Source: Muscardinus avellanarius
Taxonomy: Eukaryota > Chordata > Mammalia > Rodentia > Gliridae
Length of the DNA stretch: 64,000 nucleotides
Assembly (NCBI GenBank): GCA_963383645.1
Contig: OY726565.1
Coordinates: forward strand, 41,505,944-41,569,943
Direction: 5' to 3'
The translations under genes and the position numbers were made by a program. How positions within the stretch are numbered: position 1 is the first letter of the stretch; every line of letters begins with the position of its first letter. Of the stretch, positions 1 to 64,000 are shown piece after piece. Under the pieces are notes generated by a model. That model was not told the origin of the DNA. It was given only the letters and a program-made list of their open reading frames with translations, and made no database searches.

Positions 1-117
1 ATACCCTGGGTTAGATCCTTAGAAAAAAAACAAAAGGAAAAGGAAAACACATTTGCTTTTTGAGGACAGTTAAATACAAAGTAAGTTAATAAATACAGGA
101 CTGAAATGGCAAGAAGA

Positions 118-322
118 GCTGGGCATAGTGGCGCACACTTGTAATCCCCGAGCTTGGGAGGCGGGAGACAGGAGGATCGCGCAGGTTTGAAGCCAGCTGG
201 GCTGGCTTAAGAGACCCTGTTTCCAAATAAAAATATTTTAATAAAAAGGTCTGGGAGTGTAGCCCGGAGGTAGAAGGGTTTCCAGGAACCCCAGTACCAC
301 CAAAAAAAAAAAAAAAAAAAAA
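118..322 (+). mobile_element. B1-dID dimeric SINE, type A
   Basis: Left half begins gctgggcatagtggcgcac and has the cttaagagaccctg signature; right half is the ID-like ctgggagtgtagcccggagg followed by tccaggaaccccagtacc and a long A tail. Perfect 12-bp target-site duplication atggcaagaaga at 106-117 and 323-334. Confidence 0.9.
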
Positions 323-323
323 A

Positions 324-786
324 TGGCAAGAAGATAGGATGAGTGCTTCCTAGTTCCTTCCCACACCCACGGCAATATCACTCATTGGTTCACAACAGTC
401 CTCATTCTGAGCCCAAGTGCCACCTTAGGAAGTTCAACACGCAGTCAGTATAGATGCTAATATATGAAATGAGGCTTGGTTGTTATTCCCAGTCTGTTTC
501 TATTGCCAACTTCCCCATAAGTTTTTGCTGCATATGCAAAGTTAACTCTCCATAACACACATGAGTCTTAAAAGTTGCCACAAGTTAGTGGTAAGGCAAA
601 TGCACTGACCTCATCCAACCTCCCACAATAACAAAGGAACAGAGAACTATTGTCTACTTCTACAATATTCCAGAATACATAAAGAGCTTTGCCATATCTG
701 GCTATTCATTGATCTTTCTTAAAGAAACAACCACTTCTATTTTCTTTCTAACCTATTGGCTATAACTTTGTGAAAGTTATAAAATT
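324..786. other. Unassigned intronic DNA
   Basis: AT-rich single-copy-looking sequence between the first SINE and the chimeric L1. I see no gene, clear repeat or strong regulatory motif in it. Confidence 0.5.
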
Positions 787-813
787 TAAAAATAATCCAG
801 AGGGACTTCCGGG

Positions 814-822
814 AAGATGGCG
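814..822 (+). promoter_or_regulatory. YY1-like site at the L1 5' end
   Basis: aagatggcg sits about 15 bases from the element start, as in the human L1 5' UTR, where YY1 fixes the transcription start. It implies that this copy kept its start-site element. Confidence 0.5.
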
Positions 823-1604
823 ACCGAGAAAAGCGGGGCTTAAGAGCCCCGCTAACAACCAATCTCCATTACCACAAAATCAGCACCTTTCATAGCAAGA
901 AAACACCATCACCAGAGAAACAAAAAAATCACCAGGCTCCAGAGAGAAAGCGGACTGAGAACAGAGCTCAGAGCCACAGAGGAGATACACCGGCCTCACG
1001 CCCGAGGACGCGGCAGCAGCGCCATACTGCCGGCGGCAGCAGCAAGTTCACCGGACGGCTACAGCAAGCCGAGGTGAGCCGCTGAGAAACAGCCAGGCGG
1101 GACTTCTCAGCACAGGGAGCATCTAAAGCTCCCAGTGGCTGAGCTCAGCACACGCTGCAGGGATTCAGAGTGGAACTCAAAATCAAGAAGAAATATGCCA
1201 TCCTCGTGGCCTAGGGCGTAGCAGCGGCGCCATATTGCCACCAGCGGCAGCAGCAGCGAATTCACTGAATTCACCGAGTCCAGTACAGCTACATCTGCGT
1301 AATCAAGAACAGTGAGTCAAATTGCGGGCCACAGAGGAGAAATCCCAGTACTGTACTCCCTGGGACTTGACCCGGTGGGGGAGTGGCGGTGGCAGAGATA
1401 TCACACCATAGGAGAACGTGCAACCTGGCACCCCCCACAGTCTAACGCAGCCTCTATCGACTCTCTGGGTCAGAGACTCTGTGATAAAACCCAGTAAAGG
1501 AGTAGTAGGAACTGAGATACTACTTACTCGAGATCCAGAACACCTTAAGTGAAGTCATAGTGACCCAAAGGAAGAACCCAGAGAAGGCACAAACTTTCAA
1601 AATC

Positions 1605-2522
1605 ATGGGAAAGAGGAATAACAATGGAGCAATGAATGTCCACAACCCCACAACATCAGAACCCGATAAAACAGAAAATCAGAGATTTCTAGAAGATCAA
1701 ATCAGGAAAATAACTGTAGAAATAATAGAGGTGCTTCGAAAAGAACTCAGAGAGAGCCAAAAAGAGATAAAGGATGCAATTAATGAAGTAAAGGCCTCAA
1801 TTCAAAGCACAAACAACCGATTAGACCACATGGAGAACAGAATCTCGCTCTTAGAAAATGATCATTCCAAAAATGAACTTATAGTTTCTAATCTAGAAAA
1901 AAATATCCGACAGCAGGAATCTGACATTGAAGAAATATGGGCCCATTTTAAGAGAGCTAACCTAAGAATAATTGGAATAGAGGAGGGAAAAGAAAGTGAA
2001 ACCAAAGGGATCAACAATCTCTTCAAGGAAGTAATAGCAGAAAATTTTCCAAACATAGAGCAAGAGGTCGATACACAGGTCCAGGAAACTTATAGAACTC
2101 CCTTTAGACAGGATCAGAAAAGAGGATCCCCACACCACATAATTGTCAAAATGACCAATGTGGAAGCCAAGCAGAGAATCTTAAAGGCAACAAACAGAAA
2201 GGGCCAAGTGACATTCAGAGGCAAACCAATTAGAATCACTCCAGACTTCCCAAACCAAGTCATGAGAGCCAGAAGGGCTTGGAGTAACATATTCCAAACT
2301 CTGAAAGAAAACAACTTCCAGCCAAAAATTTCCTACCCAGCAAAACTTTCTATCAAATTAGATGGAGAAATAAGAAGCTTCCATGACAAACAGAAACTGA
2401 AGAAATTTATGTCTTCAAAACCAGCACTAGAGAAAATACTCAAAGAGATTAACTACAAAGAAGAAATAGGTAACACACACCAGAACCAGAGAAACAAGAT
2501 TTTCCATCCAACAGACAACTAA
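1605..2522 (+). CDS. L1 ORF1 protein (RNA-binding chaperone), open in copy 1
   Basis: 305 codons from the ATG of MGKRNNNGAMN to TAA. The frame is open a further 15 codons upstream to a GTG, but MGKR matches the usual L1 ORF1p start. Charged heptad-like coiled coil about residues 25-110; RRM about 111-215, with LRIIGI (120-125), HHIIVKM (177-183) and RGKPIRIT (205-212); C-terminal domain about 220-290, with NNFQPKISYPAKLS (236-249). ORF1p trimerises, coats L1 RNA and is needed for retrotransposition; it can also act on other RNAs. No stop or frameshift is visible. Expression is unknown. No ORF2 accompanies it, so the element could not move on its own. Confidence 0.9.
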   Translation: MGKRNNNGAMNVHNPTTSEPDKTENQRFLEDQIRKITVEIIEVLRKELRESQKEIKDAINEVKASIQSTNNRLDHMENRISLLENDHSKNELIVSNLEKNIRQQESDIEEIWAHFKRANLRIIGIEEGKESETKGINNLFKEVIAENFPNIEQEVDTQVQETYRTPFRQDQKRGSPHHIIVKMTNVEAKQRILKATNRKGQVTFRGKPIRITPDFPNQVMRARRAWSNIFQTLKENNFQPKISYPAKLSIKLDGEIRSFHDKQKLKKFMSSKPALEKILKEINYKEEIGNTHQNQRNKIFHPTDN

Positions 2523-3639
2523 GATTTGTTATCTGTGGAGATTCACTATTTATGTTAGTCTTTTACCTATCTCTAAATGGTATTGTTTGCCTTTATTGTT
2601 GTTAATTTTTAGGATTTCTAGTTAGAATATTAATATACCTTCAGATATAGCATTTGGAAATATTTTATCCAATTCTATTAGAAACTTTTAACTCTGTTTA
2701 CATTGTCTTTGGATATACAATATTTTTTTTTATTTTTTTAGGGAGTTTGTATACTCTTCTGTTGCCTGTGCCATTGAAATCATATCCAAGAAATCACTGC
2801 CGATTTCAATGTTGTGAGGTTTTATGACCCAGATTTTCTCCTAAAAGTTTATAGTCTTAAGATTTATATTTAGGTCTTTTATCTATTTTGAGTTAATACT
2901 TGTATGAGGGATTAGGTAAGGGTCCAATTTTATTCTTTTCCATGTAATTATTATTTTTCAACAATATTTAGTTAAAAGATTATTATTTCCACCACCAAAT
3001 GTTCGTGGAAACCTTGTCAAAAATAACTTGACAATATAGGGAAGAATTTAGCTCTAGGCTTTTATTTAACTCCAATGGTTTATATATCTGCCTTTAGAAT
3101 AGTACTACACTGTTTCAATTATTGTAGCTTTATATGGTTTGAAATCAGAAAATATATATCTTCTAGCTTTGTTCTTTTTCAAGATTGTTTTGGGTATCTA
3201 GAGTCCATATTCCATATTAGGATAGATTTTTTTTCTGAAAAATAAATATATAAATATATGATAGTTTCACCTAAAAAAATAGAAAAAAATATTCTCTGGT
3301 AAGAAAGAAAGTAAAAAGAAATATTGAAATGTTATCTTTAAGTCATCAAAAGCTTGGTATCAGACAAATGAAACTGTTCTGTGAGATTATCATTGTTAAT
3401 TTTGGATAAATTGCTATAATACTAGATGTAAACCACTAAGCCAAGCATGGGAGGGAGGAATGGGGAAAGAATGGGGTGGGGATCAGGTGGGGGCTGACTG
3501 GGCAATGTGTGCGTGTATGTCTACAAAAGTTTGTATCCCACTATGATGTATGAATACAGTGCACCAATAAAAAAAATTATAAAAAAAATAAAAAATAAAA
3601 ATAATCCACCATAAAAGTCGTGGATGTTAGACCTGAAAG

Positions 3640-3765
3640 ATATTCAGAAATAATAAAGTCCTAATTTTACAGATAGAGAAATAAGACTCAAAGCATATAA
3701 TGACTTTTTCAAGGTCACACAGCCAATCATAAGTAGGTCTGAGGTATATCTGCAGGAGGTCTCTG
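3640..3765 (+). mobile_element. MIR SINE fragment
   Basis: Degenerate but readable MIR core: attttacagatagagaaat followed by ttcaaggtcacacagcc and a downstream tctgtgctagacccatcc part. Ancient mammalian tRNA-derived SINE. Confidence 0.75.
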
Positions 3766-4504
3766 TGCTAGACCCATCCTTTCTACACAACATTCTATCT
3801 CCTACTGCTCAACCTGAAGTAGGTTGATCCTCAAGAGGAGATACGTACCAACCTTTTCCTTGTAGATATGCCTTCAAGGCAGTGGGAACAGGACTAAGTG
3901 TTCTAAGATGGCAGTACTTTCTCAGGTGGAAGCCCAGTGTGAAACCTCAGCCTTGCAGGCAACTTAAATGCTCATCCTCTTGAATCTGCCACAAAGGCAC
4001 ACTGCACCATGGAAGATTCAAAAGGAAAATGTGTAGACAGCACAGGAAGGAGCCCAGATTTTCTGTGAGGAATAGGGTACTTCATCATTAAGCTGGGTCA
4101 ACAAAAGTCATTTCATTTTTTAAAAATATGCTAATACAGCCTCAAATACCAGAAAGCTTAAATGACAGGCACTTCATAGAGTTCATTTTTATTATTCTCA
4201 GCTGAAAAGTAAATAACACTCCCGCAGGTGTCCTTCATATTAAAAGGCTTTATTTGCCTGAAATAGAGACTCTTTATTGACTAAAACCTTATCTATATTT
4301 TACAAGACAAATGATTTTTCCCCATCAGCTTTCAAAGAGAAGTTGTTGCCAGTCCACACTAGACAAAGAAATCATCCTTATTAAAAGAAGTGGTACCACA
4401 GGAACTAAACTGAACGAACTCTCAGTGGCCATGGTGGTAACACTGTGAGCAGTAAAATAAGTAACCTGGTGCTGGATTATAACCCACCAAATAAAATAAA
4501 TATT
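3766..4504. other. Unassigned intronic DNA
   Basis: No gene or repeat that I can name. Open frames here are short and overlap the neighbouring SINE on the other strand. Confidence 0.4.
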
Positions 4505-4723
4505 GAGTAAGGCATGGTGGTCACACCTACAATCCCAATACTTAGGGGATGAGATGGGAGGGTCGTAAGCTAGAGGACAGCCTGAGCAACGTGGCAAGGC
4601 CCTCTGCAACTTATTAAGACCCTGCTCCCAAATAAAAATTAAATAAAAGAGGGCTAGGGGTTCAGCTTGAAGGTAGACTGCCCCTGAGTTCAGTCCCCAG
4701 TACAATAAATAAATAAATAAATA
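4505..4723 (+). mobile_element. B1-dID SINE, type B-like
   Basis: Begins gagtaaggcatggtggtcac, carries ccctctgcaacttattaagaccc and ends ccccagtaca with an (AAAT)n tail. Confidence 0.82.
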
Positions 4724-4782
4724 ATCAATATTGATAAATGAGTGAGTAGAATAGAGAAGTCGAGATAAACATTATAAAATTC

Positions 4783-4784
<2 letters not shown>

Positions 4785-4833
<49 letters not shown>
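4785..4833. repeat. (AT)n microsatellite
   Basis: Alternating AT run with one G interruption. Confidence 0.95.
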
Positions 4834-4835
<2 letters not shown>

Positions 4836-5023
4836 CTCTATCCAGGAGGTAGGATCTAATTCCCCACCCATAAGAAGAGTTATATTCTTGGTGACTGACT
4901 TCTGAAAAATGAAGAAAAAAGGGGGGAAAATAGCAACTTTACAATGGAGAATCCCAGCAAACTCTACCTTAACCCACTTTGTCCCAAGGCTCTATATGTA
5001 GAACACTTGTAAAAATGTAAATT

Positions 5024-5229
5024 GAGCTGGACATAGTGGTACTCTTATAATCCCAGTACTTGGGAGGCTGATACAGGAGGATCGCAGGTTCAAGGCCAGC
5101 CTCAGCAACTTAGTGAGGCACTCACCAACTTAGTGAAACCTTATTTCAAAATAAAGAATAAAAAATAGTTCTGGGAGTGTATCTTGGAGTTAGAATGCCC
5201 CTGGGTCAATCCCCAGTACCAAAAAAAAA
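5024..5229 (+). mobile_element. B1-dID SINE, type C
   Basis: gagctggacatagtgg to ccagtacc plus A9. Flanked by the direct repeat gtaaattgag (5017-5026 and 5230-5239). Confidence 0.85.
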
Positions 5230-5256
5230 GTAAATTGAGTAACAAATATACCACTT

Positions 5257-5345
5257 ATACTAACTCTTAAACAAATATATATATATATATTTGTTTAAGA
5301 GTTTATATATTATATATATATATATTTGTTTAAGAGTTAGTATAT
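5257..5345. repeat. AT-rich perfect palindrome with a third arm
   Basis: 5262-5303 is a perfect 42-bp inverted repeat centred on an (AT)n core, with arms of the form aactcttaaacaaat / atttgtttaagagtt. A further arm at 5321-5345 pairs with 5257-5280 (arm core ctaactcttaaacaaat). The DNA can therefore form alternative hairpins or a cruciform. Confidence 0.9.
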
Positions 5346-5412
5346 ATATATATGTATATATATACACTGTCTATATATATAGATAGATAGATATAGATAT
5401 AGATATAGAGAG

Positions 5413-5451
<39 letters not shown>
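5346..5451. repeat. TA / TAGA / (TG)n microsatellite block
   Basis: TA-rich run, then tagatagatagatatagata, a short GA run and (TG)n at about 5418-5451; the latter adjoins the tail end of a minus-strand SINE. Confidence 0.9.
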
Positions 5452-5453
<2 letters not shown>

Positions 5454-5590
5454 TATTAGGGGTGGAACCCAGGGACTTTCTACCTCCAGGCTATACTCCC
5501 AGACCTATTTTATACTTTATTTGGAAACAGAGTCTCACTAAGTTGCTGAGAGCCTCACTGGGATTACAAGCATGTGCCACCACACCCAGC
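5451..5590 (-). mobile_element. B1-dID SINE, type D, internally deleted
   Basis: Reads as reverse complement from the ID half (ggtattaggggtggaaccc) to accacacccagc. Most of the middle B1 part is missing after gagagcctcactgggatta. Confidence 0.8.
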
Positions 5591-5799
5591 AGGAACAATT
5601 ATTATTTTTTAGAGGTCTATTCATTTGAGAAAAGTAATAGCTGAATGATTAGAGTTTGAAAATACATATGTATATATTTCCATGTGTTTTTGAAAATATA
5701 TATAAATATAATTCTAGATTACTGTTTCCAATTTTTAATACATTTGTGTCAATTTCATTAAAATATTTGCAGAATTGAAAACTAGGAATTTAAGGATTA

Positions 5800-6195
5800 A
5801 TGTCTCTTAAGGTGATGAAGGTGATGAAGGTTGATGTTTCAGTTAGTATTCTCACTGATAAATCCCAGAAAACTTGATTAAAACCACTTAGAGGAAGGAA
5901 GATGTATTTGCTCACAATTCTAAAGATGTCAGGGGTTCGGTCCGTATTCAGCCAGGTGAAGTCTGCAGAGCTCAGGGCATGGTGCAGGGAGCAAAACAGA
6001 AGAGCACAGGGTTCTGTTTTCACACCAAGGAGGCCAGAGGGGGGAAGCAGAAAGGAAGGGGAGGAGGGACCATATGTAATCCCCAATAGCATACCCCCAC
6101 GGACCCCTCCTCAGTAATCAATCCCCACCTCCAACATGGCTGCATTGTCTATGTTCGGTCTAGGGGGATATTCTAACCCCAACCTGTAACAGTAA
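5800..6195. mobile_element. Probable MaLR-type LTR relic
   Basis: Contains the pattern usual for rodent MaLR LTRs: tgctcacaattctaaagatg, then agctcagggcatggtgcag, then cccccacggacccctcctca and caatccccacctccaacatgg. Assignment by pattern only; orientation likely minus or plus not settled. Confidence 0.45.
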
Positions 6196-6517
6196 CATCA
6201 CCAGTGATGTCATACAAATGTCATGTTCTTTGATATAATAAGAAGGGGAACTTCATTCTACAGGATACCTGGCCAGTAATTCTCAAAAGAGTCAAAGTCA
6301 TAAAAAATAGCAAAGATTAAAAACTGTCATAGGCCAAAGGAGACTAGAAAGTTATGAAACTAAATACAATGTGGTATCTTGCATTGAAAAAGAGAGAAGT
6401 CATTAATGGAAATATTGAATAAATTCAAATAAAACCTGGAGTTTAGTGAATAGTAATAAACCAACAGCACTTTCTTAGTTCTGAAATATATACTATACAA
6501 ATGAAAATGTTTACCAT

Positions 6518-6714
6518 CAGCCAGGCTCAGTGGTACACACCTGTAATCCCAAAGCTTGGGAGGCTGAGACAGGAAGATCACAGGCTCAAGGCCAGTCTCA
6601 GCAACAGCAAGACTCTCAGAAACTTATCAAGACCCTGTCAAAATAAAAGAGAAAGGGCTGGAAGTGTAGCTCAGAGGTAGAATGTCTCTGGGTTCAATCT
6701 CCAGTACCAAAAAA
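6518..6714 (+). mobile_element. B1-dID SINE, type C
   Basis: agccaggctcagtggtacac to ctccagtacc plus short A tail. Confidence 0.85.
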
Positions 6715-7154
6715 GTCTCTAATTATAAACATATGTTTTAGACAAACTCTTCAAATTGAGGAAACTTTTATCAGTTACCTAGAGTATTATAATATCTAAC
6801 TGTTATATTATCATCTCAAAGGTGACAACACCATTTTGCCAGTCAATGTATTCTTTTTCTGATACCCTGTCCTCTAAATTACCTTCCTTATCCTCTCAGG
6901 CCATCCTATGCTTTCACTATCCCACCCAAACTATCACCCTCTACTCATCTTACCTATATCCCCAGATCTCATTTCAGAAACCTCAACTATGATTAACATT
7001 TTTATTTGTTTTCTAAACCATAAGCCTTCAGAATGACTTGGTGAATGAGTGGACCTGACTTAGTGGGTAAAAAACATATATTTATTTCTATTACACATCA
7101 ATGTTTGTAGCAAGAAATTTATCCCAGTGCAAAAATCCTTAGGGGAAATCATAT

Positions 7155-7298
7155 AACCAATGATGACCAACACTTACATACCACCTTCTGTGTTCTAATT
7201 ATTGTTCTATTTGATCTACATTCATTAACTCATTTGATCTTCAAATCACTCCAACTCTATGAGGAACATATCATCATGTCTAATTTGTGTGTGCGTGG
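7155..7298 (+). mobile_element. MIR fragment, interrupted by a SINE
   Basis: Recognisable spaced MIR words (ttctgtgttctaattattgt, catttgatcttcaaatcact). The following SINE at 7299-7493 seems to split it; continuation is plausible near 7500-7570. Confidence 0.45.
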
Positions 7299-7493
7299 AA
7301 GGAAGGGTAACTGGGGATTGAACGCAGGGGCATTCTACCTCTGAGCTACCTCCACAACCCTATTTTATTTTTTATTTTGAAACAGGGTTTTACTAAATTG
7401 CTGAGGACCTAGTTAAATTGCTGAGGAATGGCCTCAAACCTGTCTCAGCCTCCTAAGTACTGAAATTACAGGTGTGTGCCACCATGCCCAGCT
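7299..7493 (-). mobile_element. B1-dID SINE, type C
   Basis: Starts with actggggattgaacgcagg (ID half reversed) and ends gccaccatgcccagct. Confidence 0.83.
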
Positions 7494-7757
7494 CACCATC
7501 CCTAAATTAAAGAAGCAACTTTTTATCTAAGGGAATAGGGTAAGGTTAAAGAACTTCTTAGCCTTACACTACAATTGATGCATGACTAAGCCAGTGTTCA
7601 GAGTCCACACAAGTAGCCACCACTCTAAGCTTTCTTGCCAAAACATCTGACTCAGGAACACTTTTCAGAACAAAATAGAATTTGTGCAGTTAATTTAGTT
7701 TTCTAATGAAGAAACTAGACACAAAATATAAAACTTTCTCTAAGAAAAATGTTGTGA

Positions 7758-8029
7758 AGCCGGGCGTGGTGGCGCACGCTTGTAATCCCAGCATTCGGGA
7801 GGCTGAGACCGGAGGGTCGCGGTTTGCGGACAGCCTCAGCTTCTTAGTGAGGCCCTCTGCAACTCAGTGAGACCCAGTTTCAAAATAAAGAATAAAAAAT
7901 AGGGCAGGAGGTGTAGGTCGGAGGTCGAATGCCCCTGGATTCCACCCCCAGACCTTCAAAAAAAAAGAAGAAGAAAGAAAGAAGGAAGGAAAGAAAGAAA
8001 GAAAGAAAGAAAGAAAGAGAGAAAGAAAG

Positions 8030-8088
<59 letters not shown>

Positions 8089-8090
8089 GA
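7758..8090 (+). mobile_element. B1-dID SINE, type B, with a (GAAA)n tail
   Basis: Left half cgggcgtggtggcgcacgc, right half ggcaggaggtgtaggtcgg. Its tail has grown into a GAAA/GGAA microsatellite (7965-8090). Target-site duplication atgttgtga at 7749-7757 and 8092-8100 includes the microsatellite inside the element. Confidence 0.9.
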
Positions 8091-8100
8091 GATGTTGTGA

Positions 8101-9085
8101 GCAAGTGCCAGATAACTTATCCTTTTAGATAATGCTAGATACTATGGAAATCCTGATGGATGAGGAAAAAAGACATTCTTACCTCTCTCTATCTGCAAAA
8201 GATGATGCCCTGAAATAAAATAGTGTTCCCATGACTTAATCTCCCCAGTGTTCTGACTTTCACTAGAATGGTATAAATTGCAGGCTCTGTAGTATAGCCA
8301 CAAATAGAAAGCAGTGTGTACTGACAAATTTGGTTTATAATGATTCTTTCCTATTATTAATTTTATGAAAAAAACATTTGAATAGACCCTGGGGCTGCAG
8401 TGGTACTTTCTATGTCACAATTAAAGCAGAAACTAAAAGTTACAAATCCCCATGAAATTCCCATTTCTATTCCTAAATAGGATGCATTGATTTTTAACTA
8501 TGATTAGCTAATATTCCATTCTGCTAGACTAATAAAATTTAGTGTGTTGATATTAGTATTTGGATCAGTTCTGTAGAACATGTTTTGAGTGAAGCGTTAT
8601 CACAGTCCCTCCTCCGCCACTATGTGAAAAGCTAAGACAACATAAGAGATTTCTAGGTACTATTTAACCAGCACTGTTCTAATTAAAAATCATATTATCT
8701 ACTAAGAAATTGGTAGTGGTCATGAAACTATGTATTATTTTCCTAAGAAGATAAAAGGAACCTAAGAGAATTGAGGTTGAATCACTTCCTGAGTATAACC
8801 ATGATCTTTACCCTCTTCACTGCCCCAGAAATTATCTAAATGCTTAAGGAACTCTGCTTAACTGGTGCCCCAGACTCCACTGCCTGACTCTCATCATCCT
8901 CCTCCTCCTTTGCTGCTTTTTTTCCCCTCTCTTTATGTCACTTGCTCCGAAAATGCTCTCTATCCCAATAGAAAAGATATTGAGTAGAGTAGCAAAGAAA
9001 ACTATATAACAGCCCGGTTGTAAAAAGACAATCTCTCATTTTACTATACAATAACCACCACCTTGACTCCACATCCCCTTCCATA
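8101..9085. other. Unassigned intronic DNA
   Basis: No gene seen. A very degenerate MIR-like stretch may lie at about 8640-8800 (tattttcctaagaagataaa, then cacttcctgagtataacc), but I would not rely on it. Confidence 0.4.
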
Positions 9086-9089
9086 ACTA

Positions 9090-9500
9090 CTGCCTTATGT
9101 CTGTACTCTTTTTCAGCAAGGCCCTTAAAATAAGTGTGCTTGATCACTGTCTCTATTTTTTTCTCCTCCAACTCTTCCTTGAAGCTGCTTCATTCAGCCT
9201 TTCATTTCCATCAGTCAGGTCACTGATATCATCATATTACCCAGTCCATTCCCATCACCCCAGCTTTTCAGCAGTATTTATGCCACTGATCACTCTCTCT
9301 TGGTCTATAAGCTTTCTACATGTGGTCTTAGAATAAAATCACCTCTTCTCTTTTTCCTCCACCTCAACAGCTGCCCTTGACTGTCTGCTTTGCCGTTCTT
9401 CCATACATCCCTAGCTTTCCAACAGTGAAGGGCTCAAGGCCCAGTTTTCAGACCTGTGCAGTCTTAATTGCTGCCCACTTGAGTCTTCCTGGACCTAATC
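9090..9500 (+). mobile_element. L2 LINE relic
   Basis: Pyrimidine-rich L2 ORF-derived sequence: atgccactgatcactctctc, later ctcaaggcccagttttcaga. Ancient, heavily mutated; no coding capacity. Confidence 0.5.
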
Positions 9501-10130
9501 TTACCTGACCCTTCAAAAGAACATATTTTATGTGTTATTGTGCAGCAAACATCAAGACACTGTTAAAGAGAAAAAGTGTTGGAAGATGGCAAGCTGGATT
9601 TGTGACTAAAAATACAAAAGCACAAAATATAACTCCTGTTCTAAAAGGCTTAAGCATAAAATAAACCAGAACGTCACCTTAAAGAGCTGAGAAGGCAGCT
9701 GCCCAACCTGTAATATTTTTGATAATTTAACTATAAGTAAGTAAAAATGGATCAGGCATAAATACTACCTACCAGAAATATATAGTCTGCTAGGGGCAAT
9801 GAGAGCAGTTAAAAAACAAGGAAGAAAATGGTGTCACGAGAGAAATGACAATTAGGAGTTGAGGGAGCTCAGTAAAGAGCAGATTTAGACAGCTCCATAG
9901 AGCTGAGTTATTTTTGATGTTTTAAAATGCATGCTCTCAAAACAAATGCATCTTCTAGTTGCTGTACCATAAAATGAAATTTATAGCTTTTCATCCCTTA
10001 TCCAAACATCTTTCTATTTTCTCTATATTAGCCCCAGAATAAAAAAGTATTTTTATTAAAAACCACTATACCTAACAAATTTTAGCAACCTAATAAAACA
10101 TAACTGAGGATGAAGATATGTACATGTGCA
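9501..10130. other. Unassigned intronic DNA
   Basis: AT-rich, no feature recognised. Confidence 0.4.
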
Positions 10131-10132
10131 TA

Positions 10133-10147
10133 CACACACACACACAT

Positions 10148-10188
<41 letters not shown>
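10133..10188. repeat. (CA)n microsatellite
   Basis: CA run with a short TGCG interruption. Confidence 0.95.
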
Positions 10189-10189
<1 letters not shown>

Positions 10190-10220
10190 TGTTTTATTTT
10201 ATTAAAAAGATAGAGGTCTA

Positions 10221-10429
10221 GCTGGGCATGGTGGCACACGCTTGTAATCCCCACGCTTGGGAGGCAGAGACAGGAGGATGGCGCAGGTTCAAAGCCAGCC
10301 GTGCTGGCTTAAGAGACCCTGTTTCCACATTAAAAAAAAAGAAGAAGAAGAATAAAATAGGTCTGGGAGTGTAGCCCAGAGGTAGAAGGGCTTCCAGGAA
10401 CCCCGGTACCACCAAAAAAAAAAAAAAAA
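10221..10429 (+). mobile_element. B1-dID SINE, type A
   Basis: Type A signatures (cttaagagaccctgtttcc; cttccaggaaccccggtacc). Target-site duplication agaggtcta at 10212-10220 and 10430-10438. Long A tail. Confidence 0.9.
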
Positions 10430-10489
10430 AGAGGTCTAAAATGAAGAAATAAATACTTGGAACACAGATAAAATGTAGAAAGGTTGACT

Positions 10490-10580
10490 CAAGCCACTAG
10501 TCAACGGTCCAGTTGACTAGTCTGAAGCCAGGTCTGTCTGATTTCAAAGCCTATCTTCTTTCACTTTTCTAGCCTGCCTA
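10490..10580 (+). mobile_element. MIR 3' fragment (possible)
   Basis: gaagccaggtctgtctgatt and caaagcctatcttctttcac resemble the 3' part of MIR. Confidence 0.45.
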
Positions 10581-11414
10581 AAATACAATTTTGATCTGTT
10601 TATAAGGAGGAAAAGATACCAATGTAGAAGAAAATATTCAATCTAATAGAGGAGTTGTTGGTGGAATAAGTCACATAGAAGAACAAGAGAAACAACAAGA
10701 GACATCCAAACGTAGGGACATCCACAGAAACACATGAAAGATAACGGAAAAGACAGGTATCGTGTAACGACAGAAAGATACAGACGCTTAAAATAGTTCT
10801 CCCATTTATGGTCTTTAGTGAAATCTTGTTATCTTTTATTGAAATTTTACAGCTGAAGGATAAATGACTTCCATCTCCCCCTCCTCTTGGTTTTTGCTGT
10901 GTGAGCAGGAGAAATTTTACCCAGATCTAGATTTTACCCACAGCCTGGAGATTTTGCTTCTGCTTTCTGTCTTGTCATCCCAGATCCATCGAAAGACTCC
11001 CCCTCACATTCACTCCAGCCTCACACATGCCTCGCTGCTGCTACCCCATCCTTTGCTACCCCATCCTTTGCTAACATTGTGTTTGTTACACCTGACACAC
11101 ACATCAACCTAGGTCCCTTCTTAAACTGCTATAACACCCACTTTTCTTTAAAATCATCCTGGCCCTAATCCCATGGAACAAAAATCAGAGAATCTGATCA
11201 GCCTTCTATTTAAGAGCCATTAGCCAGAACTGAATGCTCTCATGCAGATTTTGATTTATCTTTCTTTTAAAATGCCACTATCTCATTGACTGACCTGCTT
11301 AATCACAATTCTCTGGGAGATAGACAAATACGTATGTATATGGGTACACATGTGGAACACAAATGTTAACTGAAATGAAGCACTATTTTGTTCTTTCATC
11401 ATATATGTATTTCA
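10581..11414. other. Unassigned intronic DNA
   Basis: No gene. A 15-base word taccccatcctttgc is directly repeated at about 11042-11071. Confidence 0.4.
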
Positions 11415-11550
11415 TTCATTTTTATTTTATTATTAGCACATTAATTGTATATATCAATAAATATATTATGTATGATCGTTCCATACATAAAGAATGCATT
11501 GTCATATCTGACCACCTTTTCCCCATCCTTCCCTCCTTATAAGAGTTCAA
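11415..11550 (-). mobile_element. L1 3' end fragment (possible)
   Basis: tattattagcacattaattg and a CT-rich tccccatccttccctcc follow the pattern of reversed L1 3' UTRs seen elsewhere in the window (for example at 39887 and 59885). Confidence 0.4.
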
Positions 11551-11611
11551 TTTTTTCTGGGTGTTTTTGTTGTTTGGCTTTTGGGTTGGGGTTTGTTTGT
11601 TTTGCTTTGTT

Positions 11612-11692
11612 TCAAGGTGCTGGAGACTGAACCCAGTGCTTCACATATGCTATGCAAGCACTCTACCTCGGAACTACACCCCCAGCCCCAAT
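11612..11692 (-). mobile_element. ID-type SINE, undeleted
   Basis: Reversed ID sequence ctggagactgaacccagtg, then tgctatgcaagcactctacc and ctacacccccagcccc. The central part that is missing in the dID halves is present. Confidence 0.75.
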
Positions 11693-12060
11693 ATATGAGC
11701 TTGGAGATGGTATTGTTGATTTACTGTATTGCTCTGGAAACAATCTGCCACAAACATCAAAGTAATGTTGTATGTTTTATTCTCTCTTTTCTTCAAAGAA
11801 ATATGCAGTGGGATATGTAAAATGTCAGAAGTAATTAGACAAAATTGTACATCCCCACTGTGACACCAACATACTGTCAGAATTGATTATTTGCTATGAA
11901 ATTTAAAATCTGCTTTCAAGCTTGTTCATTATAAACAATATAATATTTTGAATGTACCATAATGTTAAAGTCTTAGATAAGGTAAATATATGTCTTCAAA
12001 TATTCAGAAGGTCTTTTTGCACATATATTCAGGTGGTAAAATATATACATATAATCAGGT

Positions 12061-12061
<1 letters not shown>

Positions 12062-12103
<42 letters not shown>
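12062..12103. repeat. (AT)n microsatellite
   Basis: About 19 AT units in the intron, 240 bases before the splice acceptor. Confidence 0.95.
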
Positions 12104-12105
<2 letters not shown>

Positions 12106-12299
12106 GGTGGAAAAATAGACTTAAAAAATCTATATTTATCAAAAAGAGTTTGGGAACTTAACTCAAAAAGAAAGTATTCTTTGAGGAATAAAGTAAAAAT
12201 ATATACAAATTGCAGAGACAAAAAAGAAAATTATATCTAAAATGTATGGTATTTTATAAAAACCAAAGTATTAACAAGTTTTCCAAGAAAAAAATATGG

Positions 12300-12339
12300 C
12301 TTTTTTTTATTCATTAACCAGTAGCATAATATTTTCCAG
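12300..12339 (+). promoter_or_regulatory. HTR1E: Probable 3' splice site of HTR1E intron 1
   Basis: A T-rich run followed by attttccag|g with AG at 12338-12339, and a candidate branch-point region cattaacca about 20 bases upstream. HTR1E is known to have a non-coding first exon far upstream and one coding exon, so everything to the left in this window would be intron. No first exon is recognisable here. Confidence 0.55.
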
Positions 12340-12513
12340 GAACTCTCCATTCAGAAGAAATGCTGTGACCCACAAGAAATGGAACACAAATGACTGCATA
12401 GCTGACGAAATTATAGACTTCTCACAGATGAAAGGCATTCAAGGCTACATGGCTTCCAGCTGAAGGAAAGCAGCCCACAGCTTCTCCACAGCGTGGACTG
12501 GAAGAAGGGAAAC
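12340..12513 (+). promoter_or_regulatory. HTR1E: HTR1E 5' leader in the coding exon, with four short upstream ORFs
   Basis: Sequence between a probable splice acceptor and the start codon. It contains four upstream ATGs, each closed before the main ATG: 12360 (2 codons then TGA), 12379 (4 codons then TGA), 12390 (3 codons then TAG) and 12428 (11 codons, MKGIQGYMASS, then TGA at 12461-12463). Such a cluster normally lowers main-frame translation. That the leader is transcribed is inferred from the known two-exon structure of the gene. Confidence 0.6.
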
Positions 12514-13611
12514 ATGAACCTCACAAACTGTACCACAGAAGCCACTGTGGCCATGAGGCCCAAGACTGTCACGGAGAAGATGTTCATATGCCTGACTCTG
12601 GTGGTCATCACCACCTTGACCATGTTGCTGAACTCGGCAGTGATTGTGGCCATCTGCACCACCAAGAAGCTCCACCAGCCTGCCAACTACCTAATCTGCT
12701 CTCTGGCAGTGACAGACCTCCTGGTGGCAGTGCTTGTCATGCCCCTGAGCATCATGTACATCGTCATGGACAGCTGGAAGCTGGGGTACTTCATCTGTGA
12801 GGTGTGGCTCAGTGTGGACATGACCTGCTGCACCTGCTCCATCCTCCATCTCTGTGTAATTGCTTTGGACAGGTACTGGGCCATCACCAATGCTATTGAA
12901 TATGCCAGGAAGAGGACCGCCAAGAGGGCGGGGCTGATGGTCCTCACCGTCTGGACCATCTCCATCTTCATCTCTATGCCCCCTCTATTCTGGAGGAGCC
13001 ACCGCCAACTCAGCCCGCCCCCCAGCCAGTGCACCATCCAACACGACCACGTCATCTACACCATCTACTCCACGCTTGGGGCATTTTATATCCCCTTGAC
13101 TTTGATCCTGATTCTCTATTACCGCATTTACCATGCAGCCAAGAGCCTTTATCAGAAGAGGGGATCGAGCCGGCATTTAAGCAACAGAAGCACAGACAGC
13201 CAGAATTCTTTTGCGAACTGCAAACTTACTCAGACTTTCTGTGTGTCTGACTTCTCCACCTCAGACCCTACCACAGAGTTTGAAAAGATCCATGCTTCCA
13301 TCAGGATCCCTCCCTTTGACAATGATCTAGATCAGCCGGGAGAGCGCCAGCAAATCTCTAGCACCAGGGAACGCAAGGCAGCCCGCATCCTGGGGCTGAT
13401 TTTGGGCGCGTTCATCCTGTCTTGGCTGCCATTTTTCATCAAAGAGTTGATTGTAGGTCTGAGCATTTACACCGTGTCTTCCGAAGTGGCTGATTTTTTG
13501 ACATGGCTTGGCTATGTTAATTCTCTGATTAACCCTATGTTGTACACCAGTTTCAATGAAGACTTTAAACTGGCTTTTAAAAAACTCATTCGGTGCCGAG
13601 AGCATACTTAG
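12514..13611 (+). CDS. HTR1E: 5-hydroxytryptamine receptor 1E (serotonin GPCR), complete
   Basis: 365-codon intact reading frame for a class A GPCR that binds serotonin and couples through Gi/o to lower cAMP at the plasma membrane. Visible landmarks: N-glycosylation sequons at N2 and N5; seven hydrophobic segments; TM2 SLAVTDLL with Asp68; Cys95 and Cys173 for the extracellular disulfide; Asp102 in TM3 (VDMTCC), the amine-binding aspartate; DRY at 119-121; a third intracellular loop (~208-285) rich in Ser/Thr/Arg; TM6 SWLPFF (303-308); NPMLY at 340-344; C-terminus ending RCREHT. Against the human protein as I recall it there are about twenty substitutions and no indels. The start is the ATG at 12514, which has A at -3; the frame stays open upstream to a GTG at 12493, which is not a plausible eukaryotic start. 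The CDS is in one exon, as known for this gene. HTR1F is the nearest alternative, but loop 3 and the C-terminus match 1E. Confidence 0.97.
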   Translation: MNLTNCTTEATVAMRPKTVTEKMFICLTLVVITTLTMLLNSAVIVAICTTKKLHQPANYLICSLAVTDLLVAVLVMPLSIMYIVMDSWKLGYFICEVWLSVDMTCCTCSILHLCVIALDRYWAITNAIEYARKRTAKRAGLMVLTVWTISIFISMPPLFWRSHRQLSPPPSQCTIQHDHVIYTIYSTLGAFYIPLTLILILYYRIYHAAKSLYQKRGSSRHLSNRSTDSQNSFANCKLTQTFCVSDFSTSDPTTEFEKIHASIRIPPFDNDLDQPGERQQISSTRERKAARILGLILGAFILSWLPFFIKELIVGLSIYTVSSEVADFLTWLGYVNSLINPMLYTSFNEDFKLAFKKLIRCREHT

Positions 13612-13860
13612 TTAAAAAAAAAAAAAAAAGCCAAGAGGCATGACTTTTTTACCAGAGCCTTGTGAGTGGATGGGGTAAGGGTTGTGGCTTATTAATTCTT
13701 GAACACACTTGGTTCAGGAGAGTTTGTAAGTATGTGTGGTCTTGTTCATTTGTTTGTTTAGTTCTGTTGCGTTTGAGGCTTGTTATTTGGTATGCTTTTC
13801 TTCTACCTCTGGTCTTATCTGTGATACATCATTTCAAATAAACATTACCATATAAAATAG
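13612..13860 (+). promoter_or_regulatory. HTR1E: HTR1E 3' UTR with poly(A) signal
   Basis: Starts two bases before a run of about 16 A that directly follows the TAG stop. AATAAA lies at 13837-13842 and a second, weaker context copy at 13879-13884. The first signal would give a short 3' UTR of about 250 nt; longer forms ending beyond this window part cannot be excluded. Confidence 0.5.
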
Positions 13861-13959
13861 AAATTAAATAGAAATAATAATAAAGTGAAAGAGTTCATGC
13901 TTTTTCTGTTCTTTTTTTTCTAGACATTTTGGCTAACCATGCAATTAAAAAATGCCCCC

Positions 13960-14202
13960 CAAGCCAGGTGTGGTGGCGCACACTTTTAATCCCAGCAATT
14001 GGGAGGCTGAGACAGGAGAATCACAGTTCAAAGGACAGCCTCAGCTACTTAGTGAGGCCCTTTGCAACTCAGTGAGATCCTGTTTCAAAATAAAGAATAA
14101 AAAATAGGGCTGGGGATGTAGATTGGAGTAGAATGCCCCTGGGTTCCATCCCCAGTACCACAAAAAAATAAAAAATAAAAATAAATAAGTAAATAAGTAA
14201 AT
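13960..14202 (+). mobile_element. B1-dID SINE, type B
   Basis: agccaggtgtggtggcgcac to ccagtacca with an AAAT-rich tail. Flanking direct repeat aaaaatgccccc on both sides. Confidence 0.9.
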
Positions 14203-15155
14203 AAAAATGCCCCCAAATTTTATTTGCAGAATTTCTAATTGTTTATCAATCAAATATCTGATAGCTTATCCTCGTGTGGCATTAAATCTGAGGTTATAGC
14301 TCAATATGCATACATATTCCAGTGGGAACTGCATGACTACATAAAAAGAAAGTGGCATCCTGTCATCTCTTCTTGCAGATGTGAGCTAAAATCGTTTGCT
14401 ATAGCTCTGTGACTATATAACCTACTCTTTCTAAGCACAAAAAGCTCTTTGGGATTCATAATTAAATAATTTTCTTTATTCTCTAAAAATTATCCAGCCA
14501 TGAACACACTGGCACTTTCCTAAATCTTTAACTATAAAAATGAAACCTAAACAAATAAGAAATCATCTAAATCTACTTTGGTCAATGCATTGCTGACAGA
14601 CACACTGGGGCTCCTCCCATTCTCCAAAGTATCCCAGCTAAGCCTCCCATACACTCTCTCAATCTAGCAGGATTCAGGTGGGTGTGAATGTCAGGTTTGG
14701 GGAACTTTTAAAGAAGCTTAATAGAGTGCAGTGATCAAATGAGGGAATACATTATTTGAAAAAACTTTGTCAGGGAACGTTACTCATTAAATTACCAGTT
14801 GTACACGTGGAAAGAAATAAAATGTTGAAATCTATGTATACAGCAAAGGCCACCAATCAGGAAATGAGTGTGAGATTGTGTCTCCTGGAATCCCTGGGGC
14901 CTCCATACCAGCCTGTATGTGGAGCCAGGAGGCTGCCGGGCCCGATGACCCTGTTCAGAGCCACTCCTCACCTGTTCACTCCCCGTGCTCACTGATAAGA
15001 CATTGATTTACCTCCTTGCCACCTCCAAGTTCTCAGCTCTTAAATCCATCCCCTTCCGACGTGTCTGTAATTGTGCTCCTCTCCCTACCTCTCTTCCCCA
15101 GACTAACCCTTTTTGTCCCCACTCTTCCCTACTCTCACCTATCGTTTTTCTCGGT
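14203..15155. other. Unassigned intergenic DNA downstream of HTR1E
   Basis: No gene or clear repeat. Possible extended HTR1E 3' UTR would fall here, but nothing in the sequence demonstrates it. Confidence 0.4.
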
Positions 15156-15159
15156 CTTT

Positions 15160-15361
15160 TTCTTTCTTTCTTTCTTTTGTTTTTATTTTTTATGGTACTG
15201 GGGAATAAACCCAGATGTATTCCACCTCTGAGCTCTATTATTTATTTTGAAAATGATCTCACTAATTTGCAGAGGTCCTAAGTAGCTAAGGCTGTTTTTA
15301 AACCTGCAATCCCCCTGTTTCTTCCTCCCAAGTACTGGAATTACAGGTCACCATGTGCAGC
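15160..15361 (-). mobile_element. B1-dID SINE, type B/C
   Basis: T-rich tail, then atggtactggggaataaacc through caccatgtgcagct. Confidence 0.82.
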
Positions 15362-15364
15362 TGT

Positions 15365-16289
15365 TCTTAAATCTTTGGACACTAACACCAACCTTCTCTA
15401 GCCCTCCTTCCACATTAAGCTCCTGGTTTATCTTTCCCCTAATTCTCCTACCCGAGTTTCTTTTATCACTAATCCACTTCTGCCTCCACCTCTCACCTTT
15501 CAGTGACTTTTCTATCCCTTGCCATCTGATTACATCCTCACAGTTCTCCCCATTCTGATCTCCCAAAGGCCATGGGCTAGCTAACAGACAACGGTCATGG
15601 ACTGGCCAGTGGATAAATTCGGTGTTCTTCCCTCCATCTTTACCTCATTCTCTTATCAATTACAACAGAAGACCATTCGCTTCTTACATAAGCCCTTGCC
15701 TTTGAGGATATTTTGCCCTCCTGATTCTCCAACTTTCTCCTTACCTTCTCACCATTTGTCCTATCACTCTTTATCTTAGGGCTTTGTCCTCAGCGGCAGT
15801 CACTTCCTATATCTCCATATTTCATCTCAAACTGCCATTTTAACAATTAGTTCTATGCCTGTGTCTCTTCCATTTGTAACTTTAATTTTGATACCTCTCT
15901 CTCTCTCTCCCTCTCTCTCCCTCCCACCCCATCAATTGTGTCTGGTGAGCATCTCCCCATGAATATTCCATGGGTACCAAAAATGCAGCCAATCTAAACT
16001 AACCATGATTATCTTCCTACCCACAAGCCTTCTCCTCTTACATTCTGTTCTCAGTCTCAGATAATAGAATTACCATACTTTTTATCATTTCTACTAGGTA
16101 AGTGTAATTCTCTGTCATAGGAAAGTCTCCCACACCCAGATAGCATTAAAGCTTTGTCCATTTGTATCTGCCACCTTGTTCTCCAATGATTTGGTCCTCT
16201 CCTTTATCAGATAAGCCTGCTTCTGGACCCCTCCACCTGAAACTCTTCCCCTGTACACCTGCCAGCAGCATTGTCCTCCAGCACTGTGA
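15365..16289 (+). mobile_element. L2 LINE relic, 5' block
   Basis: Long pyrimidine-rich L2 ORF2 remnant; the diagnostic stretch is catctccccatgaatattcc followed by gattatcttcctacccac and tctgttctcagtctcagata. The same L2 continues after the MER5-like insertion. A (CT)n run lies at about 15896-15923. Confidence 0.7.
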
Positions 16290-16480
16290 GGAGGTTCTCA
16301 GAGTGGCCTCTCCAGACCAGCAACACTAACATCACCAAGAAATTGGATAAAAATGCAAAGTCTAGAGCTCACTATGACCTACTGGATTAGAAATTCTGAG
16401 AGTGGATCCACTGATTTCTATTTTCACAAGCTATCCATGAGATGCTGATACACACTAAAATTTGAGAGTATCATACCCAA
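16290..16480 (+). mobile_element. MER5A-like hAT DNA transposon fragment
   Basis: gtggcctctccagaccagca, then caccaagaaattggataaaa, gattagaaattctgagagtg and ctgatacacactaaaatttg follow the MER5A consensus order. Non-autonomous; inserted in or beside the L2. Confidence 0.75.
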
Positions 16481-16489
16481 GCTGTGTAC

Positions 16490-17045
16490 TGTTGGTTTTA
16501 AGTTGTAATACTTAAAATCCTCTACTCTTTCTCCATCAGTTAAAAAGTAGTTTTCTACTACAGCATACAAGTATCCTCTATGTGGCCTCAAACTACCTTT
16601 TCAGAATCTATTTTACCACTTCTTTCCACTCACACACCACATAATTCTGAATGTTGCCTATGCTTTCAAAGCTCCCCTAGCTGTCCTCTCAGTGCCTCAG
16701 AAAGCTGAGGACCACCACTCCCAATCTTTTCTTCCATTAGTCCTTCAACATGCCACTCAGACATAATCTCATCCATAAAGTCTTCCTGAGAATTTCCTTC
16801 CCTGTCTGTGTGTGGAAATCCTCTCTTGCAGCTCTGTGGTCCACAGAACACCACTTGTCCATTAGCTATTATATGAATCTTATCTTCTTGAGCACTTGTT
16901 TGTGTATTTGTGCTGTCTTCTCCAGTAGATTGTGAGCTTGATGAGAGCAGAGACTGTGTCTACTTCCTCTCTGTATCCCTATAGACTCTTGCAGTGTTTT
17001 ACATAGAGTAGGTCCTCAATAAAATGTCTGCTAATGTGAATGGAG
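16490..17045 (+). mobile_element. L2 LINE relic, 3' end
   Basis: Ends with the classic L2 3' terminus: gattgtgagcttgatgagag, then cagtgttttacatagagtag and gtcctcaataaaatgtctgc. Confidence 0.75.
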
Positions 17046-17283
17046 TAAAATCTCTAGAAAATAAAATAGAAATATGCTGTCTTCACTCAGAAAATCAAAC
17101 TACTAAAATCCTATGATTAAATATTGATCTCTTTTTCTCCAAAATTGAACCCTGCTTGTCCATCATTGTTCCAAAAAAGGCTGAAGATAACTTCTACACT
17201 GGAAAAAAATGGATTTCTTACTGACTATACGTGAATATCCTTTGTTAGGATTCCAACTACAGTTCTTTCAAAAAACAAAACTC

Positions 17284-17570
17284 TCAAATACAATTTTTTT
17301 TAATGGAAGTTTCTTTCTCCCTCACATGACAATCAAAAGGTAGGAAGGCAGCCCAGAGTGAGCAGGGGACTCTGATCCACAAGTTTTCTAGGGACCCAGG
17401 CTCCTTCCATCTTGTGATTCTGCCTTTCCCATGGGGCTGGCCCTCACCTACTTGGCCAAAGATGACTCCATGTTCCTGTCCATAGGAAGAAAGAGAAAAA
17501 GTGAAGAACAAATGAGTTAGGTGGAAATTAGGCATGTCACTTCTGCTTATATTCCATGTGTATTGGGTCA
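17284..17570. mobile_element. Ancient dispersed repeat, class not assigned
   Basis: gggacccaggctccttccatc and the flanking tttctttctccctcacatga wording is common to an old mammalian dispersed family that I cannot name with confidence. Confidence 0.35.
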
Positions 17571-18199
17571 CGTGGTCACACTGATCATAAGAGAGACAAA
17601 GAGAGGAAGTCTCTTGCTGGGCAGGTATATATGCCTTGCTAAAAATAAGGATGGGGATTCAGAATAAAAGGAGGAAGAAAAGGATGGAAACAAGTGGACC
17701 ATGAGCAGTCTGCCACAAGGGGATATTGATTTCTGCACAAACAGTTCCAATATTACTGAACAAATCACATGGCCACACAGCCTGTACAGGGATGCTGATA
17801 TTTTGATATAAGAAATTTGACCTTGATTATACATATACTAAAACTCCAGTATTTGTCATGTCTATTGTACCTAGAAAGTGTATGAGCAAATCACTTCACT
17901 TTCTCATTATCCTCCGTCCATATATGATCCTTGAAAATTTTGGCCAATTATAATTTTTAAGAGTTTAAATAAATAAAAATCAAAAAATAAGTGAATGAAC
18001 TGATTTTCTCTTGCTCATTTTCACCAATTTATTTTCAGATTACTAATTAAATCCATTTCTCTCACAACTACCTTCACCCTTAGTTTTAAAAAAGCTGCAT
18101 ATCTTTACTAATATAAACTAAACCTGTTTTTTTTAATTATCATTTAGTTTGCTCATTTAACCAAGTGTTAGGTGATACTGATTACTATTGCCCATCAAA
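17571..18199. other. Unassigned intergenic DNA
   Basis: AT-rich, no gene or repeat recognised. Confidence 0.4.
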
Positions 18200-18212
18200 A
18201 TTAGAAATCTTC

Positions 18213-18415
18213 AACCGGGCGTGGCGGCGCATGCTTGTAATCCCCGCGTTTGGGAGGCCGAGATAGGAGGATCACGCAGGTTCGAAACCAGCTTCACTGG
18301 CTTAAGAGACCCTGTTTCCAAATTTAAAAATATTTTAAAAATAGGTGTCTGGGAGTGTTGTCCAGAGGTAGAAGGGTTTCCAGTAACCCTACCTAGTACC
18401 ACCAAAAAAAAAAAA
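18213..18415 (+). mobile_element. B1-dID SINE, type A
   Basis: accgggcgtggcggcgcatg to ctagtaccacc with A tail. Target-site duplication attagaaatcttc at 18200-18212, with one mismatch at 18416-18428. Confidence 0.9.
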
Positions 18416-18514
18416 ATTAGAAGTCTTCTAATATGATGTTTTTCTAGTGCAAACATAACCTGCCTCCATTAGAAACTAGAATATCCAGTGATTTTTTGTA
18501 TGGGTTTGGTTTGG

Positions 18515-18640
18515 TTTTTTGAGATAGGGTCTTGCTATATTCCCCAGACTGGCCCCAAACTCTTTGGCTTAAGTGATTCTCCTGCCTCGGACTTCCAAAA
18601 AACTGGGACCACAGGCACACATCACTTTACTTGTCTCAGT
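18515..18640 (-). mobile_element. B1/Alu-like monomer SINE
   Basis: Reversed 7SL-derived monomer: gagatagggtcttgctatat, ctggccccaaactctttggc, aagtgattctcctgcctcgg. No ID half, so it is older than or independent of the dimeric SINEs. Confidence 0.75.
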
Positions 18641-18814
18641 TTGTATTCCTGGTGAAAGAATTTTTGGGCATAAGTCACTCCCTGGTTGGTAGATCCTAGT
18701 TACAACTGGTTAAGATAAGAATCCCTATTTGCATTGCTAACACTGACTGCTATGTACAACAGTATAGGACTTCCATTTGTAAACTCTGATCATTATGTCT
18801 GAGGAAGTTTCTCA

Positions 18815-19022
18815 CAGAGCATGGTGGTATACACCTGTACTCCCAGTACTCAGGAGGCTGAAACAGGATTGCAGGCTCAATGTCAGCCTCAGCAATTTAG
18901 TGAGACCCTCAGCAACTTAATGATATTCAGTTTCAAAATAAAAGAGAAAAAGGGCTGGTGGTGTAGCTCAGAGGTAGAATGTCCCTGGGTTCAATTCCCA
19001 GTACAAAAAAAAAAAAAAAAAA
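18815..19022 (+). mobile_element. B1-dID SINE, type C
   Basis: agagcatggtggtatacacc to cccagtac with a long A tail. Confidence 0.85.
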
Positions 19023-19252
19023 ATCCCAAATAAGATTCACTAACTGGGCTGGCAACCAGACAAGACATTTGAGTCTTAACCATCAAGTTGGTCTTACTCT
19101 AAGAATGTGAGTTTGCTGTATTGGCTTAATTTTTAAAGTCTTCCACACACTTTTACCTCCACTGAGCACTGCATTTGCAAAAGCAAGGAGAATATCAGAA
19201 TCAGTAAAAATAAGCATTGACTCCAATAAAAATTCAAGTAAAAGCAACTTTT

Positions 19253-19449
19253 TTGGCATCAGGGATGGAACCCAGGAGCATCTACCTCCGAGCTACACCC
19301 CAGCCCTATTTTTCATTCTTTATTCTTTGAAACAGGGTCTCACTGAGTTGCAAAGGGCCTCGCAAAGTAGCTGAGGCTGTCCGCAGTGATCTCCCTGTCT
19401 CAGTCTTCCAAATGCTGGGATTACAAGCATGTGCCCCCAATCCCAGTTT
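19253..19449 (-). mobile_element. B1-dID SINE, type B, split by the VNTR retroposon
   Basis: ggcatcagggatggaaccca through gcccccaatcccag. Its own target-site duplication aaaagcaactttt is at 19240-19252 and, beyond the later insertion, at 21850-21862, which proves the nesting. Confidence 0.88.
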
Positions 19450-19804
19450 TTTTTTAATTTATTTTTATTGGTGCATTGTAATCATATATCACATTGGAAT
19501 ACAAGACTTGAGAGGATATACAAGCACACATCATCCAATTAGCCCTCATCCAGTCCCCATCCCATTCCCTCCCCCTCCCTCTATCCCATGCTTGTTTGGT
19601 GATTAACTTTGATACATAGGTTTAAGTACCTCCTGCTTTTTAAAGAGGCTCCATCCTCCCCTATTCCATACCCTCTGATTGGTCACCTTAATTGCTTCAC
19701 TATAGGGCCCTTTCTATAGCTCGACCACTTCCTGTTGCCCCTTTCCTCCTAGTTATTGCTGATTAGGGGAAGCATCTGGTTTTAATTTTCTGCCCTATTT
19801 CTCT

Positions 19805-20930
19805 GTGCATGCCGCGTTACAAATACCGATCCCACTCTTGATGGACCCAGTTGTAGCCTGGCTACCCGGTGGACTTATCCAGACCTCGCTGGCTCAAGCA
19901 GCGGCCTTGCCTCATGGGAGGCCCCGATTCTGGTCTCGCTGGCCCCAACACTGGCCTAACTCCTCAGCTAGCTCCAATTTTGGCCTCGGAGGCCCCAGCA
20001 CCGGCCTTGTCTCACGGCAGGCTCCGATGCTAGCAGATGGCCCCGGAATTGGCCTAACCCCTCGGCAGGCTCCGATCCAGGCCTAGGAGGCCTCAGTAGC
20101 GGCCTTGCTTCACAGAAGGCTCCGATGCTGGATGCTGGCCCCGGCACTGGCCTAACACCTCGGCAGGCTCTAATCCCGGCCTCTGAGACCCCAGCCCGGC
20201 CTTGCCTCGCAGCAGACTCTGATCCCAGCCTCGCTAGCCCCAGCACCGGCCCAACCCCTCGGCAGGCTCCAATCCCGGCCTCGGAGGCCTCAATAGCGGC
20301 CTTGCCTCATGGAAGGCTCTGATGCCGGCCGCTGGTCCTGGCACCAGCCTAACCCCTTGGCAGACTCCAATGCCGGCCTCAGAGGCCCCGGCACCGGCTT
20401 TGCCTCGCAGCAGGCTCCAATGTAGGCCACTGGTCCCAGCACTGGCCTAACCCCTCGGCAGGCTCCGATCCCAGCCTCAGAGGCTCCAGCATCGGCCTTG
20501 TCTCATGGCAGGCTTGGATGCCGGCCGCTGGCCCTACCACCGGCCTAACCCCTCAGCAGGCTTTGATCCCGGCCTTGGAGGCCCCAGTACCAGCCTTGCC
20601 TCACGGCAGACTCCAATCCCAGCCACGCTGGCCCTGGCACCAGCCTGACCCCTCGGCAGGCTCCGATCCCAGCCTCGGAGGCCCCAGCACCGGCCTTGCC
20701 TCATGGCAGTCTCCGATCCCGGCCTCAGAGGCCCCAGTACCAGCCTTGCCTCATGGCAGGCTCCAATACCGGCCTTGTTGGCCCCGGCACCAGCCTAACC
20801 CCTCAGCAGGCTCTGATCCCGGCCTCGGAGGCTCCAGCACTGGCCTTGCCTCACGACAGGCTCCAATCCCAGCTTTGCTGTGTCCGTCGCCGGCCTCACC
20901 CCTCAGCAGGCTCTGATCCGAGCACCCTCT
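19805..20930 (-). repeat. GC-rich VNTR of ~49 bp units, inside the composite retroposon
   Basis: The anchor ggcaggctccgat, or a close variant, recurs at 20021, 20069, 20119, 20167, 20216, 20266, 20316 and 20364 and onward, giving steps of 48-50. Two unit types alternate: one with ggaggccccagcaccggcct and one with gcctaacccctcggcagg. About 22 units; the left-hand ones are more degenerate. Confidence 0.92.
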
Positions 20931-20941
20931 TCGCCCAACCA

Positions 20942-21232
20942 TTTGTCCCACGTTCTCGAGGGTGCATGGTGGTAGCATTCTGCCTCTGGTGTCATTACTT
21001 CAAAGGTTCCAGGTGTAATGCATCAGATCTCTGCCTCCCCTGAGTACTGGCCACTGTCATTGCCACTGCCTCCACCATTTCAAATCTTTCCCAAACTCTT
21101 TTTTCACTCTGAATGTTGTCCAGTGTTCCTAAGCATGCGCAATGGTAGCATTCAACCTTTGGTGTAATTTCTCCAAAAAAAAATAATAATAAGGTTGGTA
21201 GGCTCCAATTTCTGCTTCTCCTGAATACAAGT
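20942..21232 (-). repeat. Two diverged ~110 bp direct repeats in the composite body
   Basis: 20942-21050 and 21116-21232 share ordered words such as tggtagcattc, ttggtgtaatt / tggtgtcatt and cctgaatac / cctgagtac at a spacing of about 175 bases. Confidence 0.6.
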
Positions 21233-21480
21233 CTCCACCGCCAACGTGGAGACCTCGTTCAGCACCACCTTTCTCCTTGGTCTCCACTAAAGTCTCTCTT
21301 CTTACAGGTGATGTCCAAGATTCTTAACAATGTAGAGAAAAAGTAGTCCTCCTTAGCGGGGAATTTTTCCAATAATTCCAGTTCATTTGGATAAGTTTTG
21401 TCTGCATCTCCAGTATCCTGGCATCTGCCACGGCCTCCTTGACCCCTCTCTGCTATTTTCCTTTTTTCTTTTTCTTTTCC

Positions 21481-21837
21481 TTTTATACAGGGTCCTTCCA
21501 GGGGAAAAGGGGGTCGCCTAGGGGTTCCCCACCAGCGCCTGCCCACCCGCCCAGGGTCAGGGCCAGAGGCCCGGACCACAGGGTCCTTCTGGGTGGGGAG
21601 AGGGTCGCCTAAGGGTGCCTTGCCAGTGCCTGCCCACCCGCCTAGGGTCGGGGCCAAAGGCCCGGACCACAGGGTCCTTCCGGGTGGAGAGGGGGTTGCC
21701 TAGGGGTGCCCCACCAGCGCCTGCCCACCCACCCAGGGTCGGGGCCAGGGGCCCGGACCACAGGGCCCTTTCGGGTGGGGAGGTGATCGCCTAAGGGTGC
21801 CCCACCAGCGCCTGTCCACCCACCCAGGGTCGGGGGG
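21481..21837 (-). promoter_or_regulatory. 91-bp tandem monomer promoter of the composite, with TATA box
   Basis: The word gggtc(g/a)ggg falls at 21554, 21645, 21736 and 21827, an exact 91-base period. The last monomer on the minus strand turns from ccctgtggtccggg into ccctgtataaaagg, creating a TATA box (21487-21481). This layout resembles the monomer promoters of mouse L1. Activity is inferred only. Confidence 0.7.
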
Positions 21838-22042
21838 CAATCCCAGTTTAAAAGCAACTTTTAATTAAAAGTATGAAGAAAATTATAACCACTGCATAGA
21901 ATTGAATCAATCTTTGTCAGTTTTCAAGAATCACCACATGCACTAGTGAAAAGCATTGTGCCTTACTACCAACTAGAACAAATAGAAATGATAGAAACCT
22001 GATTAATGAGATGAAAAAATGCTTGAGCACCACACAGTAGGA

Positions 22043-22190
22043 CCTTTTTTTTGGTGGTACCGGGGTTCCTGGAAACCTTCTACTTGGAAACAGGGTCTCT
22101 TAAGCCAGCAAGGCTAGCTTCGAACCAGCGCGATCCTCCTGTCTCTGCATTCCAAGCTCCAGGAATACAATCGTGCACCACCACACCCAG
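22043..22190 (-). mobile_element. B1-dID SINE, type A, internally deleted
   Basis: tggtggtaccggggttcctg through accacacccag. Target-site duplication cacagtagga at 22033-22042 and 22191-22200. Confidence 0.88.
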
Positions 22191-22234
22191 CACAGTAGGA
22201 CTTTTTTACACAGTAGTTTTAAAAGGTGTTTGGG

Positions 22235-22433
22235 AGCCAGGCACAGTGACACACACTTGCAATCCCAGTACTTGGGAGGCTGAGACAGGAGGATCACGAA
22301 TTCAAGTTCAGCCTCAATAACTTAGCAAGGCCCTCAGCAACTTAGAGAGAGTCTGTTTCAAAATTAAAATAAAATGGGCTGGGAATATATCCCAGAGGCA
22401 AAATACCCCTGGTTTCGACTCCCAATACCACAC

Positions 22434-22475
<42 letters not shown>
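22235..22475 (+). mobile_element. B1-dID SINE, type C, with (CA)n tail
   Basis: gagccaggcacagtgacaca to cccaataccaca, followed by a (CA)n run to 22474. Confidence 0.85.
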
Positions 22476-22479
<4 letters not shown>

Positions 22480-22840
22480 ATATTTGGATATGTATATGTA
22501 TATTTTAGTTATCTCCAATAAATATGAGTAATGGCATCTTGTGTAGGATTTAGGGAGACAAAATTCTGTAATATATAAGTCAGTCCCACTTGATAATGAA
22601 CTGCCCCACCCAAAATACCAGTATGACTACCTGCTAAAAAGTGCAGGTGTGTCAACCTGGAATGTTCAGAAACATTACTAATGTTAATTCAGAAATCAAA
22701 TAGAGATTGAAAACTTTAAGGCCAAACACGATGTACACGCTGCTTTTGAAGTTTAATTGCACATCACAGAGGGTTTCAAAGGTCAAAGCCAATTTCAATT
22801 TCCCAACATCATACCTATATATTTCCTGGTTTCTTTTTCA
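22476..22840. other. Unassigned intergenic DNA
   Basis: No gene or repeat recognised. Confidence 0.4.
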
Positions 22841-22842
22841 GT

Positions 22843-22916
22843 ACTAAAGATTAGACCTGGGGACTCATGCATGATAGTCAAGTACACTACCACTGAGCTA
22901 CAACCCCAGCCCTGAA
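22843..22916 (-). mobile_element. ID-type SINE, undeleted
   Basis: agtactaaagattagacctg, agtacactaccactgagcta and caaccccagccc are the reversed full-length ID sequence. Confidence 0.75.
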
Positions 22917-22982
22917 TTTTCCCAACATCAAAATGAAAGGCCAGTAAATGCAGTTATCACATCAATTAAAAAGTTTCTGACA

Positions 22983-23023
22983 GCCGGGCATGGTGGAGTC
23001 TCACCTAAGTACCCGCAGACTTA
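22983..23023 (+). mobile_element. SINE left-end fragment
   Basis: agccgggcatggtgg only, followed by unrelated sequence and then the TTA repeat. Confidence 0.5.
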
Positions 23024-23025
23024 GA

Positions 23026-23029
23026 ATTA

Positions 23030-23065
<36 letters not shown>

Positions 23066-23118
23066 GAGAATTATTATGAGAATTATTATGAGAATTATTA
23101 TGAGAATTATTATGAGAA
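23026..23118. repeat. (TTA)n followed by a 12-bp tandem repeat
   Basis: TTA run to about 23064, then gagaattattat repeated about five times to 23118. Confidence 0.92.
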
Positions 23119-23178
23119 TTGTGGACAATTATGTCATTTCAGACCCTCAACTAGTTTATAAAGGGAAGAGCTTTTCTT

Positions 23179-23369
23179 TTGTTTGTGGTACTGAGGATGG
23201 AACCCAGGGCTATACTCCCACACCTATTTTATACTTTATTTGGAAACAAGGTCTCACTAAGTTGCTGAGAGCCTCGCTAAGTAGCTGAGGCTGACTTCAG
23301 ACTTGTGTGATCCTCCCGTCTCAGCCTCCCAAGCACTGGGATTACGAGCATGTGCCATCATGCCCAGCT
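23179..23369 (-). mobile_element. B1-dID SINE, type D
   Basis: Target-site duplication agagcttttct at 23168-23178 and 23370-23380; body from gtactgaggatggaaccca to catcatgcccagct. Confidence 0.88.
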
Positions 23370-23380
23370 AGAGCTTTTCT

Positions 23381-24570
23381 TAAATTGGAGAGAAAGCACG
23401 AATGTTACCTACTCTCATGTCCTAAAATGTCATCTCAGGTACCTTTCAGTAGAAGACATTTCAAATGATAAGAAGGCAGCTGACACTAGAAGTTCCTGAG
23501 ACCCTTAAGTTGTTGAATCAGGAAACCTCCTCTCTCCCTATTAACCACACCCCAGAGAGTGTACAACTGGTTTCAGCCTTACCATAAAAAATGGCTTCAA
23601 ATTATTTTCTTCATATAGATGAGAATAATTCTAGGGAGGAAATTGCTTTCAGAAAATAATCCATTGGCTCCTGGGAAGCACTAACACACAGCTTGTTGCA
23701 CAGTGGCATTCAATTTACATAATATATATGTTTTTTGAATTTAATTGAAATGAACACATTGATTATAGACTTTAAGAAATTTAGAAGTATAATTATATAA
23801 TCAGTATGGAGAGAATCTTCTTGAAATACGGAAGCAGACTTGTTAATTTTTTTTAAGGAAAGGGAGTATCAGGACAATGATAATAATGCAAAAGAAACAG
23901 CAATGGGAGGAATTGGGAGACATTATCAGCAGAGTTTTAGGTCATCAAAATGAATTGGGCCTCTAAGTTTAAGCAGATTTATGAAAATGTTAATTAAAGG
24001 AAGAAGTATAAGAGCAACAATATAAAGAAAGCAAGAATTTAGCAACAGAAAGTAGAGGTTGGAAAACAATAGCAAACATTAAAGGAATATCTGCCCTGAC
24101 TTTGGCATCCTGCTAGGCTGGGATCTCCAGTCTGCAAGGGAAAAGGGATGAATGAGGGCAAATTGTACAGGCATACAATGATAACACCCAGATCTTAGAA
24201 ACAGATTCTTAGAAAACCTATTGTATTTATTTTTATTTAGATATAACAGCATTTTAAAGAAAAATATAAATGTTACCTTTACTTAAGCAGGTGAGGGAGG
24301 GCATTTTGCCCATCTGAATCTTAGGAGCAATTAAAGTGATTCAAATTTCTGGAGCATGGGAAGAGAAGGTGCAGCTCTTTTAAAAAATGTATAATCAAGA
24401 ATATGTCTAAGCAAGAATTTCTGTATTGTTGGAGACAAGAAATAAGATTATATGAACTATGATATTTTTCCAGTTTGTATAGTATTCAACAATTATACAT
24501 CAAGGGGTAATGTAAGTAAAGCTAATTTATGAAGGCAGCCAAAGGAAAGGCATTGGAAACATATCTAGGA
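23381..24570. other. Unassigned intergenic DNA
   Basis: 1.2 kb without a recognisable repeat, unusual for this window, so it is a candidate for unique or slowly turning-over sequence. No coding potential seen. Confidence 0.4.
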
Positions 24571-24580
24571 AAAAATGTAC

Positions 24581-24790
24581 CCTTTTTTTTCAGTACTGGA
24601 GATGGAACCCAGAGACATTCTACCTGTGGGCTACACCCCCAGCCCTATTTTTTATTCTTTATTTTGAAACAGGGTCTCACTGAGTTGTCAGGGACTTCAC
24701 TAAGTAGCTGAGGCTGGCCATAAACCTCGATCCTACCCATCTCAGCCTCCCAAATGCTCGGATTATAAGCATGTACCACCAAGCCTGTCT
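24581..24790 (-). mobile_element. B1-dID SINE, type B
   Basis: Target-site duplication aaaaatgtac at 24571-24580 and 24791-24800. Confidence 0.9.
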
Positions 24791-25894
24791 AAAAATGTAC
24801 ACTTTTATGTGTATAATAATAAGCAGACCAGTGACCTCAAGTATTTCTTTTTGTCAACAAAATGCCAACTTTATTTCTGTAGTTTTTAATATGCTTTTAT
24901 TGGTACATCGTAGTCTAACATCATAATGTAAATCATGTGGACAGTGACATACACGCACACCGAACTTAATGAGCCTCCTCCAGTCCTCTCCCCATTCTCC
25001 CCCGTCCCCACACAAGGTATCAAGATTGACATTGGTATTTTCACATCTGAAAACAAAGCCAATGTTAGTAATTCCTTCATTAATCCCCACTTTCCCCCAT
25101 CCCTGTCCCCTAGATCACCTCCCTGATATCCCAACTATTTCATAGCTTCTGCATATTAGAGAACACATAAGACTCTTCACTTTCTGTGACTGGCTAATCT
25201 AATTTGACATAATGTTCAGGTCCTTCCATTTTCCTGCAAATGACATAATTTTATTCTTCTTTATTGCTGAGTAGAATTTCATTGTGTATATTTCCCGTGA
25301 TTTCATTATCTATTCAGCTGTTGATGGGTTAGATTACCTAGTTTGGTTCTACAATTTGTCTTTTGTGAATTATGCCCCTATGAACATGAGTATGCATATA
25401 TTACTGTAATTCTGTGATTTCAGTCCCTTTGGAAAGATACCCAGGAGTGGTAAAGCTGGATCATATGGTGGCTTTAGTCCCGGATTTCTGAGGAATCTCC
25501 ACACTGATCTCCACAGTGGCTGAACTAATTTGTAATCCCATTAACAGTGTAAAAGGGTTCCAATTTCCCCACATCCTCGCCAACATTTATTTTTATTTGA
25601 CTTCTTTATGCTTGCCATTTTGATTGGGGATAGATGGAATTTCAGTCAGTTTTGATTTGTATCTCCCTGGTTGCTAATAATATTGAACATTTTTTATGTA
25701 TTTATTGGCCATATTTATCTCTCTTCTTTTGTGAAATGTCTATTTAGTTCAATTGCCCATTTTTTTTATTTTTCTAGTGTAAAGTTTTTTATGTTCTTTG
25801 TATATTCTAGGTATTAGTCCTCTATCAGAGGGATAACTGGCAAAGATCTTCTCCCGTTAAATAGGCTTGCTCTTTAGATTCCTAGTGGTTTCTT

Positions 25895-26112
25895 TTCTTT
25901 TTTTTTTTTTTTTCTGTACTGGAAATTGAATTCAGGGACATTCTACCTCTGAGATATACCCCAGTACCATTTTTTATTCTTTATTTTGAACAGGGTCTCA
26001 CTAAATTTTGGAGAGCCTTGCTTGGTACCTGAGGCTGGCCGAGAACCTGTGATACTCCTGTCTCAGCTCCCAAGTACTGGTATTACAAGCATGTGCCCCA
26101 TGCCTGGCTTGG
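25895..26112 (-). mobile_element. B1-dID SINE, type B
   Basis: tctgtactggaaattgaatt through catgcctggct, inserted in the L1. Confidence 0.85.
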
Positions 26113-26114
26113 AT

Positions 26115-26373
26115 GGCTTCCTTTTGTTTTTGTTTCTGTTTTTAGTGTGTGTGTGTGTGTGTGTGTGTGTCTGTGTGTGTTACTGGGGATGGGACCCAGG
26201 AGCATTCTATACCCTCAGTACACCTCCAGCTCTATTTTTTCTTCTTTATTTTGAAACAGGGTCTCACTGAGTTGCTGAGTTGCAAAGGGCCTCACTAGGT
26301 AGCTGAGGCTGTCCTTGAACCTGTCTCAGCCTCTCAAATGCTAGGATTACAAGCATGCACCACTACACCTGGC
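26115..26373 (-). mobile_element. B1-dID SINE, type B, with (GT)n at its tail
   Basis: (GT)n at 26142-26180, then tactggggatgggacccagg through accactacacctggc. gtggtttctttt on both sides of the SINE pair (about 25883 and 26376) marks one insertion site. Confidence 0.85.
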
Positions 26374-26720
26374 GGGTGGTTTCTTTTGATGAGCAGAAAC
26401 TTTTTAGCTTTATGCTATCCCATTAATTCATTCATTTTTTAATTTCCTGAGCTATAAAGGTCTTGTTGAAGTTTATATCTATGCCTATATTTTGGAGTAT
26501 TGGACCTATGCCTTCCTCTTGTAGCTCTCTGGTCTAATTTCCATGTCTTTGATCCATCTCCAGCTGAATTTAGTTCAATTTTTCTACAACTGAATTATCA
26601 ATTTTCTCAATATCATTTGTTTAAAAGGTTGTCTTTTCTCCAACATATGTGTTTGGAAACTTTGTCAAAAATTAATTGGCTATAAGTGTGTAGATTTTTT
26701 TTCTGAATCTTTGTTTTATG

Positions 26721-26907
26721 TATGTGGTGGTACTGGGGTACCTGGAAACCCTTCTACCTCCAAGCTACAATACCAGACCTATTTTATACTTTTTTTATTT
26801 GGAAACAGGGTCTCTTAAGCCAGCGAGGCTGGCGTCGAACCTGAGAGATCCTCCTGTCTCCACCTCCCAAGCGCCGGGATTACAAGCGTGGGCCACCACG
26901 CCTGGCC
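26721..26907 (-). mobile_element. B1-dID SINE, type A
   Basis: gtggtggtactggggtacct through caccacgcctggcc, with the type A ggtctcttaagccagc. Confidence 0.88.
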
Positions 26908-27055
26908 CGATCTATTCTATCTTATTGGTCTATGTGTCTGTTTTTATTCCAATACCATGCTGGTTTTGTTACTATAACTCTGTAGTATAACTTGAAATCA
27001 AGAATTGTGATGCCTCCAATATGGTTCTTGTTCCTAAAATTGTTTTGGATATGAC

Positions 27056-27468
27056 CCACAGTGTTTATGATTCATAGTTAAACATTCAACAGGAGATTGG
27101 AAAATGGATAAGTCTCTATTAAGCAATCAAGACTGAGTTAGAATTTGGAAGGCAAAAGAGAATAACAGCAATATAGCAAAAAAATATGTAGTATAGGAAG
27201 AAAGATACTAATGAAATATTTATCCACAAGCATGAAGTAGTCATATACAAAATCTTAGTCTACAAGCTAAACTTCCCATCATCTTTTCTTTCTATATGTT
27301 GGCAAGTAAGGGAAGTGTTTTGCAGAGAATAGTACAGGCAACTAAAATGTAAATAGTGTTGACAAATATAATTAAAACTTTGAGACAGCATGTAGCTTTT
27401 TCTCCGACAATTTTACCTGGCTACTTTTTATTATTTTTTCACTAATGAAAAACTAAGGCCCGATATAT
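27056..27468. other. Unassigned intergenic DNA
   Basis: No gene or repeat recognised. Confidence 0.4.
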
Positions 27469-27553
<85 letters not shown>

Positions 27554-27571
27554 CAGAGAGAGAGAGAGAGA
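27469..27571. repeat. (CA)/(GA)n microsatellite
   Basis: Short CA run then about 50 GA units with CA interruptions. Confidence 0.95.
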
Positions 27572-27659
27572 TCCTTAATAAGAAAGCAAAGCAAAGGTAA
27601 ATCTGATACCAGCAATTGTCATAGGCTGAATAGTTGAGTCTAATCAGAAATGTAATGTC

Positions 27660-27975
27660 ATCTCCTCCTGACCACCACCAAGTCACCATCATGGACATGA
27701 GCTATGTACATCCCACCAAGCTGGCCAGGGTCATCAAGGTACCGAGCAGGACCAGCTTCCAGGGACAGTGCACACAGGCACACAACATAAGCCACTCCAT
27801 TATCAGCAATGTGAAAGGCCCCACACAGGAGGGCAATGTGCTTGCCTTATTGGAATCGGAGCAAGAGGCTTGGAGACTTCTCTGAAGTTACTGCTGAGTC
27901 CTGGATATCACATACATCTCTTTGCCCACAGGAATGACCTACAACTGTTGAGTAAAATATCTGTATTGAAAGAAA
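27660..27975 (+). pseudogene. RPS28: RPS28 processed pseudogene
   Basis: A frame at 27691-27885 encodes [16 protein letters not shown], later QGQCTQ and [20 protein letters not shown], a diverged copy of ribosomal protein S28 (normally 69 residues, small-subunit component). Here it is 64 residues, with five codons lost in frame between QCTQ and SII and about twenty replacements. The preceding bases resemble the S28 leader, and the following ones (gctgagtcctggatatcaca, gggaatggtc-like aggaatgacc) resemble its 3' UTR, ending in an A/G-rich tail. No intron; lies among transposons. The frame is open by chance; a working S28 is unlikely given the losses in such a conserved protein. Confidence 0.88.
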
Positions 27976-28024
27976 AGGAGGAGGAGGACAAGGAGGATGA
28001 AGAGGAGGAAGAGGAGAAATCTAA

Positions 28025-28147
28025 GACAGGAGGACTGCAGGTTTGAGGCAAGCCATAGCAACTTAGTGAAACCCTGTTTCAAAATAAAATCAGGCCAAAG
28101 ATTAGCTCAGGAATATAATGTCCTTGTTCAATTCCAGTACCATGAAG
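28025..28147 (+). mobile_element. B1-dID SINE, type C, 5'-truncated
   Basis: gacaggaggactgcaggttt to attccagtaccatg, diverged. Preceded by a purine-rich GGA run. Confidence 0.7.
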
Positions 28148-28388
28148 AAAAAGAAGGAAGAAAAGGAGGAGAAAAAGGAGAAGGAATGCAGTGTCAGAAG
28201 CATGATGTCAGATGTACTAAGTATGTACATGTCTCCTTCATGTATGATTGTTAGATACTATACAAACTGAAATTATAGAATATGAAGCTATTGGCCTATT
28301 GGTAATGCTGAAGATAAATCATGGTCAGCTTCCAAAAATGTGTCTATATGAAAAGGATTTTGACTTAGAATTTCAGCCCTGCCCACAA

Positions 28389-28390
<2 letters not shown>

Positions 28391-28423
<33 letters not shown>

Positions 28424-28625
28424 GGGTTTGGTGATGGAACCTAGGGCCATTGACCTCTGAGCTACACCCCCTGCCCTATTTTTTTTTTTATTCTTTATTT
28501 TGAAACAGGGTCTCACTAAGTTGCAGAGGGCCTCACTAAGTAGCTGAGGCTGTCTGCGAACCGCAATCCTCCGGTCTCAGCCTCCCGAATGCTGGGATTA
28601 CAAGCGTACGCCACCACACCCGGCT
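28391..28625 (-). mobile_element. B1-dID SINE, type B
   Basis: T30 tail, then gtttggtgatggaacctagg through ccaccacacccggct. Flanks share caagct(c/t)tt. Confidence 0.88.
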
Positions 28626-29189
28626 CTGCAAGCTTCTTCTAAATGAGTTACCAGGCACAGTCTCTGATGAGAAAAGTGACTCTGAGGAAGTGATCTCCCT
28701 GCTTCCCTGCCTGCAGTCAAGTGGTTGGCGGCACCCAGGCACCTGGCCCACACACAATGAAGTGGTCTAGTACTAAAGCTCCCAATAAATACAAGGTGAT
28801 TCACTGCAATGGTGACATTCTTACTCTCAAGGATTTGAACTAAAAATACACAAAGAGACATTCTATTGTCCCTGGAAGCATAAGGAGAAAGCTAAGCAAA
28901 CAGAGGCTGAAACAAAACAGAGCAGTTGACTCCCATCCAAAGCAGAGCACACAAATGAAGCTCAATTAGTTCCTGCTGCTTGAAAACCAGCAATTTCACT
29001 TGTCCACCAGAGATGCCTCTTCTAACCCCAAATGGCCTTCCCATTCCCAAACCATGCTCCAAATCCCAGAGTTTAACTATAAGAATAGTCCAGAAATCCA
29101 TTTCTCTCTTACTGCAAGTTACCATTACAATAAACCACCACTACTTGAAGTAACCTGCATTACTGTCTGTCTTCCAAGCAACTCTGCTT
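28626..29189. other. Unassigned intergenic DNA
   Basis: No gene or repeat recognised apart from the left copy of a local duplication that begins at its right end. Confidence 0.4.
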
Positions 29190-29340
29190 TGGAGAGCAGA
29201 GTTATGAGCTCATAGGGCTCAGTCACTACCATTGTAAGGGACAGTATCACCTCCTTTATCTTAAATATTGTACAGATCTGAGTATACTGAAAGCTGACAT
29301 TTTTCTAGCGAGTGAAACTCTTTACTAACAAAAAACTGTC
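29190..29340 (+). repeat. Local ~150 bp duplication, copy 1
   Basis: ctttggagagcagagttatg, then gctcagtcactaccatt, tatcacctcctttat, gagtgaaactct. The same ordered words recur at 30267-30432. Confidence 0.75.
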
Positions 29341-29446
29341 ATAGAACCACTGGCACTGAGGGTGATGAGTCATGAACCTTTAGCCCAGGGCTTCATCTGG
29401 AAAATAATAATACATCTGGACCAAATTTGAGTATTCATTTCTTTTT

Positions 29447-29893
29447 CTTTCTTTTTTTTTTTTTTTTTTTGGGGGGGGGTACTGGGGATGGAACCCAGAG
29501 GCATTCTACCTCTGAACTACACCCTCAGTCCTGTTTTTTGGGTTTTTTGTTTTTTTTTTTTTTTGGTGGTGGTACTGGTGATGGAACCCTTCTACCTCCA
29601 GGCTGCACTCCTAGACCTATTTGATATTTTATTTTGAAACAGGGTCTCTTAAGCCAGCGAGACTGGCTTCAAACCTGCGCGATCCTCCTGTCTCCACCTC
29701 CCAAGCGCGGGGATTACAAGCATGTGCCACCACGCCCGGCCTCAGTCTTATTTTTTACTTTTTACTTTGAAACAGGGTCTCATTAAGTTTCAAAGGACCT
29801 CACTAAGTAGCTGAGGCTGTCTGTGCACCATGATCCTCCTGTCTCAGCCTCCCAAATGCTGGAATTGCAAGCGAGCGCCAACACGCCTGGCTA
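29447..29893 (-). mobile_element. B1-dID SINE, type B, split by a type A SINE
   Basis: ID half 29470-29527 and B1 half 29745-29893 (acgcctggct) belong to one reversed element, separated by the insertion at 29528-29742. Confidence 0.85.
29528..29742 (-). mobile_element. B1-dID SINE, type A, nested
   Basis: tggtggtggtactggtgatg through accacgcccggc with ggtctcttaagccagc. Flanks ctcagtcct / ctcagtctt. Confidence 0.88.
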
Positions 29894-30266
29894 AGTCTTC
29901 ATTTCAGTTGACTTTTCTACTGTGGAAATGTGTATCATTTCTCTTACTCTCCGATGCCCTTCAATTTCTTCCATGAAACTGAACTTCTCCATTTTGTTTT
30001 CACTACTTGTATTTCAATTCTAGTCTCCATAGAACTTGTTATTACTTTTTGTTGCTTTCTTTGCTTGAGTTTTGGTGCCCTTTGACTGGCAAGGAGTAAG
30101 TGATTTTGATTTTCCTTAAGTCTTAACCTAGGGAGTGGGAAGGAGCACTAAAAGGCAGGGTGGGGGAAGCAGGGGGCCTCAAGACGCAAGTGCTCACAGG
30201 TTCTGAAAAAGGCTTGTGGACCAAGCTTTGTCACCCACATGAGTCCTCATTGGGCTTCCCATAGGG
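29894..30266. other. Unassigned intergenic DNA
   Basis: No gene or repeat recognised. Confidence 0.4.
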
Positions 30267-30432
30267 CTTTGGAGAGCAGAGTTATGACATCACCATGTGC
30301 TCATAGGGGCTCAGTCACTACCATTCTAAGGGACAATATCACCTCCTTTAATTTTATCTTTAATATTGTTATAGATCTGAATCTACTGAAAACTGGCATA
30401 TTTCTAGTGAGTGAAACTCTACTAATAAAAAT
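30267..30432 (+). repeat. Local ~150 bp duplication, copy 2
   Basis: Diverged direct copy of 29190-29340, with a small insert (acatcaccatgt) and the same order of shared words. Confidence 0.75.
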
Positions 30433-30434
30433 AA

Positions 30435-31410
30435 GAAAGGGTTCCTATTTCCTTACATCCTCTTCAACATTTATTCTTATTTGACTTCTTGATAGCTGCC
30501 ATTCTGATTGGGGTTGGTGGGACTGCAAACCAGATCAGCCACTATGAAGATCAGTATGGAGAAAACTTAGAAAGTCAGGTGTGGTAGTGAACATTTGTAA
30601 ACCTAGTACTTGGGAGGCTGAGACAAGAGAATCACAGGTTTTCAGCCAGTCTCAGCTACTTAGCGAGGCACTCTGCAACTTAGTGAGATCCTGTTCCAAA
30701 ATAAAAAATAAAAATAGAACTAGGGGTATAGCTCAGAGGTAGAATACCCCTAGGTTCAACCCCCAATACCACAAAAATAAAAAATAAAGCTTAGAATGGA
30801 TCCACCATATGATCCAGCTATCCTACTCCTGGGTATCAAAAGGGCCCAAATCAGAGAACTACAGAAATATATGGATACCCATGCTCACAGCAACACAATT
30901 CAAAATAGCCAAGCATCCAAACCAGCCTAGTTGTCCCTCAACCGATGAAGAGATTACAAAGTTATGGGAAATATACACAATGGAGTTCTACTCAGCAATA
31001 AAGAAAAACAAAATTGTGTCATTTGCAAGAAAATGGAAGGACCTGGAGAACATTAATGTTAAGTATGATTAGCCAGTCACAGAAAGTGAAGGGTCTTATG
31101 TTTTCTCTAATATGCACAAGGTAGGTCATACTTAGGATTCAGAGGGACCCTAGACAATGGAGGAGGAACCTCAGTAGAGTCAGAGAGGTGGTCTAAGAGA
31201 AGGGGAGTGAACTACCATAGTTCATCCATGGAAATACTACCATTGACTACATACGTGAATATACCAGTGTCAATCTCAGTACTCTCTATCTGGAAGCAGG
31301 AACATGGAGGGGGGCACCAGGTGCTATGTACATGTATGCCACTGTCAACATGATCTACATGATGATGTGAAGCTGTAATGCAACAGTAAAAGCACATTTT
31401 AAAAAATAAA
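30435..31410 (+). mobile_element. L1 3' fragment with an inverted 5' piece
   Basis: 30435-30520 matches, in antisense, the L1 region seen at 25553-25640, whereas 30521-31410 is sense (atggatccaccatatgatcc, ORF2 C-terminal YTMEFYSAIKKNKIVSFARKWKDLENI, then 3' UTR ending at about 31410). Such a 5' inversion is the mark of twin priming during insertion. A SINE sits at 30575-30788. Confidence 0.8.
30575..30788 (+). mobile_element. B1-dID SINE, type B/C, inside the L1
   Basis: gtcaggtgtggtagtgaaca to caataccacaaaaat. Confidence 0.85.
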
Positions 31411-31748
31411 AATTACAAAGGAAAATCACTAAAAATCAGTAAGGGTGGAGAGGAGGATTAGACTACTAAAAATTAAATTGAAAACAAATTTTATTCAAGC
31501 AATAGACATTTAACATCTGTGCGTCAAGCTTTGCAACATATTGTGTTGTGAATAAGACACAGCCCTGAACCTTAAGAAAAATATGGTCTATTGGAACAGG
31601 AAGATAAGTAAATAAGCGGATGCAATGGTGTGATACATTTGATCCTAGAAATATGTACAATGTGCTATGTGAGCACAGAAGAAATAAACAGTTCTGTAGA
31701 TGATAGGAAAGAAGGACCTGCAATGATCACATTTTAAACTAGAACATA

Positions 31749-31963
31749 AACTGGGCGTGGTGGCTCACACTTGTAATCCCAGCACTTGGGAGGCTGAGAC
31801 AGGAGGATGGCACAGGTTCAAAGCCAGCCTCAGCTACTTAGGCTCTCAGCAACTTAGTGAGACCCTGTTTCCAAATAAAATATAAAAATAGGTCTGGGAG
31901 TATAGTCTGGAAATAGAAGGCCCCTGGGTTTCCTCCCCAGTACCAAAAAAAAAAAAAAAAAAG
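31749..31963 (+). mobile_element. B1-dID SINE, type D
   Basis: ctgggcgtggtggctcacac to ccccagtacc plus A18. Confidence 0.88.
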
Positions 31964-31982
31964 AACGTAAGAGCTCATTAGG

Positions 31983-32171
31983 AGCCAGGCATCATGGTAC
32001 ATGCCTGTAATCCCAGTATTTGGTAAGCTAAGACAGGAGGATCCAGGTTCAAGACCAACCTCAGCAATTTAGTGAGGCCTTCAGTGACCTAGTCAAAAAA
32101 AAAAAAAAGTTAAAAACAGCTGGAGGAATAGCTTGGAAGTAGAATACCCCTGGGTTCAATCCGCAGTTACA

Positions 32172-32212
<41 letters not shown>
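31983..32212 (+). mobile_element. B1-dID SINE, type C, with (CA)n tail
   Basis: gagccaggcatcatggtaca to ccgcagttacac, then (CA)n to 32211. Confidence 0.85.
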
Positions 32213-32215
<3 letters not shown>

Positions 32216-32269
32216 TTCACTAGGCTGACAATTTACTTAGATAAACAGCATAAAAAATGGTATGAAACT

Positions 32270-32492
32270 AGGCGGGCATGGCGGTGCATGCTTGTAATCC
32301 CAGCATTCAGGAGGCTGAGACCAGAGGATCGTGGCTCGTGGGCAGCCTCAGCTACTTAGTGAGGCCCTCTGCAACTCAATGAGATCTAGTTTCAAGATAA
32401 AGAATAAAAAATAGGGCAGGGGGTGTAGTTCAGAGGTCAAATGCTTTTGAGTTCCATCCCCAGGCCCGCAAAAAAAAAAAAAAAAAAAAAAA
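32270..32492 (+). mobile_element. B1-dID SINE, type B
   Basis: ggcgggcatggcggtgcatg to ccccaggcccgc plus A22. Flanking word atggtatgaaacta on both sides (32258 and about 32495). Confidence 0.9.
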
Positions 32493-32679
32493 CAATGGTA
32501 TGAAACTACAGAGATATAAACAGTGTTCAGGAAATGAGAAGTGGCCTGCAGTGGCCAACATATGAGGGAGGAAGGAGAATGGCAGGAGAAGAGGTTGGCT
32601 GGATAGTTGGGTCTACGAGAAGCCTCATGTGCCTCGTTAAGAACATTGGATCTTATTCAGTCCTCATCAGAAAACCAAG

Positions 32680-32898
32680 CTGGGCATGGTGGCGCACACT
32701 TGTAATCCCAGTACTTGGGAGGCTAAAGCAGGAGAATCTCACAGATTTAAAGCCAGCCTCAGCTAATCAGTGAGGCTCTCAGCAACTTAGTAAGACCCTG
32801 TTTTCAAATAAAATACCAAAAAAAAAAAAAAGGTGTGGGAGTGTAGCACGCAGGTAGAAAAACCTTGGGTTCCATCCCCAATATCACACATACAAAAC
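32680..32898 (+). mobile_element. B1-dID SINE, type D
   Basis: gctgggcatggtggcgcaca to ccccaatatcacac. Confidence 0.87.
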
Positions 32899-33237
32899 AA
32901 GGTTTTTAACCAAATGAGAACATGATCAGACCTGAAGGTCTGAAAGCATCCTTGAATGGGAGACAGAGAATGGGAGAAGGCACACAGGCAGACAGGTACT
33001 GGGGGAAGCAGAGAGAGAAAAGGGGGAGCTTATAGAAAGAGGAGGGCTGCGAGGAAGAGAGTGGGAAGATGCTAGAGAGATTTCAGAAATAAAACAAGAG
33101 GACAGACATGTAAGTAAATTTAACTAGCAGATGACCTTTTTAAGTTGAAAAAAGAACAAAATTTTAGACTGCAAAAGACAATATGTAGTCATGTCAGCAG
33201 CAGAATAAAAATCTCATGACTCAAAGGTATAGGAGAG

Positions 33238-33326
33238 CTGGGTGTGGGAGGCTGAGAGAGGAGGGTCACAGATTCAAAGCCAGCCTTAGCAACTTAGGGA
33301 GGCTCTCGACAACTTAATAAGACTGT

Positions 33327-33379
<53 letters not shown>

Positions 33380-33640
33380 GGGGACTGAACCCAGTGGCAT
33401 TCCACCTCTGAGCTATCACCTCAGCCTATTTTTTATTTTTATTTTTGAAGCAGGGTCTCATTAGGTTGAGATTCTCACTACTTGTTGCGGCTGTCCTCAA
33501 AACTGCAATCCTCCTTTCTCAGCCTCCCAAGTACCACCACGCCCAGCTTCCCTGTTTCCAAATACTTTTTTTTAAATCAGTCTGGGGGTGTAGCCTAGAG
33601 GTAGAATGGTGCTAGGTTCAATCACCAGCATTGGAAAAGA
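33238..33640 (+). mobile_element. B1-dID SINE, type D, split by a reversed SINE
   Basis: Left piece 33238-33329, right piece 33549-33640 (ccctgtttccaaatac to caatcaccagcatt). Confidence 0.82.
33331..33548 (-). mobile_element. B1-dID SINE, type C, nested, with (GT)n tail
   Basis: (GT)n 33331-33374, then tactggggactgaacccagt through accaccacgcccagct. Confidence 0.85.
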
Positions 33641-34250
33641 ACACAAGGGAGATGGGGTTACGGTAGAATATGACAAGTAACCTTCTTTGCCAAATAGAAC
33701 AAATCTTTTCTCATGTTTGAGACTGGACTGTCTACCCTTGCTTAATTAGTCAGCAGGGCAGAAAATCTCTTTGAGGTAATAACAATAGCATCAGAAGTAT
33801 TAATTACATACCTCATTTGTCTTCGCTGTTAACGCTACAGCTTAACTGAGCTCTTTTAAACGCACTGGTTCCTTAACAACTTGCTTAAGCAAATAGCCCT
33901 CACTCCAGCAGATACCCATTCATTTATCATTCAACAAATATTTCTATGCCAGGCCCTAGCTACCAAAGGTAAACTGGACAATACAGATTCCTTCCCTGGC
34001 TGAGACTCCAATGGACGAAAGAGAATTTGGGCAGTGTCTTCAGTATGGTGTGTTAAAGTTCAGTAAAGGGAAATGTTCTTGTGTTTCTGATTCCGTGTGT
34101 CTGGAGTAGGGCCACTGTGCATTTCTAACAGAAACCCAGCTGATGATGTTTCTGGACTAGAGGGCTCGTCCTCTGAACAGCACGGATTCGGGGTATGTGT
34201 GGGCACACCCTAGACCCATGTATCCTCATTCAAAGTCATCTGAACAAAAA
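33641..34250. other. Mostly unassigned DNA with a short L2/MIR piece
   Basis: 33925-34010 (ttatcattcaacaaatattt, atgccaggccctagct) is a reversed L2 3' end. The rest shows nothing I can name. Confidence 0.5.
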
Positions 34251-34262
34251 TTGACAGAATGA

Positions 34263-34469
34263 GCCAGGTATAGTGGCACATGCTTGTAATCCTAATACTT
34301 GACAGGCTGAGACAGGAGGATCGCAGTTCGAAGACAGCCTCAGCTACTTAGTGAGGCCCTCTGCAACTTAGCAAGAACCTGTTTCAAAATAAAGAATATA
34401 AAATAGGGCTGGGGGTATAGCTTAGAGGGAGAATGCTCCTGGATTCCATCCCCATTAAGGCCAAAAAAA
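34263..34469 (+). mobile_element. B1-dID SINE, type B
   Basis: gccaggtatagtggcacatg to atccccattaagg plus A13. Flanking duplication aaaaattgacagaatga. Confidence 0.9.
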
Positions 34470-34829
34470 AAAAAATTGACAGAATGAAATCCCCTTCATT
34501 TCCTCATTTCATGACTGGAGCTATTTCCATGAAGAAAAGAAAAAGAAATAACAAGTACAATACAAGCATACTTGCAGAATTCTGATGGGACTAAAGCAGA
34601 AATTCTAGGCTGACCTTTGAGCAAGCCAGGACAAAATGACAGTGAGGATATCAGCCTCCAACTGGACGACATCAGGCAGACACATGGAACCAGAGACCTG
34701 AAAGTGGAGAACGTGGGCCAGGACAGAGAACTCACTGCTTCACCAGTTTTGCCAGTAGCTCAGTAAAGAAGAATTAGTCTTTAATATTTGACTCAAAACC
34801 AAGTTGTTCTTTTAAAATAATTTGCACCA

Positions 34830-35031
34830 GGCCAGGCGTGGTGGCGCACGCTTGTAATCCCAGCGCTTGGGAGGCTGAGACAGGAGGATCGCACAGGTTC
34901 AAAGCCAGCCTCAGCTACCTAGTGAGGCCCTCAGCAACTTAGTGAGACCTATTTCCAAATAAAGTATAAAATAGGTCTGGAAGTATAGCCCAGAGGTAGA
35001 AAAGCCCCTGGGTTCCACCCCCAGTACTGCA

Positions 35032-35070
<39 letters not shown>
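34830..35070 (+). mobile_element. B1-dID SINE, type D, with (AAT)n tail
   Basis: Target-site duplication aataatttgcacca at 34816-34829 and 35071-35084; tail is (AAT)n at about 35033-35074. Confidence 0.92.
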
Positions 35071-35076
<6 letters not shown>

Positions 35077-35083
35077 TTGCACC

Positions 35084-35268
35084 AAGCATGGTGACACACA
35101 CCTATAATCCTAGTACTTGGGAGGCTGAGATAGGAGGATCGCAGGTTCAAGGACTTGAATTTTCAATCCTTCTTGAAAATTTATAACATAAAAAAATAAA
35201 AAAGGCTGGTAGTGTAGCTTAGAGGTAAAATGGCCCTGGGTTCAAATTCCAGTCCCCAAAGAAAAAAT
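35084..35268 (+). mobile_element. B1-dID SINE, type C
   Basis: aagcatggtgacacacacct to attccagtcccc, directly after the previous SINE. Confidence 0.8.
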
Positions 35269-35477
35269 GTGGATGATAACATCAAAGTAGAATTTTTGAA
35301 GGTGCATTTAAAAATAATAAAATATAAATTATCAATAACTTGCTGTATGCATTTTTGCTTAAATTAACTAGTCTATACATAAACATACTTTGTCCCCATG
35401 GGTTCATAGCAACTAATCTTTTTATCGGCCTACTAAAGTACCCAAATCCTTTTGTTTTGTTTTATATTTTTTTTTGT

Positions 35478-35722
35478 TTTGTTTTGCTTTGTTGATATCA
35501 GGGATTGAACCCAGGGCCATTCTACCTCAGAGCTACACCCCTAGCCCTATTTTATTTTATTTTATTTTTTTATTTGTTTGTTTGTTTTTAGTTTGAAACA
35601 GGGTCTCACTAAGTTGCAGAGGGCCTCACTAAAATGCTGAGGCTGACCTCAAACTTGTGATTCTTCTGTCTCAGCCTCCCAAGTACTGGGATTATAGGAA
35701 TGTGCCACTATGCCTGGCTAAA
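35478..35722 (-). mobile_element. B1-dID SINE, type B/C
   Basis: atatcagggattgaacccag through ctatgcctggct, with an internal T/TTTA expansion. Confidence 0.85.
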
Positions 35723-35984
35723 TCCCCGGATGTTCGATTCTCTTCAGGGAACATTAAAGAGAGTACCTGAGCTACAAGAATTTGACCATTTTGTCTTTTT
35801 AAAGAAAATGAAAAGGCCAAGAGAAATGGAAAAGGAAAGAAGTGGTTCCTGTTTATTAAGTTTCCACTTTCACACCTGACAGCAAGACACAGAAACATGA
35901 AACAGGCAGTATGAAAACATCAATTAAGTATCTTTTACCAAGGAAATCATCTTTCCTTAACTTTTAATACAGTATAAAGAATCT

Positions 35985-36172
35985 ATGCAGGCTGGTAGGA
36001 CAGGCCTGCAATGCTATTATTTAGGAGGCTGAGATAAGAGAATCATAGCTTCGAGGCCAGCTATTTAGTGAGATCCTTAGCAAGCAACTTAGTAAAACCT
36101 TGTTCCAAAAAAAAAAGTGTATATAGTTCAGATGTAGAATGCCCCTGGGTTCAATCCTGATACAAAAAAAAA
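35985..36172 (+). mobile_element. B1-dID SINE, type C, diverged
   Basis: gcaggctggtaggacaggcc to tcaatcctgatac. Confidence 0.75.
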
Positions 36173-36589
36173 TCTAAAATGTATGCTTAAGTTCCAAGAA
36201 ATAGTATTAACAGAAGATAGTATTAACAGATATATTTAAGATATATTTAAATATGTACCTAAGTTTACATCTGAAAAGTGGCTTACTGACCACATTCCAT
36301 GAGCATCATAACTCGCTGCCTCCAGGACGCTGTGATGCTCAGCCCTGTGTGCCTTGGCAAAAGCAAGCCAAAAAAAAAGGAGAGCAGGAGAGTGGCCGCA
36401 GGAGAGGAAGCACTTCACACCTGCTCATTTGAAGGACAGGCCTACACCATCAGGAAAAGTCAAGAACTGCAGTTTTGCATTCCATCACTCTTGCTGTATT
36501 AGTAAATCAAAAAGCATCTTTCTTACAGGACATTTCTGAAAGTTGACAGTATTTGTTTTCTGTGCTTTTTTACTCTTTGATAACCGTCA

Positions 36590-36860
36590 GAAACCAGGGT
36601 CTTCCTGCCCACATACCTTCCCTTTAGCATGCATGCTGGAACAACTTGCCCATGCGCAGAAACCATTTTTCCCCCCTTTGTTCCTCTGTAAAGAACTCCC
36701 TCGAAACTGTAGAAAAATGTCTCCTCTTCCCACCAGGTAGCAAGGTGGCTTTCAACCACGGAATTCCACACCCGGCAAGGAGTGGGCGCGTGGCCAATCA
36801 AAGTCCTTCTCTGGGATTTTGCATGGTGCCGGGGAATTGTGACAATGGAAGCCTAGAGCT
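36590..36860. promoter_or_regulatory. GC-richer island with promoter-like words (candidate)
   Basis: In an AT-rich region this stretch carries catgcgcag (NRF1-like), ggagtgggcgcgtggccaatcaaag (GC box next to CCAAT) within 36780-36805 and TTTAAA downstream. No gene or named repeat is visible here. Could be an unrecognised LTR or an enhancer. Confidence 0.3.
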
Positions 36861-36956
36861 GCCAGTGGCCACATCCTCTGCTGTTTAAAGAAGCCTACGC
36901 TAATGAGGCCAGCACATAGGAGAAAATGAAATGAAAGTTGGAGATAAACCATAAGC

Positions 36957-37172
36957 TTTTTTTATTTTTATGGAGCTGGGGACTGAACCCAGGGGTATTC
37001 TACCTCTGAGCTACACCTCCAGCCTGATTTTTTTTTTAACTCTTTATTTTGATATAGTCTCATTAAGTTGCAGAAGGCCTCACTAAGTAGCTGAGGCTGG
37101 CTGCAAACCCAGATCCTTCTATCTCAGTCTCCCAAGTACTCAGATTACAAGTGTGCATCACCACACCTGGCT
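36957..37172 (-). mobile_element. B1-dID SINE, type B
   Basis: atggagctggggactgaacc through accacacctggct. Confidence 0.87.
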
Positions 37173-37250
37173 TCCTATTTTATTTATTTGGAAACAGGGT
37201 TTCCCTAACTGCTGAGAGCTTCACTAAGTTGCTGAGGCTGGCTGAGAATA
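37173..37250 (-). mobile_element. B1-dID SINE fragment
   Basis: atttggaaacagggtttccc, gctgagagcttcactaagtt only. Confidence 0.65.
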
Positions 37251-37484
37251 GCTATTTAGGATTCTTGACAATATATCCTCAAGCAATCATGATTTTAATA
37301 AGTTACTTCTCTGACATTTTTGGAATGGAGACTTACTCTGGTAAACTAAAAAGGATACTGAACAAGGAATAGGACAACCTCTATTTAAATCTCTATTCCA
37401 ACATTATTACCTGAGTGCTGTCAGAGAACTTGTTAATCTCTCAGACTCTGTTTCTTCATCTATAGAAAGAAATAAGGGTAGAAA

Positions 37485-38150
37485 TCAGAACCCTTGTGCA
37501 TTGCTGATGGGAATGCTAAGTAATGTGACTGCTTTGGAAGACAGGGTGACAATTCCTCAAAAAATTAAAAACAATTATGTGCTAGTAATTCCATTGATGC
37601 CTGTAATACGCTAAAGAAAGCAGGGATGGAAACGTATCTGTACATTCATGTTCATAGCAGCATTGTTCACAATAACCAAAAATGGAAAGAACCTAATGTT
37701 CATGGACAGATGAATGAAAAACAAAAATAAAATACATACATGCACTGAGATATTTAGCCTTAAACAAAATGACATGTTCATACCTGTTACAATATTGATA
37801 AACCTCAGAGACATTATGTTAAATATGAACCAGTCATAAAGAGACAAATACTGTATGATTTCACTTATACATGGTACCTAGAATACTCAAATTCATAGAA
37901 ATAGAAAGTTGAACAGTGAGCAAGGTGTGGTTGTGTAGACTTATAATCCCAGGTATTCTAGAAGCAGGGACTGGGAAAAGGATTTGGGGGTCACTCTTTG
38001 ATGGGCTTAGAATGTTTTGGTTGAGATAATGAAAATTTTTTAGAGAATAATGATGATCTTACAATACAAATATTCTTAATGGCAACGAATATATGCACAA
38101 AACTAATAAAAATGATAAATTTTACATATATTGTATCATAATTTTAAAAA
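37485..38150 (+). mobile_element. Old L1 3' end
   Basis: tgctgatgggaatgctaagt, gttcatagcagcattgttca, caataaccaaaaatggaaag, aatactgtatgatttcactt: the usual ORF2 end and 3' UTR of older mammalian L1s, unlike the young local family. A SINE scrap may interrupt it near 37925. Confidence 0.75.
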
Positions 38151-38282
38151 AGAGATACTCTAACTGAAGAGATATTCTACTGGGAGAACATTAACCAGAC
38201 AAATTGTCTTAATTAACCAAAGGAGTATGTTTATAGTAGTTGAATGAATAAATTAGATTCTTTAAAAAAAATAAGGGTAAAC

Positions 38283-38468
38283 TAGTGTATGGTGGTATAT
38301 GCTTATATTCCCAATACTAGGGAGGCTGATTCAGGAGTATGGCAGGTTCACAGCCAGACTCAGAGACTTAGTGAGGCCTTCATCAACCTTGTCTAAAAAT
38401 GACAAAATAGGGTGGGGGTGTAACCCAGATGTACAATGCCCCTGGGCTCAATCCCAGAACTACAAAAA
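38283..38468 (+). mobile_element. B1-dID SINE, type C, diverged
   Basis: agtgtatggtggtatatgct to atcccagaactac. Confidence 0.75.
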
Positions 38469-38569
38469 TGGGATGAGGAGTAAAAATATCAACTTCCAAC
38501 AATTGTTGGGAGAGTTAAATTAAAAGTGCTTAGGTGGACTAAAATACCAGAGAGAGAGATTGGTAGAGC

Positions 38570-38642
38570 TGGAAAGTGAATCTGAGGCCAGTGGGGTTCA
38601 CGTCAGTAACTTAGTGAGATCTTGTTTCAAAAATCAAAATTA
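38570..38642 (+). mobile_element. SINE fragment
   Basis: aacttagtgagatcttgttt only. Confidence 0.45.
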
Positions 38643-38643
38643 A

Positions 38644-38860
38644 GGCCAGGCGTGATGACGCACACTTGTAATCCCAGCATTAGGGAAGCAGAGACCTGAG
38701 GATCACAGTTCATGGACAGCTCAACTACTTAGTGGGGCCCTTCACAACTCAGTGAAACCCTGTTTCAAAAAATAAAAAGACTAAAGAAATATAGGGCTAC
38801 GGGTGTAGCTCAGAAGAACAATGCCCCTGGGTTCTATCCCCAGTACTGGAGAAAAAAAAT
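38644..38860 (+). mobile_element. B1-dID SINE, type B
   Basis: gccaggcgtgatgacgcaca to atccccagtact. Confidence 0.85.
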
Positions 38861-39595
38861 AAGAAATATTCAAAGTGCTCTATTTTGATAAACAATGATG
38901 CTAAGACATCAAGGGTACAATTTACACCTAGAAATTGTATGGCACTTTTAATCCAAGTTATAACTTAATAGAGGAGGCCCTTGATACTTTGATATAGTAT
39001 TTGCAGTGGTATTCCCAGAAGAATGGATAAAGAATTGTTGACATGTTATATCATGACTAGAAAAGACCTTGGAAAGCACTTACCCAGTCTCCCACATTGA
39101 AGAGATGAGAAAACAGAGGCTCCAAATGGCTGTTTATAAATATTCCAAAAGTCATACCATTTATTTTGAAATTAAAAACTTTATTTCCTAAATGTCAAAG
39201 TTTAACAATTACCATTTCAACATAAAGATCAATTCTTATTTAAAATGTATAATTAAAGCATGTTTGTATTGATTGAGACCCCAAATTATCCCTGTATATT
39301 ATAAGTATTATGTTTAAAATAAATTTACATTGTAAAATTACTTTAGTGCAGGTATTTGGGCTAAAATTGTCCTGCAGTCAAAACATCAGTATTTTTCCTT
39401 CTGAAATCTGCATTTGCGACAATCCCTTGATGCCCTCTACTGGCCTTGATGTTATCATCCAAAGTAGCATAAGAATTACTGTTGCGTGGCCTTCCAATCT
39501 ACTTTATAGTATGACTAAACACTAGGAAGTTTAACTTGGAGATAAAATAAGCAAATAAAGTGCATAAGGTAATATACACTTACAAGAATGCATCA
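38861..39595. other. Unassigned intergenic DNA
   Basis: No gene. Possible MIR trace at 39090-39150 (agatgagaaaacagaggct). A CTCF-like motif lies at 39430-39443. Confidence 0.4.
39430..39443 (-). promoter_or_regulatory. CTCF-like motif
   Basis: ccagtagagggcat on the minus strand matches the CTCF core (CCAsyAGrkGGC). Confidence 0.5.
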
Positions 39596-39608
39596 AAACT
39601 ATTTAGGC

Positions 39609-39787
39609 GCAAGCTTGTAATCCCCGCGCTTGGGGAGCAGAGACAGGAGGATCGCGCAGGTTCGAAGCCACCCTCGCTGGCTTAAGGGACCCTGTTTCCA
39701 AATAAAAATATAAAATAGATCTGGGAGTGTAGCCCGGAGGTAGAAGGGTTTCCAGGAACCCCAGTACCACCAAAAAAAAAAAAAAAC
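39609..39787 (+). mobile_element. B1-dID SINE, type A, 5'-truncated
   Basis: gcaagcttgtaatccccgcg to cagtaccacc plus A tail. Target-site duplication aaactatttaggc at 39596-39608 and 39788-39800. Confidence 0.9.
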
Positions 39788-40940
39788 AAACTATTTAGGC
39801 AATGAAATAAACCCAAAATAAATCATTACTGGGTAAATTTTCTAATGTTAAACAATTATGGCATTAACTAGGTTCACCTCATATTTTTTTTTTATTGGTG
39901 CACTGTATTCATACATCATAGTAGGATACATACTTTTGTAGACATACATGCACACTTTTCCCAGTCAGCCCCCACCCAATCCCCACCCCATTCTCTCCCT
40001 ATCCCTCCCTCCCATGCTTGGCTTAGTAGTTGACATCTAGTATTACGGCAATTTATCTAAAATTAAAAATGATAATCTCACATAACAGTTTCATTTGTCT
40101 GATACCAAGCTTTTGATGACTTAAAGATAACATTTCAATATTTCTTTTTGCTTTCTTTCTTACCAGAGAATATTTTTTTCTATTTTTTTAGGTGAAACTA
40201 TCATATATTTTTATATTTATTTTTCAGAAAAAATCTATCCTAATATGGAATATGGACTCTAGATACCCAAAATGATCTTGAAAAAGAACAAAGCTAGAAG
40301 ATATATATTTTCTGATTTCAAACCATATAAAGCTACAATAATTGAAACAGTGTAGTACTATTCTAAAGGCAGATATATAAACCATTGGAGTTAAATAAAA
40401 GCCTAGAGCTAAATTCTTCCCTATATTGTCAAGTTATTTTTGACAAGGTTTCCACGAACATTTGGTGGTGGAAATAAAAATCTTTTAACTAAATATTGTT
40501 AAAAAAATATTAATTACATGGAAAAGAATAAAATTGGACTCTTACCTAATCCCATATACAAATATTAACTCAAAATAGATAATAGACCTAAATGTTAATC
40601 TTAAGACTATAAACTTTTAGGAGAAAATCTGGGTCATTAAACCTCACAACATTAAAATTGGCAGTGATTTCTTGGTTATGATTTCAATGGCACAGGCAAC
40701 AGAGGAGTATACAAACTCCCTAAAAAATAAAAATAAAAAAAATTGTATATCCAAAGACAATGTAAACAGAGTTAACAGTTACTAATAGAATGGGATAAAA
40801 TATTTCCAAATGCTATATCTGAAGGTATATTAATATTCCAACTAGAAATCCTAAAGATTAACAACAATAAAGGCAAACAATACCCTTTAGAGATAGGTAA
40901 AAGACTAACATAAATAATGAATCTCCACAGATAACCAATC

Positions 40941-41858
40941 TTAGTTGTCTGTTGGATGAAAAATCTTGTTTCTCTAGTTCTGGAGTGTGTTACCTATTTC
41001 TTCTTTGTAGTTAATCTCTTTGAGTATTTTCTCTAGCGCTGGTTTTGAAGACATAAATTCCTTCAGTTTCTGTTTGTCATGGAAGCTTCTTATTTCTCCA
41101 TCTAATTTGATAGAAAGTTTTGCTGGGTAGGAAATTTTTGGCTGGAAGTTGTTTTCTTTCAGAATTGGGAATATGTTACTCCAAGCCCTTCTGGCTCTCA
41201 TAACTTGGTTTGGGAAGTCCGGAGTGATTCTAATTGGTTTGCCTCTGAATGTCACTTGGCCCTTTGCTTTTGTTGCCTTTAAGATTCTCTGCTTGGCTTC
41301 CACATTGGTCATTTTGACAATTATGTGGCGTGGGGATCCTCTTCTCTGATCCTGTCTAAAGGGAGTTCTATAAGTTTCCTGGACCTTTGTATCAACCTCT
41401 TGCTCTATGTTTGGAAAATTTTCTGCTATTACTTCCTTGAAGAGATTGTTGATCCCTTTGGTTTCATTTTCTTTTCCCTCCTCTATTCCAATTATTCTTA
41501 GGTTAGCTCTCTTAAAATGGGCCCATATTTCTTCAATATCAGATTCCTGCTGTCGGATATTTTTTTCTAGATTAGAAACTATGAGTTCATTTTTGGATTG
41601 CTCATCTTCTAAGAGCGAGATTCTGTTCTCCATGTGTTCTTATCGGTTGTTTGTGCTTTGAATTGAGGCCTTTACTTCATTAATTGCATCCTTTATCTCT
41701 TTTTGGCTCTCTCTGAGTTCTTTTCGAAGCACCTCTATTATTTCTACAGTTATTTTCCTGATTTGATCTTCTAGAAATCTCTGATTTTCTGTTTTATCGG
41801 GTTCTGATGTTGTGGAGTTGTGGGCATTCATTGCTCCAGTATTATTCCTCTTTCCCAT
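40941..41858 (-). pseudogene. L1 ORF1, broken by nonsense changes (copy 2)
   Basis: Same frame as the intact copy 1 product, starting at MGKRNNTGAMN. A TAA at 41642-41640 replaces the Leu codon after NNR and splits it into 72 codons and a 219-codon remainder beginning MENRIS. A second early stop at 40976-40974 falls 14 residues before the ancestral stop at 40943-40941. RRM and C-terminal domain words are otherwise conserved (LRIIGIEEG, RGKPIRIT, YPAKLS). Confidence 0.9.
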
Positions 41859-42617
41859 GATTTCGGATGTTTGTGCCTTCTCTGGGTTCTTCCCTTGGGT
41901 CACTATGACTTCCCTTAAGGTGTTCTGGATCTCGAGTCAGTAGTATCTCAGACCCCACTACTCCTTTACTGGGTTTTATCACAGAGTCTCCGACCCAGAG
42001 AGTCGATAGAGGCTGCTTTAGACTGTGGGGGGTGCCAGGTTGCACGTTCTCCTATGGTGTGATATCTGGGACTTGACCCTCCCCCACTGGGTCAAGTCCC
42101 AGGGATTTCTCCTCTGTGGCCCGCAATTTGACTCACTGTTCTTGAGTACGCAGATGTAGCTGTACTGGCCTCGCTGAATTCGCTGCTGCTGCCGCCGGTA
42201 GCAATATGGCGCCGCTGCTAAGCCCTCGGCTGTGGGGCTGGCGTTTTTCTTCTTGATTTTGATTTCTACTCTGAATCCCTGCAGCGTGTGCTGAGCTCGG
42301 CCACTGGGAGCTGTAGATGCTCTCTGCGTGGAGAAATCTCGCCTAGCTGTTCCGCAGTGGCTCACCTCGGCTTGCTGTGGCCGTCTGGTGAATTCACCGC
42401 TGCCGCCGGCAATATGGCACTGCTTCCGCGTCTGCCGCGTCCTTGGGCGCAAGGCCGGTGTATCTCCTCTGTGGCTCTGTTCTCAGTCTGCTTTCTCTCT
42501 GGAGCCTGGTGATTTTTTGTTTCACTGGTGATGGTGTTTTCTGGCTATGAAAGGCGCTGATTTTGTGGTAATGGAGATTTGTTGTTAGAGGGGCTCTTAA
42601 GCCCCGCTTTTCTCGGT

Positions 42618-42626
42618 CGCCATCTT
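42618..42626 (-). promoter_or_regulatory. YY1-like site at the L1 5' end (copy 2)
   Basis: aagatggcg on the minus strand, same position relative to the element start as in copy 1. Confidence 0.5.
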
Positions 42627-42825
42627 CCCGGAAGTCTCATATTTGATCTACAAAATATAATAACTATGCTATAAATTTCTCCTTACCTTAAAATTTTCCA
42701 GCTGTGCCAGATTCTACAAGGATGTTCTATTGAAAAGTTCTGGCAACATAAAAAAATATGAGTAAATGCATTAACCACTCAGATAATTTTATGACCAAAG
42801 TAGACTTAACAGAAATACTTGTGAC

Positions 42826-43035
42826 CAGGTGTGGTGGGTCATATTTGTAGCCACAGTACTTGGGAGGCCTAGACAGGAAAATCAAGGATCACTGGTTCAA
42901 AGTCAGCCTCAGCATTATAGCAAGACTCAGAAAACTAGTCAGACTGTTTCAAAAAAAAAAAAAAGAAAGATCTGGAGGTGTGGTTCAGAGGTAGAATGCC
43001 CCTAGGTTCAATTCCCAATACCATAAAAAATATAT
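42826..43035 (+). mobile_element. B1-dID SINE, type C
   Basis: accaggtgtggtgggtcata to ttcccaataccata. Confidence 0.82.
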
Positions 43036-43520
43036 ATTTGTGGTTCCCATTCATTTTATATATACACATGCATGCCCTATTCAGCTTAAAAATTACACTT
43101 TTTTTGATCCAAAGAAAAATCGCAACCCCTAAAATAAATTGAATTAGGATAAATCTAAAGACATAGCCAATTAAATCACTCATGACCCCCACAACCCATT
43201 CCCACCACTACCAACACGCCGTCTCTGGGGCCTCTGCTTCCCCAGCTTCAGAGGTAAGCCTGTTGATAAACATACCCTGTGAAGATGTCCCATAGGTTCA
43301 ACTTCCCAAACAACCATTTTTGAGGTCTACTGTCAGTCATATTTGATACCCTAAAGGAGGCTATGTTGTTCCTTTAGTCATCCTTGCCAATAGTTATTGT
43401 GAGGTCATATGCTCCCTGTATCTCATCTTTTCTTGTCCCTGCAGACCCCAGCCTCTAGTCTTGGACTTCTGTTTTAATTTTTATTCTCCCTTCTCCTGCT
43501 ATTCTATCTGTCCTTTACTG
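43036..43520. other. Unassigned intergenic DNA
   Basis: No gene or repeat recognised. Confidence 0.4.
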
Positions 43521-43529
43521 ACCAATGTC

Positions 43530-44005
43530 TGTATTACCTTGCTGTGTTATCCAACTTTTCATTGCTATGACCAAAATACCTGACATAAACAAGCTGAAGA
43601 AGGAAAGGTATATTTCAGCTCATGACTCCAGAGGCCTCAGTCCATGCTTGGCTGGCTCCCATGCTCTGGGCCTGAGGCATGACAGAACATCATGGTGGAA
43701 TGGTGAAGCAGGAGAGAGCTGCCCAGCTCGTGGCAGCTGGAAATCAGGGATGGGAGTGGCGGAGACAAGATCTAGTTCCCCAGGGTACACCTCCAGTGAC
43801 TTACTTCCTCCAACCATGCCCTACCTACCTCCAGTTTCTACCATCTCCCAGTAATCCATTCTGATTATTAATCCACCAAATGGATTAACCCACTAATGAG
43901 GTTAATAATCCAGTCGTTTTCTAAAAGCTCCACCTCTAGGCATTACTGCACTGGTACCAAGCCTTTGACACATGAACTTTTTAAGGGACATTCCAGGTTC
44001 AAATC
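43530..44005 (-). mobile_element. Rodent MaLR-type LTR
   Basis: ttttcattgctatgaccaaa, aggtatatttcagctcatga, gacagaacatcatggtggaa, ccaccaaatggattaaccca, attccaggttcaaatcatag: the recurrent wording of rodent MaLR (MT/ORR-like) LTRs, probably read here in reverse. An open frame of 109 codons across it has no protein-like features. Confidence 0.6.
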
Positions 44006-44009
44006 ATAG

Positions 44010-44340
44010 CACTTGCTAAGGCTGCCAAGATGAAATGCCACAGCCAAGGTGGCTTACACAACAGAAATTCTAGAGACCAGAGTCCAGGATAAGAATTCAC
44101 CAGGTTTGGTTTCTCCTGTGGTCCCTCTCCTCACTTGCAGATGGCAGCCTTCCCAGATATCCTCGCCTGGTCTTTCCTCTGTGTGAACAGACCCCTGGTA
44201 TCTCTCCATATGTCCAAATCTCTACTTCTTATGAGGACGCCAGTCAGAGTGGATTGTGATTAGAGCCCACCCTATCTTATTTTAATTTTAGGTACCTTGT
44301 CTCCAAATATAATACAAGGGATTATGCTTCAACATATAAA
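44010..44340 (-). mobile_element. Second MaLR LTR (MST/MLT-like)
   Basis: gctaaggctgccaagatgaa, gtggcttacacaacagaaat, cttatgaggacgccagtcag, ggattatgcttcaacatata. Adjacent to the previous LTR; orientation inferred. Confidence 0.6.
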
Positions 44341-44347
44341 TTTCTAT

Positions 44348-44382
<35 letters not shown>

Positions 44383-44568
44383 TTTTGGGTACTGGGGATT
44401 GAACCCAGGAGCATTCTACTTAGGACCTACACCCTATTTTATTTTTATTTTGAAGCAGAATCTGCTAAGTTGCTAAGGGTCTTGTTAAATTTCTGAGGCT
44501 GACCTCAAACCTACAACCTTCCTGTCTCAGTCTCCAGAGGACTATAAATATGCAGCACCATGTCCAGC
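44341..44568 (-). mobile_element. B1-dID SINE, type C, with (TTTA)n tail
   Basis: (TTTA)n 44346-44384, then ggtactggggattgaaccca through accatgtccagct. Confidence 0.85.
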
Positions 44569-44929
44569 TTTAACTAAATTTTGATGGAACATCATAATTC
44601 AACCCATAACACTCATGGATACCTAATACACGAGCACCTCATTCCCATGTGTTGATCAAGTATCCTGTGTTCTGCCCATAAGTTAAAGCCACTTCTATCT
44701 TCCTATATAAGCCAGGGTACTGACTGTTACTTGACTCTACCCTAGCTTTCTCCTTCTCGAAACACAAACTCTTATCAACCTTGGAAACCTCTCCACAGTT
44801 CATGTTAACCATCATATCTATTTCTCTGATGTACTGAGTGAGGCCCAGGCTAAACCATAGGTTCATCTACTTTTTTACCTACATTATGTTGGCAACATAT
44901 TAATACCACCACTACTACTTATAATAACA

Positions 44930-45185
44930 ATAGCTAAAATGTATTGTATTCTAACCATATCCCAGTCATTGTGACAATCATTTCTCTTGCATAATTCTCA
45001 CTCCAACCCTGTCAACTTGGTGTGTAATGGATGATCAATAATCATATGGTAAATTAATAAATAAATGTTATTACTGTCAAAATAAAATTAAGTAGCTTCC
45101 TCATGGTCATATAGTTAGTAAGCAGTAAAGCAAGTCCCACAGCTTCCTCATACCAAAGCCTACATTATCAGCCATCTCACAGCTG
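44930..45185 (+). mobile_element. MIR SINE
   Basis: taaccatatcccagtcattg, ctcactccaaccctgtcaac, tcctcatggtcatatagtta, agtaaagcaagtcccacagc. Confidence 0.6.
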
Positions 45186-45900
45186 ACATGCCTGTGCACA
45201 CCCCCAAACCATCTGCTGCCTTCTCTCTCTCTCAGAGACCTTGAATATTAGCTCATGCTTCAAAGAGATGAGACAAGTGAAGAAAAAAAAAACTGTTCTG
45301 ACATTTAAAATCAAAACTTACCAGCCAGACATATTCACATAAACAAGGTTAAAAAGGTCATTTTATTGTGTGTGTCAGTTTTAAAATGTAGTTCTCAAAC
45401 TACATGATACCACTCCCATCTTGCAAGGCTCCGGGCACAGGACCATGGGATGAAAAAAAAAAAATCCTAAGACTTTATTCCTGGTCTCTGGGGCCAAACT
45501 TTCCAAGCAAAACTCAGCTCTTCTTTTTATTACAGGTTTACAGAATTAAGGCTGGGTCATCAAATCATTAATTGTTTCTGGCTCAGAGCATTAGGTTAGG
45601 AAGATAAGTTGTTATCTGGCAGTTTTGCAAGAGCAGCAGAGGTTGCTATCTTCAGCTCTCTCCTTGGGTCAGTCTTCTACCTTTAGCAAAACAAGCAAAA
45701 GATGTAGTAAAATAAGAGGAATTAGCTTATATAGTGAAGGGGCATCAAGATTGCTGTCTTTAGTTCACTCAAGAAAGGCAGTCTTCTGAGAAAGCAAGCA
45801 AGAAGCTCTAAATCTTTAAGCAAATATCCTTTAGACTTAGAACAGTTTCTCATACCATCTCAAGGTAAGGTCTGAGTCACCCCCCCCCCTTTTTTTCTTT
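45186..45900. other. Unassigned intergenic DNA
   Basis: No gene. A C10 run lies at about 45882-45891. Confidence 0.4.
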
Positions 45901-46102
45901 CTTAATACAGATGGACTTGTGACTGCCTAGGCCAATAGGATAAAATTATACTCTAACTTTTGAGGCTAGATCAGAAACAACCATCAGTTTTTTTCCCTAG
46001 TCTTCTTGGAATGCTTGCTATGGTTGAAGCCCCCACCATGTAGAGGTCTACCTGTCCCAAGACCACCGAGCTAGAGTATAAATGCTCTGACAGACAGCTC
46101 CA

Positions 46103-46119
46103 GAGCGCCCCCTGCTGAC
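46103..46119 (-). promoter_or_regulatory. Strong CTCF-like motif within the MLT1 LTR
   Basis: gtcagcagggggcgctc on the minus strand contains the full CTCF core AGCAGGGGGCGC. Confidence 0.6.
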
Positions 46120-46268
46120 AGCCAGCTTCAACAAATTTTTGGATGACTGCAACATAAACTTCAGATAGCAAACTATGAGACATCTCAAGCAAAAACTGCC
46201 TATAAAAGCCCTTCTTGAAGTATTTGCCCATGCAAATACTTGTGATCAAATAAATGATTGTTGTGTGT

Positions 46269-46500
46269 TTTTAAGTAATTTCTTTTTTCTTCTTTTTGTT
46301 TCTTTTTTTGTGATATTGGGGAGGGAACCTATGGGCATTCTATCTCTGAGCTACACAGCCCTGTTTTATTTTTATTTTAAAGTGGGGTCTCACTAAGTTG
46401 CTGAGGGCCTCACTAAACTTCTTAGGTCGATTTAGAACCTGTGATCCTCCTGTCTCAGCCTCCCAGGTGCTGGGATGACAGATATGCACAACACCCAGCT
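46269..46500 (-). mobile_element. B1-dID SINE, type C
   Basis: gatattggggagggaaccta through acaacacccagct; flanks share gtaatttctt. Confidence 0.85.
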
Positions 46501-46535
46501 TGGAGTAATTTCTTATGGAGTAGTAATAACCAGAA

Positions 46536-47150
46536 CATCACCAAATTTTAATCTCTCTTGTTACCTCAAGCTCCTAACCTTTTCCTTAGTCTCTTAAATA
46601 CTGAAATTTTTTAACAATTACATCCAACTGTTTAGATATTTTTAGATAAATTTACAACAAAGAAACCTAGAAAACAAGAAAATCATAAAATTGAAACAAA
46701 AGAACATAGACACATTTCTGAAAATGTAGGCTGATTGGTTTTTATTTTTCAAAAGAAAATAAACAAGTCATTGCTTGGAATGAATATACAGAAAAGTATA
46801 AATGAACTTGGGGAGTGTGTGCTCCAGAAAACACAGAATAAAGCCTTCCTTCTCCTTTCCAGACTGTATGGACCATTTGAAGGGGTTTCACTCCACTGTC
46901 ACTGTATTTTCTCAGATTCTTCTATAGGGACTTCTAAAATACCCAGGGCTCAACACTTAAGAGGATACACATCAGACACCCATCCAAGAATATGGCATCT
47001 CTAGGGTGCTACGCACATGTAGGATGCAGGATTCTAACGCTCATGGAAATAGCCATCTCTATACCCTTCCAGCCTCAGGAAAGTTAACTGTTGAAGGTTA
47101 AAACATACCTCAGTTCTCATCAAAGAAGAATTTTGTTATAGTTATATAAA
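46536..47150. other. Unassigned intergenic DNA
   Basis: No gene or repeat recognised. Confidence 0.4.
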
Positions 47151-47159
47151 GTGTCACCT

Positions 47160-47370
47160 AAGGAGTCCATTTATTAATAGCCAGGGTTGAGATAGTTGAG
47201 TCATGATGGTTACAATCCCATCCATGGATTTCAATGAATTAAAATTACAATTACAACTGGTGGATATATCTGGGTGGTGGCCTAGGCAGTAGGATATGAC
47301 TGGAGAAGTTGGGACCCAACTTCTGGGGATGTGGCCATGGATATTATATATGTTTCCTCCTCCCCTTGGC

Positions 47371-47435
<65 letters not shown>

Positions 47436-47640
47436 CCCCCCCCCAGCCTCTGTGATGTGAAAATCATAGCTCATGTGCTCTCCCTCTCTCCTGCCTCCAT
47501 CCCCTGAAATATGTGGTCCCCAGCCTCACATGGACTGAACCAAAAAGCGTAAAAAAATGAATCTTCTTTCCTCTAAGATACGTGGTCAGTCTTTAAGATT
47601 AATTGCTGGAAGAATGCTGACCTGAACAAGTCTCAATTCT
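47160..47640. mobile_element. Possible LTR/MaLR relic around a (CT)n run
   Basis: Sequence after the repeat (ctgcctccatcccctgaaat, atggactgaaccaaaaagcg) recalls MaLR LTR 3' parts. (CT)n at 47375-47434, then C9. Weak assignment. Confidence 0.3.
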
Positions 47641-47701
47641 AATGCAGAAAAATCTATCCTAATTGACTTGAAGGTCTTAAACCATTAAAACTTAAAACCT
47701 A

Positions 47702-47935
47702 GCCAGGCACGGTAGTATATGCCTGCAAACCCAGTACTTGGGAGGCTGAAACACAAGTAAAATCACAAGTTCAAGGACAGCCTCAGCAACATAGTGAGAC
47801 TCTCAGAAAGTTAGTGAAACCCTATTTCAAAAAAAAAAAAATTTTAAAATGGCTGGGAGTGTAGCTTGGAGGTAGAATTCCCCTGAGTTCGATCCCCAGT
47901 AAAACAACAACAACAAAAACAAAAACAAACCTTAA
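47702..47935 (+). mobile_element. B1-dID SINE, type C
   Basis: gccaggcacggtagtatatg to atccccagta, with a CAA-rich tail. Confidence 0.83.
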
Positions 47936-48435
47936 AATACTCTCAGATTTCTGGAATTATCTTTATTGATCCACTCAGAAAGACTCATATTTACAACCAC
48001 AACTATTACTGTAGATTCCTTTTCAGATGGTATGAAAATTCCAAGATTTAAAAATACAATATATCTTCAATAGCAATAAGCACATCTAGTATCTGGATGT
48101 TGGCTGACTCTCTAGCTGGATTGGGGAATATATAGGATGAGACTTAAAATAGGTTGTAGTTCCAGAAAACAAGGATATACTCAAAACATGATAATGGGCA
48201 TATGTCAAAAGAATACAGGAACTAACAGAGCTCCTAGTGGCCAAAACTAGGATAATTTGAGCAGAAAAGTATATAATACAGTATTGTAGTATAGCCCAAA
48301 ATACAAAATAAATATCTATGAGTCTATAATGATATAAGTAAATTATTAAATAAGTAAATAGAGTAGGATAGAAAAACCTTCTATACCAAATTTCAAATAA
48401 TCTTTGTAGATTCTGCCCCCTAAACGTGTCCTTCC
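47936..48435. other. Unassigned intergenic DNA
   Basis: No gene or repeat recognised. Confidence 0.4.
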
Positions 48436-48439
48436 CCTT

Positions 48440-48652
48440 TTTTTTTGTATGTGTGTGTGGGGAGGGGGTGTACTGGGGATGGAACCCATGGAGCATTCTA
48501 CCTCCAAGCTCACCTCCAGCCCTAATTTTTTTTTTAATTCTTTATTTTGAAACAGGTTCTCACTGAGTTGAGGAGGGCCTCGCTAAGTAGCTAAGGCTGT
48601 CCTTGAACCGTGATCCTCCTGTCTCAGCCTCCTGAATGCTGGAATTACAATC
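48440..48652 (-). mobile_element. B1-dID SINE, type B
   Basis: gtactggggatggaaccca through gaatgctggaattacaa, missing the extreme left end. Confidence 0.82.
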
Positions 48653-49120
48653 TTGATTGTAAGTTGCTGATAATTTATATTTGTTTCATTTTAATTAATT
48701 CTGTGATTTTCCCTTCTCCTTCTTGATTTCAATTATTCTTTTTATAATAAATAAGAATTACAGGGGACATTTTCTAACCTCAGTTATGTTTATAGGTAAC
48801 AGATGTACCTACATTCTAAAGAGAGGGACCAAAAACCAGGAATACCTGAGAAGCATCCAAAACTATAATCCTTAACATATCACCAGAAATTAGGCCAGAA
48901 GGTCAATAAATCACTTACGTTATTGATGTGTCCTTTGAACAGAATTGTCAGACTATTATACACTTCAGCCCAACCCGCATTAGAGGAAAGCTCCCCTACC
49001 ACTAACTCAGTGGCAGAGTACTCAGAATATTCCAGGGCATTCTACTAAATAGAATAAGGACAAAAATAACATGATCATCTTAATAGATGCTGAAAATGCA
49101 TCTGATAAGATACAATATCC

Positions 49121-49304
49121 AAGCCGGGGGTGGTGGTGCACACTTGTAATCCCCGCGCTTGGGAGGCAGAGACAGGAGGATTGCGCAGGTTCAAAGCCAG
49201 CCGTGCGCGCTGGCTTAGGAGACCCTGTTTCCAAATAAAAATGTAAAAATAGGTCTGGGAGTGTAGCCCGGAGGTAGAAGAGCTTCCAGGAACCCCAGTA
49301 CCAC

Positions 49305-49333
<29 letters not shown>
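49121..49333 (+). mobile_element. B1-dID SINE, type A, inside the L1
   Basis: agccgggggtggtggtgcac to ccagtaccac plus A29. Flanking gatacaata on both sides. Confidence 0.9.
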
Positions 49334-49336
<3 letters not shown>

Positions 49337-49376
49337 ACAATACCCATTCATGTTAAAAAAAAATAAAATAAAATAC

Positions 49377-49493
49377 TTGCAACTCAGTGAGACCCTGTTT
49401 CAAAATAAAGAGTAGAAATAGGGCTGGTGGTATAGCTTAGAGGTAAAAATGCTCCTGAGTTCCATCTTCAGTACTGCCAAAAAAAAAAAACTT
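49377..49493 (+). mobile_element. B1-dID SINE, type B, right part only
   Basis: tgcaactcagtgagaccctg to cttcagtactgcc; flanks share acttgca. Confidence 0.8.
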
Positions 49494-50908
49494 GCAGAAA
49501 ATTGGAATAAAATGATAAAATGTGACTTCAACTTCATTAAGGCAATATACAATAAACACAAAGCCAATATCATATTGAATGGGGAAAAACTGTGGGAATT
49601 CCCTTTAAAATCTGAAACAAGACAAGGATGTCCACTTTCACCACTCATTTTCAATATAGTCCTCCATACTCCTGCCAAAGGGGAATAGAAGAGTATCAAA
49701 GGAATTCAAATAGAAAGAGAAGAATTGAAATTACCTCCATTTGCAGATGACATGATCCTATATTTAGAAGACAAAAAAAAAAACAACCAAAAGAATTCTA
49801 GAGCTGATTAACAAATTTAGCAAAGTAGCAGGATACAAAATCAATCTAAAATAGTTAATAGCTCACATTTTTCTCAGCTACTCATGAAACCTTCTCCAAA
49901 ATTGATCACATCCTGGGCCACAAAGTGAGAACTAGCAAATTCAAAAAATGTTACATACTTCCCTGTGTCTTTTCAGACTATAATGGAATGAAATTAGATA
50001 TCAACTATAAGACGACTCAGAGAAACCACTTGAACATGTGGAAGCTGAACACGACACTTCTGAAAGAAGAATGGGTCATAGAAGACGTAAGAGGTGAAAT
50101 CAATAAATTTCTAGAAACAAACAAAAATAAAGATACAACATATCAAAACCTCTGGGATACTTTGAAGGCAGTGTTAAGAGGAAAATTTATAGCACTGAGT
50201 GCTCACATAAGAAAAACAGAAAATCATCAAAAAAATAACCTAATGACACACCTCAAGGCCCTTGAAAAACAGGAACAATCTAAACCCAAAGCCAGTAGAA
50301 GACAGGAAATTATTAAAATCAGAAAAGAAATTAACAAAATAGAAAATAAATTATACTACAGAGCTATGGTAGTTAAAACAACATGGCATTGACACAAAAA
50401 CAAACACATAGACCAGTGGAACAGAATAAAAAAATACAGAAACAAATCCACACACTTATAGCCAATTGATTTTCAACAAAGGTACCAACACATACATTGG
50501 AGAAAAGACAACCTTTTTAGCAAATGGTGTTTGGAAACTAGTTATCCATTAGTACAATAATAGAATTAAACCCATACCTCTCACCCTGAATAAGAGTGTT
50601 GATTCATCAACTCAAGATGAATCAAAGACCTGAAAATTAGAAACTTTGAAGCTGCTAGAGAAGGGCATAGAACCAACACTTCAACATATAGGCACAGGTA
50701 GAAATTTCCTCACTAAGACTCTTAAAGCTCAGGAAATTAAAACAAGAAAGAATAAATGACATGACAAACTAAAAAACTTCTACTTATCAAACAAAACTAT
50801 CAAGAGTGAAAGCCCTCTGACAGAAGACTAATATTTGGAATATAGAACACACTTAAAAGATTCAATACTAAAAAAAAACAAATATCCCAGTCAAGAAATG
50901 AGCAACTG

Positions 50909-51084
50909 AGCTGGTGCATGCTTGTAACCCCTGCACTTGGGAGGCTGAGACAGGAGAATTGCAGGTTTGCGGCCAGCCTCAACTATTTAGTGAGGCTCTC
51001 AGCAGCTTAGTGAGACCCTGCTTTATACAAAAGAATAGACTAGGGGTTTCACTCAGATATAAAAAGCCCCTGGGTTCAATCCCC

Positions 51085-51131
<47 letters not shown>
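50909..51131 (+). mobile_element. B1-dID SINE, type D/C, with (CA)n tail
   Basis: gagctggtgcatgcttgtaa to atccccagta, then (CA)n 51086-51130. Confidence 0.87.
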
Positions 51132-51132
<1 letters not shown>

Positions 51133-52025
51133 AAATGGGCAATTGAACTAAATAAATACTTCACAAGAGGCCAATAAATACATGAAAAAAAGTTCAACAT
51201 CATTAACAATTAGGGAGATACAAATCAAAACTACCCTGAGATTCCATCTAACCCCAATCAGAATGGCAATCATCAAGAAGTCAAAAAATAATAAATGCTG
51301 GTGAGGTTATAGGAAGATGGGAACTCTTCTACACTGTTGATGGGGTTGTAAATTAGTTCAGCCCCTATGGAGTTAAGTATGGAGATTCTTCAGAAACCTG
51401 GGAATGGATCCACCATATGATTCAGCTATACTACTCCTGGGTATCTTTTCAAAGGGACTGAAGTTATAAAATCATAGTAAAATATACATATTCATGTTTA
51501 TAGCAGCACAATTCAAAGTAGCTAAATTATGGAACCAAACTAGGTGTCCATCAACAGAAGAATGGATTACAAAATTATGGGATATACGCACAATGGAATT
51601 CAATTCAACAATAAAGAACAAAATTGTGTCATTTGCAAGAAAATGGAAGAACCTGGAGATCATCATGCTAAGTAAGATCAGCCAATCACCAAAAATGAAG
51701 GGCCGTATGTTTCTCTCCTACGCGTGAGCTAGGCAGTAATTGGGATTCCAGAGAAATTTCAAATAACAGAGGAGAAGCTGCAGTGGAACCAAGGAGATAG
51801 TCTAGGGGAAAGGCAAGGAGGGAGAATCAATGAAGGAAATACTTAATTGACATCATGTATGTATGTGATAATACCAATACCAATCTCAATACCCTGTAGG
51901 GGAAGAGGAGGAAGTTGAGGGAGTACGCAAAATCCCAACAAGTGCTGTGTGCACATATATCACTACCACTAAGAACTGCATTATGATGTGAGACTATCAT
52001 ACACCAATAAAAGCATAAAAAAGAA

Positions 52026-52510
52026 ATAGAATTGATCTTGAAACAACCGATCTTGTAAAGCCTGAAAACTAAGCATCTTCATAGATTGTATTCAAATTAA
52101 AATTTTCCCTAAGGCAAAGAGACTAAAAATAGGTAACATTTTGAAAGAAAGAGAGGAGGGGAATGTTATTATCATTATTATTAGGCGTCCTGTAGTACAA
52201 ATGACTCCTGGCCGACCAAGTTTAACCTTAGAATCACACAAACTGATTCTTAAGAGAATGGAAAACTTAAGAGTTCTAGAGAACAAGTGGGAATCACCTT
52301 TCAAAATCATATTGATTCTGCCTGGGAACCAACAAATTACTGCACAGATTTATTCAGAAGGAAGAGCATAGCATCAAGTCATGCCCATCAACCAAGTGAC
52401 AATTTACTCACCATGCAGATCAATGTATCAGTCCCTGCTGTTGTCAAAAGATCAGTCAAACAGAAACTTCTATTACAGTCCATGAATCAATACCCTCTAC
52501 TAAGAAAAAC
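52026..52510. other. Unassigned intergenic DNA
   Basis: No gene or repeat recognised. Confidence 0.4.
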
Positions 52511-52513
52511 AGC

Positions 52514-52712
52514 AGCTGGGCATGGTGGCACATGCCTGTAATCCCAGAAGTTGGGAAGCTGAGACAGGAGGATAGCAGTTTTGAAGCCAGCCTCAGCAAG
52601 TGTGAGACTATCATCAACCTAGGAAAACCCTGTTTCAAAAGAAAAATAAAAATAGGGCTGGGGATTTAGCTTGGAAGTAGAATGCCCCTGGATTCAATTC
52701 CCAGTACATAAA
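52514..52712 (+). mobile_element. B1-dID SINE, type C
   Basis: gctgggcatggtggcacatg to ttcccagtac. Confidence 0.86.
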
Positions 52713-52736
52713 AAGGTAAATAAACACAGCTATAGC

Positions 52737-52941
52737 TAGGCATGATGGCACATGCCTGTAATTCCAGTATTTGGGAGACTTAGACAGAAGCTTCAGAGGT
52801 TTGAAGCCACCTTTCAACAGCAAGACCCTGTTTCCAAATAAAGTATAAAAAGTAGAGTGAGAGTGTAGCTTGGAAATAGGATGCCCCTGGGCTCAATCCC
52901 CAGCACCACAGAAAAAGAAAAAGAAAAAGAAGAAAGAAAAA
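52737..52941 (+). mobile_element. B1-dID SINE, type D/C
   Basis: taggcatgatggcacatgcc to ccccagcaccac, with an AAAAAG-type tail. Confidence 0.85.
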
Positions 52942-53240
52942 AATACTATGAATTTTTCCTTGGAAAATTCTTCTCATGATTTTCTCACCCATGACCAAAA
53001 TTTACAATTGTCTTTGCCAAGGTATTGCCAAGAAAGTACCCCCTGAAATTTGAGAACTATATGTACAGCATGATGACAAAGTAGACACCTGAAATTTTAG
53101 ATACTTCCCATGCCTAGAATTCAAAGTAAACAAGGCAAGTTAAGTATCTGTTAAGCCACAGCCCAGCTACCAATAACAATAAAAACTTTTTAATACATCA
53201 GGTACATGGCATGTTGTGGCCACAAGAAAAAATAAAAAGC
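52942..53240. other. Unassigned intergenic DNA
   Basis: No gene or repeat recognised. Confidence 0.4.
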
Positions 53241-53244
53241 ATTT

Positions 53245-53695
53245 AAGCTGTGCATACACTTGTAATCCCAGTACTTGGGAGGCTGAGACAAGAGGGTCAC
53301 AGGTTCCCCACCAACCTCAGCTACTTAGTGAGGCCCTCTACAACTTAGTGAGATCCTGTTTCAAAAATAAAGAATAAAGCCGGGCGTGGTGGTGCACACT
53401 TGTAATCCCCGTGCTTGGGAGGCTGAGACAGGAGTATCACACAGGTTTGAAGCCAGCCTCCGCTACTTAGTGAGGCTTTCAGCAACTTAGTGAGACCCTG
53501 TTTCCAAATAAAATATTTTTAAAAAGGTCTGAGAGTATAGCCTGAAGGTAGAAAGCCTCTGGGTTCCACCCCCAGAACCACCAAAAAAATAAAAATAAAA
53601 AATAAAAAATAAAGAATAAAGAATAAAAAATAGGGTTGGGGTGTAACTCAGAGGTATAATGCCCCTGAGTTCAATCCCCAGCACCACAAAAAGAA
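53245..53695 (+). mobile_element. B1-dID SINE, type B, split by a type D SINE
   Basis: Left piece 53245-53377 (gtgcatacacttgtaatccc), right piece 53606-53695 (aaagaataaaaaatagggtt to ccccagcaccac). Confidence 0.86.
53378..53605 (+). mobile_element. B1-dID SINE, type D, nested
   Basis: agccgggcgtggtggtgcac to ccccagaaccacc, with an AAAT-rich tail, inserted in the linker of the outer SINE. Confidence 0.88.
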
Positions 53696-53714
53696 AAAAA
53701 AAAGCATTTAAATA

Positions 53715-53880
53715 TCAGTCTATCAAATTACCAATTTCAATCTCAAAGACACGTATGGGGAAGGAGAGGAAGGGCGTTGGGACACAGAAGGAAATGCTCC
53801 AACAGTTGTGTGCATGTATATTCCTATACTTCAGTGTGGTTTATAATTATAATGCACCAATAAAAGTACAAAAATAAAAA
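53715..53880 (+). mobile_element. L1 3' UTR end
   Basis: aattaccaatttcaatctca, a purine-rich tract (53755-53800) and ataatgcaccaataaaagta: the young L1 terminus. Confidence 0.7.
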
Positions 53881-54023
53881 TATTAGAATAAATATCAATT
53901 AATCTTAATGAAAATATGGGGGACATTTATTTGGCTTAGTCATTAAATTCACCAAATGTCTCTAATTTTTAAACTAGGAATTCCAAAATTGAACCAAGAG
54001 AGAAACAAAACTAAGTATAAGTC

Positions 54024-54232
54024 AAATGTGGTGGTGCACACTTGTAATCTCAGTATTTGGGAGGCTGAGACAGGTGGATCATAGGCTCAAAGCCAGTCTC
54101 AGCAACTTAGCAAGGGTCTCAGAAACCTAATGAGACTCTGTTTCCAAATAAGATATTAAAAATCAGGCTAGGGGTGTACCTTGGAGTAGAATGCCCCTGG
54201 GTTCAATCTCCAGTACCTAAAAAACAAAGTAT
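54024..54232 (+). mobile_element. B1-dID SINE, type C
   Basis: aatgtggtggtgcacacttg to tctccagtacc. Confidence 0.86.
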
Positions 54233-54795
54233 AGCATATCCAGAATAAACCATTCACTTATCGCACTGATGAAATCATTGTTCTAATGCTATTATAGTTA
54301 CAATTATTATAGCACTTATTTTTTCTGTCTCCTATCACATAATATAGTTTTGCATTTTACATATTTAGTGACTGTTCTCACAAAATGTTAAGGGCATTTG
54401 AATAGATTTCTCCACAAAGTTTTCATGGCTGGAATTCACCTTCATACCAGATCTTATACTGAATTATTTTCTCAGCAACCAATGAAGATGCAAATGCTGA
54501 CAACGTAAGCAGAGACTTATCAGAAACAAACCTACTAGGGAGGGTCCTTGTAACATATTCATAGTTAAAACATCAGACAGTGTTACTGGTTTTGAATTTT
54601 CTTTTCTGCTACTAAATTTTATACTTGTTTTATGGGGGGAACATTATCATTTTCAGTGGAATCTTAACTGAGATACTGGACACTCCCTCTCTGAAAAATG
54701 CATTTCCTCAGAGTTTCAGAAACTCTGCTCAGGTCATGCCAGAATAAACCACAGTGAAAAATGCCCCTTTGAACCTGCAGGTTTCTAATAGTTGT
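54233..54795. other. Unassigned intergenic DNA
   Basis: No gene or repeat recognised. Confidence 0.4.
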
Positions 54796-55125
54796 GTTAG
54801 TCCACTTTCTGGGAGTTTATTTTGGCTCTCAGTTTTAGAGGTTTAGTCCACAGTCAGTTAGCCACTGCTTTGTGCTTGTGACTGCACACCACAGTGGGAG
54901 CACAGGGTGAGCAAAACCATCACCTTATAACGAGATGCAAGAAAGAGAAAGAGGAAGACAGGGTTCCACGTCCTCTTCAAGAGCACACCACCAATGACCT
55001 AAAATCTCACACAAGACCCCACGTCTTTGAGTTTCCACCACTTCTCAATAGTGTCAAGCTGGGGGCCAAGCTTTTAACACTGGGGTCTGGGGGCCATTCC
55101 AGAAACAAAGAAAAGCAACAGATCT
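54796..55125 (-). mobile_element. Rodent MaLR-type LTR
   Basis: gttagtccactttctgggag, tttagaggtttagtccacag, gcacaccaccaatgacctaa, tttgagtttccaccacttct, ggccattccagaaac. Same class as the LTR at 43530; orientation inferred. Confidence 0.55.
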
Positions 55126-55480
55126 CTTAGACCTGAGAGGTTTCTAACTGTAAGCAGTCATTGGCTTCTCAAAACCTAGGATCTTGGTGGAATAGAAACA
55201 GAATTCATAGTTCAAGTTGAACAGACCCAAATCTTTATATTAAAACTGATAATTTTTTGTGTGGGCTGGAAGAGGAAAGGCACTAAGAGAAGAATAGAGA
55301 GAATATTTAAGGGCATATATTTAATGAAAAATAGAAGTTGAATTTTTTTTCTCCCTATCATTTAATAATTACATCTTACTTAATAGCATATTGAATCCTG
55401 AGAGGGACTAGAGTACAATTAATTCATAATTATTAGAATGACATTGACAGGTGCAAGAAGAAGCTATTGAAAAGTGTCCT
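55126..55480. other. Unassigned intergenic DNA
   Basis: No gene or repeat recognised. Confidence 0.4.
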
Positions 55481-55484
55481 CCAA

Positions 55485-55637
55485 GCCAGGCATGGTGGTG
55501 CATATCTGCAATCCCAGTACTTGGGAGGCTGGGAAGGATCACAGGTTCAAGGCCAGCCTCAAATAAAAAATAAAAACGGCTGTGGGTGTATCTCAGAGAT
55601 AGAATGCCCACAGGTTCAATCCCCAGCACTGAGAAGA
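55485..55637 (+). mobile_element. B1-dID SINE, type C, internally deleted
   Basis: gccaggcatggtggtgcata to atccccagcactg, lacking the middle acttagtgag repeat. Confidence 0.83.
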
Positions 55638-55639
55638 AA

Positions 55640-56180
55640 AATGTACTGCAGTTGGTCTGCAGCTAAAATACAGTCACTTCCTGTCACTTAGATGGTGAGC
55701 TGATCCCATGTGATCAGTCTTAAATCCATGTTATACAAATAGTCCATGAATCTCCACTCCTGAAAAAGAATCATTTGGAGCTTGTGGGGTTTTGTGGCCT
55801 GATCTATTCAACCTGGAATTTCTGTGGCTTCACATTACATATGGATCTGTAATATTTTATATTGCAACCTCAATATCTCAGGACACTTATGAACAAATAA
55901 TTATACCCCTCGTATTCAGAACCCAGTAATTCAGTAGATGGAAAACACCTCGGCAAGACTTTTTGGCAGCAGATATAACCTCTTTCAATTTTCTACTGTC
56001 TATTGGCACTGTAATATGTGCTCAGGTGCCTTACTGAAAGCCTCTGAAACAACCTTAGATCAATGAGAAGTTGACAGAGGAAAACTAACTCACTTATGAT
56101 CACACAGAAAATTAGTAATTGAACCAGGATTTAAGCTAAAGAAGTATTTTGTCAATGGCTACCTTCTTAGCAAGTACCTT
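55640..56180. other. Mostly unassigned DNA with a MIR piece
   Basis: MIR-like words at 56040-56150 (gcctctgaaacaaccttaga, atgatcacacagaaaattag, attgaaccaggatttaagc). The rest is unassigned. Confidence 0.45.
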
Positions 56181-56184
56181 TCTC

Positions 56185-56675
56185 CTTTTTCTTTTCTTAT
56201 GGGTACATTGTGATTATACATCATAGTAAGGTTCAGAGTGATAAATACATGGGTGCATCCAGCATTCATTGTGTTTCCCTCCAGCTCCCACCAGCCCCAT
56301 AGATAGTCTTTACATCCATCAGTATAAGGAAGTTCATGAAAAAAGGGCTACTTGAATAGTTACCATCATCAGATCTCCTCTTTTGCTTCCCCCTTTCACC
56401 CTCTTTCTCTAGCTTCCCCTCCCTCATTCCACTAGTGTCTCCCCTCGTTTATCTGAGGTCTTTATTTCTCAGTCTCTCTAGCTTCCACATATAAGTAAAA
56501 AAAACATGGCCCTTCACTTTCTGTGACTGGCTAATCTCACTAAGCATAATATTCTCCAGTTCCATTCATTTTCCTTCAAATAACATAATTGTGTTATTTT
56601 TACAGCTGAGTAGAATTCCATTATGTGTATATACCATAATTTTGTAATTCATTCATCTACTGGTGGATGCAAAAA
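56185..56675 (-). mobile_element. L1 3' end fragment
   Basis: Reversed 3' UTR (atgggtacattgtgattata, a CT-rich tract near 56385-56430) and ORF2 end (ctttctgtgactggctaatc, agctgagtagaattccatta). Confidence 0.8.
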
Positions 56676-57380
56676 TATGAAACATTTCATGTTCCTCTTA
56701 CAAAGGAAGTAATAGTGAGAAAACTAGGAGACCTTGGTTTGTAGCTGTAACTCACATTTAGCTAGTTTTCTTGGTTCAAAAAGAAAGACCAAAAACAATT
56801 GATTCGTACCACATATAAACCCAAGCAGTGTATGAGAGTGAAGCTCTAGAGCTGTTTTCCTATGCTGCCTCAGTCACTAAGCTTTGACACTCCTAATCAA
56901 TGGAACCATATGTCAGTGGGGCTTATGGCATACAAAAAGTACTCAGGAACAAACAGGAGAAACAATATGTTGTTTCCCAAAGTGAGGGAGAGGTTACTGA
57001 TCATGATGCCTGAGAGTTCACACAGCTGCTTTGCTGTCAGTGAGAGGGTGGGGAAAATAAAAACAGGTTGGTAAAACAGAGCCCACAGAAAGAGTAGCCA
57101 CCCTCTGCACTTTCTGGAGACTCCAACTATGAGTATAAGCATAAGCCATAGAGTTTGCCACCTGCCAGCTGCACAAAACCATCTGCCCTTACCTAGTAAC
57201 TACTCGGAATAACTGAAATCTGTTTTCAGAGCTGACAATACCAGACACTAACAGAACTATAGGGAACTAAAAGAAATTTCAGTGAACTGAAGACTACCGA
57301 AGCTGGACTTAGAATCCTGAATATATATATATATGCACATATATATAATGTGTGTATATATACACACATACACATACACA
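56676..57380. other. Unassigned intergenic DNA
   Basis: No gene. AT/ATAC microsatellite at 57318-57380. Confidence 0.4.
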
Positions 57381-57384
57381 CCCC

Positions 57385-57500
57385 AGGGGCATTGTGAAAC
57401 AGCTTCTCACTAAATTGTTGAGGCTGCTCTTGAACACGCAATCCTCCTGTCTCAGCTTCCCAAGCACTAGGATCACAGTCATGTGCCACCATGCCCAACT
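57385..57500 (-). mobile_element. B1-dID SINE, partial
   Basis: aggggcattgtgaaacagct through ccaccatgcccaact; ID half mostly lost. Confidence 0.75.
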
Positions 57501-57865
57501 AATATACTATTATTTTTGACAACCATTGCTTATAACTTCATTAAGTACCAAAATTGAAATGGGCTGTGTTTGTGAAATTTTAGTCTTCATGGCAATATGT
57601 GAGCATACCTGCTCCCTCTCAGAGTTCCTCACCCACTCCTCTAACTCTTCCCTGCTTTCAGTTGGGACCTCTCAAAGAAACTGTCCACTCACCTCTTTCT
57701 CCCCCCCCCACAATCTCTTGGCTTCAGTCATCATGTTTTTGGGGTGATTCCAAATCTGTATCACCAGCTCAAATTTCTTAAACTCCAGGCAGTTGTTTTC
57801 ATCAGTGGTGTTAGACATCTTCATTTATTAACATGTTAGCTTGTTTATTTTTAGTTGTTAAAATG
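57501..57865. other. Unassigned intergenic DNA
   Basis: No gene or repeat recognised; a C9 run at about 57701-57709. Confidence 0.4.
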
Positions 57866-57869
57866 GCCT

Positions 57870-58160
57870 ACAATGGGTCATAGGAGGAACTCTAGATGAA
57901 GAAGGAGATTCTATAGATGAGCAAATAAGGTGACCTAACTGAGGGGATGGGAGGAGGGAAGAGGGAAATTCTCTAATGCACATGATGTACTTTAACAAAC
58001 ATATCAATGTCAATCACTAAGCCAAACATGAGAAGAATGGAGTGGAAGGGAAAGGGGTGGGAATTGGGTAAGGGCTAAATGAGTGATGTGTGCATGTATG
58101 CCGCCACCATCTTGTACTCCAATAAGATGTATGACTACAATGCACCAATAAAAAATAAAA
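57870..58160 (+). mobile_element. L1 3' UTR end
   Basis: aatgggtcataggaggaact, gatgagcaaataaggtgacc, ctaagccaaacatgagaaga, gactacaatgcaccaataaa. Closest local match to the 3' parts of both composite retroposons. Confidence 0.8.
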
Positions 58161-58162
58161 TA

Positions 58163-58378
58163 GGGCCAGACGTGGTGATGCATGCTTGTAATCCCAGCAT
58201 TTGGGAGGCAGAGACTGGAAGATCACGGTTCAAGGACAGCCTCATCTACTTAGTGAGGCCCTTCACAACTCAGTGAGACCCTATTTCAAAATAAAGAATA
58301 AGAAAAAAATAGCTTGGGGTGTAGCTCAGAGGTAGAATGTCCCTGGGTTCCATTCTTAGTACTGCAAAAAACTAAAAT
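58163..58378 (+). mobile_element. B1-dID SINE, type B
   Basis: ggccagacgtggtgatgcat to cattcttagtactgc. Confidence 0.87.
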
Positions 58379-58394
58379 AAAATACAATAAAATG

Positions 58395-58745
58395 GCCTAC
58401 ACTAACATGCCACCCACACTCCCACTTCCAAGACTTTGTATCTGCTGTTTCCTCTGCGAGAAATGTGTTTTCCTATCTGCACATGGCTTGCTTCCTTGAC
58501 TCCCCAGGTCCTTCTTTAATGCCAGTGAGATCATCTTAATCACCCTCTTCAAAACTGCAATACAAACAACACAGACCCCTGGACTCACTCTTCCCTTCTC
58601 TGCTTTACTCTTCTCCATAATACCACTTCTAAAACATTTATTTTGTTTATTGCCTATCTCTCCATGAAAACTTCCTAAGAGCAGCATTTTTTTTGTCAAT
58701 TTGTTCAGTTGTTTTCTTGGTTTCCCAAACAGTAACTGGTATAAA
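58395..58745 (+). mobile_element. L2 LINE relic, 3' part
   Basis: cacactcccacttccaagac, gtatctgctgtttcctctgc, gaaatgtgttttcctatctg, cttctttaatgccagtgaga. Confidence 0.6.
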
Positions 58746-58804
58746 GTTGGCACCCAACTAGGTGCCTATCAACAGACAAATAGATAAAGAAAATATGGTC
58801 TAAG

Positions 58805-58990
58805 CTAGGTGTGGTGATGAAAAGCCTGTAATCCTAGTACTTGGAAAGCTGAGACAGGAAGATCCCAGGTTTGAGGATGGCAGTAAAACTCATCTACCTG
58901 GTGAGACTCTGTTTCCAAATAAAAATAAAATAGGGCTGACAGTACAGGTCAGAGGTAGAATGTCTCTGGGTTCAACCCTCAGTACCACAA
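58805..58990 (+). mobile_element. B1-dID SINE, type C
   Basis: gctaggtgtggtgatgaaaa to cctcagtaccaca. Confidence 0.84.
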
Positions 58991-59103
58991 GAAGGAGGGA
59001 GAGGAGGAGGAGGAGGAGGAGGAGGAGGAGGAGGAGGAGGAGGAGGAGGAGGAGGAGGAGGAAGAGGAACTGATGGTGGTGGTGGTGGTGGTGGTGGTGG
59101 TGG

Positions 59104-59131
<28 letters not shown>
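58991..59131. repeat. (GGA)n-(GGT)n-(GAT)n microsatellite series in a SINE tail
   Basis: GGA about 58997-59065, GGT about 59073-59104, GAT about 59105-59131, in the position of the SINE A tail. Confidence 0.95.
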
Positions 59132-59134
<3 letters not shown>

Positions 59135-59879
59135 ACCAGCCAAAATGTCCATCAATAGATTAATGGATTACAAAACTATGGGATATGTACAAAATGGAAT
59201 TTTACTCAGCCATAAAGAAAAACACAATTACATCATTTATAGGGAAATGGATGGAATGGGAGAATATTATGCTAAGTAAGATCAGCCAGTCTCAGAAAGT
59301 TAGAGGTCCTGTGTTTTCTCTTATATTGAAGAAACTAAAAAGAAAATGGAAAACAACAGGGACTTCAGATTAATGAAGACAGAGACTAGTTAGAATAGTG
59401 GAAGGGAATTCAGAAGTGAGAAGATGAAAAATGAGGCTTTAGGAAGGGAATAGTTCAAATAATGCTATGTCCATACATGGAGGTATCATTACCAATCTCA
59501 CTAATCTGTATGGGGAAGGAAGAGTGGGGATGGGATGGGACATGAAAGTAAATACACATAGTGATGTGTGATGTGTGCTTGTGTATTTGTGTCACTTTGA
59601 ATCTAACTATGATGTATAATTACAACATACCAATAAAAATATAAAAATAAATAAAATAGGCATCCAATTTTACTGGTGTGAAATAAGCACCCCTATTGAA
59701 TGGGATGCCTGAATGGATGGATGAATACATAACTGCCCCTTTGAAACCTCACATAAAACTTTCTCTCCCACAAATCTGCTTTTTCTCCTTCTCATATATA
59801 TTATAGTAACATCTGCTTCTTCCCATTCATTCAGGTCAAAAATCTCTGTTGCTTTCAACAATCCCTCTTTTTTATTCTT

Positions 59880-60240
59880 TTTTTAACTTTTTAAAAAATT
59901 TTATTAGTGCATTGTAGTCATACATCTTAATGAAGTACAACATGGTAGAGGCATACATGTACACATCAACCAATTAGCCCTTCCCCAATTCCCACCTCAT
60001 TCCCTCCCTCCTCCCTCCTCATGTTTGGCTTAGTGATTGATATGTTTGTTAATGTACATCATGTACATTAGGGAATTTCCCTCTTCCCCCCTCCCATCAC
60101 CCTCAGTTAGGTGGCCTTATTTGCTTATCTATAATATCTCCTTCTTCATCTAGTCAGTCACAAAAAATAAGAAATCGGATGCTCTCCCTAATATGCAGAA
60201 GCTAGGGAGAAAAAAAAAATGGGTCATAGGAGGAATTCTA
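59880..60240 (-). mobile_element. L1 3' end fragment
   Basis: Reversed: attttattagtgcattgtag, CT-rich 59990-60025, ggcttagtgattgatatgtt, ttcttcatctagtcagtcac, gggtcataggaggaattcta. Flanks share aacaatcc. Confidence 0.8.
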
Positions 60241-60244
60241 AACA

Positions 60245-60860
60245 ATCCTTTTTTTATCCCTTTATTCAGTTAAAGTGTCACATTGATCTATATGGTTTTG
60301 AACATTTTTTTTACTGCTACTACCTATTTCGTTTCTACTTCCCCCACACACACCCATCACAGACTCTGCTGTGTGACTTTAAGCCTGACTTAACCTCATC
60401 TCGACCTCTATTCTTCAGTTCATCCCACACACTGACCCAGGCTAAGGTCCTTCAAATGAGAGGCAGATCACATGATGTGTCTGTTCTAAATTCTTAGCAT
60501 GGAATTCAAGGAAGGCTGTCCCTCAACTGATCTCAAACCATCCTGTGGTGCCCACCTGTCCACGTGCCCCATGCACAGACACGCTGGCCAACTCCCCATA
60601 TCCCAGAGCCACTGTGCACTGCCTTGCCATGTGGCTCCCTCAGCCAGTGTAGCCAGCTCCGCTGCCACTTCTAAAGTGTTCCTGGATATCTCTCCTCCAC
60701 CTCACTTGGTTAATATGTTTTATTTTTCTAATACTCATTTAATCTTGAATATTAAATGTTTTTCTCTTCCCACAAGCTAAAATTTCTTTGAGAACTGATA
60801 ACATCTTTCTGCAAAACAAATTGCCTGGCTTAGTGTTTTGTATGCAGTAGGTGGTAATGA
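60245..60860. other. Mostly unassigned DNA, possible L2 3' end
   Basis: 60775-60860 (aatttctttgagaactgata, cctggcttagtgttttgtat, gcagtaggtgg) resembles an L2 terminus. No gene; a 93-codon frame at 60499-60780 has no recognisable domain. Confidence 0.4.
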
Positions 60861-60866
60861 AATGGT

Positions 60867-61713
60867 TGTGGTTTCTTGAGAAGAAACCCGGTGTTTCATC
60901 AAAGATGAAATGGAGTTTCTTGAGAAGAAACTCAGCGTTTCCTTACTGGGTTCTTGTCTACGATGAACGAAGAATGACACCTGCAGACTACAGGAAGGGG
61001 AGTAAATGGCTTATTGGAAGCAGCAGAGAATAGGGAAAAGTGGCCGAACACCCCAAAGGGGCTGTTGTAACTCTAGAGTCCAGCAGTTGCCTTCAGGACA
61101 ATACTTGAGAATATCCCAAGCTGAATGCCTTCAATTGCAAGCTGATTTCTTCCAGAGTCCACGTGATCTGCCAGAAAGGAATAGGGAAGTGACTGAACAC
61201 CCCAAAGGGGCTGTTGGGGCTCTGGTGTCCAGTAGCTGCCTTCAGGTCACTACCCGAGTGTAGCCTGAGCTAAGTGCTATCAGTTACAAACTACTTTCTC
61301 CCAGGGTCCACGCAATCTGTCAGAAAAGTGCAGGTCACCCTTAGGGGCCCTGGTCAGCCTTGATGTCCAACAGAGGCCTTCAGGTCACTACCCGAGTGTT
61401 GCCGAGCCACTTGCCCTCAGTTGTGCTCCACCTTCTCTCAAGGCTAACATGACCTGCGAGAGAGAGAAAAGCTCCCCAAAGGGGAGGGTGTCCCCAAGAA
61501 GGAAAAACCCATTTTGGTGGCCGGTCTGAGGTTTTGCCAATGTCTGCATGTCCTCTGTTGGTTGTGGTGAGTTTGGGATCCTGGGAATTCTGGGAAGCAG
61601 CTCTCAGAATTTGCATAGAGTATTTGCAAGTCCTTTGAAGAGTCTCCTTTCATTCAGTAGGAGTGTCAGACTTGCTCAGGTGATGGCTCCTGAGTTTGTT
61701 GATTAGTAAACAA
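60867..61713 (-). mobile_element. ERV LTR-like segment with internal tandem repeats
   Basis: On the minus strand the end resembles a retroviral R-U5: ccaataagcc, ctgcaggtgtcattcttcgt, gacaagaacccagtaaggaa, gctgagtttcttctcaag. The U3-like part has three to four imperfect ~140-base repeats anchored by gtccagcag / gtccagtag / gtccaacag at 61078, 61227 and 61365. Boundaries are approximate (tgtggtttc at 60867; tagtaaaca at 61713). No retroviral coding sequence is present. Confidence 0.5.
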
Positions 61714-61878
61714 GATGGTTTTGTGAAACTTTGGTCCTTCTTATCTCTGAACCTTGGCCCCTCACCCCTCAGGAAATTAAGTTTTTTCTACTGAGGCCTT
61801 TTCCCTATCTGCCTATTTCCTTTCTATCTCCTCAGTAAGGAAATATGTACTGACTTGCTGAATGAATGTGAGCACATA

Positions 61879-62505
61879 TGAGAAGGTAACTGAAGGGTCC
61901 AAGAATTGCCCACCAACCCAAATATCGAAGGACTCACAAGAGATGTAAGAATGCAAGCGAGGTTTATTGTCCCGGCTAGCCAGGGGTCGAGACCAAGACA
62001 CTATGGCCGAGGTTCGACCCCTCCCCACTCCACGCTCTGAATTTTATAACCCTAGGAGGGAGTGGTTACACATGAGGGAGTGGTTACACAAGTCAGAGCC
62101 CGCCAACCTTAGAATACAACCAATCAGATACAAGGACAAACAAGTACAACCAATAATTTTAAAACATGCATCCACACATGTCAGAGCCTGCTCTGCCTTT
62201 CCCACCCACCTTGGCTGGGCCAGGCTTATCTCTGCACTGAAGAACAGATTATCTCTGCACTGGAGAGCAGATTAGCCTGGCCTTGTTTGCTGATCTAGCT
62301 CAGAGATATGGGGATGGGGTCCCATTTACAAAGACCTTGGCTGGCAAGCTGGAGATTAGAGGCTTTGACCTTGTGGGTCCCCTACCCTTGTCCTTGGATG
62401 GATCTTGATTTTATTTCCAATCCTACCCTACTTCTATCTTAACTATATTTTAATACCTTATTTCTAATCCTAATATGGGAGAAGACTTCTCTAGTTAACT
62501 TCTCA
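61879..62505 (-). mobile_element. Solo LTR, gammaretrovirus-like (ERV1 type)
   Basis: Ends form a 13-bp inverted repeat with one mismatch: tgagaaggtaact at 61879-61891 and agttaacttctca at 62493-62505, with TG...CA termini. On the minus strand: TATA box ttataaaat at about 62048-62041, AATAAA at 61968-61963, a U5 of about 65-80 bases, and an inverted CCAAT near 62124. Flanking tetramers are cata and tata, an imperfect 4-bp duplication. No primer-binding site or polypurine tract adjoins, so it is probably a solo LTR. Old, non-coding. Confidence 0.72.
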
Positions 62506-62784
62506 TATAGGGGGGGAAAGCACTTCTTCCAGCCTGCTTTCCAGCACCCCTACAGTAACCTCATTTAGCCAGGTAGGATTATCAAGCAGGACTCAGAAAA
62601 GAGGCCAAGGTTTAATTAGGACATAATAGAAGTTAATTTCTGCTTATTATTCAGATCAGATTATAAAACATCCCAAAGGAAAGCCTATTAAAGATGAAAA
62701 TTTAGAAGTGGTTAGTATATGGCTAGTATTTGAAAGTATGTAACTTGATAAAATTATCAATGATGTGAGTAAATATAATGAAGA
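62506..62784. other. Unassigned intergenic DNA
   Basis: Opens with a G7 run; nothing else recognised. Confidence 0.4.
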
Positions 62785-62850
62785 GGGGCTGTGGTTGAAG
62801 CTAATGGTAGAGCTTGTGCAAGGACCTGGGTTCAATTGCTAGCATCAAAA
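62785..62850 (+). mobile_element. ID-type SINE
   Basis: ggggctgtggttgaagctaa, ggtagagcttgtgcaaggac, ctgggttcaattgctagcat; the central part is largely retained. Confidence 0.7.
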
Positions 62851-62854
62851 ATAA

Positions 62855-63060
62855 TAAGCTAGGCAGGGGGGGCACGTGCCTATAATCCCAGTACTTTGGA
62901 GGCTGAGACAAAAATATTGCAGGTTTAAGGACAGCCTCAGCAACTTAGTGAGACTCCCAGCAACCTAGCAAAATGTTTCAAAACAAAGCATAAAATGTTC
63001 TGGGGGTGTATCTCAGAGGTAGAACACCCCTGGATTCAATCCTCAGTGCCATACAATAAA
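62855..63060 (+). mobile_element. B1-dID SINE, type C
   Basis: aagctaggcagggggggcac to atcctcagtgccat. Confidence 0.84.
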
Positions 63061-63078
63061 TATAAATAAATAATAAAG

Positions 63079-63282
63079 ACAGGCATGGTGGCACACACCT
63101 GTAATCTCAGTACTTGGGAGGCAGAGACCAAAGGATTGCAGGTTCAAGAACAGCCTCAGCAACTTAGTAAGACTCTCAGCAACCTAGTGAGGCCCTGTAT
63201 CAAAACCAAAAATTTTTTTTAAAAATGGCTGAGGGTGTAGCTTGGATGTAGAATGCCTCTGGGTTTAATCCCCAGTAGCACA
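63079..63282 (+). mobile_element. B1-dID SINE, type C, with (GAT)n tail
   Basis: acaggcatggtggcacacac to atccccagtagcac, followed by (GAT)n at 63283-63331. Confidence 0.86.
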
Positions 63283-63332
<50 letters not shown>

Positions 63333-63363
63333 CGGCGGCGACAATTGAGAGGAAAGTTTCAAG

Positions 63364-63402
<39 letters not shown>
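63283..63402. repeat. (GAT)n and (GT)n microsatellites between two SINEs
   Basis: GAT about 63283-63331 ending in ggcggcgac; GT 63367-63402 at the tail of the reversed SINE. Confidence 0.95.
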
Positions 63403-63403
<1 letters not shown>

Positions 63404-63600
63404 TACTGGGGGTAAAATTCAGGGGCCTTCTACCTCTGGGCTACACTCCCAGACCTATTTTATATTTTATTTAGAAACAGGGTCTCACTACGTTGCTGAT
63501 AACCTCACTGTGTAGCTGAGGCTGGCTTTGAATCTGTGTGATCCTCCTGTCTCAGCCTCCCAAGCCCGGGGATTACAAGTGTGCACCACGACGCCCAGCT
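63403..63600 (-). mobile_element. B1-dID SINE, type D
   Basis: ggtactgggggtaaaattca through caccacgacgcccagct. Confidence 0.87.
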
Positions 63601-63814
63601 AGGTTCAAGGATTTTAGTGTGAGGAAAACCTAAGTTGAGACGTTAAGAGAATCCAGCAAAGAAAACAAGAAATAAGAAACAAAAGAATGTGGTCTCTTAG
63701 ATGAAGAAAGTCTTTCTGGGAATTAGAATGACCAACTCTGCCAAATATGATGAAATCTTAGCACCATGAACATCACTGGTGACCTACGCAAAGGAAGCTT
63801 TGTTCATGTGAATG

Positions 63815-64000
63815 GTGCCAGGGAAAGTTTTGTAATAGCATGGATAGATCATTTTGTTAAGTGAAACAAGCTAGGCACTGAAAAACAAATACCCTGTGAT
63901 CTCACTCATATGTCAAATCTAAAACAGTTGATTTCAAGGAAGCTCAGAGCAGAATGGTAGTGGCAAGAAGCTGATACAAACATAATTATAGTCAACAGGG
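63815..64000 (+). mobile_element. Old L1 3' UTR, cut by the window end
   Basis: tagcatggatagatcatttt, gttaagtgaaacaagctagg, ccctgtgatctcactcatat: terminal region of an older L1 family. Confidence 0.7.

Follow-up and report, generated by a model that had tools for sequence, protein, structure and literature searches.

The window, the whole stretch of 64,000 nucleotides that was analysed here, holds an element on its minus strand, and the question raised by this locus is whether the element belongs to a composite retroposon family built on the logic of the hominoid SVA and LAVA elements, as an earlier note had claimed, or is an L1 that has lost its open reading frames. The structure of the window copy, its relatives in the assembly, their 5' ends and the L1s of the same genome were compared.

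The insertion at 19450-21837

The element was found to be a single minus-strand insertion within a SINE, with exactly the coordinates and the exact 12-bp duplication, CAATCCCAGTTT, on both flanks that the earlier note had given. Read on the element strand, the order is monomers (21837-21487), body (21480-20930), array (20925-19891) and tail (to 19450). The features are as follows.

19253-19449, minus: host SINE holding the insertion, recognised from the empty-site join and from many SINE relatives in the window
19438-19449: target-site duplication, poly(A)-end copy, CAATCCCAGTTT, exact match to 21838-21849
19450-21837, minus: composite retroposon copy, 5' end at 21837 and poly(A) end at about 19450
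19450-19705, minus: L1-derived 3' end (256 bp) with AATAAA signals and a short poly(A)
19706-19890, minus: upstream tail part (utrA), present in 18/20 and 6/6 other copies
19891-20925, minus: central VNTR of about 20 subunits, in which 50-bp (A) and 48/50-bp (B) units mostly take turns
20930-21480, minus: body, 551 bp, with no recognised protein and a diverged internal repeat
20943-21004, minus: internal body repeat, second copy, 71% to 21116-21177
21116-21177, minus: internal body repeat, first copy, 71% to 20943-21004
21480-21487, minus: TATAAAAG motif, private to the window copy and no family feature
21487-21837, minus: promoter-like type II monomers, GC-rich and 91 bp each, 3.8 in tandem (array found at 21487-21835)
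21838-21849: target-site duplication, 5'-end copy, exact match to 19438-19449

When the flanks of the window copy are joined without the element, a complete SINE results, the own 13-bp target-site duplication of which, AAAAGCAACTTTT, lies at 19240-19252 and 21850-21862. The recovery on excision of the whole SINE together with its 13-bp duplication is a second proof that 19450-21837 arrived in one piece. On the element strand the insertion site reads CTTTT/AAACTGG, which agrees with the usual preference of the L1 endonuclease, and the SINEs of the window are presumably B1-like. Elsewhere in the window, a two-copy 149-bp repeat was noted at 61028-61326, an LTR-like stretch was seen by eye at about 61900-62500, and an L1 3' end at 59899-60250 has an upstream part that appears by eye to be inverted, as in twin priming. 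Rfam at gathering scores gave no match within the window, and scans of IMG/VR with one tail word and one monomer word gave no matches with either.

On the body consensus, the 62-bp internal repeat scores 28, where none of 300 shuffles exceeds 14.6, and a third repeat is weak, with 1/300 and 11/300 shuffles equally high. The body as a coding exon was considered and rejected: seven open frames of the window copy, drawn from 47 listed frames of at least 40 amino acids, were sent to Pfam, and none gave a match at E ≤ 1.

The central array was described earlier as a VNTR of about 49 bp. A GC-rich array is indeed present there, located at 19897-20870 with periods of 50 and 98, but its repeat is more aptly seen as a dimer of 98 bp, made up of one 50-bp and one 48/50-bp subunit. 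Across 18 copies the VNTR measures 495-2,159 bp (median 1,178) with units mostly of 48-50 bp. Judged by eye, a special type of unit stands first in 19 of 21 copies (all but L018 and L020), and the last-but-one position likewise has a special type in 20 of 21 (all but L020). An origin of the VNTR from the monomers was rejected (score 15.2, 52/300 shuffles equally high), as was an origin from their complement (17.9, 21/300); for a possible origin from a body unit the best score is 12.0, with 7/300 shuffles equally high.

The tail, read earlier as an L1 3' UTR with poly(A), is L1-derived over 19450-19705, which shows 71-78% identity, across 83-253 bp, to seven further stretches of the window. Upstream of this, the part of utrA from 19706 to about 19790 resembles L1 3' UTR, and also 60160-60250, by eye, and the remainder of utrA is a linker.

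Dispersal, module order and target-site duplications

The assembly that was searched comprises 2.497 Gb in 104 contigs. A 35-base word from the body, with up to three mismatches, occurs at 4,158 places (2,116 forward and 2,042 reverse), whereas the reversed-pattern control occurs at none. The figure of 4,158 is a lower bound on the number of family copies, since copies truncated downstream of the word escape the count. The body as query gave 4,528 first-look candidates genome-wide, on many contigs; the 40 that were scored (the window's included) cover at least 546 of the 551 bases at 94-100% identity. Besides the window copy, 45 copies were read: 39 are the best matches to it and six were chosen otherwise. 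The 20 top copies, chosen for likeness to the window copy, were read across 10 kb each, and because of this selection the first six places from the word search were added, all with the exact 35-base word and all on contig C1.

The order of monomers, body and VNTR is found in 20/20 top copies, and the VNTR follows the body in all 26 other copies that were read on both sides. Both tail parts follow the VNTR without a gap in 24 of these 26 (18/20 top copies and 6/6 word-search copies, the latter all with body, VNTR and both tail parts and again no gap before the tail). The exceptions in the top 20 are L020, which retains the last tail part alone, and L013, which has none and in which the VNTR runs into other sequence; among the 18 full-order copies, the tail of L023 stops early and that of L024 is split by about 220 bp. 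In all 18 the matches of VNTR and tail overlap, leaving no room for an open reading frame between them, and neither ORF1 nor ORF2 stands between VNTR and tail in any of the 24 copies that have the VNTR and both tail parts. Without poly(A), the element measures 1,690-3,294 bp, with a median of 2,464 (18 copies).

Target-site duplications were sought in 19 of the 20 top copies, L013 being left out as it has no tail. In 14/19 copies a duplication of 12-17 bases exceeds all 40 same-locus controls; 11 of the 14 are exact and three have one mismatch. The duplication of L026 is ambiguous, with 5/40 controls equally high, and against the 40 controls no duplication was found in L009, L014, L025 and L027. 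A-rich 3' ends are present in the family copies. Those checks from the earlier note that were run came out in favour of a family: the body word is dispersed over 4,158 places, 14/19 copies carry duplications of their own, and the same module order held in the 20 top and six word-search copies, apart from the tails of L013 and L020. The absence of L1 open reading frames was also borne out, in the 24 copies read between VNTR and tail and in the seven Pfam-tested frames of the window copy.

Two of the copies deserve mention in their own right. In L020 the VNTR is nearly absent (about 0.1 kb) and half the tail is missing, and the copy has an exact 14-base duplication of its own, from which it may have moved in its short form. 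In L023 an A-run starts within the tail, with an exact 15-base duplication behind it; early polyadenylation may be the cause.

Divergence among copies was measured on 21 bodies against their majority, in a sample that leans towards window-like copies, and amounts to 1.3-3.8%, or 1.0-2.9% without CpG. Slower mammalian rates would place a divergence of about 2% up to about nine million years back. At the rodent rate of 1.1% per million years given in PMC9022269, the same 2% would correspond to about two million years.

Promoter-like monomers and 5' ends

The tandem GC-rich monomers reported at the 5' end of the window copy were found as described (3.8 × 91 bp), and 91-bp monomers also occur in the other copies: in 20/20 top copies, in 19/19 further copies and in 4/6 word-search copies. 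The TATA box that the earlier note had placed next to them is a different matter, as it is present in the window copy but does not extend to the family. At its position TGTATAAAAGG is read in 0/20 other copies and TGTAAAAAAGG in 11/20; TATAAAA is absent from 19/20, the exception being L025, where a separate change has produced it. A TATA-driven start as a family feature is thereby ruled out, the motif being a private change of the window copy.

The 5' ends themselves point to a different start. Fifteen ends are anchored by a duplication, namely those of the 14 copies above and of the window copy. Five of the 15 begin at one monomer base, GGTCCGGGCC (simulated p 0.00005), and eight lie within 7 bp (p 0.0002); with wider free windows the clustering of this set is weaker, with p 0.0091 for 12 bp and p 0.029 for 19 bp. 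In six of the 15 (the window's and five others), one to five leading bases do not align to the monomer. In the 19 further copies, with starts taken from the monomer alignment alone, six starts fall inside the same 7-bp monomer stretch (binomial p 0.0023), and these copies considered by themselves give, with free windows, p 0.097 for 7 bp and p 0.013 for 19 bp. The simplest reading of these ends is that transcription starts within the monomers, so that copies would keep monomers and each would bring its own promoter along. The 5' termini of mouse L1 likewise favour certain monomer positions, according to PMC9022269.

A second type of promoter region was found in L054 and L056, two of the six word-search copies, which are without 91-bp monomers. 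Their shared 5' region consists of GC-rich monomers of about 138 bp (type I) and a tether of about 90 bp, followed by the same body:

L054:504-876 and L056:3667-4005: type I promoter region, about 138-bp monomers and tether

Including the window's, 44 of 46 copies begin in 91-bp monomers and two in 138-bp monomers. With CpG left out, the bodies of L054 and L056 diverge by 5.0 and 5.3% from the young majority; at 22 columns of the alignment, including ten gap columns, the two agree with each other against that majority. L053, a copy with 91-bp monomers, is likewise 4.3% away, so that the time order of the promoter types is not clear-cut. A comparison of type I with type II monomers scores 30.5, where the highest of 500 shuffles reaches 27.2, which makes a distant kinship possible; any similarity in sequence between the two is distant at best. 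It would thus seem that the family has exchanged its promoter module, and a direction of change from 138 to 91 bp would be a guess from two copies. L1 lineages also acquire new 5' UTR modules, as stated in PMC9022269.

Origin of the element and comparison with known retroposons

Three L1s of the genome were compared with each of the five modules and with the type I and type II monomers. L029+L012, with open frames of 331 and 1,279 codons, and L031:1731-8781, of about 7 kb with open frames of 329 and 1,279 codons, are young L1s of one lineage; L009+L030 is an older L1 in which the ORF1 frame spans 322 codons and ORF2 is broken, and its 5' UTR (L030:4369-4797) consists of GC-rich tandem repeats of about 22 bp, unlike the design of the young L1. 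A first look for the ORF1 domain gave 38,950 candidates; of the 150 that were scored, most had, by eye, one score in common and a frame of about 329 codons. The young L1 with both frames open looks like one of very many near-identical copies. A single match longer than 22 bp was obtained in the comparison, between 172 bp of the tail and the 3' UTR of the older L1 (73%), which indicates that the end of the tail derives from an older L1 type. Monomer, body and VNTR gave nothing longer than 22 bp against the three L1s, the 5' UTRs of which are unrelated, and utrA gave no blastn match longer than 15 bp. As the three L1s are without monomers, body and VNTR, the window element is no ORF-deleted copy of any of them. 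The 3' UTR of the young, ORF-intact L1 is also unrelated to the tail of the composite, and the statement in the earlier note that this tail is recognised by L1 is thereby left without support. The driver of the family may then be another L1; were it the young L1, it would have to act via the poly(A) and not via a matching tail.

The explanation that we consider very probable is a non-autonomous composite retroposon family mobilised by L1. Each copy would bring its own tandem-monomer Pol II promoter, of 138 bp in the two more diverged copies and of 91 bp in the other 44 read, and transcription would start within a monomer, with a preference for GGTCCGGGCC or the bases just behind it, from which the variation of monomer number among copies would follow. 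The RNA would pass through body and VNTR and end at the polyadenylation signal of the L1-derived tail; L1 ORF2p would act in trans on the poly(A), and the cDNA would be inserted by target-primed reverse transcription at A-rich sites, producing the duplications of 12-17 bp. The signature of the copies fits such a mobilisation in trans by L1. The sequences themselves establish the dispersal, the order of the modules, the duplications, the poly(A), the lack of open reading frames and the clustering of the 5' ends; transcription by Pol II, its start site, the action of L1 in trans and the choice of driving L1 lineage are the parts of the mechanism that we infer.

Several other explanations have to be weighed against this one. 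The element could be an ORF-deleted derivative of an unsampled L1 lineage, in which monomers and body are the former 5' UTR and the VNTR has grown at the junction. Mouse L1 5' UTRs consist of monomers followed by a tether (PMC9022269), the end of the tail is L1-derived, and the L1 5' ends that were read number just three; against this stand the unrelated 5' UTRs of the two young L1s of one lineage and of the older L1, and the fact that no room for an open reading frame is left between VNTR and tail in any of the 24 copies where the VNTR and both tail parts are present. We regard this derivation as unlikely. A local tandem duplication or satellite that mimics a retroposon, for which the two tandem arrays inside the element might speak, is refuted to all practical purposes by the occurrence on many contigs and in both orientations (2,116/2,042), by the copies' own duplications and by the clean empty site.

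That Dfam, Repbase or some automatically built repeat library already lists the family under another name, and perhaps in pieces, is a possibility to which we give only slightly less than an even chance. Roughly 4,000 copies, typically 1.7-3.3 kb long, should hardly escape programs that look for repeats. However, among the literature matches listed, in a scope mostly outside subscription journals, no title or abstract start describes this family or any such family outside hominoids, and VNTR composites are called specific to hominoid primates in PMC4432496 and PMC7353768.

The composite retroposon family proposed here shares with SVA, LAVA, PVA and FVA, as described in PMC4432496, a non-coding structure, poly(A), target-site duplications and a central GC-rich VNTR with units of 30-50 bp, conserved ends and variable number, and LAVA also has an L1-derived 3' end. 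According to PMC4432496, SVA and LAVA have conserved arrays of repeat units at both ends of the VNTR; with its conserved end units, the present family thus resembles the VNTR composites in more than module order. What the earlier note chiefly claimed, namely a family of composite retroposons that follows the logic of SVA/LAVA, is supported by dispersal, order, duplications and the lack of open reading frames. All four hominoid families, however, are reported in the same paper to share a 5' CT hexamer/Alu-like region, in place of which 91- or 138-bp monomers are found here, and no Alu or SINE-R part was noticed, a difference judged from anatomy and not from sequence alignment. The family therefore works like the hominoid VNTR composites but is no member of them, and its parts appear, from the anatomy alone, to be independent of those of SVA. 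From mouse L1, as presented in PMC9022269, it is familiar that tandem monomers and a tether form the 5' end, that 5' termini are preferred and that new 5' modules are acquired; unlike mouse L1 with a monomeric 5' UTR, the family is without ORF1 and ORF2 and has a VNTR between the 5' region and the tail. The L1s of its own genome differ from it in having ORF1 and ORF2 (the latter broken in the older one). The element is no L1, and an unsampled L1 as its source is possible.

The wider reading, that of a rodent VNTR composite family which is independent of SVA and LAVA, is made of other parts and has retained body, VNTR and tail through a change of its monomer promoter, is to our minds evenly balanced. 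If it is true, an own promoter, a GC-rich VNTR and an L1-compatible tail would constitute a repeatable design; the different parts used here do suggest two separate origins of it. The role of the VNTR in SVA is unsettled, as its full deletion lowered mobilisation and its partial deletion raised it (PMC4432496). A family of other parts with a GC-rich array and conserved end units would provide an independent case for VNTR function, in which features in common could be separated from accidents of descent. Finally, a change of promoter in an element without open reading frames would allow one to test whether the 5' replacement of the L1 type concerns transcription and silencing alone.
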